From Polyangiaceae bacterium (GTDB lineage: Bacteria; Myxococcota_A; Polyangia; Polyangiales; Polyangiaceae), in the NCBI GenBank assembly GCA_023150915.1, contig JAKLKA010000010.1, positions 1 to 64,000 of the forward strand: DNA of 64,000 nucleotides, written 5' to 3'. Made by a program: the position numbers and the translations under genes. A model generated the notes under the pieces. The model saw only the letters and a program-made list of their open reading frames with translations. It was not told where the DNA came from and did no database searches. This document shows, in pieces, positions 1 through 64,000 of the stretch (the stretch's first letter is position 1; every line of letters begins with the position of its first letter).

Positions 1-1
1 A

Positions 2-1078
2 CAGAGCTCTGGGGGCGCGGCAGGCCAGGCAGGCGCCAGCGGCTCGGGCTCGGGCGGCACTTCCGGAAGTGGATCGAGCAGTGGCAGTGGCGCCACCGGT
101 GGCGGCGGCGGCAGCGGCGGCAGCGGCGGCAAGCCGGCGACGGGCGGCAGTGGTGGAGCCGGCGGCAGCGGTGCAGCGGGCGGCAGCGGCGCGACCGGCG
201 GCAGCGGCGCCAGCGGCGGCGGCGGCGCCAGCGGTGGCAGCGGCGGCACGACGCCGAAGAGCGATTGCTGCACCGAGACACCGAACGCGACCGGGTGCAC
301 CAACCCCACGGTCCAGGCCTGCGTGTGCGCGCAAGACAAGTACTGCTGCCAGGTCGAGTGGGACGCAGCGTGCGCTGCCGAGACGCTGCTCTACAAGTGC
401 GGCACCTGCCCCACGCCCTCCGATTGCTGCAGCGCAGGCAAGTGCTCGAGCGACGCCGTTCGCGAGTGCGTCGCCGATACGGACAGCTCGTGCAGCACCA
501 CCTGGACCGCCGCCTGCGCCGCCAAGGTCACCACCCTGGGCTGCGGCACCTGCGGTGGCACGCCGACCTCGCCCACGGTGTGGATCAACGAGATCCATTA
601 CGACAACGCCGGCACCGACACCGCCGAAGGGGTCGAGGTCGCCGGGACGGCCGGCAGCGATCTGACCGGCTGGTCGCTGGTCTTCTACAACGGCGCAACC
701 GGCGGGCTGAAGCAGTACATGTCGAAGTCGCTGAGCGGTACGATCCCGAATCAGACGAACGGATTCGGCACGGTGTGGACCGCCGCCGCCAACATCCAGA
801 ACGGCGGTGCCGACACCGCGCCCGAGCCCGACGGCGTGGCGCTGGTGGACAAGGCCGGCAAGGTCGTGCAGTTCTTGTCGTACGAAGGCAAGTTCACCCC
901 CACCGACGGACCGGCGAGCGGCGTCGCGTCGGTGGACATCGGCAAGAGCGAGACCTCGACCACGGTGGCCGGCGAGTCACTGGGGCTGACCGGCAACGGC
1001 AAGAAGTACTCGGACTTCAGCTGGGCGGGCCCGAGCAAGGCCACGCCGGGGCAGCCGAACACCGGCCAGACGTTCTGA
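2..1078 (+). CDS. Cys-rich protein with lamin-tail-like (LTD) domain, 5' end cut by window
   Basis: The reading frame is open from the first complete codon, so the N terminus lies outside the window; 358 residues are visible. The visible part starts with about 85 residues of Gly/Ser/Ala linker. Two Cys-rich modules follow, each rich in CC and CxxC pairs (for example SDCC, YCCQVEWDAAC, KCGTC). From about residue 195 there is a beta-sandwich region beginning WINEIHYDNAGTD with LTGWSLVFYNG, which resembles lamin-tail domains of bacterial surface or secreted proteins. The architecture suggests a lipoprotein displayed at the cell surface, but the signal peptide cannot be seen. It ends immediately before the stop codon of the convergent SUMF1-like gene, with no bases between them. 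Function is unknown; LTD domains are often found next to nuclease or adhesion modules, and no catalytic module is visible here. Confidence 0.75.
   Translation, partial: QSSGGAAGQAGASGSGSGGTSGSGSSSGSGATGGGGGSGGSGGKPATGGSGGAGGSGAAGGSGATGGSGASGGGGASGGSGGTTPKSDCCTETPNATGCTNPTVQACVCAQDKYCCQVEWDAACAAETLLYKCGTCPTPSDCCSAGKCSSDAVRECVADTDSSCSTTWTAACAAKVTTLGCGTCGGTPTSPTVWINEIHYDNAGTDTAEGVEVAGTAGSDLTGWSLVFYNGATGGLKQYMSKSLSGTIPNQTNGFGTVWTAAANIQNGGADTAPEPDGVALVDKAGKVVQFLSYEGKFTPTDGPASGVASVDIGKSETSTTVAGESLGLTGNGKKYSDFSWAGPSKATPGQPNTGQTF
50..250 (+). repeat. Gly/Ser-coding low-complexity repeat
   Basis: Imperfect repeats of ggcggcagcggc-type units encode a flexible Gly-Ser-Ala linker inside the first gene. 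They differ from one another and lie in one reading frame, so they are protein linker sequence, not a mobile or CRISPR-type repeat. Confidence 0.7.
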
Positions 1079-2083
1079 TCAGCTGGCGTCCTTCGCGCAA
1101 CGGAAGCCCGCCACGAGCAGCCGCCAGGTGCCCGGGTGGTGCACGCGATTGGACGATCGCAGCCCCTTGGCGTGGTAGTTGAACGCACCGCCCCGGAGCA
1201 CGCGCTCGCATTCGGTGGGGATGGGGTTCGAGCCGGTGTAGCCCTCGAGCTTCTTCGCTCGCAGCTCGTCTTGGGCGGCGATGATCTCTTCACACGTGCC
1301 CGGCACGCCGCGATCGGCGCTGGCGCGCTTGTAGGCGTATGGGTCGTAGGCGTCGGCGATCCACTCCCAGACGTTGCCGGCGAGATCGTGATGCCCGAAG
1401 GGACCGGCGTCGGCGGGGAAAGAGCCGACGTCGGCGGTGGCCCCGCCCTGGCACCCCTGGAAGCAACCATGCTGCTTGGGGTCGGGGAAGGCGCTACCCC
1501 AGGGGTACTTGCGCGCGTCGTCGCCGCGCGCTGCGCGCTCCCACTCGGCCTCGGTGGGCAAGCGCTTGCCGCGCCACTCGCAATAGCTCTTGGCGTCGTC
1601 CCACGACACCCCCACCACGGGCTTCTTCGAGCCGCGGAACTCTTTCTCGGAGCCGTACTTCATTGCCTTGGCGGCGTCGGCCTTCCACGGCTTGCAGATC
1701 TTGGCGGTCACGCACTCGAGGTACTGCCCGTTGGTGACCTCGTACTCGTCCAAGAAGAACGCCTTCAGCGTGACCCGATGGGCGGGCCGCTCGTCTTCTT
1801 CCCCCTCGGCGTCCGAGCCCATGGTGAAGGTGCCCGCGGGGACGGGCAGCATGCCGGGCGGCGCGGGCGTGGCGCTCGGTGCTGCCGGTGGGGTGGGCGC
1901 CGGCGCCGGGGGGGCCGCGCTGGCGCTGGCGACCACTGCCGGCTTCTGCCGCGCAGGCGGGGCCTTGGGGCTTGGCTTGGGACGGTCGGGAGCGCGCTCG
2001 GCCTGGGCCGCAGGCGGAGGCGTCTGCGACGCCCCGTTGCAGGCAGACAGGACCCCGACGAAGACCAAGAACGGCAGGCGCAC
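1079..2083 (-). CDS. SUMF1/formylglycine-generating-enzyme-like lipoprotein
   Basis: The frame encodes a lipoprotein signal (RLPFLVFVGVLSAC, lipobox LSAC), a Pro/Ala-rich spacer of about 70 residues, and a SUMF1/FGE-sulfatase domain. Family landmarks are visible: PAGTFTMGSDAEGEEDERPAHRV, FFLDEYEVTNGQYLECV, PVVGVSWDDAKSYCEWRGKRLPTEAEWERAARG, LAGNVWEWIADAYDPY, VLRGGAF and the terminal GFRCAKD. The paired cysteines that bind copper in true formylglycine-generating enzymes are not seen in the SNRVHHPGTWR segment. It is therefore probably a structural SUMF1-fold protein and not a sulfatase activator. The GTG at 2083 is preferred because it gives a compact signal peptide and has a TAGACG element 10 nt upstream; in-frame ATGs at 2128 and 2194 are alternatives. 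It is convergent with the preceding gene, 0 bp apart. Confidence 0.85.
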   Translation of the reverse strand: MRLPFLVFVGVLSACNGASQTPPPAAQAERAPDRPKPSPKAPPARQKPAVVASASAAPPAPAPTPPAAPSATPAPPGMLPVPAGTFTMGSDAEGEEDERPAHRVTLKAFFLDEYEVTNGQYLECVTAKICKPWKADAAKAMKYGSEKEFRGSKKPVVGVSWDDAKSYCEWRGKRLPTEAEWERAARGDDARKYPWGSAFPDPKQHGCFQGCQGGATADVGSFPADAGPFGHHDLAGNVWEWIADAYDPYAYKRASADRGVPGTCEEIIAAQDELRAKKLEGYTGSNPIPTECERVLRGGAFNYHAKGLRSSNRVHHPGTWRLLVAGFRCAKDAS

Positions 2084-2209
2084 GACGGACCCACGTCTAG
2101 CGGAGCCGGTCACGGAGTGCCAACTCATCGGCAGCGGCCGACGGCCGGGCGCGAAACCCACGAGAGCCACCGGCGGGGCCGGCGGTGTCCGCACGGCTCT
2201 TCGAGGGCG

Positions 2210-3169
2210 CTAGCTCGATGCCTCGAGCCAGCGCAGGGTGGCGGTCAGGCCCTGCTCCAGACTCGTGGTCGCGACGAAGCCGAGGCGGTCCCGGATCTTC
2301 GCGACGTTCCCCACCCGGCTCGAGCCCGCCGTCCAATCCGCCGGGCCCGCCTCGGCGCCCGCAGGCTGCCCCGAGACGCGGGTGATCGCGGCGACCAGGT
2401 CGCGCACCGAGGTCGCGACCCCCGAGCCCACGTTGAACAGCTCACCCGAGACCGGCGACTCGAGGGCAGAACAGGTGGCTTCGACGGCGTCGTCGACGAA
2501 GATGTAGTCCAGCGCTTGCTGACCGTCGCCGTTGACGATGGGCGCCGAGCCCGACAAGAGGCGCTCGAAGCTCTTGACGATCACGCTCTTGTAGCCCGTG
2601 CCGGCGAACTGCCGGGGCCCGTACACGAAGAAGTAGCGCAGGGTGACGAAGTCGATCCCATGCTGCCGAGCGAAGAACGCCGTCAAGTGCTCGCCCGTCA
2701 GCTTGCTGATGCCATAGACGGTGCTCGGGTGCGGGTGCTCGCTCTCGACCATCGGCGGCCCCGACAGGCGGCCGTAGGCGTAGAGCGACGACGTGAACAG
2801 CACCTTCCGCACGCCGGCCCGGCAGGCGGCGCCGAGCAGCGCCGCGGTGCCCTCGACGTTGGCGCGCAGCACCCGGGTCGGATCGTCTTTGGACTGGTTG
2901 TGCTTCTCGGCCGCCAGGTGGAAGAGATAGTCGGCGCCGGCGCAGGCGCGCTCGAGCTCGGCCACGTCGCCAAAGCCCAGATCGTGCTTCACGACCTCTA
3001 CTGGCAGGCCGGCCTCCAAGTTCTGGGGCTTGCCGTAGCGCAGGCTGTCGATCACCACCACGCGGCGAGCGCCGCGGGCAGCGAGGGCGCTCACCAGGTG
3101 CGAGCCAATGAAGCCGCAGCCACCGGTCACGACGACGGTCGAGCCTGCGATGCGATGGGGTTCGGTCAT
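2210..3169 (-). CDS. NAD-dependent epimerase/dehydratase (extended SDR)
   Basis: This is a 319-residue protein of the UDP-glucose 4-epimerase-like extended short-chain dehydrogenase family, expected to act in the cytoplasm on a nucleotide sugar. The N-terminal NAD-binding motif is TGGCGFIGSH (about residues 15-24), followed by the acidic VIDSLRYG strand end. DYLFHLAAEKHNQSKDDP is the typical segment after beta-4. The catalytic Ser/Tyr/Lys triad is seen as FTSSLYAYG and VYGISK. RYFFVYGPRQ and the C-terminal Asp/Val-rich region match substrate-binding loops of the family. Exact substrate cannot be told from sequence. It is divergent from the membrane protein at 3204, with only 34 bp between the start codons, and both promoters appear to fit in that gap. 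Confidence 0.9.
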   Translation of the reverse strand: MTEPHRIAGSTVVVTGGCGFIGSHLVSALAARGARRVVVIDSLRYGKPQNLEAGLPVEVVKHDLGFGDVAELERACAGADYLFHLAAEKHNQSKDDPTRVLRANVEGTAALLGAACRAGVRKVLFTSSLYAYGRLSGPPMVESEHPHPSTVYGISKLTGEHLTAFFARQHGIDFVTLRYFFVYGPRQFAGTGYKSVIVKSFERLLSGSAPIVNGDGQQALDYIFVDDAVEATCSALESPVSGELFNVGSGVATSVRDLVAAITRVSGQPAGAEAGPADWTAGSSRVGNVAKIRDRLGFVATTSLEQGLTATLRWLEASS

Positions 3170-3180
3170 CGGAGCGGGAC

Positions 3181-3196
3181 GCTAGCATGCTAACGT
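3181..3196. promoter_or_regulatory. Palindromic divergent promoter core
   Basis: The stretch gctagcatgctaacgt contains the perfect palindrome TAGCATGCTA (3183-3192). Read on the plus strand, TAACGT (3191-3196) sits 7 nt before the GTG start at 3204. Read on the minus strand, TAGCGT sits 9 nt before the ATG at 3169. Both resemble the TANNNT -10 element seen before many genes here. The call is inferred from position and repetition, not from mapped transcripts. Confidence 0.5.
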
Positions 3197-3203
3197 CGCC
3201 GCC

Positions 3204-4793
3204 GTGCGACCCCGGCTCGACAGGCTCCGCGCCAGCGTCCGACAAGCGCCGCTGAGCTGGCTGGCTGCCGTCGTGGCGGTGGCCGCTTCGGCCTACGTGA
3301 TCGGCTACCCGTTCATGGTGGTGCGCTATCCGCCCATGACGGACTTGCCCTTCCACGCCAGCGACGTCTCGATCTTCCGTCACTACTGGGACCCGAGCTT
3401 CGGGTTCGATCGCCAGTTCACCCTGCAGCCGTTCAAGGTGCCGTACATGAGCCTGTACGCCCTGGGCGCGCTCCTCTCCCTGGCACTGCCGATGCACGTG
3501 GCGGTGAAGGCGGCGGCGGCCATCACCTTGGCCCTGCTGCCCGCGGGGCTGGCCGTGCTGTTTCACGGCATGAAGAAGAGCCCGCTCTGGGGGCTCCTCG
3601 GGCTGTCGGCCGTGTGGATGCACCTGACCCACTGGGGCTTCATCAACTTCGTGGGCGCCATCGGCCTGTTCGCCCTGTGCGTGGGCTTTGCGCTGCTGAT
3701 CGCCGATCGCCCCACGCGCGGGCGGCAGCTGGGCCTGGCTCTGGGCCTGATTGCCGTGTTCTTCACCCATCTGTTCCGCTACCCGTTCGCGCTCTTGGCG
3801 GTGTTCGGCAGCGTCGCCCTGGTCTGGCCCGCCACGCGCCGGCTGTGGCCGGCGGTGTGGCCGACGTTCCCCAGCATGGGCGTCTACGCCGCGTGGCACT
3901 TCTACCCGGGCAAAGAGAAGACCGACATCGGCGGCCACCTGGCCTATGCGCCGAGCCGGCTGAAAGAGATCGGCAACTACCTGGTGGACGGCTTCGCCGG
4001 AGCGGCGGGGGTGGAAGAGAAGCTGCACTTCACTCGCTTCCTCGATCTGGCGGTGGTGCTGGGCCTGTCGTGCGCCGTGTGGTTCGTGGCGCAAGGGCGA
4101 ACCCGGAAGCGTTCGTTTCGTGAATGGTGGTGGGGCGCGTCGGTCACGCTGCTGCCCTTCTTGCTCGCCGGCGGCTTCTTGTTCGCGTTCCTGATGCTAC
4201 CGATGCGCATCGGCCTCTGGTGGTACGTCTACCCGCGGGAGGTCACGCCCGCGTTGTTCATCGTGCTCGGCGCGGTGCCCGACATGCCGCGGCAGGGCTG
4301 GGTGCGGCTGTGCCTGGTGACCGCGCTGGCGCTGTCCGCGGGCCGCATTGGCTACCACGTGGCGCTGCAGTACCACGCTTTCGACCAGAGCACGGCGGAC
4401 TTCCAGCAGGTGGTGCGGCGCATCCCCAAGGCGCCGCGCCTGATGTACCTGGTGTTCGCCCACGACGGCAGCACCCGCTCGGTCACCCCCTTCATCCATC
4501 TGCCCGCGTGGGTCCAGGCCGAGAAGGGCGGCGCGCTCTCGTTCCACTTCAGCGTGTGGAACGTGAACCCCGCGGCGTATCGCGAAGGCAGCCCCGACGT
4601 GCCGCCGCCGGTGCCCGAGCGCTGGGAGTGGCAGCCCCACCTGTTCGACGTGCGCCGCCACGGGGCGTGGTTCGACTGGTTCCTGGTGCGGCGACACGAC
4701 AGCCCGGCGGGGCTGTTCACCGCCGATCCAAGCATCGAGCCGGTGGCCCAGCACGGCAGCTGGTGGCTGTATCGCCGAGCCACACCACGCTGA
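3204..4793 (+). CDS. Polytopic membrane protein, unknown function
   Basis: This 529-residue protein has an N-terminal membrane segment (SWLAAVVAVAASAYVIGYPF), then a short soluble loop containing MTDLPFHASDVSIFRHYWD, and about nine to ten further hydrophobic helices up to roughly residue 390. A C-terminal soluble region of about 130 residues is rich in Trp and Pro. The acidic/His loop after the first helix resembles the position of the catalytic loop of GT-C glycosyltransferases and related membrane enzymes, but no family signature is clear and no function is assigned. The GTG start is chosen because a TAACGT element lies 7 nt upstream and the divergent gene limits further extension. The downstream kinase gene begins 15 nt after the stop, so the two may be cotranscribed. 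Confidence 0.75.
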   Translation: MRPRLDRLRASVRQAPLSWLAAVVAVAASAYVIGYPFMVVRYPPMTDLPFHASDVSIFRHYWDPSFGFDRQFTLQPFKVPYMSLYALGALLSLALPMHVAVKAAAAITLALLPAGLAVLFHGMKKSPLWGLLGLSAVWMHLTHWGFINFVGAIGLFALCVGFALLIADRPTRGRQLGLALGLIAVFFTHLFRYPFALLAVFGSVALVWPATRRLWPAVWPTFPSMGVYAAWHFYPGKEKTDIGGHLAYAPSRLKEIGNYLVDGFAGAAGVEEKLHFTRFLDLAVVLGLSCAVWFVAQGRTRKRSFREWWWGASVTLLPFLLAGGFLFAFLMLPMRIGLWWYVYPREVTPALFIVLGAVPDMPRQGWVRLCLVTALALSAGRIGYHVALQYHAFDQSTADFQQVVRRIPKAPRLMYLVFAHDGSTRSVTPFIHLPAWVQAEKGGALSFHFSVWNVNPAAYREGSPDVPPPVPERWEWQPHLFDVRRHGAWFDWFLVRRHDSPAGLFTADPSIEPVAQHGSWWLYRRATPR

Positions 4794-4808
4794 GGTACTC
4801 TCGGGGGG

Positions 4809-6281
4809 ATGTTCTCTCCGGGCACGCGCATTCGAGACTACGAGGTCTGGGGGCGTCTGGGGGGCGGCGGCATGGGCGACGTGTGGCTCGCGCGGCACGT
4901 GGTGCTGGCGTCGCCGGTCATCATCAAGACGCTGAAACCCGAGCTGGGCGGCTCGGCAGAAGAGCGCGAGCGGCGCGTGGTGACCGAGGCTCGGCTGATG
5001 GCTCGCATCCACAGCGCCAACGTGGTCCGCGCCTTGGACGTCGGCTTGCACCAGGGCATGCCGTACGTGGTGCAAGAGTACGTGGACGGCATCGACCTCA
5101 ACGAGCTCGATCATTCGCGCCGTGATTCCCTGGGGCTCGGCCTGCCGCTGTGGTTCACGTGCGACGTCGCCGCGCAGATCGCCCGGGGCCTCCGGGCGGC
5201 GCACCAGTACGGCATCTTGCATCGCGACCTGAAGCCGTCGAACTTGTTCGGCTCGGCCGATGGCACGGTGAAGCTGGGGGACTTCGGCGTGGCCGTTCCG
5301 ACCCAGATTTCGGAGAAGAAGCTGTGCGGCAGCGCCGGCACGCTGCGCTTCATGCCTCCCGAAGCGTTGCGCGGCGAAGCGCTCGATCGTCACGCCGACG
5401 TGTACGGGCTGGGCGCGACCATCTTCGACCTGCGCTACGGGTCGCCGCCGTTCTTGGACGCGCGCGAGCTCTTGGACACGCCCGATGAAGCGCGCTTTCC
5501 CCCGGCCCAGAGCGCCGAAGAGGCCTTCTTCCAGCACGTCATCGCCAAGATGATCGCCAAGAACCCGGGCCAGCGCTACGCCGATCTGGGCGAGCCCCAG
5601 CGAGCGCTGGCGGCCCTTGCCCAGTCCACGTCGCGCCCGCTGCTCGCCTCCAAGCTCGGCACCGACCGTTTCGTCCTCGACCGCGTGCAGGTCTTCACCG
5701 AGGCCGGCGACATCGCCAATGTCGAGACCGACGGCATCGTCAGCTCGGCCAACTGGCAGCTCGGCATGCGCACCGGTGTGGGTGAAGCGCTGCGGCGAGT
5801 CGGCGGGGACGAGATCGAGGCCGAGGCGCTCGGCCACGGCGAGCAGCCTCTGGGGGCGTGCATCGCCACCGGGCCGGGCCGCCTTCGCGCCCGACGCGTG
5901 CTGCACGCCGTCAGCGCTTGGGAAGAGGCGAGCTGCATCGGGCGAGCAACGCAGCGTGTGCTGCTCTTGGCAGAGCGGCTCGGCCTGCGTCGCCTGGCCA
6001 TCCCGGCCCTGGGCACCGGTGCCGCACGCGTCACCCTCGAGGTCGCCGCCCAAGCCCAGGCGTCGGCGCTGCGCTGGCACCTCTCGCTCGGCGGGTCACG
6101 CCTGGAAGAGGTGCGCTTCGTGCTGTACGACGACGCCAAGCTGCGGGTGTTTCGCGAGGTGCTCGAGAGCGAGCTGTTCGGGCTGCACCTCGACACCGCG
6201 CTGGATGCCGGCCTGGCCAGCGCCGAGCGCGGACCGACCGACCCCACCGGGCCGACGCTGCTCGACACCGCGCGCAGCTGA
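4809..6281 (+). CDS. Ser/Thr protein kinase fused to a C-terminal macro domain
   Basis: The N-terminal half (about residues 11-280) is a Hanks-type kinase. It has a Gly loop (GRLGGGGMGDVW, 15-26), the ATP-anchoring lysine K40 in VIIK, HRDLKPSN with D140, DFG at 158-160, and RFMPPEAL in the APE position. All catalytic residues are present, so it is probably active. The C-terminal half (about 290-460) matches a macro domain: a GDI segment, TDGIVSSANWQLGMRTGVGEALRRVGG, GACIATGPGRLRARRVLHAV, and IPALGTGAARV in place of the usual PxxxTGxxG loop. Macro domains bind or hydrolyse ADP-ribose and related ligands. No transmembrane segment is seen, so it should be cytoplasmic. The fusion suggests that phosphorylation is controlled by, or directed to, an ADP-ribose-type ligand; that link is inference. 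Confidence 0.9.
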   Translation: MFSPGTRIRDYEVWGRLGGGGMGDVWLARHVVLASPVIIKTLKPELGGSAEERERRVVTEARLMARIHSANVVRALDVGLHQGMPYVVQEYVDGIDLNELDHSRRDSLGLGLPLWFTCDVAAQIARGLRAAHQYGILHRDLKPSNLFGSADGTVKLGDFGVAVPTQISEKKLCGSAGTLRFMPPEALRGEALDRHADVYGLGATIFDLRYGSPPFLDARELLDTPDEARFPPAQSAEEAFFQHVIAKMIAKNPGQRYADLGEPQRALAALAQSTSRPLLASKLGTDRFVLDRVQVFTEAGDIANVETDGIVSSANWQLGMRTGVGEALRRVGGDEIEAEALGHGEQPLGACIATGPGRLRARRVLHAVSAWEEASCIGRATQRVLLLAERLGLRRLAIPALGTGAARVTLEVAAQAQASALRWHLSLGGSRLEEVRFVLYDDAKLRVFREVLESELFGLHLDTALDAGLASAERGPTDPTGPTLLDTARS

Positions 6282-6283
6282 GG

Positions 6284-6793
6284 TCAGCCGCCGCGAACCG
6301 ACGGCGGCGGCTCGCTCTTGCGCAGCGCCCGAAGTGCCGCCTTGGCCAGGGCCTTGACCGCCGGCATCGCGTTGTCGGGCTGCGGCTCGCAGATCAGCAC
6401 CGGGGTCACGCCGGTGAGCGTTTGCCATTCCATGGCCAGCGCCGGGCCGCCGTAGATCACGGTGGGCACCACCACGCGCGCCGGCTGAAGAGCCCGACAC
6501 AGCCGCTCGACCGCCGAGCTCGAGTAGTGGGTGCCCGCCGCGAGGGCGTCGGTCAGCACCAGCGCGTCCAGCTGATGGGCGGCCCGTTCGAGCGCCGCGC
6601 CGGCCGCGCCGTCGCCCGCCCAGGGGTCTACCCCGAAGGTCTCGAAGCGCATGCTGAGCTCGAAGTCGTGCACCGTGCCGAGCCGCAGGGGGTCGGCGCC
6701 CGGCGCCAGCGCCCCCACGAACACCGCGCTCGCCCCCCCCATGACCACCACCCGCAGGCAGAGATCCCGGGGCCCTCTCTCGGTCTCGGTCAT
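6284..6793 (-). CDS. Conserved-looking hypothetical protein, 169 aa
   Basis: I do not recognise this protein. It begins MTETERGPRDLCLRVVVMGG with a hydrophobic beta strand ending in Gly-Gly. It then has alternating hydrophobic strands and helices (LVLTDALAAGTHY, ARVVVPTVIYGG, VTPVLICEP) that suggest a Rossmann-like or small-GTPase-like alpha/beta fold, but without a recognisable nucleotide-binding motif. There is no signal peptide or membrane segment. It converges on the kinase-macro gene, with stops 2 bp apart, and diverges from the crotonase gene, with which it shares a promoter region. A TAGGCT element lies 9 nt before its ATG, which supports the start and the reality of the gene. Confidence 0.65.
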   Translation of the reverse strand: MTETERGPRDLCLRVVVMGGASAVFVGALAPGADPLRLGTVHDFELSMRFETFGVDPWAGDGAAGAALERAAHQLDALVLTDALAAGTHYSSSAVERLCRALQPARVVVPTVIYGGPALAMEWQTLTGVTPVLICEPQPDNAMPAVKALAKAALRALRKSEPPPSVRGG

Positions 6794-6802
6794 CGCGCGC
6801 TG

Positions 6803-6812
6803 AGCCTAGCAT
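6803..6812. promoter_or_regulatory. Divergent -10-like element between 6793(-) and 6850(+)
   Basis: The sequence agcctagcat reads as TAGGCT on the minus strand, 9 nt before the ATG at 6793, and as TAGCAT on the plus strand, about 37 nt before the ATG at 6850. It matches the TANNNT element found before many starts in this window. Inferred, not mapped. Confidence 0.4.
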
Positions 6813-6849
6813 TTCGGAGAACGCCGGGCTCTGCTACCGAGAGCCCATC

Positions 6850-7545
6850 ATGACCGCGTCCCCGGCCACACTCGAGCTCTCCGACGAAGTCGCCATCGTC
6901 CGCATGGACGACGGCAAAGCCAATGCCCTCGGACCCGGCATGCTCGACGCGCTGGACGCTGCGTTCGACCGCGCCGAGCGCGAGGCAAAGGCCGTGGTGC
7001 TCGCCGGCCGCCCCGGGCGGTTCTGCGCGGGCTTCGATCTCAAGCAGATGATGGCCGGGCCCGAGAGCGCCCGCGCCCTGGTCACCCGCGGGGCCGAGGT
7101 GCTGCTGCGCATGTACGCGCATCCCCAGCCGCTGGTCGTGGCGTGCACGGGCCACGCGCTGGCCGGCGGCGCACTGGTGGTGCTGTGCGGCGACGTGCGC
7201 CTGGGCACGGCGGGCGAGTTCAAGATCGGGCTGAACGAGGTGGCGATCGGGCTTCCGCTGCCGATCTTGGCCATCGAGCTGGCCCGCGATCGACTGGACC
7301 CTCGCCGCCTGACCGAAGCCACGCTCTTGGCTCGGCAGTTCGATCCCGAGGCAGCGCGCGACGCCGGTTACCTCGACCACGTGGTGCCCAGCGAGCAGCT
7401 GCTGCCCCGCGCGCTCGAAGAGGCGCGCCGGCTGGCGGGGCTCGGCAGCGTGCCCTTCGCGGCCAGCAAACGGGCGCTCCGGCGCGACACCATCCGGCAC
7501 ATCCGCGACACCCTGGAAGAGAACATCCGCGAGTTCGGCGGGTGA
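6850..7545 (+). CDS. Enoyl-CoA hydratase/isomerase family protein (crotonase fold)
   Basis: The 231-residue protein is a single crotonase domain, slightly shorter than the usual 255-265 residues. Family features are seen in order: VRMDDGKANALGPGMLDAL, the first oxyanion-hole loop GRFCAGFDLKQMM, the second oxyanion loop TGHALAGGALVVLCGDVRLG, and GEFKIGLNEVAIGLPLP, in which Glu of NEV occupies the region of a catalytic glutamate. One glutamate of the classical pair is not obvious, so hydratase, isomerase or thioesterase-like activity on a CoA thioester all remain possible. It is expected to be cytoplasmic and to act in fatty acid or related acyl-CoA metabolism. It ends 2 bp from the stop of the convergent MFS transporter and stands alone, with no other beta-oxidation gene nearby. 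Confidence 0.85.
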   Translation: MTASPATLELSDEVAIVRMDDGKANALGPGMLDALDAAFDRAEREAKAVVLAGRPGRFCAGFDLKQMMAGPESARALVTRGAEVLLRMYAHPQPLVVACTGHALAGGALVVLCGDVRLGTAGEFKIGLNEVAIGLPLPILAIELARDRLDPRRLTEATLLARQFDPEAARDAGYLDHVVPSEQLLPRALEEARRLAGLGSVPFAASKRALRRDTIRHIRDTLEENIREFGG

Positions 7546-7547
7546 GC

Positions 7548-8792
7548 TCACCCTCGGGCGTGCAGATCCGCGAGCCGGTCGACCCGACGGAGCGCGGGAA
7601 AGAGCAGCACAGAGAGCCCGACCACCAGCACCGTGCCGATGCCGCCGGCGACCACCGCCGGCACCACGCCAAGCCAGGCAGCGGTCACACCCGACTCGAG
7701 CTCGCCGAGCTCGTTCGAGGCCCCGATGAACACCAGGTTCACAGCGCTCACCCGCCCGCGCATCGCGTCGGGAGTGCCGAGCTGCACCAGGTTCTGGCGC
7801 ACGAACACGCTGATCATGTCGGAAGCGCCCAGCACCACCAGCGCCGATAGCGACACAAGAAAGCTCCGCGAGAGGCCGAGCACCACCGTGGCCAGGCCAA
7901 AGACGCCGACCGACGCCAGCATCACCGGGCCTGCGTGGCGTCGAAGCGGACGATGCGCCAGCCCAAGCGCCATGAGCGCCGCACCGACCGCCGGAGCGCC
8001 CCGCAGAACGCCCAGGCCGCCCGGGCCCACGTGCAAGACGTCCTTGGCCAGCGCCGGCAAGAGCGCCACCGCACCGCCGAGCAGCACCGCGAACAGGTCG
8101 AGGGTGATGGCGCCGAGCAGGGTCTTCTCGCGCCAGACGTAGCGAATGCCCCCGAGCAGGGTCGACAGACTCGACGCCCCCGCCGGCGCCGGCAGCGGGC
8201 GCGCGCGCAGAGCCGCCAGGCAGGCCACCGAGCCGAGGACGAACAGCGCAGTCGTGGCGTACGCCGCCTCCGGACCGAGTGCCCCGTAGATGGCGCCGCC
8301 GAGCGCCGGACCACAGATGGTGGCCACCTGCCAGTTGGTGGAGCTCCACGCCACGGCGTTCGCGAAGTCGCTCTTCGGGACCAGAGAGGGCAAGAGCGCG
8401 CTGGCCGCCGGGCCGTAGAACGCCCGGGCGGTGCCGATCACGACCAAGAGCGCGTACCAGAGCCACAGCCGGGGCGTGGCGCGGGACGCCCCGGCCAGCC
8501 CCAGCGCCGCCAGCGCAGTCACCGACAAGCAGAACATCAGGATGCGGCGGCGCTCGAAGCGATCGGCCACGTGCCCGCTGGGCAAGGCGAACGCCATCAG
8601 GGGAAGAAACTGCGCGAGCCCCACCCAGCCAAGGTGCAGGGGGTCGCGCGTCAGCGAGTACACCTGCCAGCCGACGGCCACGGACTGCACCTGCACGCCC
8701 ACCACCGCCAGGAAGCGCGCCAGCATGTACAGGCGGAAGTCCCGGTGGGCGAAGGCCGCGCGCGGGTGGCCCGACCGTTCGGCGGCGTTCAC
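7548..8792 (-). CDS. MFS transporter (MFS_3/EntS-like)
   Basis: This 414-residue inner-membrane protein has about twelve hydrophobic segments arranged as two six-helix halves. It starts FAHRDFRLYMLARFLAVVG, the typical opening of the MFS_3 group. The conserved loop between helices 2 and 3 reads ALPSGHVADRFERRRIL, and a matching basic loop (AHRPLRRHAGPV) joins the halves. Members of this group export small molecules such as siderophores or drugs by proton exchange; the substrate here cannot be read from sequence. It converges on the crotonase gene with 2 bp between stops. Upstream lie 83 bp with no clear gene before the small plus-strand ORF at 8876. Confidence 0.88.
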   Translation of the reverse strand: MNAAERSGHPRAAFAHRDFRLYMLARFLAVVGVQVQSVAVGWQVYSLTRDPLHLGWVGLAQFLPLMAFALPSGHVADRFERRRILMFCLSVTALAALGLAGASRATPRLWLWYALLVVIGTARAFYGPAASALLPSLVPKSDFANAVAWSSTNWQVATICGPALGGAIYGALGPEAAYATTALFVLGSVACLAALRARPLPAPAGASSLSTLLGGIRYVWREKTLLGAITLDLFAVLLGGAVALLPALAKDVLHVGPGGLGVLRGAPAVGAALMALGLAHRPLRRHAGPVMLASVGVFGLATVVLGLSRSFLVSLSALVVLGASDMISVFVRQNLVQLGTPDAMRGRVSAVNLVFIGASNELGELESGVTAAWLGVVPAVVAGGIGTVLVVGLSVLLFPALRRVDRLADLHARG

Positions 8793-8875
8793 GGCCGGAA
8801 AGCTCGCACGGGTGCCCTCCGGAGGGTAGCTCGGGTTTCCGCTGCGGCGCGCGGCGCGCTACACTCACGCGCCAG

Positions 8876-9073
8876 GTGCCAGCCACGCAACAGCAGTCTC
8901 CGGCCGCGGCTGTGCTGGTCAGCGTGCTGCTGGTGTTCCTGGTGATCGTCGTGCTCGCGTGGCCGGCGCCACGCTTGTGCTACGAGCAATTGACGGGCAC
9001 GCCGGCGGTCTCGGACGTGTGCAATCCGGTGGGCTGGGTGCGCCGCGCGGTAGCGAAGGTTTTGGGGGGCTAA
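8876..9073 (+). CDS. Small single-span membrane protein, 65 aa
   Basis: From the GTG at 8876 the frame encodes a short polar N terminus (PATQQQSPAAA), one strong membrane helix (VLVSVLLVFLVIVVLAW, about residues 12-29) and a soluble tail with two Cys (LCYEQLTG, SDVCNP) and a basic end (WVRRAVAKVLGG). The start is chosen because a TACACT element lies 10 nt upstream, matching the pattern at other starts. The gene ends 44 nt before the ABC ATPase and could be the first member of that cassette. I do not recognise the family, and support is limited to composition, the membrane helix and the promoter-like element. Confidence 0.5.
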   Translation: MPATQQQSPAAAVLVSVLLVFLVIVVLAWPAPRLCYEQLTGTPAVSDVCNPVGWVRRAVAKVLGG

Positions 9074-9117
9074 GGGGTACGCGGGCGCCCGAGAACCGTG
9101 CTATCTCCGGCCCGGCC

Positions 9118-10091
<974 letters not shown>

Positions 10092-10095
<4 letters not shown>

Positions 10096-10838
10096 GCGGC
10101 GCCCTCGCCATCTTTCGTCGCGAGCTGCTCGGCTTGTGGGTCACCCCGCTGGCCTGGGTGATGCTGGTCGTCTTCCTCTTGATTCAGGGGCTGAGCTTCT
10201 ACTCGATCGTGGTGCACGTCTCGAGCATGACCAGCGCTTCGATCGACAGCGGTCCGGTCCAGGCGTACTTCGGGCAATCGATCTTTCTTCTGGTCTCGCT
10301 GCTGCTGGTGTGCCCGGCGCTGACCATGCGGGTGTTCGCCGAAGAGCGGAAGAGCGGCACGATCGAGGCCTTGCTCACCGCGCCGGTCACCCCCTTGGGC
10401 GTGGTGCTGGGGAAATACCTGGCGACGTTGGCCACCTACGTGGCGATGTGGCTGCCGACCCTGCTCTACATCTTGATCTTGCGCAACACGGGCCAGGTCG
10501 ACTGGCGCGTGGTGGGGTCGAGCTACCTGGGCGTGCTGGGCGTGGGCGCGGGCTACCTGGCGGTGGGCACGCTGATGAGCGCCATGACCAAGAGCCAGCT
10601 GACCGCGTTCGTGCTCACCATGCTGGTGATCTTCGGGCTGTTCATCCTGGGCATCGGCGAGTACGTCTTCGATGCGGGGATGCTGCGCGACCTCTCGGCG
10701 CACGTGTCGGTCTTGTCGCAGATGGACGAGATGGCCAAGGGCGTGGTGGATCTGCGCCGCCTGGTCTTCGACGGCTCGCTGGTGGTGTTCCCCCTGTTCG
10801 TCACGGTCCGCGTGGTCGACTCGTGGAGGTGGGGCTGA
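10092..10838 (+). CDS. ABC-2 type permease (GldF-like)
   Basis: This 248-residue inner-membrane protein has six hydrophobic segments typical of ABC-2 permeases. It opens MSGALAIFRRELLGLWVTPLAWVM. The loop MRVFAEERKSGTIEALLTAPVTPLGVVLGKYLA is the conserved cytoplasmic coupling segment of the family (EExxGTxExLLTxPV). It starts with GTG overlapping the ATPase stop by 4 nt and ends with TGATG shared with the next gene, so translation is very likely coupled. It should form the membrane channel driven by the ATPase encoded just upstream; substrate unknown. Confidence 0.9.
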
Positions 10839-12445
10839 TGGCTCGGCGAGCCAAGAAGCCGCCGGCGGCCTCGGCACACGCGGGCGCTGTCACCCCGACC
10901 TTCAAGGCGCTGGCGGCCGCGGGGGTGCTGGCGGCCGCGGTGATCGCGGTGCTGTGCAACGTGCTGGTGGCCCGCTTCTACAAGCGCTGGGACGTCACCC
11001 GGGCGGGGCTGTACACCCTCTCTTCGGCCACCACCGAGACGCTGCGCGGGCTGGGCGACCCGGTCGAGGTCATCGTGTTCCTCAGCGCCAGCGATCCGCT
11101 CAGCGTGAGCGTGCGTCACATGCTCACGGCCTACGGGGCCGAGACCACCAAGCTCAGCGCGCGCTACGTCGACCCCGACCGCAGCCCCGCCGAGTTCTTG
11201 GCGTTGCAGCAGAAGTACGGCATCGTGGCGGGCAAGACCGAAGACGGGCGGGTGGTCACCGACGCCAGCCTGGTCATCACGCGCGGCGATCGGCACTGGT
11301 TCGTGACCACCGACGACATGGTGGCGGTGGACGAGAGCGACGGGCGCAGCAAACCCAAGCTCGAGCAGGCGCTGACCGAGGGGATCCGCAACGTGCTCGA
11401 GAAGCAGACCAGCAAGATCTGCTTCTCGGCCGGCCATCAAGAAATCTCCATCGACGATGGCGGCCCCCAGGGCCTGGGCGAGCTGCGCTTCCGCCTGCAG
11501 AAGAACAACTACGAAACCGTCGTGGTCGACCTCTCGTCGCCGAAGCCGTCGATCGTTCTGACCGAGTGCCAGGTGGTCGCGGTGGTCGGACCAGAGGTGG
11601 CGGTCTCCGAGAAGGCGGCGAAGCAGCTCGCCGACTACCTGGTGGGCGGCGGCAACGTGCTGGTGCTCGCCAACCCGGTGCTGGACGAGGACAACCGCAT
11701 CAAGAGCACCGGGCTCGAGCCCCTGGCGCGCGCCGCCGGCGTCGAGCTGGGCAACGACTTCATCATCGAGAAGAACGAAGAGGCGCGCCTGCCCCAAGGG
11801 CTGGGTGAGACGTTCTTCGCCGTGCCCAAAGCCCACGGCATCACCAGCGGCCTGCTGAAGGGGGACCAGGCCAAGTTCAAGGTGCTGATCAGCGCCGCCC
11901 AGAGCTTGAAGGCGACGGCCAGCTCGTCGGCGCAGCCGCTCTTGTCGACCAGCAGCGACGCCTTCTCGCTGCGCGACGTGCGCCCCTTCGTGGAGCAAGG
12001 CAAGCCGGTCGAGAAGGGCTCGGGGGACGCCTCGGGGCCCTTCGCCCTGGCCTTCGCCGCCGAGCTGGCGAAGCCTGCGGGGTCCAGCGCGGCCCACGGC
12101 CCGCGGGCGGTGTTCGCGGCCAGCGCCAACCTGGCCTGGGGCCGAAACTGGCGCGAGCCCACGCTGCTCGGCAATCGGCTGTTCGTCGAGAGCGCCCTGT
12201 CCTGGCTCTCGGCGCGCCCCGCCCTGGTGAGCGTGCCCGACAAGCAGGGGCACGACGTGGGCCTGGCGCTGACCGAAGATTCGCTCAGCGAGGTGCTGCG
12301 CTACGTGTTGATCTACATGCCCGTGTCGGCCGCGGCGCTGGGGGTGTTCGTGATGCTGCGCCGCCGCTCGAAAGAGAAGCGCTCGCGCGGCGCGCGCCCC
12401 GAGGCCACCACTTCGCGCGACGCCGAAGGCGAGGACGAGAGTTGA
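10838..12445 (+). CDS. GldG-like ABC-associated membrane protein
   Basis: The 535-residue protein has an N-terminal membrane anchor (FKALAAAGVLAAAVIAVLCNVLV, about residues 25-47). The hallmark segment RFYKRWDVTRAGLYTLSSATTETLRGL is followed by VEVIVFLS, the start of the large extracytoplasmic alpha/beta domain of the ABC-type uncharacterised transport (GldG) family. A second membrane helix near the C terminus (LIYMPVSAAALGVFVML) precedes a basic, Arg-rich tail. The ATG overlaps the permease stop by one base (TGATG) and has ggaggtgggg just upstream as a ribosome-binding site. The large domain probably sits in the periplasm and works with the permease; its biochemical role is unknown. Confidence 0.88.
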   Translation: MARRAKKPPAASAHAGAVTPTFKALAAAGVLAAAVIAVLCNVLVARFYKRWDVTRAGLYTLSSATTETLRGLGDPVEVIVFLSASDPLSVSVRHMLTAYGAETTKLSARYVDPDRSPAEFLALQQKYGIVAGKTEDGRVVTDASLVITRGDRHWFVTTDDMVAVDESDGRSKPKLEQALTEGIRNVLEKQTSKICFSAGHQEISIDDGGPQGLGELRFRLQKNNYETVVVDLSSPKPSIVLTECQVVAVVGPEVAVSEKAAKQLADYLVGGGNVLVLANPVLDEDNRIKSTGLEPLARAAGVELGNDFIIEKNEEARLPQGLGETFFAVPKAHGITSGLLKGDQAKFKVLISAAQSLKATASSSAQPLLSTSSDAFSLRDVRPFVEQGKPVEKGSGDASGPFALAFAAELAKPAGSSAAHGPRAVFAASANLAWGRNWREPTLLGNRLFVESALSWLSARPALVSVPDKQGHDVGLALTEDSLSEVLRYVLIYMPVSAAALGVFVMLRRRSKEKRSRGARPEATTSRDAEGEDES

Positions 12446-14637
12446 TGCCCAAGCGCGTGCGGCGGCAGATCGTCAACCTGACGCTGGTCGCGGCGGCGCT
12501 CGGCCTGGTCGGCGTGGTGATCGCCACCCAGGGGCGGGTCACCACCAGCGAGAAGGACGCCCGGTCGTTCAACCTGCTCACCGCGTTCCGCGAAGACGAC
12601 GTGACGCGGATCGCGCGAGAAGGGGGCGGTCAGCGGTTGGTGGTGGAGCGGGGGCCGGCGGGCGACGCCGGCGACGGCACCTGGACCATCCGACAGCCGG
12701 TGAACGAAGAGGCAGACGCGTATGCCATCGACAAGCTGCTCGGCTCCCTCGAGTTCGCGCGCTTCGTGCGCCGCATCAAGCCGGAAGAGGTCGTTCGTTC
12801 CGAGCTGGGGCTCGATGCGCCGACCTTCCGCCTCGAGATCTCGATGGGCAAGGTGCGGTACGCCCTGGCGTTCGGCAAAGAGGCAGCGTCGCCCCCGGGC
12901 GCGCGCTATCTCGAGCTGACGGCCGAGGGCGGCCCCGAGAGCGGCGTGTTCCTGGTGGGGCGCGAGCTGGTCAAAGAGCTCGACGTCGACGTGGGTGCGC
13001 TGCGGGGCCGCCAGATGATGCCGTACACGTCGAACCAGCTGTCGCGGGTGGTGATCACCGGCACCGACGGCGCGGCACGGGCCATGAAGGCCGCGGGGCG
13101 AGATCGCTGGCAGTTCGACGGCATGGAGCACGACATGCGGGTCAACCGTGACGTGTTCGATCGGGTCCTGATCCAGTTCGCTCGCGCCAAGGCCGAGCAC
13201 TTCATCGAGCCGGCCGAGGCCGAGGCGGCGCTGTCGGGCGGAAAGTACGTGCGCATCGAGCTGACCCCCAAAGAGGCGGGGCGGCCCAAGGGGTTGATCG
13301 ACGTCGGCGGCCGCTGCCCCAAGAGCGAGAACGACGTGGTCGCGCTGCGCCGCTCGCCCGACGCGGTGGCGGCCTGCGTGCCACAGTCGGTGCTTCCGGC
13401 GCTCGACACCCCGGCGGCCGACCTGGTGGACCGGCAGCTGTTCGCGCTGCGAAAAGACGAGGTCGAGTCCGTGCGGGTGGTGCGCGGCGACAAGAAGCTC
13501 GAGCTCGAACGCAAAGAGAGCGGCTTCGTGATGCGCTCTCCGGTCAAGGGCGACGTCGAGCTCGAGACGGGGAACCGGCGCATCGAGGCGCTGGTGCGCG
13601 CAACCGGCGAGGCGCTGTTCGACGCGAAGCTCACCGAGCTGGGGCTTTCGCCGCCCACCGGTAAGGTCACGCTGCGCTCGTCGGGCGAGAGCGACGACAA
13701 GATCGTGGAAGAGGTGGTCGAGATCGGCAGCGTCGACAAGCGGGGGAAGCTGGCGGTGCGGCGGGTCGCCGACGGCACGGTGATGACCCTCGACCCCGAG
13801 ACCGCCCGCGCGCTCGAGGCAGACTCGACCCTGGTGCGCAGCCTGCAGCTGTTCGACTTCGGCAGCGCGGACTTCCGCAGCCTCGAGGTCCGCGGGCGGG
13901 CCCTGGAGCAGAAGATCCACCGGGAAGCGTCCGGGCAAATCGTGCTGGACCTGCCCCGCGGCAAGACGGCCGACACCGGCCTGACCGCGGATGCGGTGAG
14001 CGAGCTGGGGCGGCTGAGCGTCGATCGCTGGGTGAGCGAGAGCGACGATCCGAGCTTCGGGCTGTCGACCCCCGAGCTGACGCTGAAGCTGGCGTTCGTG
14101 GCCGGCGATGCCGGCGCCAAAGAGCACACCCTCACCGTCGGTGCTGCCACCACTGGCGGCGCCTTCGCCAAGCTGGCGGGCGAGCCGGGCGTGTTCGTCA
14201 TGCCACGGCGAACCGTCGATGCGGTCAGCACCTGGTTCTTGGACCGCACCGTGTTCACGGTCACCCCAGACGTGGCCAGCAGGGTCGAGCTCGAGCGCCA
14301 GGGGAAGAAGCTGGTGCTCGAGCGCCGAGCGGAAGGCTTCGTACGCACCTCGGGCGTCGAGCTGGCCCCGGCGCGCGTGGCCGAGATTTCCGACACCCTG
14401 ATCGCTCTCCGCGCCGACGCGGCGATCGCGCTCGGGCCGGCCAAGCCAGGCCAAGGCCTCGAGGCGCCCGAGGTGATCGTGCGCATCGAGCGCACGGTCG
14501 ACGGCCCGAAGAGCTTCCGCATCGGCGCGGGGGACTCGTGGCGCGGGCAGAGCATCCACTATGCCCGCGCCGAGGGGGTGGACGCCACCTATGTCATCGC
14601 GAAGACCAAGGCGCGGGTGCTGATCGACGCGTTCTAG
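12445..14637 (+). CDS. DUF4340 domain-containing protein
   Basis: The 730-residue protein has a single N-terminal membrane anchor (IVNLTLVAAALGLVGVVIATQ) followed by repeated DUF4340-like modules. Repeated features are VTRIAREGGGQRLVVERG, WTIRQPVNEEADAYAIDKLLGSLEFARFVRRI, and later segments such as VESVRVVRGDKKLELERKESGFVM and ASRVELERQGKKLVLERRAEGFV. Three such modules suggest internal duplication. DUF4340 genes regularly follow gldG-like genes, and this one starts at the ATG overlapping the GldG-like stop (TTGATG; the TTG at 12442 is an alternative). A GC-rich hairpin (CGCGGC-tctc-GCCGCG, 14670-14685) follows the stop without a T tract. It is likely periplasmic; function unknown. Confidence 0.87.
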   Translation: MPKRVRRQIVNLTLVAAALGLVGVVIATQGRVTTSEKDARSFNLLTAFREDDVTRIAREGGGQRLVVERGPAGDAGDGTWTIRQPVNEEADAYAIDKLLGSLEFARFVRRIKPEEVVRSELGLDAPTFRLEISMGKVRYALAFGKEAASPPGARYLELTAEGGPESGVFLVGRELVKELDVDVGALRGRQMMPYTSNQLSRVVITGTDGAARAMKAAGRDRWQFDGMEHDMRVNRDVFDRVLIQFARAKAEHFIEPAEAEAALSGGKYVRIELTPKEAGRPKGLIDVGGRCPKSENDVVALRRSPDAVAACVPQSVLPALDTPAADLVDRQLFALRKDEVESVRVVRGDKKLELERKESGFVMRSPVKGDVELETGNRRIEALVRATGEALFDAKLTELGLSPPTGKVTLRSSGESDDKIVEEVVEIGSVDKRGKLAVRRVADGTVMTLDPETARALEADSTLVRSLQLFDFGSADFRSLEVRGRALEQKIHREASGQIVLDLPRGKTADTGLTADAVSELGRLSVDRWVSESDDPSFGLSTPELTLKLAFVAGDAGAKEHTLTVGAATTGGAFAKLAGEPGVFVMPRRTVDAVSTWFLDRTVFTVTPDVASRVELERQGKKLVLERRAEGFVRTSGVELAPARVAEISDTLIALRADAAIALGPAKPGQGLEAPEVIVRIERTVDGPKSFRIGAGDSWRGQSIHYARAEGVDATYVIAKTKARVLIDAF

Positions 14638-14754
14638 CCGCGGGGCGGGATCACCCGAGGCCGGCGAAACGCGGCTCTCGCCGCGCCCCGACGCCCGCGA
14701 TATGCTCCGACCGTCAACAGGGTTCACCGGCCCGGCGGGCGGAGGTTTTCCGAA

Positions 14755-16707
14755 ATGAACATCAAAGCGACAGTGTCGTTCGGACTGGCTGTCGGCGCCC
14801 TCACCACCGCGCTCGCTGCTGAAGCGGCGACCGGCGCGTGCGACGCCAACCCGCCGGCGTCGCCTCTGGCCTGCATCAACGCCGTCCAGAGCGCCGGCGG
14901 CGTGGTCCACGACATCTTCAAGGACAAGAACGGGCTCACGGGGCCACAGCTGCCGCTGTTTGCCAAGTTCTTCAACAACTGGCCGGGCTGCGACACCACC
15001 AGCCACACCGGCTGCGCTGGCGAGTCGACGCCGCCCTACGATTGCCCGGGCGCGTACTCGTGCAACGGCAGCGTGACCAACACCGTGGCGAACGCCACCA
15101 AGTACCTGGAGAAGCTCGACCACCTGTGGTGGCATCCCTGCCGGCTGCTGGATCACACTCTGACCAACGGCTGCCCGAACCGCGCCACGTCGAACTGCGT
15201 ACCCGACGGCACCCCCGGCCACTACTTCCCGTGGGAGGGCCTGGTCTTCGACCTCGGTGGTCCGTCCAACAAGGTGGCCATCTTCGCCCAGAACGATCAC
15301 GGCCCGCAGCCCTGCGAGTCCATCGAGTACACGGTCTATCTGACCGACAACCCGCTGGCGAAAGACGCCGTGGAAGATCCGGCCACCACCGGCACCGATC
15401 CGCAGAAGTGGAACCGGGCCGTGCTGCAGCAGATCTTCACCCACGGCTGGTTCACCACCCGCCCCCCGTCGCCGGGGAACCCGACCTGGGCAGCCTGCGG
15501 GGACACCGCGAATTACGCGGTCGAAGACGACTCGTTCACCCAGGTCCACGGGTTACCCTGCGGCATCACCTTCCGCTACGCCTCGATCGTCGCCGGCTAC
15601 GACGGAAAAGAGTTCCCGGCGTGCTCGTACCACTCCCAAGAGGGCGAGGTCGATGCCGTGGCGGGGCTCACCGAGCAGGGCACCGGGGTGTGCCCCGACG
15701 CCGACAAGGACGGCTTCGTCGACTGCAAGTGCCCCGGCGCCACGCAGCCCTGTGACTGCAACGACGCCGACGCCAAGACCTACCCGGGTGCGCCCGAGCC
15801 CTGCGATTCGTCGGCAGACCTGGACTGCGACGGCAAGCCCGGCGCGTGCCCCTCGGGGCTGTTCTGCAACGCGAGCATCTGCGTTCCGCCCTGCAAGGCC
15901 GGCGAGATCGGCAACTGCCCCATCGGATCGACCTGTCAGACCACGGACCAGGGCGCGATCTGCGTGCCCGACGACTGCACCACCGGCGGTTGTCCGCCCG
16001 GCTCGGTGTGCGACGCCACCAGCAAGAAGTGCAAGCCGGCGTGCGACGGCGTGGTGTGCCCGTTCGGCCAGTCGTGCAAGGACGGAAAGTGCGTCGACCT
16101 GTGTGCTGGGGTGCAATGCCCACCGCCCAAGCAATGCTCGCTGGGCGAGTGCAAGGCGCCGTGCAGTTGCTACGCCGGTGACATCGGCTGCAGCGCCGGC
16201 GAGATCTGCGACAAGACCGGAAGCAAGGACTGCGTGCCGCCCGCGTGCAAGGGCAAGACCTGCCAGACCGGTGAGCACTGCGACACGACCGGAGCCTGCG
16301 TCGGGCTCTGCTCGGGCGTGACCTGCCCGCAAGGCCAGAAGTGCGACTCGGCAAAGGGCTGCGTCCCGCTGTGCGAGGGCGTCACGTGCGCCACCGGTGA
16401 AGAGTGTGACGCCAAGACGGGAGCGTGCGTCCCCGCCCAGTGCACGCCGGTCTGCTTCCCACCGAAGAAGTGCGTGGCAGGGCAGTGCGTGCTGCCCGAG
16501 GCCGGAACGGGCGGCGCCGCGAACGACGCGGGCACCGACGCCGGGGGTGGCACCGGTGGGAAGCTGCCCTCGGGCGGGACCACCGATTCGGACGACGACG
16601 GCGGCTGCGGCTGCCGCGCTCCGGCTGCGACGGCAGCCTGGCCGGCGGCGTTGCTCGGCCTCTTGGGCGCGCTCGGGGTCTCGCTCTGGCGTCGCCGCCG
16701 GCGGTGA
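14755..16707 (+). CDS. Cys-rich secreted protein with MYXO-CTERM-like sorting tail
   Basis: The 650-residue protein begins with a Sec signal (MNIKATVSFGLAVGALTTALAAEAA). A roughly 290-residue domain rich in Trp, Asn and Cys pairs follows. A MopE-like metal-binding segment (DADKDGFVDCKCPG, DCNDADAKTYPGAPEPCD) comes next, then about 230 residues of Cys-rich repeats of the C-x4-Q-x-C-x5-C type. The C terminus has a Gly/Thr-rich linker, the motif GGCGCRAPA, a hydrophobic helix (WPAALLGLLGALGVSLW) and an Arg cluster. This is the layout of MYXO-CTERM tags, which are processed and direct proteins to the cell surface in myxobacteria. A clear ribosome-binding site (ggcggaggt) lies 9 nt before the ATG. 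Function unknown; probably a surface or outer-membrane-vesicle protein. Confidence 0.85.
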   Translation: MNIKATVSFGLAVGALTTALAAEAATGACDANPPASPLACINAVQSAGGVVHDIFKDKNGLTGPQLPLFAKFFNNWPGCDTTSHTGCAGESTPPYDCPGAYSCNGSVTNTVANATKYLEKLDHLWWHPCRLLDHTLTNGCPNRATSNCVPDGTPGHYFPWEGLVFDLGGPSNKVAIFAQNDHGPQPCESIEYTVYLTDNPLAKDAVEDPATTGTDPQKWNRAVLQQIFTHGWFTTRPPSPGNPTWAACGDTANYAVEDDSFTQVHGLPCGITFRYASIVAGYDGKEFPACSYHSQEGEVDAVAGLTEQGTGVCPDADKDGFVDCKCPGATQPCDCNDADAKTYPGAPEPCDSSADLDCDGKPGACPSGLFCNASICVPPCKAGEIGNCPIGSTCQTTDQGAICVPDDCTTGGCPPGSVCDATSKKCKPACDGVVCPFGQSCKDGKCVDLCAGVQCPPPKQCSLGECKAPCSCYAGDIGCSAGEICDKTGSKDCVPPACKGKTCQTGEHCDTTGACVGLCSGVTCPQGQKCDSAKGCVPLCEGVTCATGEECDAKTGACVPAQCTPVCFPPKKCVAGQCVLPEAGTGGAANDAGTDAGGGTGGKLPSGGTTDSDDDGGCGCRAPAATAAWPAALLGLLGALGVSLWRRRRR

Positions 16708-16771
16708 TCCGCGGCGCGGAGCGGAGGGCGCGCTCGAGCGGTGGCGTGCGCGCCCCGCAAAGCGGGCCCGC

Positions 16772-17167
16772 TCAGCTCGGAAGGCCCTTCTTCTGCGCCC
16801 AGATCAGGTCCCAGTTGCGCCGATAGTCGTCGGTGGCAACCTGAGGCGGCCCGCTGCGCTCGCGCGGTGAGGCCGGGTCGGACGTGGCGGGCGGGCGGCG
16901 GGCGGCGTGCTTCGGCGTGTACTGAACCTCGACGTCGCAGATCCGAGGTGAGTCGGCCCGGGGGGTCAGCTTGACGACCTCACCCACGATCGGCTTCCCC
17001 TCCTCCATGGGCTGGACGCGACCGAGCTCGACGTTGCCCTCGCGCAACCGGACCACGCCCACGCCCCGGCCGCCGGGCAGCTCGGAGCCGAGGACGACCA
17101 CGTCGTCGCCCTGAGGCTCGCCTCCGGACACGCCAGGGAGGTCGTCGGAATCGCCGCCGCCAGTCAA
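16772..17167 (-). CDS. Hypothetical protein, 131 aa
   Basis: This small soluble protein is not recognised. It starts at a TTG with a TAGGCT element 7 nt upstream. The central part has alternating hydrophobic and charged residues (DVVVLGSELPGGRGVGVVRLREGNVELGRVQPM, PIVGEVVKLTPR) that look like a small beta-barrel of about 55 residues. A disordered Pro/Arg-rich linker and a terminal helix (YRRNWDLIWAQKKG) follow. There is no signal peptide. It may be transcribed apart from the SH3-like gene 37 bp upstream. The gene converges on the MYXO-CTERM gene; a CCCGC-aaa-GCGGG hairpin (16754-16766) lies between them. Confidence 0.6.
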   Translation of the reverse strand: MTGGGDSDDLPGVSGGEPQGDDVVVLGSELPGGRGVGVVRLREGNVELGRVQPMEEGKPIVGEVVKLTPRADSPRICDVEVQYTPKHAARRPPATSDPASPRERSGPPQVATDDYRRNWDLIWAQKKGLPS

Positions 17168-17204
17168 CCGGGCAAGCCTAGCACGACCGCATCGAGGCCG
17201 CGGC

Positions 17205-18086
17205 TCACATGCCGATGGCGGTGCGGAAGACCCACGCTTCGGCGCCCTTGGCGTCGTACTTGATGCGGTACCAGTCGCCGTCGCGCCCGGTGACCACGAC
17301 GCGCGTGCCGCGCATCAAACGCGCCACGATTTCGCCGTCCTTGGGCTGATCGCGCACGATCGCCACTTCCCACGTGACACTGGCTCGCCCGCTGGCGGTC
17401 GCCACTTCTTTCGGGCCCTTGTCCTCGGCAGGCTTCTGCCCCGGGGGCTTCAGCTCCACGATGGTGAAGACGGTGTACTTCGTGTGCTCGTGCTTGACGT
17501 CCGAGAGGGACAGCGTCTGAAACTCTTTCTTGGCGCACGCAATCAGCGCGTCGGCGGTGGCGTCGGGCAGGTTGGTGCTCTTGCCCTTCAGCACGTCGGT
17601 CGCCTTGCCGCTGTCGAAATCCAGCTCGATGCCCAGGGACAGCTTGCCCTGCACACCCTCTGCAGCGGGGCAGGTCGCGAGCGCCAAGACCTTCGGGCGC
17701 ATCAGACCGTCGACGGCAATTGCGTCGCACTTGTCGCGCCGCCCACCCTTGGCGTCGCGACAGCTGGTGACCTTGGCTTCCGAGACGTCGAGCCGATCGG
17801 AGGGCTCGGCGGCCGGAGCTGGCTCGCCGGCGGGCGCGACCTTCGCCGCAGGCGGCGGCGCGGCGCTGCCAGCCGGCGCCGCGGGCTTTGCCTCGTCGCC
17901 GCTGGCCGCGGCGGCGGGCTCGCTCTCGACCGGAGCGTTGGGCACCAACTTGATGCCCGCCAGGCGCGGCCACAAAACGCCGATGGCAAACCCCACCACG
18001 GCGATCGCCGCCACCCGCGAGAGGCGCGGTTGGTCGTCCCCGGGTTTCGGGATCCGCACGGTGAGGCCGCTCTTGTCCTGGGTCAT
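17205..18086 (-). CDS. Membrane-anchored protein with C-terminal SH3-like domain
   Basis: The 293-residue protein has a cytoplasmic stretch of about 25 residues and one membrane helix (RVAAIAVVGFAIGVLWPRL). A Pro/Ala-rich periplasmic spacer and a Cys-containing domain follow (KVTSCRDAKGGRRDKCDAIAVDG, ALIACAKKEFQTLSL). It ends in an SH3-like module (AIVRDQPKDGEIVARLMRGTRVVVTGRDGDWYRIKY, AWVFRTAIGM). Such SH3b modules usually bind cell-wall or peptide ligands. The ATG at 18086 is preferred over 18125 because it directly precedes a typical short N-terminal tail. Target and function are not known. Confidence 0.75.
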   Translation of the reverse strand: MTQDKSGLTVRIPKPGDDQPRLSRVAAIAVVGFAIGVLWPRLAGIKLVPNAPVESEPAAAASGDEAKPAAPAGSAAPPPAAKVAPAGEPAPAAEPSDRLDVSEAKVTSCRDAKGGRRDKCDAIAVDGLMRPKVLALATCPAAEGVQGKLSLGIELDFDSGKATDVLKGKSTNLPDATADALIACAKKEFQTLSLSDVKHEHTKYTVFTIVELKPPGQKPAEDKGPKEVATASGRASVTWEVAIVRDQPKDGEIVARLMRGTRVVVTGRDGDWYRIKYDAKGAEAWVFRTAIGM

Positions 18087-18247
18087 CGCTTTCGGACGGC
18101 CGGGCCGCTGCCGGACGCTGCCCACCCCCTTAGCACGCGAGCGCCCGGACGGAAAAATGCCTGGTTGGGCCGGATCTGGCAGGGTTTCTGCGAGGCCCTT
18201 CCAAGAGGCCCGACCCTGGCAGAGGATAGCGCTCGCCCCCGGCCCCC

Positions 18248-19972
18248 ATGAAAGCCTGCCCGCAGTGCAAGCTGAAGTACCCGACCGACAAGACCACGTG
18301 TTTCGTGGACGGCGCGGTGCTGGTCGAGATCCAGGATCCGCGCATCGGAACGACGGTTGCCGGGCGATACGTGCTCGAAGACGTGATCGGCGAGGGCGGG
18401 ATGGCCACCGTCTACCGGGCCAAGCATCGGGTGAGCGATCGCCACGTGGCGATCAAGATCATGAACCCGGCGCTCGCCAAGAACTCGGTCATCCAAGAGC
18501 GCTTCCGGCGCGAAGCCAAGGCCGCCCAGAAGATCGCTCACCCCAACATCATCGAGATCCTGGAGCAGGGCGAGACCGGCGACGGCAGCTTGTACCTGGT
18601 GATGGAGCTGCTGGAGGGCGAGACCCTGGCCGACGTGATCGAGCACGGCAAGGTGCCGGTCGAGCGCACGCTGCGCATCTTGATCCAGGTGGCCCGCGCC
18701 CTGGCCCGCGCCCACGATCTCGAGGTCATTCACCGTGACCTGAAGCCCGAGAACATCTTCTTGGCGCGGGTGCCGGACGGCTCCGAGGTCGTGAAGTTGC
18801 TCGACTTCGGCATCGCCCGCTCGATGCAAGACGTCCGGCTGACCGGCTCGGGCGAGGTCTTCGGCACGCCCCAATACATGGCGCCGGAGCGCATCACCTC
18901 GACGGAGGCTGGGCCGGCTGCCGACCTGTACGCGCTGGGGATCATGGCTTTCGAGATGTTCGTGGGGCGCCTGCCTTTCCAGGCCCACGACGTCGCGACC
19001 TGGTTCCTGAAGCACATGAAAGAGGCGCCGCCGTCGATGCGGCAGTTCGACCCCAGCTTGCCGGAAGAGCTGGACGAGCTGGTGCACGAGCTGCTCGCCA
19101 AAGACCCGTCGGACCGACCGGTGGACGCCCACAAGGTGCACAACGACCTCGGGGCCATCGCCGCCGCCCTGGGGGTGCAGGCACCGGTCGAGGCATCGGA
19201 CGACGTGGTCAGCTCCCACGTTCCATCGACCTCGGAGCGCACCGCCGTCGACCGCTGGAAGCGCCGGCTCGAGGTGTTCGAGCTGATGCTGATGCGCGCC
19301 TACCCCCAGAATCGGCCGCCCGACATGGTGCAGATGCTGTCCCAGATCAAGTCCAAGCTGGGTGAGCTCGCCGAGGTCGGGGCCTCGAGCTCGGAGGTGC
19401 AGCTTCAGCTCGAGGCCGCCGAGGCCCGCGGTCGCGAAGGCCGCCAGCGGCTGGGGCACGCGGTTCACGCCCTGGGTGTCGACGCCAGCCGCGCGCGCGA
19501 AGACGCCAAGGCCGCCGACTCGACCATCGCCGTTCAGACCGCCGAGGTCTCGCGCTTCACAGAGGACTTCCTGGCAGCGCACGAGAAGGTCGTCTACTGG
19601 GAGGGCCGCTCGGGGTTCATGGAGCCCTACGCGCAGCTGTCCTCGGCCTATCGCGTGCTGGCCGACCTGGTAGATGCCTGGCTCGCCGCCAAGCGCACGC
19701 TGCAGCAGGCCACGCAGACCGCCGAGGCGAAGCGCGCCGAGGTCAGCGACCTCGAGTTCCAGATCCAGACCTTGCGCGGCGCGCTGGCCACCAAGGAAGA
19801 GAGCATCGAGAAAGAGGTCGCCGAGGGCAACCGTCAGCTTCGCGAGCTGGGCGAGCGGGCAGATGGCATCGAGACCGAGTTGCTCGAGCTGGCGACGCGC
19901 TTCTGCTCCCCGCTGAGGGCCCGACCCGAGCTGGGGGCGCTGTTCACGAAGCTCGAGAACGTGGCCGCTTGA
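18248..19972 (+). CDS. Ser/Thr protein kinase with N-terminal zinc-ribbon-like motif and C-terminal coiled coil
   Basis: The 574-residue protein opens with MKACPQCKLKYPTDKTTCFVDG, where C4, C7 and C18 form a partial zinc-ribbon. The kinase domain spans about residues 40-310: Gly loop GEGGMATVY, VAIK with K70, HRDLKPEN with D164, DFG at 186-188, and GTPQYMAPE. All catalytic residues are present. After residue 330 the sequence is Glu/Ala/Lys-rich and heptad-like (RLEVFELMLMRAYP, LQLEAAEARGREGRQRL, AKRAEVSDLEFQIQTLRGAL), a long coiled coil suited to dimerisation or partner binding. No transmembrane segment is seen. Its last 29 nt overlap the convergent Dam gene. Confidence 0.92.
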   Translation: MKACPQCKLKYPTDKTTCFVDGAVLVEIQDPRIGTTVAGRYVLEDVIGEGGMATVYRAKHRVSDRHVAIKIMNPALAKNSVIQERFRREAKAAQKIAHPNIIEILEQGETGDGSLYLVMELLEGETLADVIEHGKVPVERTLRILIQVARALARAHDLEVIHRDLKPENIFLARVPDGSEVVKLLDFGIARSMQDVRLTGSGEVFGTPQYMAPERITSTEAGPAADLYALGIMAFEMFVGRLPFQAHDVATWFLKHMKEAPPSMRQFDPSLPEELDELVHELLAKDPSDRPVDAHKVHNDLGAIAAALGVQAPVEASDDVVSSHVPSTSERTAVDRWKRRLEVFELMLMRAYPQNRPPDMVQMLSQIKSKLGELAEVGASSSEVQLQLEAAEARGREGRQRLGHAVHALGVDASRAREDAKAADSTIAVQTAEVSRFTEDFLAAHEKVVYWEGRSGFMEPYAQLSSAYRVLADLVDAWLAAKRTLQQATQTAEAKRAEVSDLEFQIQTLRGALATKEESIEKEVAEGNRQLRELGERADGIETELLELATRFCSPLRARPELGALFTKLENVAA

Positions 19973-20792
19973 GCCGTTCTGCGACCACCAGAAGCTCGTC
20001 GATCGGACCACGCGCGGTGGGGCGCGAGTTGATGGCGCGCGACACTTGCACCTTCTTGGCGCGAAACCCCCGGTAGAGCGCCCGAGTCTCGGGCGTGTCC
20101 GAGTTGGAAAGCACGGCGGCCACCCGCCGGCGCTCGAGCTCGGCGAACGCTCGCGCCAGGCGCTCGTGCTCGCTGGGCCCGAAGGGGTGACGCGCATAGG
20201 CGGTGAAGTTCGCGGTCTTCGACAGCGGCACGTAGGGCGGGTCCAGATACACCGCGTCGCCGGGGCGCGCGCGCGCACACACCTCTTCGAAGTCTGCCTC
20301 GACGATCTCGACGCCTTCCAGCACCCGGGCAGCGGCGCGCAGGTTCTCGGCGTCGCAGATGTTCGGCTTCTTGTAGCGACCGAACGGCACGTTGAACTGC
20401 CCCGAGCGGTTCACGCGGTAAAGGCCGTTGTAGCCCGTCTTGTTCAGGTAGATCACCCGCGCCGCCCGCTGAGCGACGCGCCGGGGGGAAAGCCCTCGAA
20501 TTCGGTAGTACTCGGCCTCGGAGTGGCGCATCTGCAAAAGCTCGTCGATCACCGCTTCGGCGTCGGCCTGCAGCGCGCGATACACGGCCACCAGATCGGG
20601 ATTGCGGTCCGCGAGCACCGCCCGCTGAAACCGCCCCTCGGCGGCCAAGGCGAAGAACACCGCCGCGCCCCCCACGAAGGGTTCGAAGAAGGTCTCGATG
20701 CGCGCCGGCAAGCGCTCGAGGATCTGGGGCAAGAGCTGGGTCTTGCCCCCGGCCCACTTGAGCACGGGACGAGCCGGGACGAGGCACGTCAT
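19944..20792 (-). CDS. dam: DNA adenine N6-methyltransferase, Dam family (D12 class)
   Basis: The 282-residue protein carries the D12-class methyltransferase motifs: the S-adenosylmethionine motif VLKWAGGKTQLLPQIL near the N terminus (residues about 9-24), FFEPFVGGAAVFFAL, VLADRNPDLVAVYRAL, LNKTGYNGLYRVNRSGQFNVPFGRYKKP, and the catalytic DPPY in VYLDPPYVPLSKTANFTAY. The length is near that of E. coli Dam (278). The target sequence is not known from this alone, and no restriction enzyme gene is adjacent, so it looks like an orphan methylase. Its ATG overlaps the stop of the large upstream sigma-54 regulator (ATGA), so translation is likely coupled. The 3' end overlaps the convergent kinase gene by 29 nt. 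Confidence 0.92.
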   Translation of the reverse strand: MTCLVPARPVLKWAGGKTQLLPQILERLPARIETFFEPFVGGAAVFFALAAEGRFQRAVLADRNPDLVAVYRALQADAEAVIDELLQMRHSEAEYYRIRGLSPRRVAQRAARVIYLNKTGYNGLYRVNRSGQFNVPFGRYKKPNICDAENLRAAARVLEGVEIVEADFEEVCARARPGDAVYLDPPYVPLSKTANFTAYARHPFGPSEHERLARAFAELERRRVAAVLSNSDTPETRALYRGFRAKKVQVSRAINSRPTARGPIDELLVVAERLKRPRSRAS

Positions 20793-23700
20793 CGCGGCCT
20801 GACTAGTCCTGCCGGCGTCCGCCGTCCAGGTTTCGAAGCCTGGCCAACACCCAAGCGTTTCATCATCTTCTGCAAACCAAAGCGCGAAAGCCCCAGCAGC
20901 TCGGCGGCACGCGTCTGGTTGCCGGCGGTCTTCGCCAGTGCCTTTTCGACCAGCGCGTGCTCGAGCTCGTCGACGCGAGCGCGCAGATCCAGCTCGTTCT
21001 CCGAGCGCACCCGACCGGCCCCCCCCGCCGCCACGTCGGGCGAAAGATGGCCCGGCTCGATCACCTCGTCCGCGAGCACCAGCGCTCGGCGGATCTCGTT
21101 CTCGAGCTGCCGGATGTTCCCAGGCCAAGAGAACGCGGTCAGGCGGTCGATGGCTTCGCGACTGATGCGCACCGACCTGCCGCCGGCGTGCTTGCCCAAG
21201 AAGTGGCGCACCAAGAGCGGAATGTCACCGCGGCGCTGCCTGAGACTGGGCACCTCGAGGCGGATGACGTTGAGCCGATAGAGCAGGTCTTGCCGGAACT
21301 GACCGGCGGCGACTCGCTCTTCCAGATCGCGGTGCGTGGCGCCGATGACCCGCACGTCCACTCGGCGGGGACGCTCGGACCCGAGCGCGTGCACCTCGCC
21401 GTCTTCGAGCACGCGCAGCAGCTTGGTCTGCATGCCCAGGCTCATCTCGGCGATCTCGTCCAAGAAGAGCGTTCCCCCATCGGCGACCTCGAACAACCCG
21501 GCACGCGCCCGCGACGCGCCGGTGAACGCCCCGCGCACGTGACCGAACAGGGTGGATTCGAGCAGAGGTTCGGGAATGGCCCCGCAGTTCTCGCTGACGA
21601 AGCGCTGGCGCGCGCGCGCGCTGTGCTCGTGGATGGCGCGCGCCACCAGCTCTTTTCCACTGCCGCTCTCGCCCGCGATCAAGACCGGGACGTCCGAGAG
21701 GCTGACGCGATCGAGCGTGCGCAGAAGGCTCCGCAGCACGTCGCTTTCGCCGACGATCTGGGCGTATTCGAAGCGTGTGTCCCGGGCGCGAGCTCGCGCG
21801 AGCTCGTGCTCGGCAACGTCGAGCGCGGCCTCGCGCGCTGCCAGCTCTTCGGCCAGGCGCCCCTCGGCGCGGTTCGCGCGCCGAGCCGCGCGCCTCAAGA
21901 GGACCCGATCGCGTGCGTCGGCGATGGCGACCGCCGCGAGCGCGCCCAAGAGCCGGACCCAAGCCAGCTCGGCGGGGCCAAAGGCACCGCGTCGCATGCG
22001 GTCGTCGAGGTAGACCACACCCAGGGCTTCACCATGGGCGAGCAGCGGCACCGCCAGAACGCTCCGCAGCTTGAGCGCGTGGACGCTCTGGTGAAGCTCC
22101 GGCAGCTCTCCCGCCGCGTCGACGGCCACCACCGGCTCTGCGAGCGCCAGAGCACGCTCTGCCAGGGTGTTCGAGAGCGCGAGCTGATCGGCAGACAGAT
22201 CGCGCTTGGCCAGGTTCCTGGCGGCCCGAGGCACCAGCTTGCCCCCGGGGGCCCGCAAGAGCAGAAGCCCGCGTTCCACGCCGGTCCAGGTGATCAACGC
22301 ATCGAGCACTTGTTCCAGCAGCGGCCGCAACCGGTCGCGGCGACCAAGGGCGTAGACCAGCGATTCGACGTCCGTCACCTGCTCGGACGAGACGCGGTTG
22401 TCGGACGGGAGCGCGAGCTGATCGAGCCACGGCAGGGCGCGCACGGCTTGGCTCAACTCGGGCGGGGCATGTTCCGAGAGCTCGGCGGCGGCGGTCTTCG
22501 CGATGGCAGCGAACCGGCGCGCCCGCTCGCCGTCACCCATGCGCTCGGCCAGGCGTGCGGCAGCGGCAAACGCCGGCCCGCGCACGCTGGTGGGCACCTG
22601 CAACGGGGCAAGGGCCGCAAGCTCGACCAAGATGGCGTCTGCACGCGTCGGTACAGCCGAACGTGCTGCCTGCCAGGCGCGGGCGCCCCACCACTCCACG
22701 CGCGCGTCGATCGCGACCTCGGGGCCTCTGCTCGCCGCGTCCAGCTCCGCCAGATCGACCGGGCGGCCCCGGATCAGGCGCCGCGCCTCGGCGCGCAGGC
22801 GGTCGTCTGGCTCCGAGACCAGTGACAGCGCCCGGTCGGCGTGTTCTGCACCGTCGAGCGACGAGAGGGGCAGCACGTCGGCCAGCGCCAGGTGCACGTA
22901 CGCCGCACACCGCGAGTCGTCGGCAGCTCGAGCTCGAGCAAGCGCATCGTGGGCAGCGTCGGAGGTCTCGGCGACGGCCCCCGCCGCAGAATACGCCGCC
23001 GTGCGGGCCAGCGCGGCCCGCGCCGCGTCCCCGGGCCGCCCGAGATGCTCGAACAAGAGCACCGCGCGCCGCGCGGCCTCGAGCGCTTCGGCGAGTCGGC
23101 CCACGTCGGTCGCAGCCGCCGCGAGCCCGGTGGAATAGGTCGCTTCTTCCAGCACGGCCCCGGCGCGTGTCGCCAGCTCGGTGGCGCGACGGAAGCACGC
23201 GAGCGCGGCCTCGGCCTGCCCGGCCGCGTGGTGGGCGCCGCCGCGAGTCGCCTCGAGACGCGCCCGTTCTTCCGCATCCACCGCGAGAGACAGCCCCTGA
23301 TCCACCAGCCCCAGCGCATCGGCCCGCCGCCCTTCGCCGAGCGCAAGGAGGGCCCGGACCTCGATGGCGGCCACGGTCTCGCTGGCGTCGCCCAAGAGGG
23401 CACGGCACCGCGCCACGTCTCCCCCGTCCAGTGCCAGCCGAGCAAGAATGGCGCGGGCGCGCTCGGCGGGCCCGTCCAGGCTGGCCCCTGCCAGCTGGGT
23501 CGCGCCCTCGACGTCCCCCGAGCGCCGTGCGACCTCGGCAGCCTCGACCCGCGCCTCGGGAGTGCCCGCCTGCCGCAAGATCGACAGCGCGCGACCAAGC
23601 TCGCCGCGCAAGCAAAGCGCGTGACCGAGCGCGACACTCAGCGGCGGGTGCGGGGCATCCAGCACCACGCGTTCTGCAGCGTCGAGAAGCGGCGCGTCGG

Positions 23701-24943
23701 CCGCCCCTCGTCCCAGCGCGAGGGCGATCTCGATCACGCCGGTGGGCAACGTGGTCGCGGTGCGCGCACCGCTCTCCAATGCTCCGAAGGTGAAAGCCTG
23801 AAGCTCGGCGCCGGAGCACAGCGCGAGCGCCCGGCCCACGAGCTCGGCGTCCCCAGCAGCGCCGAGGGCGGGCCAGCGCGACGCGGCCGGGCCCACCCAT
23901 CGGACGAGCAACCGCGCTCGGCCGAACGCATCGAGATCGGCGAAGCGCACGGGCGCGCCGCCCGCCTTCGCACCGCGCAGGGTCGCCAGCTTCCGAGTGA
24001 GCGCGATGGCACGCTCGAGCCACTGGGCCGGAACCCCGGCGACGTCGACGTGCACCGTCTGGCTGCAGGCGCTGGCGGCGATCTCTCGCCGGCGAAGGGC
24101 CAGATAGGCGCGCTCTACGGCGCGCTGTCGCCGCAGCACGGCTTCGTCCGGCGGTTCTTCGCGGCCAAGCGCGAGCAGCGCGCGCCTTCTGACCCACGCT
24201 GCGCTGGGGCGGGCGCCAGCCGCCGGGGACAGCAGGGCAGCGACGATCGCAGCGACCGGCGCGGGGAGGAGGGCGCTCCGAGCTGCGCCTGCGGGCTCGG
24301 CCGCGCGCGCGACCTCGGCGCTGGCGATCTCGGCCAGGGTGACCCCGAGCGCGAACAAGTCTCGAGCTCGCGCGTCACCCAGCGCGCTGCCCGCGCCGAG
24401 CTCGGGCGGCAGATAGCGAGGGGTGGCGCCCCGCGGCACGTCTTCGTCGCTCGACGCAGCAAGGCCCAGATCCACGAGCCGAGCGGCGCCGCGCGCAAGC
24501 ACCACGTTGGCCGGCTTGACGTCGCCGTGCGCCAGCCCCGACTGGTGCAGATCGTCGAGCGCTTCGCCGACGTCGCGCGCCACCGCGAGCGCGATGGCGA
24601 CGCGTTCGGCCTCGCGCAACGCCTTCGGCTCGATCGCGCGCCCGGGTGCGCGTTCGAGCGCAAGCCAGGCGTGGCCCACCCGGTCGGCAAGCTCGGGCAG
24701 CCCCCTCGGGACCCGGCCGACGTCGACCAGGCCCGGGAGCACGCGCGAGCTGGCGAAGAGCAGGCGCTCGGCCTCGAGCCACAGCTCGTGGTCCTGGGCG
24801 CGCGCGCTGACCTTGATCGCCAGCGGCCGGCCGCTCGGGTCGCGGGCCGCCCAGACGCTGGCTCGAGCGCCTTCGCCCAGGGGCCCCTCGAGAACGTACG
24901 GGAGCTCCCCGGGCGCCAACTTCGATGACACCCGAGATGGCAT
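20789..24943 (-). CDS. Kinase-like / helical repeat / GAF / sigma-54 activator fusion regulator
   Basis: A 1384-residue multidomain regulator. Residues about 15-270 are kinase-like but degenerate: HGDVKPAN (H139, G140, D141) replaces HRD, and DLG replaces DFG. Residues about 290-840 are Ala/Arg/Glu-rich helical repeats of TPR type. A GAF domain lies at about 865-1005 (GVERGLLLL to [19 protein letters not shown]). The AAA+ sigma-54 interaction domain follows, with Walker A GESGSGKE (about 1090), the GAFTGA loop (about 1138) that contacts sigma-54, and Walker [10 protein letters not shown] Fis-type helix-turn-helix ends the protein ([23 protein letters not shown]). It should activate sigma-54 promoters in response to a kinase-domain or GAF signal. 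The dam gene overlaps its stop by 4 nt. No TGGCAC-N5-TTGCW sequence is visible next to it. Confidence 0.92.
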
Positions 24944-25113
24944 GTGGAACCTGAGAAATCAGGGTGATTCCAGGCTACAGCCAACTGAGTGTGCGGTCCA
25001 GCACCGGCCGAATCCCGGGGCAGACCTGCGCGTCGGGGCGTGACGCGCCTGTGGCGGCGATCGTACCCTCTGAGGCACGTTCGAGCCCCCCGCGGGGCCG
25101 GCGCCGAACCGCC

Positions 25114-25977
25114 ATGCGAGACGTCACCCGAGCGCTGCTCCACGTGCTGACCAGCGGTCGACGTGGCGCGCTGGCCACGGTCGTGCGGGTGTCGGGCTCG
25201 GTTCCGCAGCAGCCCGGCGCGCGGCTCTTGCTCGCGCCCGATGGCGCGACCACCGGCACGGTGGGGGGTGGCGCCGTCGAGCGCGCCGTGCTCGACGCCC
25301 TGGGGCAATGTCGGCAGCACGGTCGCCCCGAGCTGGTGGTCTACGACCTCGCCCGCGACCTGGGAATGTGCTGTGGGGGCCGGATGGAGATCTTCGTCGA
25401 GCCTGTCGAAGCCGAGCAGCGCCTGCTCGTCTTCGGCGCGGGGCACGTGGCCAAGCCGACCGCCGAGCTCGCTCGACGCGTGGGCTTCGCCGTGAGCGTG
25501 GTCGATGATCGCGAAGAGCTGGCCAACCGAGAGCGGTTCCCCGACTGCGAGCTGGTGCTCGCCGAGCCGCGAGAGGCCGCCGCCCGCATCGCACCGCGAG
25601 CAGAAGATTGGGTGTTGATCGTCACCTACGATCACCGGCTGGACGAGGAAGCCCTCGACACCTTCGCTCGCCTTCCCCACCGCTACCTGGGCCTGATCGG
25701 CAGCCGTCGCAAGGTGCTGCGCATCTTGCAGCGCATCGCCAGCCGGGGCGACCTGCCGCCGCTGGACCGAGTGTTTGCGCCGGTAGGGCTCGACATTGGC
25801 GCGGTCTCGCCGGAAGAGATCGCGGTGAGCATCGTGGCCGAGCTGGTGGCGATTCGGCACGGAAAGGCGGCCAGGCACCTGCGCGCGCTGGACGACCCGC
25901 GCGTGGCCCGGGTGCTCTCGGGCGAGCTCTCGCCCGAGGCCGCCGCACTGATGGTCGACCCGGTGGAGCAAGGATGA
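25114..25977 (+). CDS. xdhC: XdhC/CoxI family molybdenum-cofactor insertion protein
   Basis: The 287-residue protein has the N-terminal XdhC_CoxI segment (ATVVRVSGSVPQQPGARLLL, GTVGGGAVERAVL, CCGGRMEIFVEP with the paired Cys). A C-terminal Rossmann domain follows (LLVFGAGHVAKPTAELARRVGFAVSVVDDREELAN, VLIVTYDHRLDEEAL, RYLGLIGSRRK, PVGLDIGAVSPEEIAVSIVAELVA). XdhC proteins bind the molybdenum cofactor and promote its sulfuration and insertion into xanthine dehydrogenase, matching the xdhAB genes 2.2 kb downstream. The ATG at 25114 is used; the frame is open upstream, but that part has no resemblance to the family. The stop overlaps the next start (ATGA). It is divergent from the large sigma-54 regulator, with 170 bp between. 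Confidence 0.92.
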   Translation: MRDVTRALLHVLTSGRRGALATVVRVSGSVPQQPGARLLLAPDGATTGTVGGGAVERAVLDALGQCRQHGRPELVVYDLARDLGMCCGGRMEIFVEPVEAEQRLLVFGAGHVAKPTAELARRVGFAVSVVDDREELANRERFPDCELVLAEPREAAARIAPRAEDWVLIVTYDHRLDEEALDTFARLPHRYLGLIGSRRKVLRILQRIASRGDLPPLDRVFAPVGLDIGAVSPEEIAVSIVAELVAIRHGKAARHLRALDDPRVARVLSGELSPEAAALMVDPVEQG

Positions 25978-28109
25978 GCACCCGCCGGCCCCGCGGCAGC
26001 ACGCCTCCAGAGGTGCTTTCGGACGACGACTTGCCGACCGAAGAACACCTTGGGCTCGATGCGCTCACGGACGACGACATCGAGGACAGCATTCAGACGG
26101 TGGAGCGGCGCCTGCCCGCCGGCTTGTTCGATTCCAAGCTTCCTCGCTTCGAGATGACAGGGACCATCACGCTGCCGCGCGACCTGGGCGAGCCCGCTAC
26201 GCTCCGCAAGGCGCTGCCCGTGCCCGTGGCAGCGCCGACTCGAACCGACCCGCCGCCGAAGCCTTCGCTGCGTGCGTGGGCGACCCCACCCCCCAAGCCC
26301 GTGCGAGCACCGCACAGTCGGCGCGAAGACTCGGGCGACCACGCACCCACGCCGGTGCGTCGGCTCTCCGATCCCGGGCCGCCGCCGCGCCTGCCGTCCG
26401 TTCCGCCGCCGCTGCCGCCGCCGCCGAGGGCCGCCCGGGCACCGTCGCTGCCGCCGCCGCTCCCGCCGCCGCCGGCACGACCTCCGTCGCTTCCACCTCC
26501 GGCCCCACCGCCGCGCATCTCTTCGCTCCCGCCCCCGCCCCGCATGCCGTCGGCGCCGGACCTGTCGGCGGCCTCGGCCGAGACCCCGACCCCGCCCGTC
26601 CGCCCGAAGAAGAAGCGCTCCCGCCCGTTGCCCCCCGAGCCCGCGAAGGCAGACGAGACCCGCGAGTTCCCGCTGCAGGTGCCTGCACGGCCCAAGCTCG
26701 AGCCTTCGCCGTCGCACACCCCTCCGCCGCTCACCGCGTCCACTCCGCCGCCCCCGGCGGCTGCACCGCAACCGACCCCGGTCGTGCCGAGGGTCGCGCG
26801 CCCGTCCTCGCGATCGCACAGCTCGCTTCCCCCTGCGCGCACCGACCGCCTGCCGTCACCCCTCGAGCTCGCGGGCCGCTACCTCGGGCTGTCGAGCCCC
26901 CGGGCGATCTCGGCGGCGATTGGCGTCTTCGCAGCGCTCGTCCTCGGCATGCTGGTGATCATGATCGCGACCACGTTGCGACAGACCGATCGCGAGCCGT
27001 CCGCTTCGGGGCCGGTGGTCGCGGCCCGCCCCCTGAACACGCCCCGAGCGCCCGAGCCGGTCACCCCGCCGAACACGGCGGCAGCTCCGGCCACGGCCCG
27101 GCCCGCGGCACCACCGGCGAGCCCGCCCCCCCTCGGAGGCTGTCGGCTGGTGACCGTCCCGCGGCGCATTGCAGGCCCCGCCATGCCGACCGTGCCCGTG
27201 ATGGCGACCACGGCGCCGGGCTTGAACCGCGTGGCCATCGGCTACGCTTCGGGCCGCAACCACGCCGAGGGCGCCATCGTGAACCTCGACGATCTCTCGG
27301 TCGAACCGCGGTATTCGGAAGAGCTGACCGGGCCGGTGTTCCGCGTCACGCCCTTGACCGATCGCGCCCCGGTCGCCTTTGCGGTCGATCGCGACGATTC
27401 CCGCATCCAGACCCTGCGCACCATCGCGGCAAGCCCGCCGTTGCGAGTCGGGACGAGCTACTTCGGATTCGTTCGCCTGAACGAGCCGGCCGCGCCCACG
27501 GTGATCTGGCCGGGCGCACGCTTCGAGGGCATCAGCGAGCCGTCGTTCGCGATCACCGATCGCGACGGCTACGGCATCTCCTTCCGCAGCGGGCGCGGCA
27601 GCGGCGACGTCCTTGCCGGCTGGCTCACCAAGTCGGGGACGGCCGACGGCGATCTCGGGCGGGTAGATGCCGGCGCGCGCGAGGTCGGCCCGCCCAGCAT
27701 GGCGGCAAACGACAAGCACGTCGTGGTCGTGTTCGCCGCGCGCGGCACCGGCGAGGCGTGGCACCTGCGCATCGCGTCGGCCCCGCGCGGGAAAGCGCCC
27801 ACTACCTCGCGCGAGCTCGTGCCGCTCCAGGGGGCCGCGGCCGAGGCCGTCTCGCCGGTGATCGTGGCGCTGGCGAACGGCTTCTTGCTCCACTGGCTCG
27901 AGGGGCCTCCCGGTGCGCGCCGAGTGCTGGCCCGCACGCTGGACGACTCGCTCCGGCCGCAGGGGGTGCCCATCGAGCTCGCCCAGGGTGCGGCCATCTT
28001 GGATGCACCCGGAGCACTGGCGTTTCGCTCGGGCAGAGTGCTCGCGGTCCACCTGGCCTCCGCCGACAAGAGCGTCGAGCTTCGCGCGGCGGTGCTGGCC
28101 TGCGGCTGA
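25974..28109 (+). CDS. Pro-rich single-span membrane protein inside the xdh cluster
   Basis: This 711-residue protein is not recognised. The ATG overlaps the xdhC stop by 4 nt. Residues 1-110 are acidic and contain Asp/Glu clusters (SDDDLPTEEH, LTDDDIEDS). Residues about 110-300 are strongly Pro-rich (PPLPPPP runs) with Arg and Ser. One membrane helix lies at about 310-332 (AISAAIGVFAALVLGMLVIMI). A second Pro/Ala spacer leads to a C-terminal beta-rich domain (about 380-711) with repeated hydrophobic strands (RVAIGYASGRNHAEGAIVNLDDL, VIVALANGFLLHWLEGPPGARRVLARTL) that resembles a beta-propeller. The topology puts the Pro-rich part in the cytoplasm and the propeller outside. Its place between xdhC and xdhA suggests membrane tethering or sensing, which is speculative. 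Confidence 0.8.
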   Translation: MSTRRPRGSTPPEVLSDDDLPTEEHLGLDALTDDDIEDSIQTVERRLPAGLFDSKLPRFEMTGTITLPRDLGEPATLRKALPVPVAAPTRTDPPPKPSLRAWATPPPKPVRAPHSRREDSGDHAPTPVRRLSDPGPPPRLPSVPPPLPPPPRAARAPSLPPPLPPPPARPPSLPPPAPPPRISSLPPPPRMPSAPDLSAASAETPTPPVRPKKKRSRPLPPEPAKADETREFPLQVPARPKLEPSPSHTPPPLTASTPPPPAAAPQPTPVVPRVARPSSRSHSSLPPARTDRLPSPLELAGRYLGLSSPRAISAAIGVFAALVLGMLVIMIATTLRQTDREPSASGPVVAARPLNTPRAPEPVTPPNTAAAPATARPAAPPASPPPLGGCRLVTVPRRIAGPAMPTVPVMATTAPGLNRVAIGYASGRNHAEGAIVNLDDLSVEPRYSEELTGPVFRVTPLTDRAPVAFAVDRDDSRIQTLRTIAASPPLRVGTSYFGFVRLNEPAAPTVIWPGARFEGISEPSFAITDRDGYGISFRSGRGSGDVLAGWLTKSGTADGDLGRVDAGAREVGPPSMAANDKHVVVVFAARGTGEAWHLRIASAPRGKAPTTSRELVPLQGAAAEAVSPVIVALANGFLLHWLEGPPGARRVLARTLDDSLRPQGVPIELAQGAAILDAPGALAFRSGRVLAVHLASADKSVELRAAVLACG

Positions 28110-28139
28110 GGTTGCCGTGGTAACCTCGGGCCCGCTGGC

Positions 28140-29534
28140 ATGGCGATCCGCTTCACGCTGAACGACGCACCCGTCGAAGTCGCTGACTTCGATCCCAACA
28201 CCACCCTGCTCGCCTTCTTGCGAGGGCGGGGCATGACTGGCACCAAAGAGGGCTGCGCCGAGGGTGAGTGCGGGGCGTGCGCGGTGGCGCTGGTCGAACG
28301 CGACGCAAGGGGGAATACCCGCTACCAGCCCGTGAACGCCTGCCTGCTGCTCCTGGGTTCGTGCGCGGGGCGCGAGATCGTCAGCATCGAAGGGATAGCC
28401 CAAGGCGGCGAGCTTCACCCCGTTCAGCGCGCGATGATCGATCGTGCCGGCTCTCAGTGCGGATACTGCACGCCGGGGTTCGTGGTCAGCTTGTTCGCGG
28501 AGTACTACCGACCGGGCCGGACCGAGGTCGATCCGGAAGCGATTGCCGGCAACCTGTGTCGCTGCACGGGCTACCGACCCATCCGCGAGGTGGCCGAGGG
28601 GCTGGGACAGCCGGGCGACGACGACCCATTCCGTCGCCGGCTGGCGCTGGCACCGCCGACCCTCGAGCCGGTGCAGCACCGCTCGGGCGCGGGGCGCTTC
28701 CTGCGCCCCGGCACGCTGCAGGGCGCGCTCACCCTGCTCGCGGAAGAGCCCGGCGCGGTGATCGTGGCCGGTGGGACCGACGTGGTCGTCGAGGTCAACC
28801 AGCGGCACCGCCGCCACCGAAGCCTGCTTTCCCTCGAGAACGTCGCCGAGCTCGCGGTGTTCGAGCAAAGTGCCGATCGGATCCGAATCGGCGCAGCCCT
28901 GTCGCTGACCCAGATCGAGCAGCACCTGGCTGGGACGGTCCCGCTACTGGCCCAGCTGTTTCCGCTGTTCTCGTCACGGCTGATCAGGAACCGGGCAACG
29001 CTGGGCGGAAACCTGATGACGGCCTCTCCGATCGGAGACAGCCCGCCGGCGCTCTTGGCCCTGGACGCCGAGGTCGAGCTGGCCAGCCCGAGCGGAACCC
29101 GCACGCTGCCGCTGTCCGACTTCTTCACGGGCTACCGCCAGACCGCCCGAAAGCCCGACGAGATCCTGGCTGCGATTTCCATCCCCTTGCCCCTGCCGAA
29201 CGTGCAGCGCTTCTACAAGGTCAGCAAGCGCGTCCTCGACGACATCAGCACGGTGGCTGCCGGCTACTCCCTGAGGGTGGACGGCGCCGGCAAGATCAGC
29301 GCGGCCCGCTTGGCGTATGGCGGCGTCGCGCCGACGCCGGCGCGGGCCCGCGATGCCGAGGCGTTCATGGTCGGGCAGGTGTGGAGCCACGAGCTGGTGA
29401 AGCACACGCTGCCGATCTTGGCCCGCGCGTTTTCCCCGATCGGCGATCACCGCGGCAGCGCAGACTATCGCTCGACCCTGATCGTGCGTCTGCTCGAGAA
29501 GCTCTGGGCGGACACCTCGGGAGGTGCCGCGTGA
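28140..29534 (+). CDS. xdhA: Xanthine dehydrogenase small subunit (2Fe-2S and FAD)
   Basis: The 464-residue protein has two N-terminal 2Fe-2S domains. The plant-ferredoxin-type site uses C39, C44 and C47 (GCAEGECGACAVAL) plus a later Cys near LLLLGSC. The second cluster uses CGYC and LCRCTGYRPI. From about residue 185 comes the FAD domain with RPGTLQGALTLL, VIVAGGTDVVVEVNQ, and ATLGGNLMTASPIGDSPPALLAL. Electrons from the molybdenum subunit pass through these clusters to FAD and then NAD. The C-terminal part (SKRVLDDISTVAAGYSLRV) is typical of the family. The stop overlaps the xdhB start (GTGA), showing one operon. Length matches bacterial split-type XdhA. Confidence 0.94.
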   Translation: MAIRFTLNDAPVEVADFDPNTTLLAFLRGRGMTGTKEGCAEGECGACAVALVERDARGNTRYQPVNACLLLLGSCAGREIVSIEGIAQGGELHPVQRAMIDRAGSQCGYCTPGFVVSLFAEYYRPGRTEVDPEAIAGNLCRCTGYRPIREVAEGLGQPGDDDPFRRRLALAPPTLEPVQHRSGAGRFLRPGTLQGALTLLAEEPGAVIVAGGTDVVVEVNQRHRRHRSLLSLENVAELAVFEQSADRIRIGAALSLTQIEQHLAGTVPLLAQLFPLFSSRLIRNRATLGGNLMTASPIGDSPPALLALDAEVELASPSGTRTLPLSDFFTGYRQTARKPDEILAAISIPLPLPNVQRFYKVSKRVLDDISTVAAGYSLRVDGAGKISAARLAYGGVAPTPARARDAEAFMVGQVWSHELVKHTLPILARAFSPIGDHRGSADYRSTLIVRLLEKLWADTSGGAA

Positions 29535-31837
29535 CCTCTCTGGGTAAACCCATCGCTCACGAGAGCGCGTGCGATCACGTGACGGGCTCGGCGCTCTACA
29601 CCGACGACCTGGCCGGGCGCTTTCCAGGGCTGCTTCACGCCCATCCGGTGACGGCGCCCCACGCGCACGCGCGCGTGGTGGCTCTGGACCCGAGCGCAGC
29701 GCTCGCCGAACCGGGCGTGGTCCGAGTGCTCGGCCCGGCAGACGTGCCCGGAGAGAACCAGATCGGCCCCGCCCGACCGGACGAGCCCCTGTTCCCTTCG
29801 GAGGTCATGTTCCACGGGCAGGCGGTGGCGTGGGTCCTGGCCGAGAGCGAAGAGTCGGCCCGGCGCGGGGCCGCGGCGGTCCGCGTGGACTACCAGCCGC
29901 TTCCGGCCACCCTCGACCTCGAGGCGGCGATCGCCGCGGAACAATTCCTGACCGACCCGCTGCGGCTCCAGCGCGGGGACGCCGCGGCTGGTCTCGAGCG
30001 CGCGCCGCATCGGCTCACCGGCGAGCTGTTCGTGGGTGGGCAAGAGCACTTCTATCTCGAGACCCAGTCGGCCATCGCACACCTCGACGAACAAGGCCGA
30101 GTGTTCGTGCATTCGTCGACCCAGCATCCTTCCGAGACGCAAGAGATCGTGGCGCGCGTGCTGGGTCTTCGCAAACACGACGTCACCGTGCAGTGCCTGC
30201 GGATGGGCGGCGCGTTCGGTGGGAAGGAGGTCCAGGCCAACGCCTGGGCGGCGGTGGCAGCCCTGGGCGCGCGCCTGACGGGCCGGCCGACGCGCGTGCG
30301 CCTGAGCCGTGCGCACGACACCACCCTGACCGGCAAGCGCCACCCGGTCTTGGGCCGCTTCGAGGTCGGGTTCGACGCCCAAGGAACGCTGCTGGCGCTG
30401 CGCATGCAGCTGTTCGCCGACGGCGGTTGGTGCCTGGATCTGTCAGAGCCCATTGTCTATCGCGCGCTGTTCCACTCCGACAACGCCTACCGCATCCGCG
30501 ACGTCGAGCTGGTGGGCCGCGTGGTGCGCACGCACAAGACCAGCATGACCGCTTTTCGCGGCTTCGGCGGGCCCCAGGGCATGATCATGATCGAAGAGAT
30601 CGTCGATCGCGTGGCGCGCACCCTGGGCATCGAGCCGCACCAGGTGCGGGAGCGCAATTTCTACCGCGAGGGCGACTGCACACCGTACGGGCAGGTGGTG
30701 CGCGACCCGGACCGCATGCCGCGGATCTGGGGCGAGCTGACAGCCTCGTGCGACTATTTCGAGCGCCGGCGACAGATCGCCGAGCACAACTCGCGTGCAC
30801 CCCACGCCAAGCGCGGCCTGGCCATCACCCCGGTGAAGTTCGGGATCTCGTTCACCACGGCTTTCTTCAACCAAGGGGGCGCGCTGGTGCTGGTTTACGC
30901 CGACGGCAGCGTGCAGGTGAACCACGGCGGCACCGAGATGGGCCAGGGGCTCCACACCAAGATGCTGCAGGTGGCCGCGCACACGCTGGGCGTGCCGATG
31001 GCTGCGGTGCGCATGATGCCGACGCAGACCGACAAGGTGCCGAACACCTCGGCGACCGCGGCTTCGAGCGGTGCCGATCTGAACGGCGCCGCGCTGAAGG
31101 TCGCGTGCGAGACCCTGCGCGCGCGACTCGCCGAGGTGGCCGCCCCGGAGCTGGGCGCGGCGCCAGACGAGCTGGTGTTCGACGAGGGGCGTGTGTTTGC
31201 GCGGTCCCGCCCCGAACGCGCGCTCACGTTCTCGCACGTGGCCCACCAGGCGCATTTCCAGCGGGTGCCGCTCCTGGCCACCGGGTACTACCGGACCCCG
31301 GGCATCCAATTCGACAAGGTCACGGGCACCGGCAAGCCGTTCCACTATTTCGCCTACGGCGCCGCGGCCACCGAGGTCGAAGTCGACGGCTTCACCGGGA
31401 TGTACTCGGTCCGCCGCGTCGACATCTTGCACGACGTGGGGGACTCGCTCTCGCCGTTGGTCGACCGGGGGCAGATCGAGGGCGGCTTCGTCCAGGGCCT
31501 GGGCTGGCTCACGCTGGAAGAGCTGGTGTGGAATGCCGACGGGCGCCTCGCAACCGAAAACGCCTCGACCTACAAGCTGCCCGGGCTGGGTGAGTGTCCG
31601 CCGATCTTCAACGTGGCGCTGCTCGGGCGCGCGAGCGAGCCGGACGTGGTGTACGGCAGCAAGGCGGTGGGTGAGCCACCGTTCATGCTCGCGATCAGCG
31701 CACGCGAAGCGCTGCGCGACGCGGTCGCCGCGTTCGGCGCTGGGGCGGCGGGCGTGGTCGAGCTGGCATCGCCAGCCACGCCCGAGGCGGTGTTCTGGGC
31801 CGTCGAGCGGGTGCGGCGTTCCGGCTCGAAGGCGTGA
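29531..31837 (+). CDS. xdhB: Xanthine dehydrogenase molybdenum-binding subunit
   Basis: The 768-residue protein starts at GTG, overlapping the xdhA stop by 4 nt. Molybdopterin-binding motifs of true xanthine dehydrogenases are visible: GGQEHFYLETQ, RMGGAFGGKEVQAN, AFRGFGGPQGM, HGGTEMGQGLHTKMLQVAA, and TDKVPNTSATAASSGADLNG. VGEPPFML carries the catalytic glutamate region. It catalyses hydroxylation of xanthine or hypoxanthine at the molybdenum centre. The protein should form a heterotetramer with XdhA in the cytoplasm, with cofactor loading by XdhC. After the stop a GCCCG-gaagt-CGGGC hairpin (31853-31867) may be a weak terminator, but there is no T tract. Confidence 0.94.
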   Translation: MTSLGKPIAHESACDHVTGSALYTDDLAGRFPGLLHAHPVTAPHAHARVVALDPSAALAEPGVVRVLGPADVPGENQIGPARPDEPLFPSEVMFHGQAVAWVLAESEESARRGAAAVRVDYQPLPATLDLEAAIAAEQFLTDPLRLQRGDAAAGLERAPHRLTGELFVGGQEHFYLETQSAIAHLDEQGRVFVHSSTQHPSETQEIVARVLGLRKHDVTVQCLRMGGAFGGKEVQANAWAAVAALGARLTGRPTRVRLSRAHDTTLTGKRHPVLGRFEVGFDAQGTLLALRMQLFADGGWCLDLSEPIVYRALFHSDNAYRIRDVELVGRVVRTHKTSMTAFRGFGGPQGMIMIEEIVDRVARTLGIEPHQVRERNFYREGDCTPYGQVVRDPDRMPRIWGELTASCDYFERRRQIAEHNSRAPHAKRGLAITPVKFGISFTTAFFNQGGALVLVYADGSVQVNHGGTEMGQGLHTKMLQVAAHTLGVPMAAVRMMPTQTDKVPNTSATAASSGADLNGAALKVACETLRARLAEVAAPELGAAPDELVFDEGRVFARSRPERALTFSHVAHQAHFQRVPLLATGYYRTPGIQFDKVTGTGKPFHYFAYGAAATEVEVDGFTGMYSVRRVDILHDVGDSLSPLVDRGQIEGGFVQGLGWLTLEELVWNADGRLATENASTYKLPGLGECPPIFNVALLGRASEPDVVYGSKAVGEPPFMLAISAREALRDAVAAFGAGAAGVVELASPATPEAVFWAVERVRRSGSKA

Positions 31838-32104
31838 TCGTCGGCCATCCCCGCCCGGAAGTCGGGCCGGACGGTTGCTAAGAGGGACGCGTCTTCGATC
31901 TTCGACAATCTCCCGCCCCGGTCACGTCACCCCGGTCACCGCCCCCGATGGCCGCGGCGTGATGCGCCCCTCGCGCCTCGACCCCGGTCCGGTCGCCTCG
32001 CTCCTGAGCCGGACGCTGCAGGTCGCCCTGACGAGAACCGATCGGATGTGGATCGTCGGCGGGGCTGCTTGAGTGTGTCACGTGCGTCCAGTAACCTGCT
32101 GGCT

Positions 32105-33631
32105 GTGCGCCATGCTCGCTTCGTGACCTTGCTCGCGCTCACGCTCTTCGGGTGCGGCAGCGAAGATCCTTCTGCCGAGGGCGCCCCTGTCGCGGCACGC
32201 ACTCCACGCGACGCGGCACCCGACGGGCTGTTCCGCGACTTCATGGACGGGAAGTACGACGGCGTCGGCCACCCGCTCGACGCCGAGGTGTGGGAGGCCG
32301 AGCTCGACTGCAAGCCCACCACGGGGGCAAGTCAGCCCGAAGCGCGGCGCTTCGCTCAGGGCGCCCACGCCGCGGGCGTGGCCTGCCGCGCCACCTCGAA
32401 GACCATTGGGCTCGGGCGCTTCACGCTCAACGTGCGGGCGTTGGTCGAGAAGGCGTGCAGCGGCAGCGCGTGCGACCTTCCGGTGTTCACGGCCAAGGTC
32501 AAGACGCCCGGCGGCGCCACCCTGGAAGAGAAGGCGCTTTCCTGGGCGAGCTTCCCCAGCGCGCTCACCTACGCCAACGTCCCGCTGCGCTTCACCCACG
32601 CGACCAGCGGGGCGGTAGAGCTCGAGCTGACCTGGAACGACCAGGTGGATGCGCGCCTGGACTATGTCGAGTTGTTCCGCGCCACGCAGAACGTGCTGAT
32701 CACCCCGTCGCAGGTGTTTGCACCGGGCGCCCAGCTCGAGGTCGAGGCCCAGGACGCGCCGAAGGGATTTTCGCTCGGGTACTTCTGCAACGGCAGCGAA
32801 CAGACCGACAGTCTGGACGCGCTCTTGGCGTCGGGCGCGGCCACCCGCGAGGACACCGACTTCCGCAGCGTGTTCCGCTTCGTGGCCGACGACCTGGTGG
32901 AGATCTGCCCGCTGCCGAGCCGGCTCAGATTCACCGTCACGGCGGGTGGCTTCACGCGAGCTCAGGCGCGCATCAGCTTGTTCGAAGAAGAGCCGCCGTG
33001 CACGTTCGAGCCCAACACCACGCGCGTGTTGCTCACCGGCTTCGAGCCCTTCCCCGCGGACTCGACCCACGACAACAGCTCCGAGCGCGCGGTTGTCGGC
33101 TTCGACCCGAAGAGCGTCCCCGGGATCTCGGTGATGAAGCTCACCCTGCCCGTAGAGTACGACACCGCCCCCGGCATCGCGGCCAGCGCCATCGCGCGCT
33201 GCAGCCCCGACATCGTGATCGGCTTCGGCCAGGGGCGCTCGGAGGTCGATCTCGAGACGACCGCGTACAACACCAAGAACTCGGCAGAGCTCTCGGGCGG
33301 GTTCGCCGACAACCGTGGGCACATCGCCGGCGGCGAGGCCATCGTCGGGGGCGGGCCGGCCGAGCTTTCCACGGGGCTCCCGAAAGAGGCCATCTTCGCT
33401 GAGCTGACCCAGAGCGGTATCGCCGTGGGCTACTCGGACGACCCGGGGCGGTTCGTCTGCAACAACCTGTTCTACCGGATTATGACCGAGTCGGCCGGCA
33501 AGCCTCGGGTCTCGGGCTTCGTGCACTTGCCATACATCCACACGGTGGACGCGGCGGATCAGAAGATGCTCGACCAGGTGGTGCGCACGGCGGTGAGCGC
33601 CGCCGTGAAGAAGCACCAGGCCCTGCCCTGA
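32105..33631 (+). CDS. Lipoprotein with C-terminal pyroglutamyl-peptidase I-like (C15) domain
   Basis: The 508-residue protein begins at GTG with a lipoprotein signal (RHARFVTLLALTLFGC, lipobox LFGC); TAACCT lies 7 nt upstream. The N-terminal 290 residues form an uncharacterised beta-rich region with Cys pairs (KACSGSACDLPVF). From about residue 303 it matches pyroglutamyl-peptidase I: VLLTGFEPFPADSTHDNSSE, LPVEYDTAPGIAASAIARCSPDIVIGFGQGR, and PGRFVCNNLFYRIM with the expected catalytic Cys. The His region appears as GFVHLPYIHTVDAAD. C15 enzymes remove N-terminal pyroglutamate and are normally small cytoplasmic proteins of about 215 residues, so a secreted, lipid-anchored form fused to another domain is unusual. 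The glutamate of the triad needs alignment. It ends directly against the convergent sigma-factor gene. Confidence 0.85.
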   Translation: MRHARFVTLLALTLFGCGSEDPSAEGAPVAARTPRDAAPDGLFRDFMDGKYDGVGHPLDAEVWEAELDCKPTTGASQPEARRFAQGAHAAGVACRATSKTIGLGRFTLNVRALVEKACSGSACDLPVFTAKVKTPGGATLEEKALSWASFPSALTYANVPLRFTHATSGAVELELTWNDQVDARLDYVELFRATQNVLITPSQVFAPGAQLEVEAQDAPKGFSLGYFCNGSEQTDSLDALLASGAATREDTDFRSVFRFVADDLVEICPLPSRLRFTVTAGGFTRAQARISLFEEEPPCTFEPNTTRVLLTGFEPFPADSTHDNSSERAVVGFDPKSVPGISVMKLTLPVEYDTAPGIAASAIARCSPDIVIGFGQGRSEVDLETTAYNTKNSAELSGGFADNRGHIAGGEAIVGGGPAELSTGLPKEAIFAELTQSGIAVGYSDDPGRFVCNNLFYRIMTESAGKPRVSGFVHLPYIHTVDAADQKMLDQVVRTAVSAAVKKHQALP

Positions 33632-34324
33632 TCACGCGGCGATGGCGCGCTGGGCCACCAGCTCGGCGAGTCGGCGCTCCAGCTTGTAGCGCTTGGTGTA
33701 GACGGTGGCGATGCTGATGCCCATGCGGGCGGCAATCACCTCGGGGTCCAGGTCTTGCCCGAAGTAGAGCGCGAAGAACTCGCGCTCGCGGTCAGAGAGC
33801 TCGGCCAGCACTTTGGCGACGATTTGCGCCCGCTCCCTCTCCCACAGGTCTTGGTGCGGGTCCGACCGCTCACACGCAGTCTCGAAGGTCTCGGCCCGGG
33901 CGTCGATCGGACTTCGTTTGATGCGCCGCAGGTGGTCGTAAGTGGCCTGCATGGCCATGCGGGTCAGCCAGCTGCCGAGCCGGGCGCCGCGCGTTGGATC
34001 GAAGCTGCGGAGCTTCTGCTTGTCGCGAGCAATCAGCGAGAGGCAGAGCTTCGCGTACACCTCGCGGACGTCGTCGGACCCAGTGACCGCACCGAAGCGA
34101 GACAGAATGCGTCCAATGGCGCGGTGGAGCGGCGCCGCGTAGATCGCGTTGAACTCGCGCCAGGCGCTGGGCTGATCGTCCAAGAGCCGGCCGACGAAGG
34201 CAGCTTCTTGGTGGAGCTCGGCCAGGGGGGCGGGCTTCTTGGGGGCGCGGAAGGAAGTGGCTTGGGTCTGCATGGCGTTGGCGGCGCCTACAGCAACCGA
34301 CATGCCAGCCTCGAGTAGGCCCAT
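33632..34324 (-). CDS. ECF-like sigma-70 family RNA polymerase sigma factor
   Basis: The protein is about 230 residues. Region 2 is seen as EFNAIYAAPLHRAIGRILSRFGAVTGSDDVREVYAKL, SFDPTRGARLGSWLTRMAMQATYDHLRRIKRS. Region 4 reads LSDREREFFALYFGQDLDPEVIAARMGISIATVYTKRYKLERRLAEL, a good helix-turn-helix. There is no region 3, so it is of the ECF type. Starts at 34324, 34303 and 34273 are all possible; the first is used. It follows the adenylate cyclase gene by 74 bp on the same strand, so a joint regulatory role is plausible. No anti-sigma factor gene is adjacent. It converges with the C15 lipoprotein gene with no bases between the stops. Confidence 0.8.
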   Translation of the reverse strand: MGLLEAGMSVAVGAANAMQTQATSFRAPKKPAPLAELHQEAAFVGRLLDDQPSAWREFNAIYAAPLHRAIGRILSRFGAVTGSDDVREVYAKLCLSLIARDKQKLRSFDPTRGARLGSWLTRMAMQATYDHLRRIKRSPIDARAETFETACERSDPHQDLWERERAQIVAKVLAELSDREREFFALYFGQDLDPEVIAARMGISIATVYTKRYKLERRLAELVAQRAIAA

Positions 34325-34397
34325 TTCGCAGGATTTCGGCGGTATCCGCTGTGGCGCGGAGGCCTCAGGCGCTGCGCGGGGCTGGGGCCTCGGCGCC

Positions 34398-35999
34398 TCA
34401 GCTGGGGGTCGAGGCGGCCTCGATCGACGGAGGCGGCAGGCTCGCACCCGGCGGCGGCCACACGCGATACGCCTGAACCGGCGCGGTCTTCCCTTTGACG
34501 CTGAACGGGGCCAGGGCCTGCTTGGGGAACTCGGGAGGAAGCCGCTCGGCGCAGAGCGCGCTGACCCAGACCTCGCCGGCCGGCGCCTGCGAGGTGAGCC
34601 GCGCCGCGAGGTTCACGGTGTCGCCGATCACCGTGTACTCCATGTGCTCGCTGCTCCCCAGGTTGCCCGCAACCAGCGGCCCGGTGCTGACGCCAATCCC
34701 TACGGCGAGCTCCCCGACCTCGGGGAACGCCCCCACCGAGTTCAGGCGTGCCACCTCGCGCTGGACTGCAATCGCGCACCGCGCGGCGCGCTCGGCGTGG
34801 TCGGCCTGGTCGATGGGGCCGTTGAACACCACCACCACCGCGTCGCCGATGAACTTGTCCAGATAGCCTTCGTGCGCGTCGATCACGGTCACGACCCGCT
34901 CGAAGTACCGATTCAAGACCCCCAGCACCTGCGCGGGTTCGAGCCGCTCGCTCATGCTGGTGAAGCCCCGAACGTCCGCGAAGAACACGCTGGCTTCGCG
35001 CAGCTCTGCCGGCAGCATGGCCTCGCCGTGCTGTTCGCGGATCCGGGTGAGCACCTGACCGCTGACGTACTTGCCGAAGGCGCGCTCCATGTTGCGAGAC
35101 AGCGTCAGATCAGAGGCCATTTGGTTGAAGGCGTGGGAAAGCTGGCGAAAGTCCCGACTGCCGCCCTCTTCGACGCGCACCGAGAGATCCCCGCGACCCA
35201 GCTGCGCAAACGCCTGGCTCAGCGGATGCAGCCGCTCCATCACGGCATCGGCCAGCTTGCCGCAGGCCGACAGCACCGCGGGAAACGCCATCAACCCGAA
35301 GGCGACCAAGAGCAGCAGCGAGACCAACGCCACGACCTCGGGCTTCTTCATCACCTCTGCCAGGCCTTCGCCCTGCAGCTTGCCTTCGGGCCCCAGATCG
35401 AGGGCGAAACCCCGGGTCTGGCTCAGGGTCTCGATGGCCGAGCGCGTGTTCATCACGACCAGGCTCAGCCCCGCCACCGCCGCCGACGCAATCGCGACCA
35501 GTGACAGCACGGCGAGTTGAATGCGTCCGCGCAGGCTCTGAACCAGCGCGCTGACCGTGACGTCGATCAGCACCACCACCAGCGTGCCGGTGGCCGCGCT
35601 GGCTGCCCAGAACCCGCCCATCACCGCCGAGAGCGCCGCGGTACCGTCGTCGCCCACCACCCCGAGCAGGCCGAGGACCATGCCGAGCACGATGCCGACG
35701 GCCAAGAGGGCCAGCGGGGACACCAGGGCCGCGACCACGCGCACGGCCGAGTTGCGGCCGACCAGGTAAGTGAACACCCTGTCTTCGACCCAGGCGCCCA
35801 GGCCGCACGCCGCCAGCACCGCGACGAGCTTGCACAAGCCGTCCAGGCTACCGAAGAGCCCGCCCCGACTCGCCGGATTGGGAATGCTGAGGGCAATGGC
35901 GCCGAGCCAGAGCCAGAGCGCGATGCGGGGCAGACGTCGCGGCACGCGCGCGGCGGGGGTGAGCACGGTGAGCGCCGTGGGTGCGTTCGACGCCGTCAT
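34398..35999 (-). CDS. Membrane-bound class III adenylate cyclase with HAMP domain
   Basis: The 533-residue protein has about six membrane segments in the first 250 residues, a HAMP region (PLSQAFAQLGRGDLSVRVEEGG, about 265-310), and a C-terminal class III cyclase domain. Catalytic features: metal-binding Asp in FFADVRGFTSMSERL, the adenine-specifying Lys in YLDKFIGDAVVVVF with the second metal Asp in GDA, and VNLAARLTS with the transition-state Asn and Arg. The Lys/Asp pattern points to ATP and cAMP rather than GTP. The membrane part, before the HAMP, probably senses an external or membrane signal. It begins 16 bp after the stop of the CX4CH lipoprotein gene, possibly in the same transcript, and is followed by the sigma factor gene. 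Confidence 0.92.
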   Translation of the reverse strand: MTASNAPTALTVLTPAARVPRRLPRIALWLWLGAIALSIPNPASRGGLFGSLDGLCKLVAVLAACGLGAWVEDRVFTYLVGRNSAVRVVAALVSPLALLAVGIVLGMVLGLLGVVGDDGTAALSAVMGGFWAASAATGTLVVVLIDVTVSALVQSLRGRIQLAVLSLVAIASAAVAGLSLVVMNTRSAIETLSQTRGFALDLGPEGKLQGEGLAEVMKKPEVVALVSLLLLVAFGLMAFPAVLSACGKLADAVMERLHPLSQAFAQLGRGDLSVRVEEGGSRDFRQLSHAFNQMASDLTLSRNMERAFGKYVSGQVLTRIREQHGEAMLPAELREASVFFADVRGFTSMSERLEPAQVLGVLNRYFERVVTVIDAHEGYLDKFIGDAVVVVFNGPIDQADHAERAARCAIAVQREVARLNSVGAFPEVGELAVGIGVSTGPLVAGNLGSSEHMEYTVIGDTVNLAARLTSQAPAGEVWVSALCAERLPPEFPKQALAPFSVKGKTAPVQAYRVWPPPGASLPPPSIEAASTPS

Positions 36000-36015
36000 C
36001 GGCGAGCAGAGTACC

Positions 36016-37032
36016 TCAGTCGGCGCACTCCACTTTCAAGGTCGTATCCCGGATGAAGGCCTGCAGGCCGCGCAGGTCCACCGAGCGATCGTTGTGGGGC
36101 ATCGGCAGCCCGCGCACGAACCAGCGGGCCAGGCGTTCCGACTCGGCCGCGCTGGGCTCGGGGCAAGTCCCGGCCGGCAGCGCCACCTGGTGCACGGTCG
36201 AGCAGCCCACGCCGGGGTTTCCGCTGAAATTCCTGGGGTTCCGCAGCAGCTTGTAGATCAAGTAGCTGTTCTCGGGCCGCCCGCGATCGATGATTGGCAT
36301 GTTGACCCCGAGGCGCGGCGGGTTCTCGAGGGTCTGGCCGGCGTTCGCGCCACTCTCGGTCTGGTGCGCGACCCGGTCGATGGCGGTTTGCGCCAGGCCT
36401 TCGACGTTGTCGAGGCGCAGGCCCATGCGTGCGCTCTCGCCGCCGTGGCAGCTGTTGCTCGAGCAACCGGCGCGCTTGTTCTCGGGAATGCCCGGGGCCA
36501 GCGCTTCGAGCAGCGCGCACGTGTCGCCGAACACCGGCGAGGGGGGCGCCGGCGGCACCGTCGCAGACTTCCGCGTTCGGAAGTCGAAGGTGAGCGGAAC
36601 GGCACCCTCGCCCAGCACGGCGCCGTCGAAAGCCCTGAATCCGAAGTCGTCGTCGGTCGCCGGCGACCGCAGCTCGACGGTGTACCGCGTGCCCGGCTCG
36701 AGCTTGGCCCCGGCGGGCAGGCGGTAGACCAAGACGCGCTCCACCACGTCGTACTCCGGCTGCGCGAACACCCCCAGGTCCTCGCTCCCGGTGAAGACCG
36801 AAATCGACTGTCGAACGGCGGTGGCCGGCAGCAAGTACCGGTCGAAGCGCAGCTCGAGCGTGGTCTCGGTGGGGACACCGCAGTCGTCCGGCGCCTCGAG
36901 GCCGCACTCCGTGCCTGCACCGGGCTCGGGATGAGCGGCGACGACCCGGAGGGGTGGCCCCTGCGAGGCGTCGAGCTCGGGAGTACCTTGATCGCAGCCG
37001 AGAACGAAGAGCGCGAGAATGGAGCCGATCAG
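36016..37032 (-). CDS. Lipoprotein with heme-like CX4CH motif
   Basis: This protein of about 338 residues has a lipoprotein signal (LIGSILALFVLGC, lipobox VLGC). A beta-rich N-terminal domain follows (TTLELRFDRYLLPATAVRQSISVF, VVERVLVYRLPAG), and then the motif GCSSNSCHGG, which fits a CX4CH heme site or a related iron-binding Cys motif. Further Cys appear in GVGCSTVHQVALPAGTC. No ATG, GTG or TTG gives a plausible start. The best candidate is a CTG at 37032 whose last two bases are shared with the TGA of the upstream helical-protein gene (cTGA). The context, downstream of a 13-heme cytochrome and an outer-membrane barrel, suggests a role in electron transfer, but heme binding is not proven. 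Confidence 0.7.
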   Translation of the reverse strand: MIGSILALFVLGCDQGTPELDASQGPPLRVVAAHPEPGAGTECGLEAPDDCGVPTETTLELRFDRYLLPATAVRQSISVFTGSEDLGVFAQPEYDVVERVLVYRLPAGAKLEPGTRYTVELRSPATDDDFGFRAFDGAVLGEGAVPLTFDFRTRKSATVPPAPPSPVFGDTCALLEALAPGIPENKRAGCSSNSCHGGESARMGLRLDNVEGLAQTAIDRVAHQTESGANAGQTLENPPRLGVNMPIIDRGRPENSYLIYKLLRNPRNFSGNPGVGCSTVHQVALPAGTCPEPSAAESERLARWFVRGLPMPHNDRSVDLRGLQAFIRDTTLKVECAD

Positions 37033-37283
37033 CTCTCGGCGTACATCTGCAGCTGCTCGCGCACGGTGGACTCGCTCACGCCGGTGCGGATGTGATCCTT
37101 CAGGCAGTCGGCCAGAGTGATCAGGAGGTCGTCGATCCCCTTTTCCTCGATCACTTTGGACAAGAGGGCACGCGCCTCGCGGCTGTCGTCCTCGCGGAGG
37201 AACTCCCGCACCTTCTCGACGGAGATGTCCCCCTGAAAGTCCAAGTACATGTTTTCCAAGAGATAGCGGACGAGCTCCTTCAC
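37029..37283 (-). CDS. Small helical protein, 84 aa
   Basis: The protein is short, acidic and highly charged: VKELVRYLLENMYLDFQGDISVEKVREFLREDDSREARALLSKVIEEKGIDD and onwards. It is predicted to be almost all alpha-helical, with no membrane segment or signal. Start is GTG at 37283 with AGGAGG about 7 nt upstream, one of the clearest ribosome-binding sites in the window. Its stop overlaps the CTG start of the downstream lipoprotein. A regulator or adaptor role is possible; I do not recognise a family. Confidence 0.75.
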   Translation of the reverse strand: MKELVRYLLENMYLDFQGDISVEKVREFLREDDSREARALLSKVIEEKGIDDLLITLADCLKDHIRTGVSESTVREQLQMYAES

Positions 37284-37421
37284 TCGGGGCCTCCTGCAAA
37301 AGGGGTACCGGCACACAGGGCGCCGGCGGAGCCTCGCTATACCCCCCACCCGAACACTCCGGCAAGCGGATTGAGCCCCGGTACGCGAAATTCCTCAGCC
37401 GTCGCGTGCCATTCTGGGACA

Positions 37422-38810
37422 TCAACGGCACTCCTGCAGCTTGGAGTCCGCGGGATCGTGACAAACCAGGCAGGGACGCGCGTTTCGGCGCAGGGCGCCC
37501 GCGCAGCGGTCGCGGAAGCTGCGGGGGTGGGGGTTCACGCCCTGCCCGCCAAATCCCGAATCGCCCAGACCAGCCGGCCCCGTCTTGGGACCGAAGCCGC
37601 GGCCACCGCGCGCCGGGGTCGCGTGGCACGTCGCGCAGTCTCGCTCGACGTGGCAGCTGGCGCAGGCGTTGATGTTGCGCTGCGCCTCCCAGGCGTGGTG
37701 CTGCGACGAGCGCGGCGGGTTCGACCAGACCTCGGGCGGCGGATGGAAGCGACCGCGGCCCCCGAAGTTGGCGTACGGCCCGCTCATCGAGACGCCCGCG
37801 CGCTGGTGACAGCCGACGCAGAAGCTCTGCTGGCGGTGGCAACTGGTGCAGCTGGGGTCGTTCTGACGGGCCGCAACCGGATGCATGCTGATCCAGTCGT
37901 TCGGGTGGATCTGGCGGGGGCGCACCCGGCCGTCGTGGCAGTCGGTGCAGAACCGCTCTTGATGACAGCTGGCGCACAGCTGGCTGTCGTTGCCGGCAAC
38001 CTGTTTGTGGCGCTGCACCCAGTCGGCGCCGTGGCCCGCGTCGTGCAACCACTGAGGCGGCCGGAGGGTGCCGGCGGAAAACCGGGTCTTCATCACGGCG
38101 CCCTTCTCGGTCAGATGGCAGGTGACGCACTCGCCCCGGGCCTGCCCGCGCGCCGGGCCCGGCATCTGGTGACAGACGAAGCACCCCTTCATGCGTGGCA
38201 GCTGATCGCGTGTCGCCAGCTCGATGTTCTCGACGGCGCCGTGGCACTGCGAGCAGGCAATGTTGCGACGAACGTGCAGCGCGTGGTTCATCCGCAGGTT
38301 CGGCGCTGGCATCACCATCCGCGCCACGCGGTTTCCGTCCCCGGGCTTGTAGCCAAGGTGGCAGAACCCGCACTGAGCCATCAGCGCGTCGTCATCGGTC
38401 GTGACCGCCGAGAGGTCACGATGATCGCTGCCGTGGCAAGCGTCGCAACGCGTGGGCCGAGGCAAGAGCGAGTCTTTGCTGGCCTGGCTGGTCTTGGCCG
38501 CGTCGTGGCAGGTGGTGCAGGTCAGCCCCAGCTCTTTGACGTGCTTCTTGTGGTTGAAACGGATCGTGAGCTGCTGCGGCGGGAAGATCACCGGGCTGGG
38601 GCCGCCGTCCCCCGAAACGGCCCCAGGAGGGCGATCCGCCAGAGGAACCGGAGCATTCCCGGGCAACGGCGCCAGACCGCGCACCACGGCCTGGGGTGCG
38701 GCCGGCGCCGCGGGCCTGGCAGGCGAGCTCTGAGCGCGCGCCAAGTCCAGGCCCAGACCCAGCGCAAGCGCGGTGGCGCACGTCAGGGCAAGCAGCCACA
38801 GCGCCCTCAT
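37422..38810 (-). CDS. 13-heme c-type cytochrome
   Basis: The 462-residue protein has a Sec signal peptide (RALWLLALTCATALALGLGLDLARA) and thirteen CxxCH heme-attachment motifs: CTTCH, CDACH, CGFCH, CSQCH, CFVCH, CVTCH, CASCH, CTDCH, CTSCH, CVGCH, CASCH, CATCH and CLVCH. Many further His residues could be distal ligands (RFNHKKHVKEL, RMNHALHVRRN). The ATG at 38810 is used; it overlaps the stop of the upstream barrel gene (ATGA). Together with the barrel it resembles the porin-cytochrome modules that carry electrons across the outer membrane in some Gram-negatives. The true electron donor and acceptor cannot be deduced from this sequence. A 138-bp gap separates it from the downstream small protein. 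Confidence 0.93.
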   Translation of the reverse strand: MRALWLLALTCATALALGLGLDLARAQSSPARPAAPAAPQAVVRGLAPLPGNAPVPLADRPPGAVSGDGGPSPVIFPPQQLTIRFNHKKHVKELGLTCTTCHDAAKTSQASKDSLLPRPTRCDACHGSDHRDLSAVTTDDDALMAQCGFCHLGYKPGDGNRVARMVMPAPNLRMNHALHVRRNIACSQCHGAVENIELATRDQLPRMKGCFVCHQMPGPARGQARGECVTCHLTEKGAVMKTRFSAGTLRPPQWLHDAGHGADWVQRHKQVAGNDSQLCASCHQERFCTDCHDGRVRPRQIHPNDWISMHPVAARQNDPSCTSCHRQQSFCVGCHQRAGVSMSGPYANFGGRGRFHPPPEVWSNPPRSSQHHAWEAQRNINACASCHVERDCATCHATPARGGRGFGPKTGPAGLGDSGFGGQGVNPHPRSFRDRCAGALRRNARPCLVCHDPADSKLQECR

Positions 38811-40324
38811 TTGAGCACCGTGAGGTCCAGGGTGGCGAGCAGGCGGTAGCGCTGCCCCACGAGCCGGTTGGTGCTGTGCTCCCACTCGAGCCCAATCCGC
38901 GTCTCGTCGAATGGGCGGATGCCGCCGCCCGCGACGTAAGAGAAGCTGGTCGCAGATCGGTCGGGTCGCAGCCCATCTTCCCAGTCGTAGACCGAGACGA
39001 TCGCGAGCGTGTCGTACAGGCCTTGATCGAAGGTCTGATTCAACGTGACGTCGCCCCCCACCCGGTGGCCTCGGCGCCCCGTTTCAGTCGCGCCGCGCAG
39101 GCCAGCGCTGCCGTCGGACCAGCGGTGGCGACCCGCGAGGTTGACCACCCAATCCGAGAGCCGCCCCGTCTCGCTGCGATCCGGATCGCGGTCTTGCTGC
39201 TCGACCGTGCCGTAGGTGCCGCTGTCCCCCTCGGTCTCGAACACCTTCACCCCGCTCGAGAGCGCCAGGTCGAAGCGCCGGGACGGCCGCCACTCGCCCC
39301 GACCGAGCAGCGTGGTCATCCCGCTGTGGGTGAACCAGTTCCAGATCGAGTCGCCGTCGAACGTCGGATAGTAGTAGTCGTAGTCCGCTCCGACGGTGAT
39401 CTGGTCGGTGGTGTACCAGTCCAGGGCGAGCGCGCGTTCGCTCACCACCTGATTGTAGAAATCGTAGACGAGGCTGCCCCGCGCGGCCCCCAGCGTGGGC
39501 TCGGTGGCGCGGACCGAATACCCGATCCGCTCGCTGGATACGCGATCGCCGCCCACCCGCTGAAAACCGCCGCCGGTATCGGGAAACGGCGACACCACCA
39601 CGCGGTCTCGATTGATCACCTTGCGGTACGAAAGCCTGCCGTGAACGAAGTGCACGCCGACGCTCTCGAGCGCGACGCCGAACGCCGGCGCCAGCCGGGA
39701 CTCGCTGAGGAAATAGGGTGCCTGGTTCAGCTCCAGCTCGTCACGATTGCCGCGGTACACGCCGTCGGACGCGTAGCGCTCGGTACCGAGCAGCATGGGC
39801 AGGCCGCCGCGTTGTTCGAAGCCCGCATACGCTTCCAGCTGGAAGTACGCGGGCGTGGTCAGCCGCACCAGGCCACCGTCGAACGACCACCAGCCGAGCG
39901 AGTCGGTGACGTACTGGCGCCCCGCGCGGAACCCCACCCAGCCGCCGAGATAGTTCCGACCCTCGAGGTAGGCGTACATCACGTCGACGGGCGATTGCAC
40001 CAGATCGGGCACGAAGGTGCCGGGCTGGCGCGGATTGGTTTCGTACCGCTCTTTGCCGAAGTCTGCGTCCAGCCGGAGCCGCGCCCGGAACGCAAGCTGC
40101 GGCCCGTACGGCACGAAGTCACCCTGGATGTCGTACACGCTGAGCGCGAGCGCCTGCGTGTACCGGCGCCGCCGCACGATGGGGTCACCCCAGGGCGAGC
40201 GCAGTGTGTAGAACTGCGCGTCGCTGGTCGCGGCCACCTCGGCTTCGTACGCTCGCGCAGGCGTGACTTCGCAGAGCAGCGTCAGTGCGCCCAGGACGAC
40301 CAAGCTCGAAGGGCGAACTCCCAT
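38807..40324 (-). CDS. Outer-membrane beta-barrel protein next to multiheme cytochrome
   Basis: The protein of about 505 residues has a signal peptide (SSLVVLGALTLLCEVTPARA) followed by alternating amphipathic strands typical of an outer-membrane barrel (YTQALALSVYDIQGDFV, LAFRARLRLDADFG, WVGFRAGRQYVTDSLGWW, VGADYDYYYPTFDGD, YRLLATLDLTVLK). It ends in hydrophobic/aromatic strands suited to BAM insertion. No heme motif or metal site is visible. Starts at 40324 and 40345 are both possible; the shorter one is used. Its stop overlaps the cytochrome start by 4 nt. The association suggests a porin that holds the cytochrome in the outer membrane, as in MtrB/Pcc-like systems, though primary sequence similarity to those families was not tested. 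Confidence 0.82.
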   Translation of the reverse strand: MGVRPSSLVVLGALTLLCEVTPARAYEAEVAATSDAQFYTLRSPWGDPIVRRRRYTQALALSVYDIQGDFVPYGPQLAFRARLRLDADFGKERYETNPRQPGTFVPDLVQSPVDVMYAYLEGRNYLGGWVGFRAGRQYVTDSLGWWSFDGGLVRLTTPAYFQLEAYAGFEQRGGLPMLLGTERYASDGVYRGNRDELELNQAPYFLSESRLAPAFGVALESVGVHFVHGRLSYRKVINRDRVVVSPFPDTGGGFQRVGGDRVSSERIGYSVRATEPTLGAARGSLVYDFYNQVVSERALALDWYTTDQITVGADYDYYYPTFDGDSIWNWFTHSGMTTLLGRGEWRPSRRFDLALSSGVKVFETEGDSGTYGTVEQQDRDPDRSETGRLSDWVVNLAGRHRWSDGSAGLRGATETGRRGHRVGGDVTLNQTFDQGLYDTLAIVSVYDWEDGLRPDRSATSFSYVAGGGIRPFDETRIGLEWEHSTNRLVGQRYRLLATLDLTVLK

Positions 40325-40491
40325 GGGACCGCGAGCCCCGAGCATCGTCGAGCGAACTTCCAGCTGTCAACTCGCGGCCCGGACCTCGACCCGCGGGTGG
40401 AGCGGGCCCAGGTCCGCCGCGGCTGAGCGGGCCCAAGGGGCCGGCCGGCCGCGGGCAGCGCTGTTCGGGCGCCGCCCTCGACAGCGAGCGC

Positions 40492-41853
40492 TCAGGGGAA
40501 GATCTCGCGCTCTTCGTAGACGCGCTGCAGACGTTCGAGCGCCACGCAATAGCACGCGGTGCGATAGTCGGTCTGGTGCTGCCGGGTCGCGTGCACCACG
40601 CGGCTGTAGGCGTGTTCCATCGCGTCCTTCAGCCGCCGGTCGACCTCGGCCAGGTCCCACGACTCGCTGCGGCGATTCTGCACCCACTCGTAGTAGCTGA
40701 CGGTCACGCCACCGCCGTTGGCCAGGACGTCGGGCAAGATCTCGATGCCCTTCTTCAAGAGCACGGCCTCGCCTTCCGGACTGCAGGGGCCATTCGCGCC
40801 CTCGGCGATCAGCTTCACGTTCAACGCCTCGGCCTCGGCGGGCCCGATCTGGTTCTCGAGGGCGGCCGGCACGAAGATGTCCCCTTGGAGCGAGAAGAAC
40901 TCTTCGCGCGTGATGGCCTTGCCGTTGGGGTAACCGGCAATGCTGCCCTTCTCCTCGACGTACTTCTGCAGCCGGTGGGCGTTGAACCCCTCGGGGTTGT
41001 AGAGATAGCCCGTGTGATCGCCCACCGCGGCCAGCGACACACCCAGGTGGCTGAGCAGCACGGCGGTGTGTGAGCCCACGTTGCCAAAGCCCTGCACCAA
41101 CAGCTTCTTGCCCTCGAGGTCGAAGTGGTTGCGCTTGGCCCACTCCAAGATGCAGTACACCAGGCCCTGGCCGGTGGCCTTTTCGCGCCCCACGGTGCCG
41201 CCGCTGGCGATGGGCTTGCCGGTGACCACGCCCAGCACGGCCTGCTTCTGCACCATGCCGACGGTGTTCATGTAGGTGTCCATGGCCCACGCCATGGTTT
41301 GCGCGTTGGTGCCCATGTCGGGCGCGGGGATGTCGTAGTCCGGGCCGATGTTGCCGCCGAGCGCGTGGAAGAAGCGGCGCGTGATGCGCTGCAGCTCGTT
41401 GCGGCTCACGGTGCGCGGGTTGAACTTGATGCCGCCCTTGCCACCGCCGAACGGCAGGCCCATGAGCGAGCACTTCCAGGTCATGAGCGCGGCGAGCGCC
41501 TTGAAGTCGTCGAGGCTGGCGCTCTCGTGGAAGCGCATGCCGCCCTTGTACGGGCCCAGGATGTTCGAGTGCTGGATGCGATAGCCCTTGAAGAGACGCA
41601 CCTGCCCACTGTCCATCTTCACCGGGAAGTGGCAGATGATCTCGTTCTTCGGTTGGCTCAGGATCTGGTGGATGTAATCGGGCAGCTGGATGAGCTTCGC
41701 GGCCTTGTCGAGGTAGCGCTGGACGACGTGGAAGAACTCGTAGCGGGGCTGCCCCGGGGGCAGGTTGGTGGGCGACGAGACGGCCTCTTCGTCGTGGCGA
41801 CGGGACGAGGGAGCGGGTTCGTTGATGGCGGGGCGTGACGGGGTAGCGCTCAT
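40492..41853 (-). CDS. gdhA: Glu/Leu/Phe/Val dehydrogenase (glutamate dehydrogenase-like)
   Basis: The 453-residue protein has the classic dehydrogenase signature: KGGMRFHESASLDDFKALAALMTWKCSLMGLPFGGGKGGIKFNP (with catalytic Lys), GNIGPDYDIPAPDMGTNAQTMAWAMDTY, and VTGKPIASGGTVGREKATGQG. The NAD(P)-binding motif GFGNVGSHTAVLL follows. The final segment EWVQNRRSESWDLAEVDRRLKDAM fits hexameric glutamate dehydrogenases. Cofactor choice is not readable with confidence. The ATG at 41853 is preferred. The enzyme links amino acid and 2-oxoglutarate pools. It lies upstream of the barrel operon, with a 167-bp spacing that contains GC-rich inverted repeats but no clear T-rich terminator. Confidence 0.92.
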   Translation of the reverse strand: MSATPSRPAINEPAPSSRRHDEEAVSSPTNLPPGQPRYEFFHVVQRYLDKAAKLIQLPDYIHQILSQPKNEIICHFPVKMDSGQVRLFKGYRIQHSNILGPYKGGMRFHESASLDDFKALAALMTWKCSLMGLPFGGGKGGIKFNPRTVSRNELQRITRRFFHALGGNIGPDYDIPAPDMGTNAQTMAWAMDTYMNTVGMVQKQAVLGVVTGKPIASGGTVGREKATGQGLVYCILEWAKRNHFDLEGKKLLVQGFGNVGSHTAVLLSHLGVSLAAVGDHTGYLYNPEGFNAHRLQKYVEEKGSIAGYPNGKAITREEFFSLQGDIFVPAALENQIGPAEAEALNVKLIAEGANGPCSPEGEAVLLKKGIEILPDVLANGGGVTVSYYEWVQNRRSESWDLAEVDRRLKDAMEHAYSRVVHATRQHQTDYRTACYCVALERLQRVYEEREIFP

Positions 41854-41939
41854 GGCAAACGCGATCTTCTCGCATGCGCCCAAATCGCGGTCAGCCCATT
41901 TTTCGTCAACGCATCGCGTTAGCGTGTCGTCCGTCAGGC

Positions 41940-42755
41940 TCAGCGGAAGGCGGTGTAGAGGTAGACGATCGGGCTGACGATCAGCAGGGCGTCGACGCGG
42001 TCGAGCAACCCGCCGTGCCCCGGCACGATCCACCCGCTGTCTTTGATGCCCGTCGAGCGCTTCAGCAGCGATTCGACCAGGTCGCCCATCTGCCCCAGGG
42101 CGCCGGCAAAGATTGCGAGCGGCACGGCGTGCGTGATCGGGATGCTGGGCAAGTACCACAGGCTCGCGACCACCGCTCCGAGCGTGGCGCCGGCCAGCGA
42201 GCCGTAGAACCCTTCGCGGGTCTTCTTGGGGCTGACCTTCTCGTACAGCTTGTGCTTGCCGAGGAAGCGCCCCGCGAAGTAGCCGCCGGTGTCCGCCAAC
42301 CAGGCAAACGTCAGCGTCATCACCACCCAGCGCGGGCCGTCGGCGCCCATGTCGCGACGCAGGAGCGCGATGGTGCAGAACAGCGCCCCGACGTAGAACG
42401 GCGCGGCCACGTTGGCCATGATCCGAAGGCCCGCCGTCTCGATCTGGCCCAGCCGCCAGAGCGGCAGCAACACCCCCACGATGGGCACGGCGCAGAAGAC
42501 CGCGAGCAGCACCCGGGCGTCTCGGGTGGCGAGGTACACCGCCAGGCTCACCGCGAGGGTGAGCCCGACACCGATGCCCTGCGCCACGCGATCGCCCGGA
42601 TGCGTCATGGCGAAGAGCTCGCTGGCACCCACCGCCGTGGCTGCGGCGACCAGCGCATAGAAACCCCAGGCCGGGCCCACGAAGAGCAGCGCCAAGAGGA
42701 GCGGCACGAACACGACGGCCGTGAGCACGCGCACGGTGAGGTTGCTCTTCGCCAA
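41940..42755 (-). CDS. cdsA: Phosphatidate cytidylyltransferase
   Basis: The 271-residue inner-membrane enzyme forms CDP-diacylglycerol from phosphatidate and CTP, the branch point of phospholipid synthesis. About seven membrane helices are predicted. The signature segment SLLKRSTGIKDSGWIVPGHGGLLDRVDALL near the C terminus contains the Lys/Arg, Asp and GHGG residues that define the CdsA family. WLADTGGYFAGRFLGKHKLYEKVSPKKTREG is the other conserved region. It is on the minus strand, 86 bp from the GDH gene. The region between this gene and the divergent archease (42756-42884) has no other gene. Confidence 0.93.
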   Translation of the reverse strand: MAKSNLTVRVLTAVVFVPLLLALLFVGPAWGFYALVAAATAVGASELFAMTHPGDRVAQGIGVGLTLAVSLAVYLATRDARVLLAVFCAVPIVGVLLPLWRLGQIETAGLRIMANVAAPFYVGALFCTIALLRRDMGADGPRWVVMTLTFAWLADTGGYFAGRFLGKHKLYEKVSPKKTREGFYGSLAGATLGAVVASLWYLPSIPITHAVPLAIFAGALGQMGDLVESLLKRSTGIKDSGWIVPGHGGLLDRVDALLIVSPIVYLYTAFR

Positions 42756-42884
42756 GCGGGGGGCTGGTTAGAGCATTTGGCGCCGCGCGGGAACCATCGG
42801 CGGAACGATCCGCGACTTTGTCGGCGGAAAGCCGCCGCCCCGGGGTTGGCGCGCGCGGCCGCCCCCGGGCAAGCTACCCGCGCC

Positions 42885-43319
42885 GTGCGATTGCGCCGCC
42901 CCGTACCCTACGAAGAGCTGGACCACACCGCCGACGCGGGGGTGATCGTCCACGGGCGCTGCAAGGAAGAAGCGCTCGCCCGACTGGTGCTCGCCTACGC
43001 GGATCTGGTGACGGGTGGCGCCCCGGTGGCCACGGGCGCCGACCGGGTGGTCGAGGTCGCTCCAGGTGATCTCGCGGCGGTGGCGGTCGACGTGTTGCGC
43101 GAGCTCCTCTTCCGTCTCGAGACCGAGCGCTGGGTCCCCGAGAGCTGCGAGGTCGTCCACTTCGACCCACAGCGCGGCGCTCGGCTCGTGATCGGCTCCG
43201 CGCCCTACGACCCCGTCGCCCACGCAGACGGTCTGGTGCTCAAAGCGGTGACGCTGCACGCGGCGCGTTTCGAGCCCGAAGGCAGCGGTTGGGTTGCTGC
43301 GATAGTGTTCGACGTATGA
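42885..43319 (+). CDS. Archease family protein
   Basis: The 144-residue protein begins at GTG with a short basic stretch, then YEELDHTADAGVIVHGRCKEEAL, which holds the conserved HTAD segment of archease. LVLKAVTLHAARFEPEGSGWVAAIVFDV at the C terminus is the second signature, with the conserved Asp next to the end. Archease promotes guanylylation and multiple turnover by the RNA ligase RtcB, whose gene directly follows and overlaps by 4 nt (ATGA). A TACCCG element is 4 nt before the start, so the message may be leaderless. It is divergent from cdsA. Confidence 0.9.
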   Translation: MRLRRPVPYEELDHTADAGVIVHGRCKEEALARLVLAYADLVTGGAPVATGADRVVEVAPGDLAAVAVDVLRELLFRLETERWVPESCEVVHFDPQRGARLVIGSAPYDPVAHADGLVLKAVTLHAARFEPEGSGWVAAIVFDV

Positions 43320-44770
43320 CCCTCGCACTGCGCAAGCTGAGCCGATTCGTCTGGGAGATCCCCCGCGAGGGCAAGATGCGCGTCGCCGGCCGGCTGTACG
43401 TCAGCGAGAGCCAGCTCGCCGCGCTCCGCGCCGACCAGGCGCTCGAGCAGGTGGTCAATGTGGCCCACCTGCCGGGGATCGTCGGCGCTTCGCTGGCCAT
43501 GCCGGACATTCACTGGGGATATGGCTTCCCGATCGGTGGTGTGGCCGCGGTGGACGCGGAGAGCGGCGCGGTGAGCCCGGGCGGGGTCGGCTACGACATC
43601 AACTGCGGTTGCCGCGTGATCACCACCCAGCTGCACGTGGACGACCTACGGAACCATCTTCACGCCATCGTCGCGAAGCTGTTCGCCGCCATCCCCACTG
43701 GCATGGGCGCCGGCCGGGCCATCCCCAGGCTCTCGCCACGCGAGCTGGGCGAGCTCATGACTCGAGGCGCCGACTGGGCCGTGGCCCGGGGCTATGGTGC
43801 CGGCCCCGACGACGCCGCGCACTGCGAGGAAAGTGGCCGCCTGCCGGGCGCAGAGCCGGATTGGGTCAGCCAGCGCGCCCTCGAGCGGGGCGCCGATCAA
43901 GTAGGGACGCTGGGCAGCGGCAACCATTTCCTCGAAGTCCAGCAGGTGACGGAGATCTACGACCCGGAGGCGGCCGCCGCCTTCGGCCTGCGCACCGGCG
44001 AGATCACGCTGATGATCCACTCGGGCTCGCGCGGGCTGGGCCATCAGGTGTGCGACGAGACGCTGCACGAGCTGTCGCGCGTCTACGCCCGGTTCGGTGC
44101 GGACTACGCCGCGCTGCCCGACCGGCAGCTCGCGTGCGCCCCCATCGGCTCGGAGCTCGGCCAGCGCTATCTGGGCGCGATGCAGGCGGCAGCCAGCTTC
44201 GCGTGGGCCAACCGGCAAGTGATGACGGGGCTCGCGGTGCGCGCCGTCGCCGAAGCGCTGGGCCTGCCCGAGACCGAGCTCGGAGCGCGCGTCCTTTACG
44301 ACGTGTGCCACAACATCGCCAAGTTCGAAGAGCACGTGGTCGATGGCCAGTTGCGGCGGGTGCTGGTGCACCGCAAGGGCGCGACCCGTGCGTTCGGACC
44401 GGGGGACCCCCGGGTGCCCGAAGCATATCGCGACGTCGGCCAACCCGTGCTCATCCCCGGCGACATGGGTCGGTACTCGTTCGTGCTGGCGGGCAGCACC
44501 GGCGCCATGACCGAGACCTTCGGCTCGAGCTGTCACGGAGCCGGCCGCTTGCTCTCGCGCACGGCGGCTTTGAAACGCGCCCGCGGTCGCCACATCGAGC
44601 GCGAGCTCGCCGCGCGCGGCATCGAGGTGCTGGCCAAGGGCCCGCGCACGCTGGGCGAAGAGATGAGCGAGGCCTACAAAGACGTCGAAGACGTGGTCGA
44701 CGTGATCGCTGGCGCGGGCATTTCGCGCAAGGTGGCGAAGCTGGTGCCGCTGGGGGTGATCAAGGGGTGA
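43316..44770 (+). CDS. rtcB: RNA-splicing ligase RtcB
   Basis: The 484-residue protein carries the RtcB hallmarks: MPDIHWGYGFPIGGVAAVD, GGVGYDINCGCRVI with the manganese-binding Cys, LGSGNHFLEVQ, MIHSGSRGLGHQVCDE, VCHNIAKFEEHV, and SSCHGAGR, whose His is the guanylylated nucleophile. The enzyme joins RNA ends bearing 2',3'-cyclic phosphate or 3'-phosphate to 5'-OH using GTP. In bacteria it repairs damaged RNA. The ATG at 43316 overlaps the archease stop. Together with archease it makes a two-gene RNA ligation operon. Nearby sequence lacks an RtcR regulator or RtcA cyclase gene. Confidence 0.94.
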   Translation: MTLALRKLSRFVWEIPREGKMRVAGRLYVSESQLAALRADQALEQVVNVAHLPGIVGASLAMPDIHWGYGFPIGGVAAVDAESGAVSPGGVGYDINCGCRVITTQLHVDDLRNHLHAIVAKLFAAIPTGMGAGRAIPRLSPRELGELMTRGADWAVARGYGAGPDDAAHCEESGRLPGAEPDWVSQRALERGADQVGTLGSGNHFLEVQQVTEIYDPEAAAAFGLRTGEITLMIHSGSRGLGHQVCDETLHELSRVYARFGADYAALPDRQLACAPIGSELGQRYLGAMQAAASFAWANRQVMTGLAVRAVAEALGLPETELGARVLYDVCHNIAKFEEHVVDGQLRRVLVHRKGATRAFGPGDPRVPEAYRDVGQPVLIPGDMGRYSFVLAGSTGAMTETFGSSCHGAGRLLSRTAALKRARGRHIERELAARGIEVLAKGPRTLGEEMSEAYKDVEDVVDVIAGAGISRKVAKLVPLGVIKG

Positions 44771-44819
44771 GACGGCGGACGTCGCCCCGGCCCGTGGAGC
44801 TTTCGGCTAAGGTCGGCGC

Positions 44820-45524
44820 ATGAACGCCGGAGAACACCACCGGGACGCGCTCGGCTCTCGACGGCACGCCCGAGGCCTGGGTCTCGGAGCGCTCGCGCTC
44901 TCGTGCTGGGCCGCGTGCGGCACCTCCGCGCCCCTGCCGGACAGCCCCGCGAGCACCCCCTCCGCGCCCACGACCGGGCCGTCCCCCGCGCCGTCGGATG
45001 CTGCAGCTCCGCCGAGTGAGGCAGCTGCCGACGCACCGCCCGAGGCAGCACCGTCTGCCAGCGCAGCTCTGATGGGCCCGGCCCCCGCGCCCGACGCTGG
45101 CTCGAGCTGCGCCTCGGGCGAAATGTGCAAGAAGGTCGGTCAGTGTCTCGACCTGCCGAACGGCAAGTGCGGCGTCGACGCCGAGTCCTGCCAGGCCTCG
45201 AACGTCTGCAAGCTACTCGGCAGCTGCGTGCCCACACCCGATCGGCGCCGCTGCGTGGCGACCAAGGAGTCGTGCCTGGCCGCGCCAGCGTGCAAAGAGG
45301 ACGGCGAGTGCGAGCTGGACGACGAGATGTCCTGTGTTGCCACCCCCGAGCTGTGTCGCAAGGGCGAGGTGTGCACGCACAGCGGCCGGTGCGGATACAG
45401 CGCTCAGCTCAAGTCGTGCATCGCGCGCTCGCAGCAAGATTGCCGACGATCCAAGCAATGCAAGGAGTCGGGCCTCTGCAAGATGGATCCGCAGATCAGG
45501 CACTGCTTGCCGGGGCTGCCGTAG
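44820..45524 (+). CDS. Cys-rich lipoprotein, 234 aa
   Basis: The N terminus carries a lipoprotein signal ending in LSCWAAC (lipobox WAAC) after a basic stretch. A Pro/Ala/Ser-rich linker of about 65 residues follows. The C-terminal 140 residues contain five short Cys repeats of form C-x(2-5)-C-x(3-5)-G-x-C-x(5-9)-C (CASGEMCKKVGQCLDL, CQASNVCKLLGSCVPT, CLAAPACKEDGECELD and two more). A TAAGGT element lies 6 nt before the ATG. It is likely a periplasmic or surface lipoprotein stabilised by disulfides. Function unknown. It converges on the PEGA-like gene with a 65-bp gap. Confidence 0.75.
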   Translation: MNAGEHHRDALGSRRHARGLGLGALALSCWAACGTSAPLPDSPASTPSAPTTGPSPAPSDAAAPPSEAAADAPPEAAPSASAALMGPAPAPDAGSSCASGEMCKKVGQCLDLPNGKCGVDAESCQASNVCKLLGSCVPTPDRRRCVATKESCLAAPACKEDGECELDDEMSCVATPELCRKGEVCTHSGRCGYSAQLKSCIARSQQDCRRSKQCKESGLCKMDPQIRHCLPGLP

Positions 45525-45589
45525 CGGACGTGCACGGCTGCGGGCGCCGGCGTGGCCCCCGCTCGGCGTGATGTACGGCGCTGGTGCGG

Positions 45590-46435
45590 TCAGCGCGCCG
45601 CTTCGCTCGGCTCGGTCAACAGGAACCACAGCGCGCCGCCCAGCGCGAGCGCCGACACGCCGAACGCGACGTCTGCCGCGCGGTAGCGGTTGTTCATGGA
45701 CGTGGTCTCGCCGGGATCGCAGCGCGGGGCGCAGCGGGACTCGAGATCGCGCTGCGCGCGCAGGCCCATCCAAGCGAAGTACCCACCGGTCAAGGCAGCC
45801 GCGCCGCTGGCGCCGAGCAGCGTGTAGGCGCTGGAGCGATCGCGCGTTCGTGGCCGCGACTCGGTGGTTCTCGCCCGGGGACCCGGCCGCGGCTCGGAGC
45901 GGACGGGCGCCCGCGAGGTCGCCGGCGCCGCGAAACGCAGGCTCACGAGCTGCGTGGCACCCGCGGCGACCGAGACCTGCGCCTTGGCGGCCATGCCCTC
46001 GGGAGTGATCGCCGCAACGGTGTGCTCGCCAGGGTCCACCGGGACGGAATGGGCCGGAACCCTCGTCGCGACCCGCGCGCCGTCCACGAAGATCTCCGCG
46101 TCGTGCACCGGCTCGCCCGCGTGCGTCACCGCCTCGAACCGCAGCGCGGGCATGCTCGCGTCGATCTCGCCCTGCCACGAGCTGCACTCGCTGCGCAGCG
46201 GCTCGGGGCATGCCGGCGCCGAGCACTGCGCCGCCGATCGGCGCGCGGCCTGCCACGCGCCGGTCTTGCGTTGGCGTTGAGTCGAGGCGTGCGCCGCGAT
46301 GCACGCGCGCTTGCGCTCGGCCGCGTCGCCGTCTGCGGCCGGCTCGTCACCTGCCGAAACGGCAGGTCCGAGCCACGTGCCCAGCGTGACGACGGCGCCC
46401 GCCGCGAGCCGGATGAAATCGAAAGCGCGCGGCAT
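45590..46435 (-). CDS. PEGA-like domain protein with C-terminal membrane helices
   Basis: The 281-residue protein has a Sec signal (RAFDFIRLAAGAVVTLGTWLGPAVSA), a Cys-rich helical region with ACIAAHASTQRQRKTGAWQAARRSAAQC, and a PEGA-like beta-sandwich (HAGEPVHDAEIFVDGARVATRVPAHSVPVDPGEHTVAAITPEG). Two hydrophobic C-terminal helices follow (AYTLLGASGAAALTGGYFAWMGL and AADVAFGVSALALGGALWFLL). Similar architectures are frequent in myxobacteria beside kinases. The start is ATG at 46435, and 46 nt upstream lies the palindrome TTGTGC-N7-GCACAA. Function unknown; perhaps a sensory or envelope scaffold protein. Confidence 0.75.
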   Translation of the reverse strand: MPRAFDFIRLAAGAVVTLGTWLGPAVSAGDEPAADGDAAERKRACIAAHASTQRQRKTGAWQAARRSAAQCSAPACPEPLRSECSSWQGEIDASMPALRFEAVTHAGEPVHDAEIFVDGARVATRVPAHSVPVDPGEHTVAAITPEGMAAKAQVSVAAGATQLVSLRFAAPATSRAPVRSEPRPGPRARTTESRPRTRDRSSAYTLLGASGAAALTGGYFAWMGLRAQRDLESRCAPRCDPGETTSMNNRYRAADVAFGVSALALGGALWFLLTEPSEAAR

Positions 46436-46480
46436 TCAGAGGATGATACTCAATCGGACGCCAAGTCAGCGCTCGGAGGA

Positions 46481-46499
46481 TTGTGCGATTTTCGCACAA
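46481..46499. promoter_or_regulatory. Operator candidate A: TTGTGC-N7-GCACAA
   Basis: The sequence TTGTGCGATTTTCGCACAA has perfect 8-bp arms with a 3-nt spacer. A second copy with the same core and trailing CGGC is at 56569. This site lies between the divergent PEGA-like gene (46 nt upstream of its ATG) and the FHA-sigma-54 gene (75 nt upstream of its GTG). It could serve either promoter. The regulator is unknown. Confidence 0.6.
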
Positions 46500-46574
46500 C
46501 GGCCCCGATCACGTTCCGCGCAGATCCTTCGAGCGCAAAACTCGCCAAACCGCGCTAGCATCGGTGGAAGTGTC

Positions 46575-47891
46575 GTGAGGGGACTCGACTCGCAGACCAC
46601 TCGCCGGACGGCTCGGGACGAGCCTGAGGGGTCGGTGCGCGTCAGCGCCTACTGGGACGGAGGCTACGTCTCCGCCGTCTGGGCGGGTGATTCGGCGTTG
46701 GTCGTGGGCCGCTCACCGGACTGCGGGGTCCGCATTCCTCATCCCTCGGTCTCGCGCCAGCACGCGCGGCTGACGGCGGGGCCGCCCTTGACCATCGAAG
46801 ATCTCGGGAGCGCCAACGGCACTCGGGTCGCGGGTCACGCGGTCGAGCAGGGCGCGCGCGCCGAGCTTTTGGCAGGCGCGCTGGTCGAGGTTGGGGATGC
46901 GCTCCTGGTGCTCCGCGCGACGGCGGACGAGGTGATCGCCGGGACGCCGCCCGAGGCGGACATGCGACAGGTCCGCGAGCTGGTGAGACGCGTGGCTTCG
47001 GGGAACATCCCAGTCACGCTGGTCGGCGAGACCGGCGTCGGCAAGGAGCTCTTGGCCGAGAGCGTGCACCAGCAATCGCCGCGCGCGAGGGCGCCGTTCC
47101 TGCGCATCAACTGCGCGGCCCTGCCCGAACAGCTGCTCGAGAGCGAGCTGTTCGGCTACGAGCGCGGAGCATTCACCGGCGCTATCCAGCCCAAGCCGGG
47201 CCTGCTCGAGGCGGCGCACGGCGGCACCGTGTTCCTGGACGAGGCGGGCGAGCTGCCGCGGAGCATCCAAGCCAAGCTGCTTCGCGCCCTGGAGTGCAAG
47301 GAGATTTTTCGCGTCGGCTCGCTGCGCCCGCGCTCGTTCGACGTGCGTTTCGTGGCAGCGACCAACCGCGACCTGAGCGCGATGGTGGCAGCCGGCGAGT
47401 TCCGCGCCGACCTCTTCCATCGCCTGTGCGGCGTCGTGGTGCACGTCCCGCCGCTGCGCGCGCGTCGCGACGAGCTCGAGCCGCTCGCCGAGCGCTTCAT
47501 CCGCGAAGTGGCCGCCCAGCTCGATCGCCCCGTGCCGCGCCCGAGCCGCGCGTTCATCCAGGCCCTCGAGCGCTACGCCTGGCCTGGCAACGTGCGCGAG
47601 CTCAAGCACACCATGGAGTGCGCAGTGCTCCTGGCCACGGGCATGACGCTGGAGCCGGCGCACCTGCCTCGCGCCATCGTCGCTGCCCCCGCGGCGCCGC
47701 CACGCACCGACGGCCATCTGCGCGGCGAGCTGGAAGAGCTGGAGAGGCGTCGCATCCTCGACGCGCTCGAGCGTTGCGGCGGCAACCAGACGCGTGCGTC
47801 CAAGGTCCTGGGCATCCCGCGGCGCACGCTGATCGATCGCCTCGAGGCTTACGGGGTCCCCCGGCCGCGGAAGGGGCGCGCGCGCGGATGA
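46575..47891 (+). CDS. FHA domain-containing sigma-54 transcriptional activator
   Basis: The 438-residue protein has an N-terminal FHA domain (about residues 25-105; RSPDCGVRIPHPSVSRQHARL with the phospho-Thr-binding pattern, DLGSANGTRVAG). A sigma-54 AAA+ domain follows: Walker A GETGVGKE at about 151, the GAFTGA loop at about 198, Walker B GGTVFLDEAGELP, and sensor region FVAATNRDL. A C-terminal Fis-type helix-turn-helix is present (CGGNQTRASKVLGIPRRTLIDRL). FHA binding of phosphothreonine implies activation by a Ser/Thr kinase; the gene for one overlaps its stop by 4 nt (ATGA). TAGCAT lies 13 nt before the GTG start and operator A 75 nt before it. Confidence 0.93.
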   Translation: MRGLDSQTTRRTARDEPEGSVRVSAYWDGGYVSAVWAGDSALVVGRSPDCGVRIPHPSVSRQHARLTAGPPLTIEDLGSANGTRVAGHAVEQGARAELLAGALVEVGDALLVLRATADEVIAGTPPEADMRQVRELVRRVASGNIPVTLVGETGVGKELLAESVHQQSPRARAPFLRINCAALPEQLLESELFGYERGAFTGAIQPKPGLLEAAHGGTVFLDEAGELPRSIQAKLLRALECKEIFRVGSLRPRSFDVRFVAATNRDLSAMVAAGEFRADLFHRLCGVVVHVPPLRARRDELEPLAERFIREVAAQLDRPVPRPSRAFIQALERYAWPGNVRELKHTMECAVLLATGMTLEPAHLPRAIVAAPAAPPRTDGHLRGELEELERRRILDALERCGGNQTRASKVLGIPRRTLIDRLEAYGVPRPRKGRARG

Positions 47892-49360
47892 GCGCCTCCA
47901 GCTTGCGCCTGCTCGCGGGCGGTCGCTATGTCCTCGGCCCCGCCATCGGGTCGGGCGGGATGTGCCGCGTGCACCTGGCACGCCAGATCGGCCCGCTCGG
48001 GCACTCGCGCGTGGTCGCCATCAAGCGCCTGCGCCCCGAGCTCGCTCGCGATCCCGAGCACGTGGCCATGCTGATGGACGAGGCCCGCCTGACCGCCCGC
48101 GTACAGCACGCCAGCGTGGTGCCAATGGTCGACCTCGTCGCCGACGGCGACGAGCTGTTTCTGGTGCTCGAATACGTGCCGGGCTCGCCGCTCTCTTACC
48201 TGGCCTCGGCGGCGCGCCAAGCGAAGCTCCCTCTCCCCACACCGGTCGTCGTGGCCATCGGTGCGGACCTGCTCGAGGGGCTGCAGGCCATTCACGACGC
48301 GACGGACGACGCAGGCAGACCCCTGGCCATCGTGCATCGCGACGTGTCACCGCAGAACGTGATCGTCGGGCTCGACGGCGTCGCCCGCATCCACGATCTG
48401 GGCGTGGCCAAGGCCAACCATCGCGCGCAGACCACCCGCGGCGGTGAGCTGAAGGGCAAGCTCGCCTACATGGCGCCCGAGCAGCTCGAGCTGCGCCCGA
48501 CCGACCGGCGCTCGGACGTGTACTCGGCGGCGGTCGTGCTCTGGGAGCTGTGCTCGGGGCGCCGCTTGCACCCCCAAGAATCCGCGGGCGAGCTCTTGGA
48601 TGCCGTCGAGCGCGGCCCAGAGTCGCTGTCGTCGCTACGCGACGAGGCCCGCGAGCTCGACGAGCCGACCCGCGCGGTCGAACGCGAGCTTCGCCGAGCG
48701 CTCACCTTCGACGCCGGGGGCCGGCCCGAGAGCGCGCTTTCGCTCAGCCGCGCCCTTCAGAGCGCTTGCCCCGCGGCCCCGCGCTTCGAGGTGCGCGAGT
48801 GGATCGAACGGCTTGCGCACGGTGTGATCGACGAGCGCGCATCGCTGGTGCGCGGTCTGGAGCAAGGCCGCACTCCCAGCGCCTCGCCCTCGCTGCCCAG
48901 CGCCGAGCCCGAGACGGTGCGCAGCGACCGCGAATCCAACCCGGACTCGCAGACCGGAGTCACCGCGGCGGTGTCGCGCACCCTGCGCCGCCCCGCTCCC
49001 AGCGTGCTGGCCGCCATCGCCATCCTGGCCCTCGGAGCCACCGCCGGCGCGCTCTTCAGCGGCGGCACCCGTTCCGCGCCCACCACACCTGCCGCGCGCG
49101 CGCCCGAGCCGACCGCCGTGACGCAAGCGCCAGCGCCCGAGCCGCGCCCGCTCGCAACCCCGTCGCCGAGCCCCGCACCCGCTCTGGTCGGAAGTGTCCC
49201 CGCGCCGGCGACCGGCGCCAAGCCGACGACGCAAGCGCCCACGCGCAAGCCGGCGCCGCAGGCGCCCGCACGCAAGCCGGCGCCCGCGGCGAGCGCCTGC
49301 GACCCGCCCTATCGCATCGATGCGGCGGGGGTGCGGGTGTACAAAGAAGAGTGCTTGTAG
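47888..49360 (+). CDS. Transmembrane Ser/Thr protein kinase, partner of FHA-sigma-54 activator
   Basis: The 490-residue protein has a kinase domain at about residues 12-290 (GSGGMCRVHLA, VVAIKRLRPE, IVHRDVSPQN, GKLAYMAPEQL). DFG is replaced by DLG in IHDLGVAKA; this variant also occurs in active myxobacterial kinases, so activity is uncertain. A membrane helix lies at about 372-390 (SVLAAIAILALGATAGALF). The periplasmic part is Pro/Ala-rich with repeated APTRKPAPQAPARKPAP segments and ends with the short Cys-containing tail CDPPYRIDAAGVRVYKEECL. The overlap with the FHA activator gene suggests the pair is one signalling unit in which the kinase may phosphorylate the activator or a shared ligand. 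Confidence 0.9.
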   Translation: MSASSLRLLAGGRYVLGPAIGSGGMCRVHLARQIGPLGHSRVVAIKRLRPELARDPEHVAMLMDEARLTARVQHASVVPMVDLVADGDELFLVLEYVPGSPLSYLASAARQAKLPLPTPVVVAIGADLLEGLQAIHDATDDAGRPLAIVHRDVSPQNVIVGLDGVARIHDLGVAKANHRAQTTRGGELKGKLAYMAPEQLELRPTDRRSDVYSAAVVLWELCSGRRLHPQESAGELLDAVERGPESLSSLRDEARELDEPTRAVERELRRALTFDAGGRPESALSLSRALQSACPAAPRFEVREWIERLAHGVIDERASLVRGLEQGRTPSASPSLPSAEPETVRSDRESNPDSQTGVTAAVSRTLRRPAPSVLAAIAILALGATAGALFSGGTRSAPTTPAARAPEPTAVTQAPAPEPRPLATPSPSPAPALVGSVPAPATGAKPTTQAPTRKPAPQAPARKPAPAASACDPPYRIDAAGVRVYKEECL

Positions 49361-49380
49361 GGGCGGGGCGAGCTCCGGGC

Positions 49381-51462
49381 TCACTGGCACATGGATGTCA
49401 GGTAGCCGGTGTCGGGGGACCAACTCGTCCCGACCAGCGTGGCGCTGAGCGCGTTGGCCGAGCTGTCCGTCGCCGTCGCGCCCGTGCCCTCGTCGAAGTG
49501 GAAGAGCGCGACGGTGTTCGCGTCGGCGGTGAAGCGGCGCGCGGGGGTGAAGGCGGTGGTGTAGCGGAGGGTGTCGGAGACGCGCAGCTCGTCGACGGAG
49601 CCGCTGAGGCCGCCCTTCCAGTAGGTGACGCCACCGATGATGGGCAAGGCCGGCGTCGCGATCGAGGACGTCGAGCCGGTCACGGTTCCCACCTGCTGCC
49701 CGTCGAAGAACAGCGTGAACGTCACCTGAGAACCGTTGATGGTTCTGCAGCCAGCGACGTGATGCCAAGCGTTGTTGCCGCACGGGGCGCTCGGTTCAGT
49801 GACGACCGCCGTTCCGTTCTGTGCACCGAATTGCAGTACGGTTCCGCCAAGGCACCGCAACAACACATGGGAGTGGGTGGAGTCGCTCGTGGACGACAGG
49901 TAGAGGGCATCCGCAACGGCCGTGTGCTTGGCCCAGACCTCGTAGCAGGCGTTTCCACTGGGGAACTTGGCGGCGAGCCCGGGGATCGTCGCGTACGCGT
50001 TCTGCGGCACGTTCAACCAATTCCGCTTCTCGCACCCCTCGCACCCGTCGCACTTGGCGGCGTTGCTGTCGTCGCACTGCTCGCCCGGATCGGTCGTGCC
50101 GTTGCCGCACACGATCGCGGTGCACGCGCCGCCACTGCAATACGGCGTCCCGCCTCCGCACGCGCTGTCCTGCCACTGCCCGCTCGCGTCGCAGGTCTGC
50201 AGCGTGGTGGTCGAGCCCGACTTGCAGCGCTTCTGCCCCGCCGTGCACACCTTGCACGCACCCGCACTGCAGGTGCCATTGTCGCCGGCCAGGCTGCACG
50301 CCGCGCCGTCCGGCTTGTTGCCGAAGCCGCAGCTGCCCGAGCCGCAGGTGGCCTGCAGGCACGGCGAGGTGGCCGCGGGACACTGGCTGGCGGCCGTGCA
50401 CTGCACGCAGGTCCCCGTGGTCGGGTCGCAGTTCGGCGTGGCGCCAGTGCACGCCGGCTGCGCGGCGTACTGACCGTTGCTCCCGCACACTAGCGGTACG
50501 TTCCCGTTGCAGGTCTTGCTGCCGGGCTGACACACGTTGCACTGGCCCGAGCCGTTGCACGTTCCGCCGCCGCTCGCGCACGCGCTCCCCGACGCCTTCG
50601 GAGTAAACCCGCATTGCCCGCTGCTGCACGCCACGCTCAGGCACTCGTTGGTCGTGGCCGGGCAGTCGCTCGGCGCCTGGCATTGCACGCAGGCGCCAGC
50701 GGCGCAGAGCGGCGTGGATCCGGAGCACGCGCTGCCCGCGGACCACTGCCCCTTCGCGTCGCAGGTCTCTGGCACGAGCCCGGTGCAGCGCTTGTCGCCG
50801 GGCTTGCAGTACACACACGCCCCGGCGCCATCGCACTTGCCGCCGGCCCCGGCGGCGCCGCACGGCGCGTCCTTGGTCACGGGCGAGAGGCCGCACGCGC
50901 CCTCGGTCGAGCACGACGACACCTGGCACTCGTTGCTGCTCGGCGGGCAGTTCGCTGCGGTCTTGCACTCGGTGCAGGCCGGGCCCTTCGCCAGCGCCGC
51001 GCAGTATGGCTTCGGCGCGGCGCAGGTGACGGTCTCTTCGGTCTGCCCCGTGCTGTCGCAGGCGGTGTAGCCGGTGCCCGCCGCGTTGCAGGCGCCTTCG
51101 CCGGGAGTGCAGTCGTCACACTGCTTGCCGGCCGCGTCGCACAGGCCCGGCTTGCAAGTGGCCACCGGCTGGAAGCCACTGAGCTCAGCGTTGCAGGTCT
51201 CGAGCTTGTCCCCCGCGCAGCGGAACTCGCCGTCGCTGCAGGCGCCCGGGCTGTCGGCGGCCGCGTCTTGCTTCGCGCCGCCGCTGCCGCCGCTGCCGCC
51301 AGTGCCGCCGCTGCCGCCAGTGCCGCCGCTGCCGCCCGCGGCCCCGCTGCCATCGCCCCCGCCGCCGCCGTCGCCGCAGGCTGCAAAGCCCACGGACGCG
51401 GCACCGACGCCCAGCACCAGAAACAACCCCCGGCCCCAGTTCCCGAACTTCGAGCGAGTCAT
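49381..51462 (-). CDS. Cys-rich lipoprotein with C-terminal LamG-like domain
   Basis: The 693-residue protein has a lipoprotein signal (GRGLFLVLGVGAASVGFAAC, lipobox FAAC), then a Gly/Ser/Thr linker built from GGSGGTGG units. About 450 residues of Cys repeats follow, with the pattern C-x(2-6)-C-x(3-9)-C and many Gly (for example CKPGLCDAAGKQCDDC, CQPGSKTCNGNVPLVCG). After CGNGTTDPGEQCDDSNAAKCDGC begins a LamG/concanavalin-like domain (VWAKHTAVADALYLSST, AWHHVAGCRTING, TLFFDGQQVGTVTG, VDELRVSDTLRY, ALFHFDEGTGATATDSSANAL). The ATG at 51462 is chosen because it precedes the signal peptide; the frame is open upstream. The LamG part likely binds glycans or proteins at the surface. Function otherwise unknown. 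Confidence 0.83.
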   Translation of the reverse strand: MTRSKFGNWGRGLFLVLGVGAASVGFAACGDGGGGGDGSGAAGGSGGTGGSGGTGGSGGSGGAKQDAAADSPGACSDGEFRCAGDKLETCNAELSGFQPVATCKPGLCDAAGKQCDDCTPGEGACNAAGTGYTACDSTGQTEETVTCAAPKPYCAALAKGPACTECKTAANCPPSSNECQVSSCSTEGACGLSPVTKDAPCGAAGAGGKCDGAGACVYCKPGDKRCTGLVPETCDAKGQWSAGSACSGSTPLCAAGACVQCQAPSDCPATTNECLSVACSSGQCGFTPKASGSACASGGGTCNGSGQCNVCQPGSKTCNGNVPLVCGSNGQYAAQPACTGATPNCDPTTGTCVQCTAASQCPAATSPCLQATCGSGSCGFGNKPDGAACSLAGDNGTCSAGACKVCTAGQKRCKSGSTTTLQTCDASGQWQDSACGGGTPYCSGGACTAIVCGNGTTDPGEQCDDSNAAKCDGCEGCEKRNWLNVPQNAYATIPGLAAKFPSGNACYEVWAKHTAVADALYLSSTSDSTHSHVLLRCLGGTVLQFGAQNGTAVVTEPSAPCGNNAWHHVAGCRTINGSQVTFTLFFDGQQVGTVTGSTSSIATPALPIIGGVTYWKGGLSGSVDELRVSDTLRYTTAFTPARRFTADANTVALFHFDEGTGATATDSSANALSATLVGTSWSPDTGYLTSMCQ

Positions 51463-51604
51463 CCCGCTGCGCAAAGAGCAAGGGGTGGGCCAGCCACTTC
51501 GCCGCGGCAATGGGCCAATGGTCGATGCTCGGACGGTCGCAGCCGATCGGAGTCCGCGCGGAGCGGCAACCAAGTTGCGCAGGCTTCGCACTGAAAGAGG
51601 GCTG

Positions 51605-51796
51605 TCACGAGTGCCGCGCCAGCGCGGGCTCCAAGTCACCGGGCTCGCGCTCGGCGCGACTCACGCCTACTGGGTAGACGGAGCAGGCGGGACGGTCAGC
51701 CGCATCCCCGAAGCCGCGCGGGCGATCAGGGCAGCGGCGGCGCCGTCACGGCAGTGGGGAAGTGAGGGCCCCTCACGAGTGCCGCGCCAGCGCGGG
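51605..51796. repeat. Pair of 24-bp direct repeats flanking a short relic
   Basis: TCACGAGTGCCGCGCCAGCGCGGG occurs at 51605-51628 and again at 51773-51796, with extra partial similarity just outside (gagggc). The second copy encodes the last residues of the HNH protein (ALARHS and stop). The first looks like a detached duplicate of that 3' end. The 144 bp between them hold the beta-propeller-like relic. Confidence 0.6.
51635..51715 (+). pseudogene. Relic of a beta-propeller repeat protein
   Basis: Read in the plus frame, this 81-bp stretch encodes VTGLALGATHAYWVDGAGG followed by TVSRIPEA. It resembles one blade of the YW-containing beta-propeller repeats found in myxobacterial surface proteins (pattern xxxIALDxxHVYWTDxxxGTVxRVP). 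It has no start, signal peptide or neighbouring blade, and sits between two copies of a 24-bp direct repeat, so it is most likely a leftover of gene loss. The rest of 51463-51772 shows no gene. Confidence 0.4.
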
Positions 51797-53071
51797 TTCC
51801 GCGCTTGCCGACCCCATCGAGCCGCGCGAGTCTCCCGCGCCCTTCATTCGCTCCACCAGCTCGCGCCCGAAGTCTTGCTCGGCGGCCAGATCGTTGTGCG
51901 CCTTGCACCTGAGGGAAATATTGGCCTCCGTCGCCAACCCTCCGAGCGCGAAGGCATGGTCATGGTGCAACTCGAGGCCGCTCGTCTCCCGGCAGCGTTG
52001 CCCCCGTTCATCGACGTAGGTGCAACGCTCGCCGTCCCGCTCTGCGACCTGGCGTCGCACACGGGCAGGAATGTGTCTGCCGCGCTGGCGCGGGTCGGCG
52101 TCGGGCTCCGGGGGTTGGTGCGCGCGGGGCTTGTCGGTCATGCGGGGCTTGTCGGTCATGCGGGGCTTGTCGGTCATGCGGGGCTTGTCGGTCATGCGGG
52201 GCTTGTCGGTCATGCGGGGCTTGTCGGTCACGGCGTACTTGCGCTTCTTCAGATCGGCGACCAAGAGGCGCATCGCGCGAAGGTGGATCGCCTCGAGCGA
52301 TCGCCCGCTCTCGGCGCGAGCCAAGAGATCGCGCGCCTGATTCAAGAGGTCCACGTACTCGTCCTTGGCCGTGAACTCGACCTTGTAGCGCTGCGCCCCT
52401 CGCGGGAACGGCTGCTCACCGGCCGGATCGGATCCTGCCGGCTCGCCGTCCGCGATGGGCCCGGCCGCGATGGCCTCTGCGCTCTCGACCCAATCCTGCG
52501 GCCGCTCACCCGGAGCGAGCTCGCGCACCGGACCGGTCAGCGCGCTGGTGAACCTTTGCCAGGTTGGGTTCGAGGGCGGATGCCCGGCCGGCTCTGGACC
52601 GAGTGGCTCGACCCGCCCCGGGACGCTGGGCAGCGGATCGAGCATGCGCACCAGCACCGCGAGCTCTTTCTTCGTCCGATGCTTGGCACGCGCCAAGACC
52701 TCGAGGTGGTTCTCTTCGGTCAGGTGCGGGCCGAGCATGAGCAGCCCGGTCAGATGGATCTCGCCTGCGGCGATACGATCGAAGAGCACGGGAAAGCGCC
52801 GAGCGAACCGGGCCGCATGGGCGCGGCGCAGCGCGGCGTCCTCGCTCATGCGAAGCTCGTAGATGCAATAGGTGTAGAGGCTCGAGCACGCGCGCAGGCG
52901 GTGCAGCCCGCGGGCCTCGACCTCCGCCAGGTGGGCCAAGAGGCCGGCGAGCACTTGATTGGAGCGGCCCACCATGCGGCGCGTGCTGGCGAGCAGCTCG
53001 TGATCGTGCAGCCCGGACAGGCAGTAGTCGGACGAAGGAGTGAGACCAGCGAGAGGAGTGAGGTCATCCAT
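51773..53071 (-). CDS. HNH endonuclease-domain protein with Lys/Arg-rich tandem linker
   Basis: The 432-residue protein has an N-terminal helical domain (DYCLSGLHDHELLASTRRMVGRSNQVLAGLLAHLAEVEARG, HLTGLLMLGPHLTEEN) as in many repeated HNH proteins of myxobacteria and actinobacteria. A variable linker contains six copies of TDKPR (joined by Met), encoded by 18-bp repeats at 52124-52231. The C-terminal HNH motif reads ERDGERCTYVDERGQRCRETSGLELHHDHAFALGG, then LRCKAHN, with the conserved His-His-Asp and two Cys pairs. It is presumably a DNA nuclease; biological target unknown. A TAGGGT element lies 6 nt before the ATG at 53071. Confidence 0.88.
   Translation of the reverse strand: MDDLTPLAGLTPSSDYCLSGLHDHELLASTRRMVGRSNQVLAGLLAHLAEVEARGLHRLRACSSLYTYCIYELRMSEDAALRRAHAARFARRFPVLFDRIAAGEIHLTGLLMLGPHLTEENHLEVLARAKHRTKKELAVLVRMLDPLPSVPGRVEPLGPEPAGHPPSNPTWQRFTSALTGPVRELAPGERPQDWVESAEAIAAGPIADGEPAGSDPAGEQPFPRGAQRYKVEFTAKDEYVDLLNQARDLLARAESGRSLEAIHLRAMRLLVADLKKRKYAVTDKPRMTDKPRMTDKPRMTDKPRMTDKPRMTDKPRAHQPPEPDADPRQRGRHIPARVRRQVAERDGERCTYVDERGQRCRETSGLELHHDHAFALGGLATEANISLRCKAHNDLAAEQDFGRELVERMKGAGDSRGSMGSASAEPALARHS
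52124..52231. repeat. Six tandem 18-bp repeats
   Basis: Six adjacent units of gcggggcttgtcggtcat, five identical and the last differing at its final base, lie in frame inside the HNH gene and encode TDKPR-Met units. They have no spacers, so they are a coding minisatellite and not a CRISPR array. Slippage could change copy number in multiples of six residues. Confidence 0.95.
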
Positions 53072-53539
53072 CCGAGCACCCTACACCCTGGATTTTCGGC
53101 CTCCGCATTCGACCCAGGCGGAGCTTTCGACGCGCGGGACGAAGATTTTTTCGGCGTGCGGGCGAACGCGCAAGAGCGCCCAGCGCACGCGCCGCAAACG
53201 CTGAGCGCGGGTGCGAGGGACGGAAACGAGGCGCCGCTCGGCGCGGGAGCCGTCAAGTGGAAAATCGGAAATCGTCCTTCGGAAGTCGCGAGCCAACCCC
53301 GGACAGGACCCTGCGCGATGGCGATGGCGACGTCAGCGGCGGAGGCGGAGGCGCGCAGGTCAGACGCCGGTGTGCTGATCCCAAAGTGGACGGGTTGGCG
53401 AGCCAGTCGTGCAGCGGTCGCGCAGGTCCCGACACCGTGTCCGGCCTGCGGTCGCACATCAGTCCGGCACGGCAGGTGCGCGACGCCGCGGGCATGCTCG
53501 GGTACCGGGGTCGGAGCCGAGCTCTGTGCCGTCCCCCCC
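53072..53539. other. Intergenic stretch without a supported gene
   Basis: These 468 bp between the HNH gene and the LamG lipoprotein contain only overlapping GC-driven frames with no start, signal or domain features I can support. TAGGGT (minus strand, 53083-53078) next to the HNH start is a likely promoter element. The run tttttt at 53146 is not preceded by a clear hairpin. Confidence 0.5.
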
Positions 53540-54883
53540 TCACCCCCCACACGCCACACCCGACAGCTCGGGCACGAACCCGCCCAGGTGCGCGGCGTTG
53601 TTGTCGCCGCCGGCCTCGTCGGTGAGCGCGGCCTGCCCGGTCGGGACGAACGGCAGCTTCGTGAGGAACTGCGCGAGGGTGTCGGCATCGACGGGCCAGG
53701 CGGCGCTGGGCGTGAAGTTGCCGGCGTAGCGCTTGGTCTTCGAGATGCGTATCGGGCCGATTGCGGCTTGATTCGCGTCGATCGCGGTCGGGGAGAGCGC
53801 GAGCAGATCCGTCGCGACGGGCACCGCGTTGGCCAGCTTGCCGTCCACGTACAGGCTCAGCGTGCCGTCGGCTCGGACGCAGGCGATGTGCGACCAGTGT
53901 TCCAGGGCGAGCGCGGGACCTACGGCGTGCGCGCTCCCCAGCGTGGGTGAGGCGCCCTTGGGGTTCAGGATCTGGCAAGCCGCCTCGTGGCGGCCCGCCA
54001 ACACACGGATGCCGCTGACGGGGTAGCCGTTGTTCATGGTCAGCTGGGTGAAATCGTCCAGGCCTGGCGGCACGGACACCCACATCTCGATCGTGAAGTC
54101 GCCCGCGCCGACTCCGAACCCGGTGGACGGGAGCGTGAGCCGCGCCTGCGGATAGATCGAGCGGATCGCGCCGCAGCGCGGGGCACACTGCGCCGCGACG
54201 CACAGCTTCTCGGGGGCGCACGCCTGGCTGCACGTCCCGCAGTGCGCGTTGCTCGAGGTGACCTCGATCTCACACCCATTGCCGGCGGCGCCGTCGCAGT
54301 CGGCGCGCCCGGGCTCGCAGCTGGCGACCCGGCAGGCGCTCTGCTCACACGTGGCCTGGGCCGCGTTGGGCAAGGCGCAGGCGGCGCCGCACTGTCCGCA
54401 GTGCTTGGGGTCGTCCGCGAGGCTGGTTTCGCACACCGTCTTCTCGTTGCCGTCGCACTCGGCGCGCCCGGGCAGGCAGCTCGCGGGCACGCAGCGACCG
54501 AGCTGACACGCCGCCTCGGCGGTCGGCAGGGCGCAGGTCTGGTTGCAGGCGCCGCAGTGCGCGGGGTCGGCGCGCAGATCGGTCTCGCAGCCGTCGCTGG
54601 CCTCGCCGTTGCAGTCTCCGAAGCCCAGCTCGCAGGTGGCGACGGCGCAGCGGCCGCCCTCGCACGTGGGCACGGCGTTCGGAAGCTCGCAGGGGGCGCA
54701 GGCCTCGGCCGCGCAGCCCACCGCGGGGCTCAGGGTGCTGGCGCAGGTGTCGCTGCAGATCTTCTCGAGCGCGCCGCAGCGGCCGCCCGTCAGCTGTGAG
54801 TCGTCGGGAGCGACGACCGAACAGCCGAGCGCCGCGATCGCCGTCGCGGCGATCAGCAGCCTAGAGACAGGCGCCCGCCGCAT
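53540..54883 (-). CDS. Cys-repeat lipoprotein with C-terminal LamG-like domain
   Basis: The 447-residue protein has a lipoprotein signal (RRAPVSRLLIAATAIAALGC, lipobox ALGC). It carries three copies of a ~45-residue Cys repeat of form C-x-x-G-x-x-x-C-[DN]-G-x4-x-CE-x-x-L-x(7)-HCG-x-C-x3-C (CELGFGDCNGEASDGCETDL, CLPGRAECDGNEKTVCETSL, CEPGRADCDGAAGNGCEIEV). A C-terminal LamG/concanavalin-like domain follows (LPSTGFGVGAGDFTIEMWVSVPPG, HIACVRADGTLSLYVDGKLAN). The start overlaps the 3' end of the upstream Cys-repeat gene by 23 nt, so both are probably one operon. Likely surface-exposed ligand binding. Function unknown. Confidence 0.82.
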   Translation of the reverse strand: MRRAPVSRLLIAATAIAALGCSVVAPDDSQLTGGRCGALEKICSDTCASTLSPAVGCAAEACAPCELPNAVPTCEGGRCAVATCELGFGDCNGEASDGCETDLRADPAHCGACNQTCALPTAEAACQLGRCVPASCLPGRAECDGNEKTVCETSLADDPKHCGQCGAACALPNAAQATCEQSACRVASCEPGRADCDGAAGNGCEIEVTSSNAHCGTCSQACAPEKLCVAAQCAPRCGAIRSIYPQARLTLPSTGFGVGAGDFTIEMWVSVPPGLDDFTQLTMNNGYPVSGIRVLAGRHEAACQILNPKGASPTLGSAHAVGPALALEHWSHIACVRADGTLSLYVDGKLANAVPVATDLLALSPTAIDANQAAIGPIRISKTKRYAGNFTPSAAWPVDADTLAQFLTKLPFVPTGQAALTDEAGGDNNAAHLGGFVPELSGVACGG

Positions 54884-56519
54884 CCGCGACCCACTTCTTC
54901 CCGGCGCACGGGATGGGGAAGCCCTCTTTGGCGGCTTCGTCCTTGCCGCCACAGAGCAGGCCGGTGCGCGCTTCGACGGCGTCGGGCCAGGCGTCTCCGT
55001 TGGCGGTGCCGGGCTCGAACAGCATCACGCTGTGCGCCTGCTTGGTGATGCTGTCGGCCAGGCTCCAGCTGTTCTGCGCCGGGGCTTGGTCGCGGAAGTG
55101 GAAGAAGAACGGCGCGAACCGCAGCCACTGCCCGGGCGAGCTCTCCCACCAGTACGAGATGCGCTGCCCGAGGTTGAACCCGGGCCCGCATTTGTCAAGC
55201 AAGGTGGGGGCAGTGCCCGAGCCGGTGCCGGTGCCGACGCGCACGCCGTTGACCCAGAGCTCGTTGTAGGTCGCCGTGACGCGGTAGCTGATCAAGAAGC
55301 GTCCGGCCACGGGCAGCGGGATGGAGAGGAGAGGCGCGACGGTCGGGCCCTGGCAGGTGAGGGCGCCCTTGCTGATCCCACAGCTGACGCGCTTCTGCTC
55401 GCAGTCGCCGCCGGCGTCCACCAAGGTGCCGCCGCTCACCCCGTCCCAGTGAAACCCGAGGTCGAACGCCAGCCCGTCAGCGTACGTGCGCATCAGCTTG
55501 GGGTCGCAGCAAAATAGCATGCCGGTGGGGTAGACCTTTCCCGGCTCCCAGGGGCAGGCGCTGACGGTGCCGCACAGGTTCAAGAACTTGGAGAACTGAT
55601 CGTTGCACCAGCCGCCGTTCTGCTGGCCGAGCCATGCGATCAGGGCGGCGTCGTTCAGCGTGGGCACGCCGCTCTTGCACACCTCGCCGCTCTTCACGGC
55701 TTTGCCGCAGCTGCCGCAGTGGGCCGCGTCGTTCTTCAGATCGACCTCGCAGCCGTCGCCCGGCTTGCCGTTGCAGTCGGCCCAGCCGCTCTGGCAGCTG
55801 GCGATCTCGCACGCGCCCACCGAGCACTTGCCGGCGGCGTGGCTGGGGGCGCAGGCCTGGTTGCACGCGCCACAGTGGGCAAGCTCCGTGGCCAGATCGG
55901 TCTCGCAACCGTTCAAGACCTTGCCGTCGCAATCGCCGCGTCCGGTATAGCAAGCGCCGACTTGACACGCGGCCCCCACACAAGCCGGGTAAGCCTGTGG
56001 GATCTGGCAGGCGGCTCCACATGCCCCGCAGCTCGCGGCGTTGGTCGAGAGGTTCGTCTCACAGCCGTCGTCGGCCGCAGCGTTGCAGTCGGCGTAGCCC
56101 GGCTTGCATCCGCCGAGCGTGCAGTGGCCGGCGCTGCACGACGTCTCGGAGCCGGGCAGCACGCACGACTTGCCGCAGCCGCCGCAGTGCTCGGGATCCG
56201 TCGCGGGGGTGGTCTCGCAGCCGTTGGCAGGGGCGCCGTCGCAGTCGGCGCGGCCGGGCTGGCATGCGCCGACGCGACACTGGCCGGCGATGCACACGGC
56301 GTCGGCGCCGTCGAGGGCGCAGGGCTGGCACGCGCTCGAGCCACAGCCCCAGGTCGGATCGTCGCTGGGCACGCACTTGCCGTCGCAGCGTTTTTCGCCG
56401 GCGGGGCAATCGCTTTGCTTCGGCTCGGCGTCGTCGGCGGGTGAAACCAGAGAGCAGGCAGCGCACAGACCGGCCAGGACCGTGGCGATCGTCGCTGAGC
56501 GCGAAGCGCGGAGCAGCAT
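54861..56519 (-). CDS. Cys-repeat lipoprotein, 552 aa
   Basis: A lipoprotein signal (RASRSATIATVLAGLCAAC, lipobox CAAC) is followed by four copies of the ADCDG/NGCET Cys repeat (CQPGRADCDGAPANGCETTP, CKPGYADCNAAADDGCETNL, CYTGRGDCDGKVLNGCETDL, CQSGWADCNGKPGDGCEVDL). The C-terminal 280 residues are not recognised but are Trp- and Cys-rich and appear beta-structured (WLGQQNGGWCNDQFSKFLNLCG, FDLGFHWDGVSGGTLVDAGGDC). The TAGGCT element lies 6 nt before the ATG, and operator B (TTGTGC-N7-GCACAA) 50 nt before it. Cotranscribed with the LamG lipoprotein downstream. Likely outer-membrane or surface protein. Confidence 0.82.
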   Translation of the reverse strand: MLLRASRSATIATVLAGLCAACSLVSPADDAEPKQSDCPAGEKRCDGKCVPSDDPTWGCGSSACQPCALDGADAVCIAGQCRVGACQPGRADCDGAPANGCETTPATDPEHCGGCGKSCVLPGSETSCSAGHCTLGGCKPGYADCNAAADDGCETNLSTNAASCGACGAACQIPQAYPACVGAACQVGACYTGRGDCDGKVLNGCETDLATELAHCGACNQACAPSHAAGKCSVGACEIASCQSGWADCNGKPGDGCEVDLKNDAAHCGSCGKAVKSGEVCKSGVPTLNDAALIAWLGQQNGGWCNDQFSKFLNLCGTVSACPWEPGKVYPTGMLFCCDPKLMRTYADGLAFDLGFHWDGVSGGTLVDAGGDCEQKRVSCGISKGALTCQGPTVAPLLSIPLPVAGRFLISYRVTATYNELWVNGVRVGTGTGSGTAPTLLDKCGPGFNLGQRISYWWESSPGQWLRFAPFFFHFRDQAPAQNSWSLADSITKQAHSVMLFEPGTANGDAWPDAVEARTGLLCGGKDEAAKEGFPIPCAGKKWVADAAGACL

Positions 56520-56568
56520 GGTGGGAGCCTAGCGAAACTCGCGGGCGGCGGGGGCAGCGAACGCCAGG

Positions 56569-56587
56569 TTGTGCGAAGTCTGCACAA
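56569..56587. promoter_or_regulatory. Operator candidate B: TTGTGC-N7-GCACAA
   Basis: TTGTGCGAAGTCTGCACAA shares the arms and the trailing CGGC with operator A at 46481 (19 of 23 bases identical over TTGTGC to CGGC). It lies 50 nt upstream of the Cys-repeat lipoprotein ATG and downstream of the small gene at 56599. The common spacing to a lipoprotein or envelope-gene start suggests a shared repressor or activator. Confidence 0.6.
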
Positions 56588-56598
56588 CGGCGCAGTAA

Positions 56599-56757
56599 TC
56601 ATGGCGGGATGATCTCGCGCCACTTCGGACCGATCACGTGCTCGACGAACAGCGGCACCGGGGTCCAGATCAGCACCGTCGAGAGCCCGCCCACGGTGAG
56701 CTCGCGCGACCAGAGGCACTCCGAGTAGTCGCAGTGCAGCTGCCGCGCGGTGGTCAC
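56599..56757 (-). CDS. Small hypothetical protein, 52 aa
   Basis: From the GTG at 56757 the frame encodes TTARQLHCDYSECLWSRELTVGGLSTVLIWTPVPLFVEHVIGPKWREIIPP. A TACGCT element lies 6 nt upstream, matching the window's promoter pattern. An ATG at 56778 would add 7 residues. There is a hydrophobic stretch but no clear membrane helix or family. Composition is less biased than the shadow frames around it, which supports a real gene, but evidence is modest. Confidence 0.45.
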   Translation of the reverse strand: MTTARQLHCDYSECLWSRELTVGGLSTVLIWTPVPLFVEHVIGPKWREIIPP

Positions 56758-56927
56758 GCTCGAAGCGTATGGCACGTCCATCGACGCGGCCCAGGCTGGC
56801 GCGGATCGTCCGGATCGCTGGTGACGACCCTCGCCGCGTGCAGCGTGCGAGCAAGGCGACGCGCGCATCGATGCCCGTCCTGCGTCCTGCGCCCGCCCCC
56901 TGGCATGCTTCTGGCTTCACCGCGGTC

Positions 56928-57704
56928 ATGCTCACGCGACCGGTGACGTACTACCTGAAGCAGCCGGTGTTCACCCTCTCCGCTGACGCCGAGCTCGAAA
57001 CCGCTCGCCAGCGCATGGACGCGCACAATGTCTCGTGCCTCGGCGTCTCCGACGGGCCAGAGTCCCTGGCGGGCGTCGTGTCCCGAACCGATCTGCTGCG
57101 CGCGGGCACCTTCCAGCGCGGCGCAGAAGGCGCGTCCAAGCTCGTGCTGCCAGCGCAAAAAGTTCGCGACTTGATGCATTCACCCGCGTTCTCCCTCGAC
57201 CCGACGGCGAACATGTCACAGGCCGCCGCCGAGCTGGTGCGCCACGCGGTGCACCGCGTGTTCGTGCGCAAGCTGCACTCGGTGTTCGGCGTGGTGGGCA
57301 CGGTCGAAGTGATGCGCGCGCTGGTGGACGCCCGGGTCACGACCCCGGTCGAGGGGCTGATGTCGTCGCCGGTCGGCACGCTGGACGCGGCAACTCCGAT
57401 CTCCGAGGCCATCTTCCGGCTCCGCTCCACCGGTGTCACCGGCCTGGTGGTGGTGGCGGGCAAAGACGAGCGTCCGGTCGGGATGTTCACCCAGCGCGAG
57501 GCGCTGGAGAGCAACGCTCACGTGGACGACGTACCGGTGGACGTGGTGATGAGCGCCCGCATCCTCTCGGTGCGCCCGGGGACCGCGGTGCACCACGCGG
57601 CCGCCCAGGCGGCGGCCACTCGCGCGCGCCACGTGCTGGTGGTGGACGGCTCGCGTCTGGCCGGCATCGTCTCCGGGCTCGACTTCGCCCGGGCGGCGGC
57701 CTGA
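56928..57704 (+). CDS. Four-CBS-domain protein
   Basis: The 258-residue cytoplasmic protein consists of four CBS motifs in two tandem pairs: LTRPVTYYLKQPVFTLSADAELETARQRMDAHNVSCLGV; VRDLMHSPAFSLDPTANMSQAAAELVRHAVHRVFV; VEGLMSSPVGTLDAATPISEAIFRLRSTGVTGLVVV; and VDVVMSARILSVRPGTAVHHAAAQAAATRARHVLVV. CBS pairs bind adenine nucleotides such as AMP, ATP or SAM and usually regulate another enzyme or channel. No catalytic domain is attached, so it must act on a partner in trans. The ATG at 56928 is chosen because it begins at the first CBS motif; the frame is open upstream. Confidence 0.9.
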   Translation: MLTRPVTYYLKQPVFTLSADAELETARQRMDAHNVSCLGVSDGPESLAGVVSRTDLLRAGTFQRGAEGASKLVLPAQKVRDLMHSPAFSLDPTANMSQAAAELVRHAVHRVFVRKLHSVFGVVGTVEVMRALVDARVTTPVEGLMSSPVGTLDAATPISEAIFRLRSTGVTGLVVVAGKDERPVGMFTQREALESNAHVDDVPVDVVMSARILSVRPGTAVHHAAAQAAATRARHVLVVDGSRLAGIVSGLDFARAAA

Positions 57705-57743
57705 GCAGCGGCCCGGAACTTGCGCCGTCCTCGTGCCGTCGGT

Positions 57744-57761
57744 ATGCCCGCATGCGGGCAT
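57744..57761. promoter_or_regulatory. 18-bp perfect palindrome over a start codon
   Basis: ATGCCCGCATGCGGGCAT is a perfect inverted repeat that includes the first two bases of the ATG at 57760 of the glycosidase-like gene. TATGCC at its left edge resembles the TANNNT element. It could be an operator or, in RNA, a hairpin that hides the start codon. Confidence 0.5.
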
Positions 57762-60426
57762 GACCAGCTCTTCGTTCCTCGCGCATCGCATCCGCCTGCT
57801 GGCGGTCGCCTCGGGCTTGGGGCTGGCGGTGCACTGCTCGTCGGCGCGGCCGCCGCCGCGCTCGCTCGAGGGCTTGGCCACCATGCTGGGGCAAGCCAGC
57901 CGGTCGGTCGTCGCCCCCGGCGACATCGCGTGGGAGCCGAGCCCGGGCTGGTTGGCCGAGACCTTCCTCGGTCGACGTCTGCTGTTCCTGGGCGCGGAGA
58001 AGGCCGGCGCCCCGCGCGACGTGTATCGCGCGCGAGTGCGGGTGACGCTCGACGGCAAGCCCATCGGCGTGACGCAGGTTCGCAACCTGACGGACACCCC
58101 GCTCGGCGACGACACCGGCCTGGACGTTCGCGGTAGCCGTGCGGCGTTCGCCACCGTGGCCTATGGAAGCATCCAGGGCATCACCGTGCTCGAGCTCGCT
58201 GGCGCGCGTCGTGAAGACAAGCCCGAGGGCTCGTTCCAGCGTGCCCTGCAGAGCATCACCGCGTTCCAAGAGCTGGGCACCTTCGAGGGGCTGGGTCGCG
58301 CCGACATCGTGCTCGAAATGCCGGCGACCCGCGCCCGGCTGACGCTCGGCGAGCGCGAGCTGGCAGTGGACCTGGGCGAGCCCGCCCGCGCGCTGCGCTA
58401 CGATCTGGACACCCGCGCCCTGGCTGCGGGGGACGGCGGGCAGCCCTACGCCGCCCGCGCCGACGTGCATCGCCAGGCAGAAAAGCCGCTGGTGCTCTGG
58501 GGCGTGGACACGGTCCGGGCCGAAGTGGGCCCAGAGCCGATTGCGTGGCTGGAAGAGAAGGTGTTCGGCGCCAAGGACAAGTTCAAGCGCACGACCTACC
58601 AGATGTTCGGCTCTTCCGGCGCGTCCAATACGCTGAAAGAGGGCGCCGAGAGCGAGCAGGTGCGGGCCACCGTGCTCGACGCGAGCAAGCTTCACGAGGG
58701 CGAGAGCTGGCCGCCGCCCAACATTCCCAGCATCTGGAAAGAGAACAAGCCGGGCGAGGGCGAGTGGCAACCGGTGGTGCTGCCGTTCTTGAAACCCATG
58801 CCCGGGGCCGGAGACAAGGGCGACAAGCCGCCGGCGTATTTCTACAAGACCTTCTTCCGCCCCGACTCGGCTCGGCCGTATTCGGAGGTGATGCTGATCG
58901 CCATGGACATGCGTCAGCTGGAGCTGGGCATGCAGGCGGGCTTCGAAGACCCCAAGCCGCTCACCGGGCCCGCCGGCGACGGGCGCTTGCCGCGCGACAA
59001 GGCGGTGCTCGATCGCGTGGTCGGCACCTTCAACGGCGCCTTCAAGACCACGCACGGGCGCTATGGCATGAAGGTCGACGATCGGGTGCTGATCCCGCCC
59101 GTGCCCGGCGGGGCCACGGTGATGGTGCGAGCCGACGGCGCAGTCGGCCTCGGCAGCTGGCCTCAGAGCGAGGTCATCCCGGACGACGTCCGCTCGTTCC
59201 GTCAGAACCTGGACCCGCTGGTGGAAGACGGCGTGGCCAACCCGACGGGGCGGTACATCTGGGGCTGGCAGCTTTCGGGCACGAGCGTGATGACCCAGCG
59301 CACGGCGCTCTGCGTGACGGCCGCGGGGCACCTCTATTACGCCTTCGCGCCCGAGATCGACGGCCCGACCCTGGGCAAGGCGCTGCGCCAGGCGGGCTGC
59401 TCGTATGGAATCCACCTGGACATGAACCCCGGCCACTGCGGGTTCGTGTACACCGACGTCGTCGACTACCGCGCCAAGGAGTTCAACCTGAAGAAGGCGC
59501 ACGACGAGATGAAGCTCGACCCGGGCAAGTTCGTCCGCTGGAGCGCGAAGGACTTCTTCTACGTCATGGTGCGCGATCCAGTTCCGAGCGACCCTTCCGG
59601 GGTGCGCTGGGCGCCCGACGGCGGGCTGCAGCCGCCACCGCAGTGGCTGCCCGGCGTCCACCGCGGCACGCTGCGGGTGGGCAACCTCGAGGTCGAGCTC
59701 GCGAGCTTCGATGCCGGCCGCGTGGGCTGGCGCCTGCGGGCCGGCTCGAAAGAGCCCCGGCAGGTCGGGTCCCCGGCCAACGCCGAGCTCACCGGCGAAG
59801 ACAGCAAGCGCGCGGTGGCGGCCATCGGTCTGGGCCACACCACCGACGCCACCCGGCTGGGGATCGCGTTCACCGGCGCCTTTGCCCTCGATCCGAAGCC
59901 CGGCTACGCCACGCTCGTGGCCGCGCCCGGCAAGGCGCTCGCCCTCTTCGCCCCGGGCGAGACGCCGAAGCTCGAGAAGGACGACGAGGCGGCGCAACTT
60001 CCGCTGCTCGCCGAGGCCGGGAAGCTGACCGAGGCCGCTCGGGCGCACGGGCCGTTGCGTCAACGCGGGGCGCTGTGCGCGCTGCCCAGCGGCCGGGTGG
60101 TGGTGGCGTCGGCGCGGCACGATTCGAGCGACTCGCTGGCGGCCGCGCTGATGAAGGTGGGGTGCACGCGGGTGGTCGAGCTCGACCGCGGCTCCCAGCA
60201 TCCAGCGTTCGTGCACCGCGCGGGCGGCCCGACGCCGCCGCTGGCCGGCTACGAGACCAGCGTGCTCTACGCCATCGGCCGCCAGATGCTGCCGCACGCT
60301 TTCCGCTGGAAGGCGGAAGGGGCGGTGAAGTCCACCAAACCGACGCTGTTCGACGTGTCCCCCGACATGGGGAAGCGGAAGAAGCCGAAGACCGAAGCGG
60401 CCCCGGCGGGCAGCGCAAACCCTTGA
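57760..60426 (+). CDS. Lipoprotein with phosphodiester-glycosidase (NAGPA-like) domain
   Basis: The 888-residue protein has a lipoprotein signal (RIRLLAVASGLGLAVHC, lipobox AVHC). The first 370 residues are beta-rich and unrecognised. The central region (about 420-600) matches NAGPA-type phosphodiester glycosidases: VGTFNGAFKTTHGRYGMKVDDRVLIPPV, TVMVRADGAVGLGSWPQ, QRTALCVTAAGHLYYAFAPEIDGPTLGKALRQAGCSYGIHLDMNPGHCGFVY. These proteins cleave or bind phosphodiester-linked sugars in cell envelopes. A second, degenerate related region is suggested around residues 770-850 (RGALCALPSGRVVVASA, DSLAAALMKVGCTRVVELDRGSQHPAF). Active-site residues cannot be verified without a structure-based alignment. 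Confidence 0.75.
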   Translation: MTSSSFLAHRIRLLAVASGLGLAVHCSSARPPPRSLEGLATMLGQASRSVVAPGDIAWEPSPGWLAETFLGRRLLFLGAEKAGAPRDVYRARVRVTLDGKPIGVTQVRNLTDTPLGDDTGLDVRGSRAAFATVAYGSIQGITVLELAGARREDKPEGSFQRALQSITAFQELGTFEGLGRADIVLEMPATRARLTLGERELAVDLGEPARALRYDLDTRALAAGDGGQPYAARADVHRQAEKPLVLWGVDTVRAEVGPEPIAWLEEKVFGAKDKFKRTTYQMFGSSGASNTLKEGAESEQVRATVLDASKLHEGESWPPPNIPSIWKENKPGEGEWQPVVLPFLKPMPGAGDKGDKPPAYFYKTFFRPDSARPYSEVMLIAMDMRQLELGMQAGFEDPKPLTGPAGDGRLPRDKAVLDRVVGTFNGAFKTTHGRYGMKVDDRVLIPPVPGGATVMVRADGAVGLGSWPQSEVIPDDVRSFRQNLDPLVEDGVANPTGRYIWGWQLSGTSVMTQRTALCVTAAGHLYYAFAPEIDGPTLGKALRQAGCSYGIHLDMNPGHCGFVYTDVVDYRAKEFNLKKAHDEMKLDPGKFVRWSAKDFFYVMVRDPVPSDPSGVRWAPDGGLQPPPQWLPGVHRGTLRVGNLEVELASFDAGRVGWRLRAGSKEPRQVGSPANAELTGEDSKRAVAAIGLGHTTDATRLGIAFTGAFALDPKPGYATLVAAPGKALALFAPGETPKLEKDDEAAQLPLLAEAGKLTEAARAHGPLRQRGALCALPSGRVVVASARHDSSDSLAAALMKVGCTRVVELDRGSQHPAFVHRAGGPTPPLAGYETSVLYAIGRQMLPHAFRWKAEGAVKSTKPTLFDVSPDMGKRKKPKTEAAPAGSANP

Positions 60427-60448
60427 GCGTTGCGCTGCCCGGCCCGGC

Positions 60449-61945
60449 TCAGCGCACGCCCTTGGCGCAGCAGCCGGTCTTGCAGTACTGGCCCGTCGGA
60501 CACTCCGGATAGTTCGGACCGCACGCCTGCTTGCCGCTGGGACACGGGTCGAGATCTTTCTGGATGTCGCCGCCGCCCAGCTCGTAGAGATACGTGCCGC
60601 CGGTGGCCCAGAAGTGGCTCAGGGTCCCGAAGCCGAAGCCCTCGACCATCGACTTGGTCGAGTCGTTGTACTCGTAGAGCTTCTCTTGGACCCAGCCGCC
60701 GTTGTCGCCGCGCTTGTACTGGCCGATGAAGTCCGAGGTCATGTCGGAGACGTAGACGTACTGCTCTTTGGTCTTCGGCGAGACCACGACCTCCATGCCG
60801 TCCATGTGGCTGCCGGCCATGTCGGGGTAGCCGAACTCGGCGACCCAAGCCTTGGTCGGGGCGTGCCACGAGTAGACCCGCCGGGCGCCCTCGTTGCCGG
60901 CGTACCAGGTCGAATCGCCGAAGCCCCAGCCCAGGAAGGACATGTAAATGCTGGTCGCGGACGGTTGGACCACCACCGAGGTGGCGGCCGTGGCGAACAC
61001 GTACTCGGAGATGGCTCCGTTGTGGGCCGGGCCCAAGCTGAAGATCTTGTCGTTCGACTGCGCGTGCAGCGACGAGACGCTGGCGGACCCGAGCGGTGCG
61101 TTGTCGGGCGCTGCCTTGGCGTAGCTCTTGACCAGCTCGATGGTGCGTTGCTCGATGGGCCCGGTGGCGTCGGGGTTGTCCGGGTGCTGGTTCGGCTCGA
61201 GAACGCCGTCGCCGTCGCTGTCGACCAGCGTGATCTTGTAGACGTCCAGGAACTGCGTGCTGCGGTTGACGTAGACGTAGTCGCCCCACGAGGTCACGTC
61301 GTACCCACCCTTGAAGGCAGTGGTGTTCGCCTGGAAGATCCCGAACTGGTAGTACTTGCCGGTCGGGGTCGAGCTGCCGACCACGTCCACCGGCTTGCAG
61401 GTGCCGCTCGCCTTGTCGCACTTCTGGCCCGAGGTCGGTGAGCAGGTGGTCCCCGTCGGCGTCCACTTCGAGGGCGGGCCCGGATCGCACTTCTGGATGT
61501 CGTTGCCGTAGCAGTTGAACTCGCCGGCCGTGCACCCGGTCTTGCAGGCGCCGGTGTCGCAGCCAAACTCGCAGTCGGTGAGCCCCTCCCACTCGCCGTT
61601 GGTCCCGCACTTCTGGACCTTGCCGTACTTGCACTGCGTGCTGCCCGGCTTGCACGTTCCGGAGCACTCGCCCGCCACGCAGGTGAAGGGGCACGGAGTG
61701 CCACCCACCCAGGTGCCGTTGATCTGACAGCTCTGGGGAATGTCCCCGGCGCACTGAACCGCGCCGGGGGTGCACTTGATGACGACGCCGCCACCACCAC
61801 CCGTCGACGAGCCACCGACGCCCGAGTCCGATCCGCCGGCGCCCGATCCGCCCCCGCCGATAGTGCCCCCACCGCCGTCGGACCCGCAGGCTGCAACCGC
61901 TGCCACTGCGCCCGAAAGCGCGACAAGTGCCGTGAAGAACCGCAT
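60449..61945 (-). CDS. Cys-rich lipoprotein with C-terminal beta-rich domain
   Basis: The 498-residue protein has a lipoprotein signal (RFFTALVALSGAVAAVAAC, lipobox VAAC) and a Gly/Ser linker. About 120 residues of Cys repeats follow (CTPGAVQCAGDIPQSCQ, CKPGSTQCKYGKVQKCG, CTAGEFNCYGNDIQKCD). A C-terminal beta-rich domain of about 290 residues contains YYQFGIFQANTTAFKGGYDVTSWGDYVYVNR, DSDGDGVLEPNQHPDNPD (calcium-like) and YVYVSDMTSDFIGQYKRG, resembling a beta-propeller. It ends with a Cys cluster (CPTGQYCKTGCCAKG). A TAAACT element is 7 nt before the ATG. Likely a surface lipoprotein. It converges with the glycosidase-like gene and follows pilQ on the same strand. Confidence 0.82.
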   Translation of the reverse strand: MRFFTALVALSGAVAAVAACGSDGGGGTIGGGGSGAGGSDSGVGGSSTGGGGGVVIKCTPGAVQCAGDIPQSCQINGTWVGGTPCPFTCVAGECSGTCKPGSTQCKYGKVQKCGTNGEWEGLTDCEFGCDTGACKTGCTAGEFNCYGNDIQKCDPGPPSKWTPTGTTCSPTSGQKCDKASGTCKPVDVVGSSTPTGKYYQFGIFQANTTAFKGGYDVTSWGDYVYVNRSTQFLDVYKITLVDSDGDGVLEPNQHPDNPDATGPIEQRTIELVKSYAKAAPDNAPLGSASVSSLHAQSNDKIFSLGPAHNGAISEYVFATAATSVVVQPSATSIYMSFLGWGFGDSTWYAGNEGARRVYSWHAPTKAWVAEFGYPDMAGSHMDGMEVVVSPKTKEQYVYVSDMTSDFIGQYKRGDNGGWVQEKLYEYNDSTKSMVEGFGFGTLSHFWATGGTYLYELGGGDIQKDLDPCPSGKQACGPNYPECPTGQYCKTGCCAKGVR

Positions 61946-62017
61946 GGCGCCGAGTTTAGCAGACGATTGCGGAACGCGCCGATGTGGGCGAAGGGAGGAT
62001 ACGGCCGGCGCTCCGGC

Positions 62018-64000
62018 TCAGCGGCCGAGCGACTCGGAGCGGTTCACGATGCGGGGCGTCAAGAAGATCACCAGCTCGCTTCGCGAGTCGCTGGCACGGC
62101 GCCGCTGGAACAAGAGGCCGAGCAGGGGGATGTCCCCGAAGAACGGGACCTGGTCCAGGTTTCGCCCGGTGTTTCGGGTGAAGATCCCGCCGATGACCGC
62201 GGTATGTCCATCCATCACCAAGAGGTTGGTCTCGGCCTCGCGCTTCAAGATCGTCGGGTCGCCACGCGCCGAGGTCTGGTTGAAGTCGGGCTCGTCGCGG
62301 TTGATCTTGACCTTCATGCCGACGCTTCCGTCGGCCGTGACGTGGGGTTTCACCAAGAGTTGGAGCTTGGCCTCTTGGAAGGTGGTCTGAACCCCCTGGG
62401 CGCTCACCTGACTGAACGGAATGAGAGTGCCTTGCGAGATGCGCGCCTCTTGGTTGTCCAGCGTCAGAATGCGCGGGCTCGACAAGATGCGAAGCATGCC
62501 GCTCGACTCGGCAGCCGAGAGACGAACCGCCAGGTTGATGGTGTTGTCGATCGAGCCGAACGAAAGCCCAATCGCACCACCTTGCCCGGTGCCGACCGCG
62601 GCAGGCAGGTTCACTGCGAAGTTGGGGTTCGAGACGGTGTTCGAAAACGGCGACAGACCGGCCGTGGGCGCGTTGGCATCGCTCGCGCCACCCACCACGC
62701 CCACCGAGTTCGGGAAGGCGAGCCCGGTCGGGTTTCCGGTGGCCGCGCTGAACGAGGCGTCCCCACCCCACTGGATGCCGACGTCGCGCAGATAGCGGCT
62801 GGTGGCCTCCACGATCCGAGCTTCGACCAGCACCTGCGGCGTCTGGGTGTCCAGCGAGCGCGTCAGCTCTTCGATCTGGTTCAGGTTGCCGGCCACGTCG
62901 CGCACGATCATCACGTTCGTCCGCTCGTCCACCGCGATGGACCCACGTTCCGAGAGCAAGTCCTTGGCCCGCGACTGGATCTCGGTGGCGTCGGCGTAGC
63001 TCACGGGGATCAGCCGGGTCTCGATGGGCGCCAGCTGCATCTCTTGCTTGCGCCGCGCGATGGCCATCTCGCGCTCTTTCTCCAGGTCGGCGAGCGGAGC
63101 GACGCGGATCATGTTGCCCTGGCGCACCATGCCCAGGCTCTTGGCCTGCAGCACCACGTCGAGCGCTTGGTCCCAGGGGACGTTGCGCATCTTGATGGTC
63201 ACGCTGCCGGTCACGTTGTCGGCGGTGATGATGTTCACGCGGCCGATGTCGGCGAGTAGGCGCAAGACGTTGTGAATGTCGGCATCTTTCAGATCCAGAT
63301 CCATTCGCCGGCCGGTGTAGCCCGCGCGACGTGCCTGTCCGAGCAGGCCGGGCGTCACGGCGCTGGCCTGGTCGGCCTCGGCCGACTTCTCGGTGCCACC
63401 CCCGGCGTACCCGGCATGAACCGCCGGGATGTCTGCGTAAGAGTCCTCGACGTGCACGGTCTGCGTCTTGCGTGCGGCGCCGCCGTCTTTGGCCACCCCG
63501 GTGCGCGTCGACGGTAGCGTGCCGGGCTTGTAGAACGACCAGACCACGCCGGAGCCTTGCCGGGAGATCTGCGCCACGGTGCCGGCCTCACCCTCGACCT
63601 CGACGATCACGTCCCCGGTCTTCGCGTCGACGAAGCTCGACACCGCGCTGATCAGGCCACCGAACGCCGACACGTCGAGCTTGCGCACCAACGCCTCGGG
63701 CAGTGCCGCGCCCTCGATCACCAGCATGAAGCGCCCACGCCCGGCGGCGCTCTGGCGCAGCTTGGCGCCGGAAGACAGATCGATCAGGACCTTGTCCTCG
63801 AGCTTTCCATGCTCGAAGCGCAAGTCCGAGATCCGCGCCGAGCCCTCGGCGGCAGGCGCCACGTCGGGGCGGTCGACGCGCTTCGCGCGGGCCGCGTCCA
63901 TCGGGCCGCTCTTTCCGGGGGCCAGACTGATGACCAGCCGGCCATCGTCGGCCTTGATGGCGTACTGGGCCTCTTCCAGCAGGGTCACGAGCAGCCGGGT
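62018..64000 (-). CDS. pilQ: Type IV pilus secretin PilQ (5' end outside window)
   Basis: The frame is open to the window edge, so the N terminus is missing; about 660 residues are visible. It includes an AMIN-like region (SDLRFEHGKLEDKVLIDLSSGAKLR). An STN/N0 module follows (DLDLKDADIHNVLRLLADIGRVNIITADNVTGSVTIKMRNVPWDQALDVVLQ), then a secretin N1 module (LIPVSYADATEIQSRAKDLLSERGSIAVDERTNVMIV). The C-terminal secretin barrel has VLVEARIVEATSRYLRDVGIQWGG, LVKPHVTADGSVGMKVKINRDEP, GHTAVIGGIFTRNTGRNLDQVPFFGDIPLLGLLFQ and ELVIFLTPRIV. PilQ forms the outer-membrane channel for type IV pili, which drive S-motility in myxobacteria. Other pil genes probably lie upstream, outside the window. Confidence 0.93.
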   Translation of the reverse strand, partial: TRLLVTLLEEAQYAIKADDGRLVISLAPGKSGPMDAARAKRVDRPDVAPAAEGSARISDLRFEHGKLEDKVLIDLSSGAKLRQSAAGRGRFMLVIEGAALPEALVRKLDVSAFGGLISAVSSFVDAKTGDVIVEVEGEAGTVAQISRQGSGVVWSFYKPGTLPSTRTGVAKDGGAARKTQTVHVEDSYADIPAVHAGYAGGGTEKSAEADQASAVTPGLLGQARRAGYTGRRMDLDLKDADIHNVLRLLADIGRVNIITADNVTGSVTIKMRNVPWDQALDVVLQAKSLGMVRQGNMIRVAPLADLEKEREMAIARRKQEMQLAPIETRLIPVSYADATEIQSRAKDLLSERGSIAVDERTNVMIVRDVAGNLNQIEELTRSLDTQTPQVLVEARIVEATSRYLRDVGIQWGGDASFSAATGNPTGLAFPNSVGVVGGASDANAPTAGLSPFSNTVSNPNFAVNLPAAVGTGQGGAIGLSFGSIDNTINLAVRLSAAESSGMLRILSSPRILTLDNQEARISQGTLIPFSQVSAQGVQTTFQEAKLQLLVKPHVTADGSVGMKVKINRDEPDFNQTSARGDPTILKREAETNLLVMDGHTAVIGGIFTRNTGRNLDQVPFFGDIPLLGLLFQRRRASDSRSELVIFLTPRIVNRSESLGR

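Follow-up and report, generated by a model that had tools for sequence, protein, structure and literature searches.

Can an outer membrane barrel and a multiheme cytochrome, encoded side by side in a member of the Polyangiaceae, carry electrons through the outer membrane, and what would such a device serve in a myxobacterium? This question is raised by a gene pair on the reverse strand of the stretch of DNA that was analysed (64 kb in length, the window). Conduits of the porin-cytochrome kind have mainly been studied as tools of anaerobic metal respiration. Judging from the sequence analysis described below, the two proteins, here termed OMP and MHC, quite probably constitute a two-component conduit for electrons across this membrane.

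The locus consists of four genes, all on the minus strand. OMP (38807-40345, 512 aa) starts at the ATG at 40345 or at an internal ATG at 40324. It is followed by MHC (37422-38810, 462 aa), a c-type cytochrome with 13 CxxCH motifs. The two genes are coupled by an overlap of 4 nt (38807-38810), where the sequence ATGA contains both the start codon of MHC and the TGA stop codon of OMP. Next come SMALL (37029-37283), which has a GTG start and codes for a soluble helical protein of 84 aa, and LIPO (36016-37032), which codes for a lipoprotein with a lipobox-like LGC and a single CX4CH motif (CSSNSCH). MHC and SMALL are separated by about 140 nt, where a second promoter may be located. Thus, the gene content and order given in the preliminary description, a barrel gene overlapping a 13-heme cytochrome gene by 4 nt, with a small protein and a CX4CH lipoprotein following on the same strand, were found to be correct. 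Chance occurrence of 13 CxxCH motifs is ruled out by their conservation and by shuffling, as residue-shuffled copies of MHC contain 0.11 such motifs on average and 2 at most. No other protein encoded in the 64 kb window has more than one CxxCH motif, and neither a multiheme surface cytochrome nor a second multiheme ORF is present there, only the monoheme LIPO. Further upstream are genes for an FtsY-type SRP GTPase, two proteins without a Pfam match and a HEAT-repeat protein, those inspected being heme-free, and further downstream are genes for kinases, sigma-54 activators and LepA. These flanking genes differ between lineages and are regarded as neighbourhood only, not as parts of the conduit.

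OMP has a signal peptide which ends in ARA, with Y as the first residue of the mature protein. Its AlphaFold model (pLDDT 75.8) is a barrel of 22 long strands and one short hairpin that lacks a plug domain, and the earlier claim of an outer membrane barrel is thus borne out at the level of a structure model. OMP did not match any Pfam or NCBIfam model or any PDB sequence, nor the curated MtrB/PioB models, and the usual C-terminal aromatic residue is absent from all aligned members of the family. In VIA-align 2, OMP comes nearest to TonB-dependent transporters with 22-strand barrels (361 residues superposed at an rmsd of 4.1 Å, with Z scores of up to 17.6). Foldseek, which ranked by general similarity, returned many barrels with low TM-scores, and MtrB is absent among the fold matches listed by either program, which leaves a relation to MtrB conceivable. 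MtrB has 26 strands, compared to about 22 in the model of OMP, and in MtrAB the barrel is filled by a ten-heme cytochrome. According to standard barrel geometry, the backbone radius is about 20 Å for 22 strands and 23.5 Å for 26 strands. As 22-strand TonB-dependent transporters accommodate a plug domain in their barrels, the modelled geometry makes an OMP lumen of cytochrome size plausible.

MHC has two parts. The N-terminal part with six hemes resembles cytochrome c7 (Pfam Cytochrome_C7, 7e-16), with PpcA-type c7 and ActA of alternative complex III as matches among PDB sequences, from which no match was obtained for the C-terminal half with its seven hemes. In 47 aligned full-length MHCs, the 13 histidines of the heme motifs and 11 further histidines are conserved. 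Seven of these 11 are in the C-terminal part, where they equal the hemes in number. This fits bis-histidine ligation, and they may be assigned as the second heme ligands. In five loci (L017, L059, L060, L080, L081) MHC is reduced to the C-terminal seven-heme half and OMP is still adjacent. The seven-heme proteins are found at two places among their 13-heme relatives in the tree, which, on the assumption of a 13-heme ancestor, implies two or more losses of the N-terminal half. Since the C-terminal half is the only part kept in the five loci, it is likely to be the core which resides in the barrel, while the c7-like half would be a periplasmic extension. The AlphaFold model of MHC itself is of low confidence (pLDDT 41.6, pTM 0.19, computed from 17 sequences).

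The pair is not restricted to the genome under study. When bacterial genomes were scanned with MHC, 16 loci were obtained, 15 of which are from organisms labelled as myxobacteria and one from a MAG labelled as a delta proteobacterium; they include strains of Sorangium cellulosum and MAGs of Polyangiaceae, Byssovorax and Kofleriaceae. Fourteen of these 16 loci share the gene order OMP-MHC-SMALL-LIPO. Across the phylum, the MHC profile has matches in 141 of 379 Myxococcota genomes, and most of the MHCs have 13 hemes with near-constant spacing. A tandem CxxCH pattern on contig C283 was discarded, as it is a tandem repeat which is Gly-rich on the opposite strand and does not represent a cytochrome. 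Among 56 phylum-wide loci, the OMP profile places OMP immediately 5′ of MHC and on the same strand in 51 cases, and in 47 of these 51 the start codon of MHC overlaps the stop codon of OMP by 4 or 1 nt. Because the overlap recurs this frequently and the gene order is kept in 14 of 16 loci, we consider the arrangement to be selected and not accidental. Two of the five loci without an OMP profile match are at contig ends, while the other three (L061, L062, L085) have a diverged porin at this position.

These three loci, which are from other families, connect the pair to the classical Pcc layout. Each has, all on one strand, a frame for a porin (506-614 residues), a frame for a cytochrome with 26-28 hemes and then a 13-heme homologue of MHC. 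The porins of the three-gene type are related to the OMP family with hhalign probabilities of 99.5-99.7% when an intermediate profile is used and of 94-96% when compared directly to the alignment of window-type OMPs (A1), the link via intermediates being the stronger one; two unrelated families, used as controls, scored 0.5-4.5%. In the tree, two-gene and three-gene cytochrome types are split with full support, and MHC forms the sister clade of the 12-13-heme cytochromes from three-gene clusters. The two-gene type broadly tracks taxonomy, which, as far as the tree goes, indicates old vertical inheritance.

A related cluster is also present in the same genome as the window (contig C193, G000:C193, locus L096). 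It codes for a porin, a 12-heme cytochrome and a surface-type lipoprotein cytochrome, the latter scoring 100.5 bits (cut-off 27) for the Geobacter CxxxxCH/CxxCH domain. Next to these are genes for a NapC-type quinol dehydrogenase, an octaheme lipoprotein and a protein with 27 hemes. The MHC profile matches the 12-heme cytochrome at 8e-26, and both proteins share a heme-pair spacing of 9 residues in their C-terminal part. The 12-heme cytochrome differs from MHC in having a lipobox (VAAC) and in its length (about 338 aa compared to 462 aa), and its cluster differs in having the Geobacter-type surface cytochrome. Contamination as the source of this cluster was rejected, as the 12-heme gene is 78-88% identical in two congeneric genomes, in both of which the surface-type cytochrome is the next gene, and as the G+C content is similar. 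At the threshold used, a cytochrome of the three-gene type was not detected in the genomes of another genus (g17, genome sizes 10.8-13.4 Mb), the single match being the window-type MHC of one of them (G291). The conduit thus seems to be independent of a canonical Pcc cluster. In summary, the window has a porin-like gene adjoining a multiheme c-cytochrome gene, and both are homologous to genes of three-gene Pcc-type clusters (MHC directly, the porins through intermediates), which makes the locus a Pcc in the broad sense; the adjacent outer membrane multiheme c-cytochrome that characterizes the three-gene Geobacter type is absent from the window.

Pcc clusters are known from Geobacter and from other bacteria of six phyla (PMC4245776). 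In OmbB-OmaB-OmcB of Geobacter and in the Pcc of Anaeromyxobacter, as in the window, the gene for a porin-like protein adjoins that for a periplasmic multiheme c-cytochrome. The Anaeromyxobacter Pcc (Group IV) is, like the module described here, a two-gene version that lacks a gene for a surface cytochrome, its cytochromes having 12-14 hemes in 338-344 aa (PMC4245776). When compared by description, MHC differs from the Geobacter and Anaeromyxobacter systems in being longer, in being co-inherited with a monoheme lipoprotein and in its phylum-wide distribution, which includes the aerobic genus Sorangium; it also represents a clade apart from the three-gene-type cytochromes. MtrAB, MtoAB, PioAB and DmsEF have the same anatomy of a barrel gene and a multiheme cytochrome gene. 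However, MHC scored 14.4 bits with the DmsE/MtrA-type model TIGR03508, far below the cut-off of 192.2, and is not a member of that family. PCC3 and PCC4 of iron oxidisers are likewise clusters predicted to encode a porin and multiheme cytochromes and belong to neither the Mtr nor the Geobacter family, but each encodes an inner membrane protein, and PCC3 cytochromes have low-complexity repeats with a median of 21 (periplasmic) and 34 (extracellular) hemes (PMC5566968); the module in the window has neither such repeats nor an inner membrane protein. By these comparisons, the OMP-MHC module is a variant of the porin-cytochrome kind which the curated cut-off sets apart from the MtrA/DmsE family.

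Multiheme proteins have been reported for Myxococcota MAGs in a study on sewage sludge, where Anaeromyxobacter is named (PMC11495043), and the main text of a 2024 survey of outer membrane cytochromes does not mention Myxococcota (PMC11475568). In the open-access literature, most subscription journals being outside the search, no description of the system was found for Sorangium, Polyangia or other Myxococcota except Anaeromyxobacter. It had been suggested that a conduit in an apparently aerobic myxobacterium would be notable. The occurrence in aerobic carriers holds, with Sorangium as an example, and the setting is less isolated than might be assumed: the module is found throughout the phylum, a Pcc is known from Anaeromyxobacter (PMC4245776), and the source genome itself has a full Pcc cluster together with NrfA and two heme-copper oxidases.

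Taken together, the pairing of the two genes, their conservation and their homology to three-gene Pcc clusters make a trans-outer-membrane electron conduit the best explanation, in agreement with the preliminary description; conduction itself is a prediction. In our model, the C-terminal seven-heme domain of MHC would be located inside the OMP barrel and would carry electrons across the membrane. This insertion is a proposal, the predicted structure of MHC being of low confidence (pLDDT 42). The N-terminal c7-like part with its six hemes would reach into the periplasm and exchange electrons with periplasmic carriers, which may in turn receive electrons from a quinol oxidase in the inner membrane, either alternative complex III or a NapC-type protein. 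At the outer membrane, LIPO, which is co-inherited with variable linkage, would probably be the redox partner.

The assignment of LIPO and SMALL requires closer inspection, as both had been presented as members of the system. LIPO has a Big_5-like domain (Ig-like) and a C-terminal class-I-like monoheme domain; no catalytic domain was recognised by Pfam. Between the stop codon of SMALL and the lipobox there is no ATG, GTG or TTG start codon, and translation likely initiates at the CTG at 37032, which overlaps the TGA of SMALL. In the heme domain, CH and Met-Pro are invariant, the motif being CX4CH here and in some relatives and CXXCH in others. The CX4CH motif binds heme in cytochromes c3. All 60 LIPO orthologues are from MHC-positive genomes. 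When only genomes with SMALL are considered, 59 of the 68 that have MHC also contain LIPO, compared to none of the 21 that lack MHC (Fisher p 1e-13, a value which ignores relatedness, several of the 21 MHC-negative genomes belonging to one genus). In every case inspected for both genes, LIPO adjoins SMALL, and the SMALL-LIPO pair is in many genomes on another contig or far from OMP-MHC. Its heme domain and its co-inheritance with MHC make LIPO a probable monoheme redox partner. SMALL is found in 89 of the 379 genomes and was rejected as a conduit component, since it is a core gene which is also present in 21 MHC-negative genomes, five of which have SMALL without an adjacent LIPO. Of the two proposed members, SMALL thus probably plays no part in the conduit, while LIPO is retained as a co-inherited monoheme cytochrome, which is not a multiheme surface reductase.

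The properties of LIPO permit a different view of the function, namely that the conduit serves a surface oxidoreductase, be it LIPO or an unlinked extracellular enzyme, as DmsEF does for DmsAB, and not mineral respiration. The domain composition of LIPO, its co-inheritance with MHC and the lack of an adjacent multiheme surface cytochrome are in favour of this view. As no catalytic domain is recognised in LIPO, and as full-length orthologues are absent from many MHC-positive genomes outside the class, we consider it possible but rather unlikely.

A further alternative concerns the direction of electron flow. In the source genome, family searches, which provide a partial inventory of its cytochromes, identified two genes for heme-copper oxidases as well as NrfA and a protein of the NapC type. 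Three genomes of Sorangium each contain 4-5 COX1 matches, together with a weak match of the NapC type. As MHC carriers include bacteria with 2-5 COX1 matches, a need for extracellular respiration is not obvious, and the conduit could instead take up electrons from Fe(II) or other donors outside the cell and feed them into aerobic respiration, as in MtoAB or PioAB. The absence of an adjacent multiheme surface reductase would be in accordance with the two-gene Mto and Pio layouts. However, the related cluster in the same genome resembles a Geobacter-type export system, with its surface cytochrome and NapC-type quinol dehydrogenase. Respiratory export of electrons is for this reason somewhat more likely than reductive acquisition of metal or iron or electron import, and we regard an inward conduit as unlikely. 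Finally, MHC could act as an electron carrier or capacitor in the periplasm, either soluble or anchored, similar to c7 and the ActA relatives which its N-terminal half resembles most, and OMP could be a co-expressed nutrient or ion porin, as its absence from all annotated Pcc/Mtr porin families might suggest. This is improbable in view of the strict pairing with start/stop overlap throughout the phylum and of the reduced versions, which keep the C-terminal seven-heme domain and not the c7-like half. In addition, both genes have homologues in a three-gene cluster that includes a surface cytochrome.

What remains is the biological role of the trans-outer-membrane conduit. We tentatively suggest that it is a vertically inherited, phylum-wide device which aerobic, predatory or cellulolytic myxobacteria keep for a purpose other than mineral respiration, with LIPO, the monoheme lipoprotein, acting as its partner at the surface or in the periplasm. 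Such purposes might be the acquisition of iron by reduction, a redox attack on neighbouring cells or redox exchange with them, or survival under oxygen limitation in fruiting bodies and biofilms. The seven-heme versions suggest a minimal membrane-crossing core, which may be of use for structure determination and bio-electronics. A conduit in Sorangium and other Myxococcota would offer cultured strains in which its purpose can be addressed. If it is indeed conserved and vertically inherited, electron exchange at the outer membrane would be an old trait of soil predators that are considered to be aerobic.

The cysteine situated mid-way along the N-terminal hydrophobic segment of the 13-heme cytochrome MHC (window 38730-38810) recurs in its homologues in A2, with AC..ALALA as the surrounding consensus. 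Because hydrophobic residues run on beyond it, this cysteine is at most a possible site of lipid modification. A lipobox is present in the three-gene-type relative of MHC from the same genome.

This genome also codes for a complete three-gene Pcc-like (porin-cytochrome) cluster (G000:C193:32600-42600, corresponding to locus L096:634-10555). Its core consists of a porin, a 12-heme cytochrome and a Geobacter-type CxxxxCH/CxxCH cytochrome, accompanied by a 27-heme protein and a NapC-type quinol dehydrogenase, as well as by an octaheme lipoprotein that bears a collagen-like stretch. At three loci from other myxobacterial families, a frame for a 26-28-heme cytochrome precedes a porin and a 13-heme cytochrome (L061:10794-13613; L062:2493-6458, with a lipobox; L085:10974-14300). 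Downstream of the conduit in L012 (10699-15788, minus strand), on the strand opposite to the conduit genes, lie two open frames, one with 9 CxxCH motifs and the other with 8.

The monoheme lipoprotein LIPO lacks an ATG, GTG or TTG start codon (window 36985-37075). In most relatives the stop codon of the small helical protein SMALL is overlapped by a CTG (AGC TGA), and in L004 even this CTG is absent. A rare start codon may be used, or translation may be coupled via another route. Beyond LIPO follow a HAMP-adenylate/guanylate cyclase gene (window 34398-35999) and a sigma factor gene (window 33632-34447). The cyclase gene was not found at the corresponding place in the closest relative, L003, where the sigma factor gene comes directly after LIPO.

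Only the C-terminal seven-heme half of MHC is left in five loci (L017, L059, L060, L080, L081), and there the outer-membrane barrel gene OMP still lies immediately in front. If the 13-heme form is ancestral, this reduction has at least two origins in the tree.
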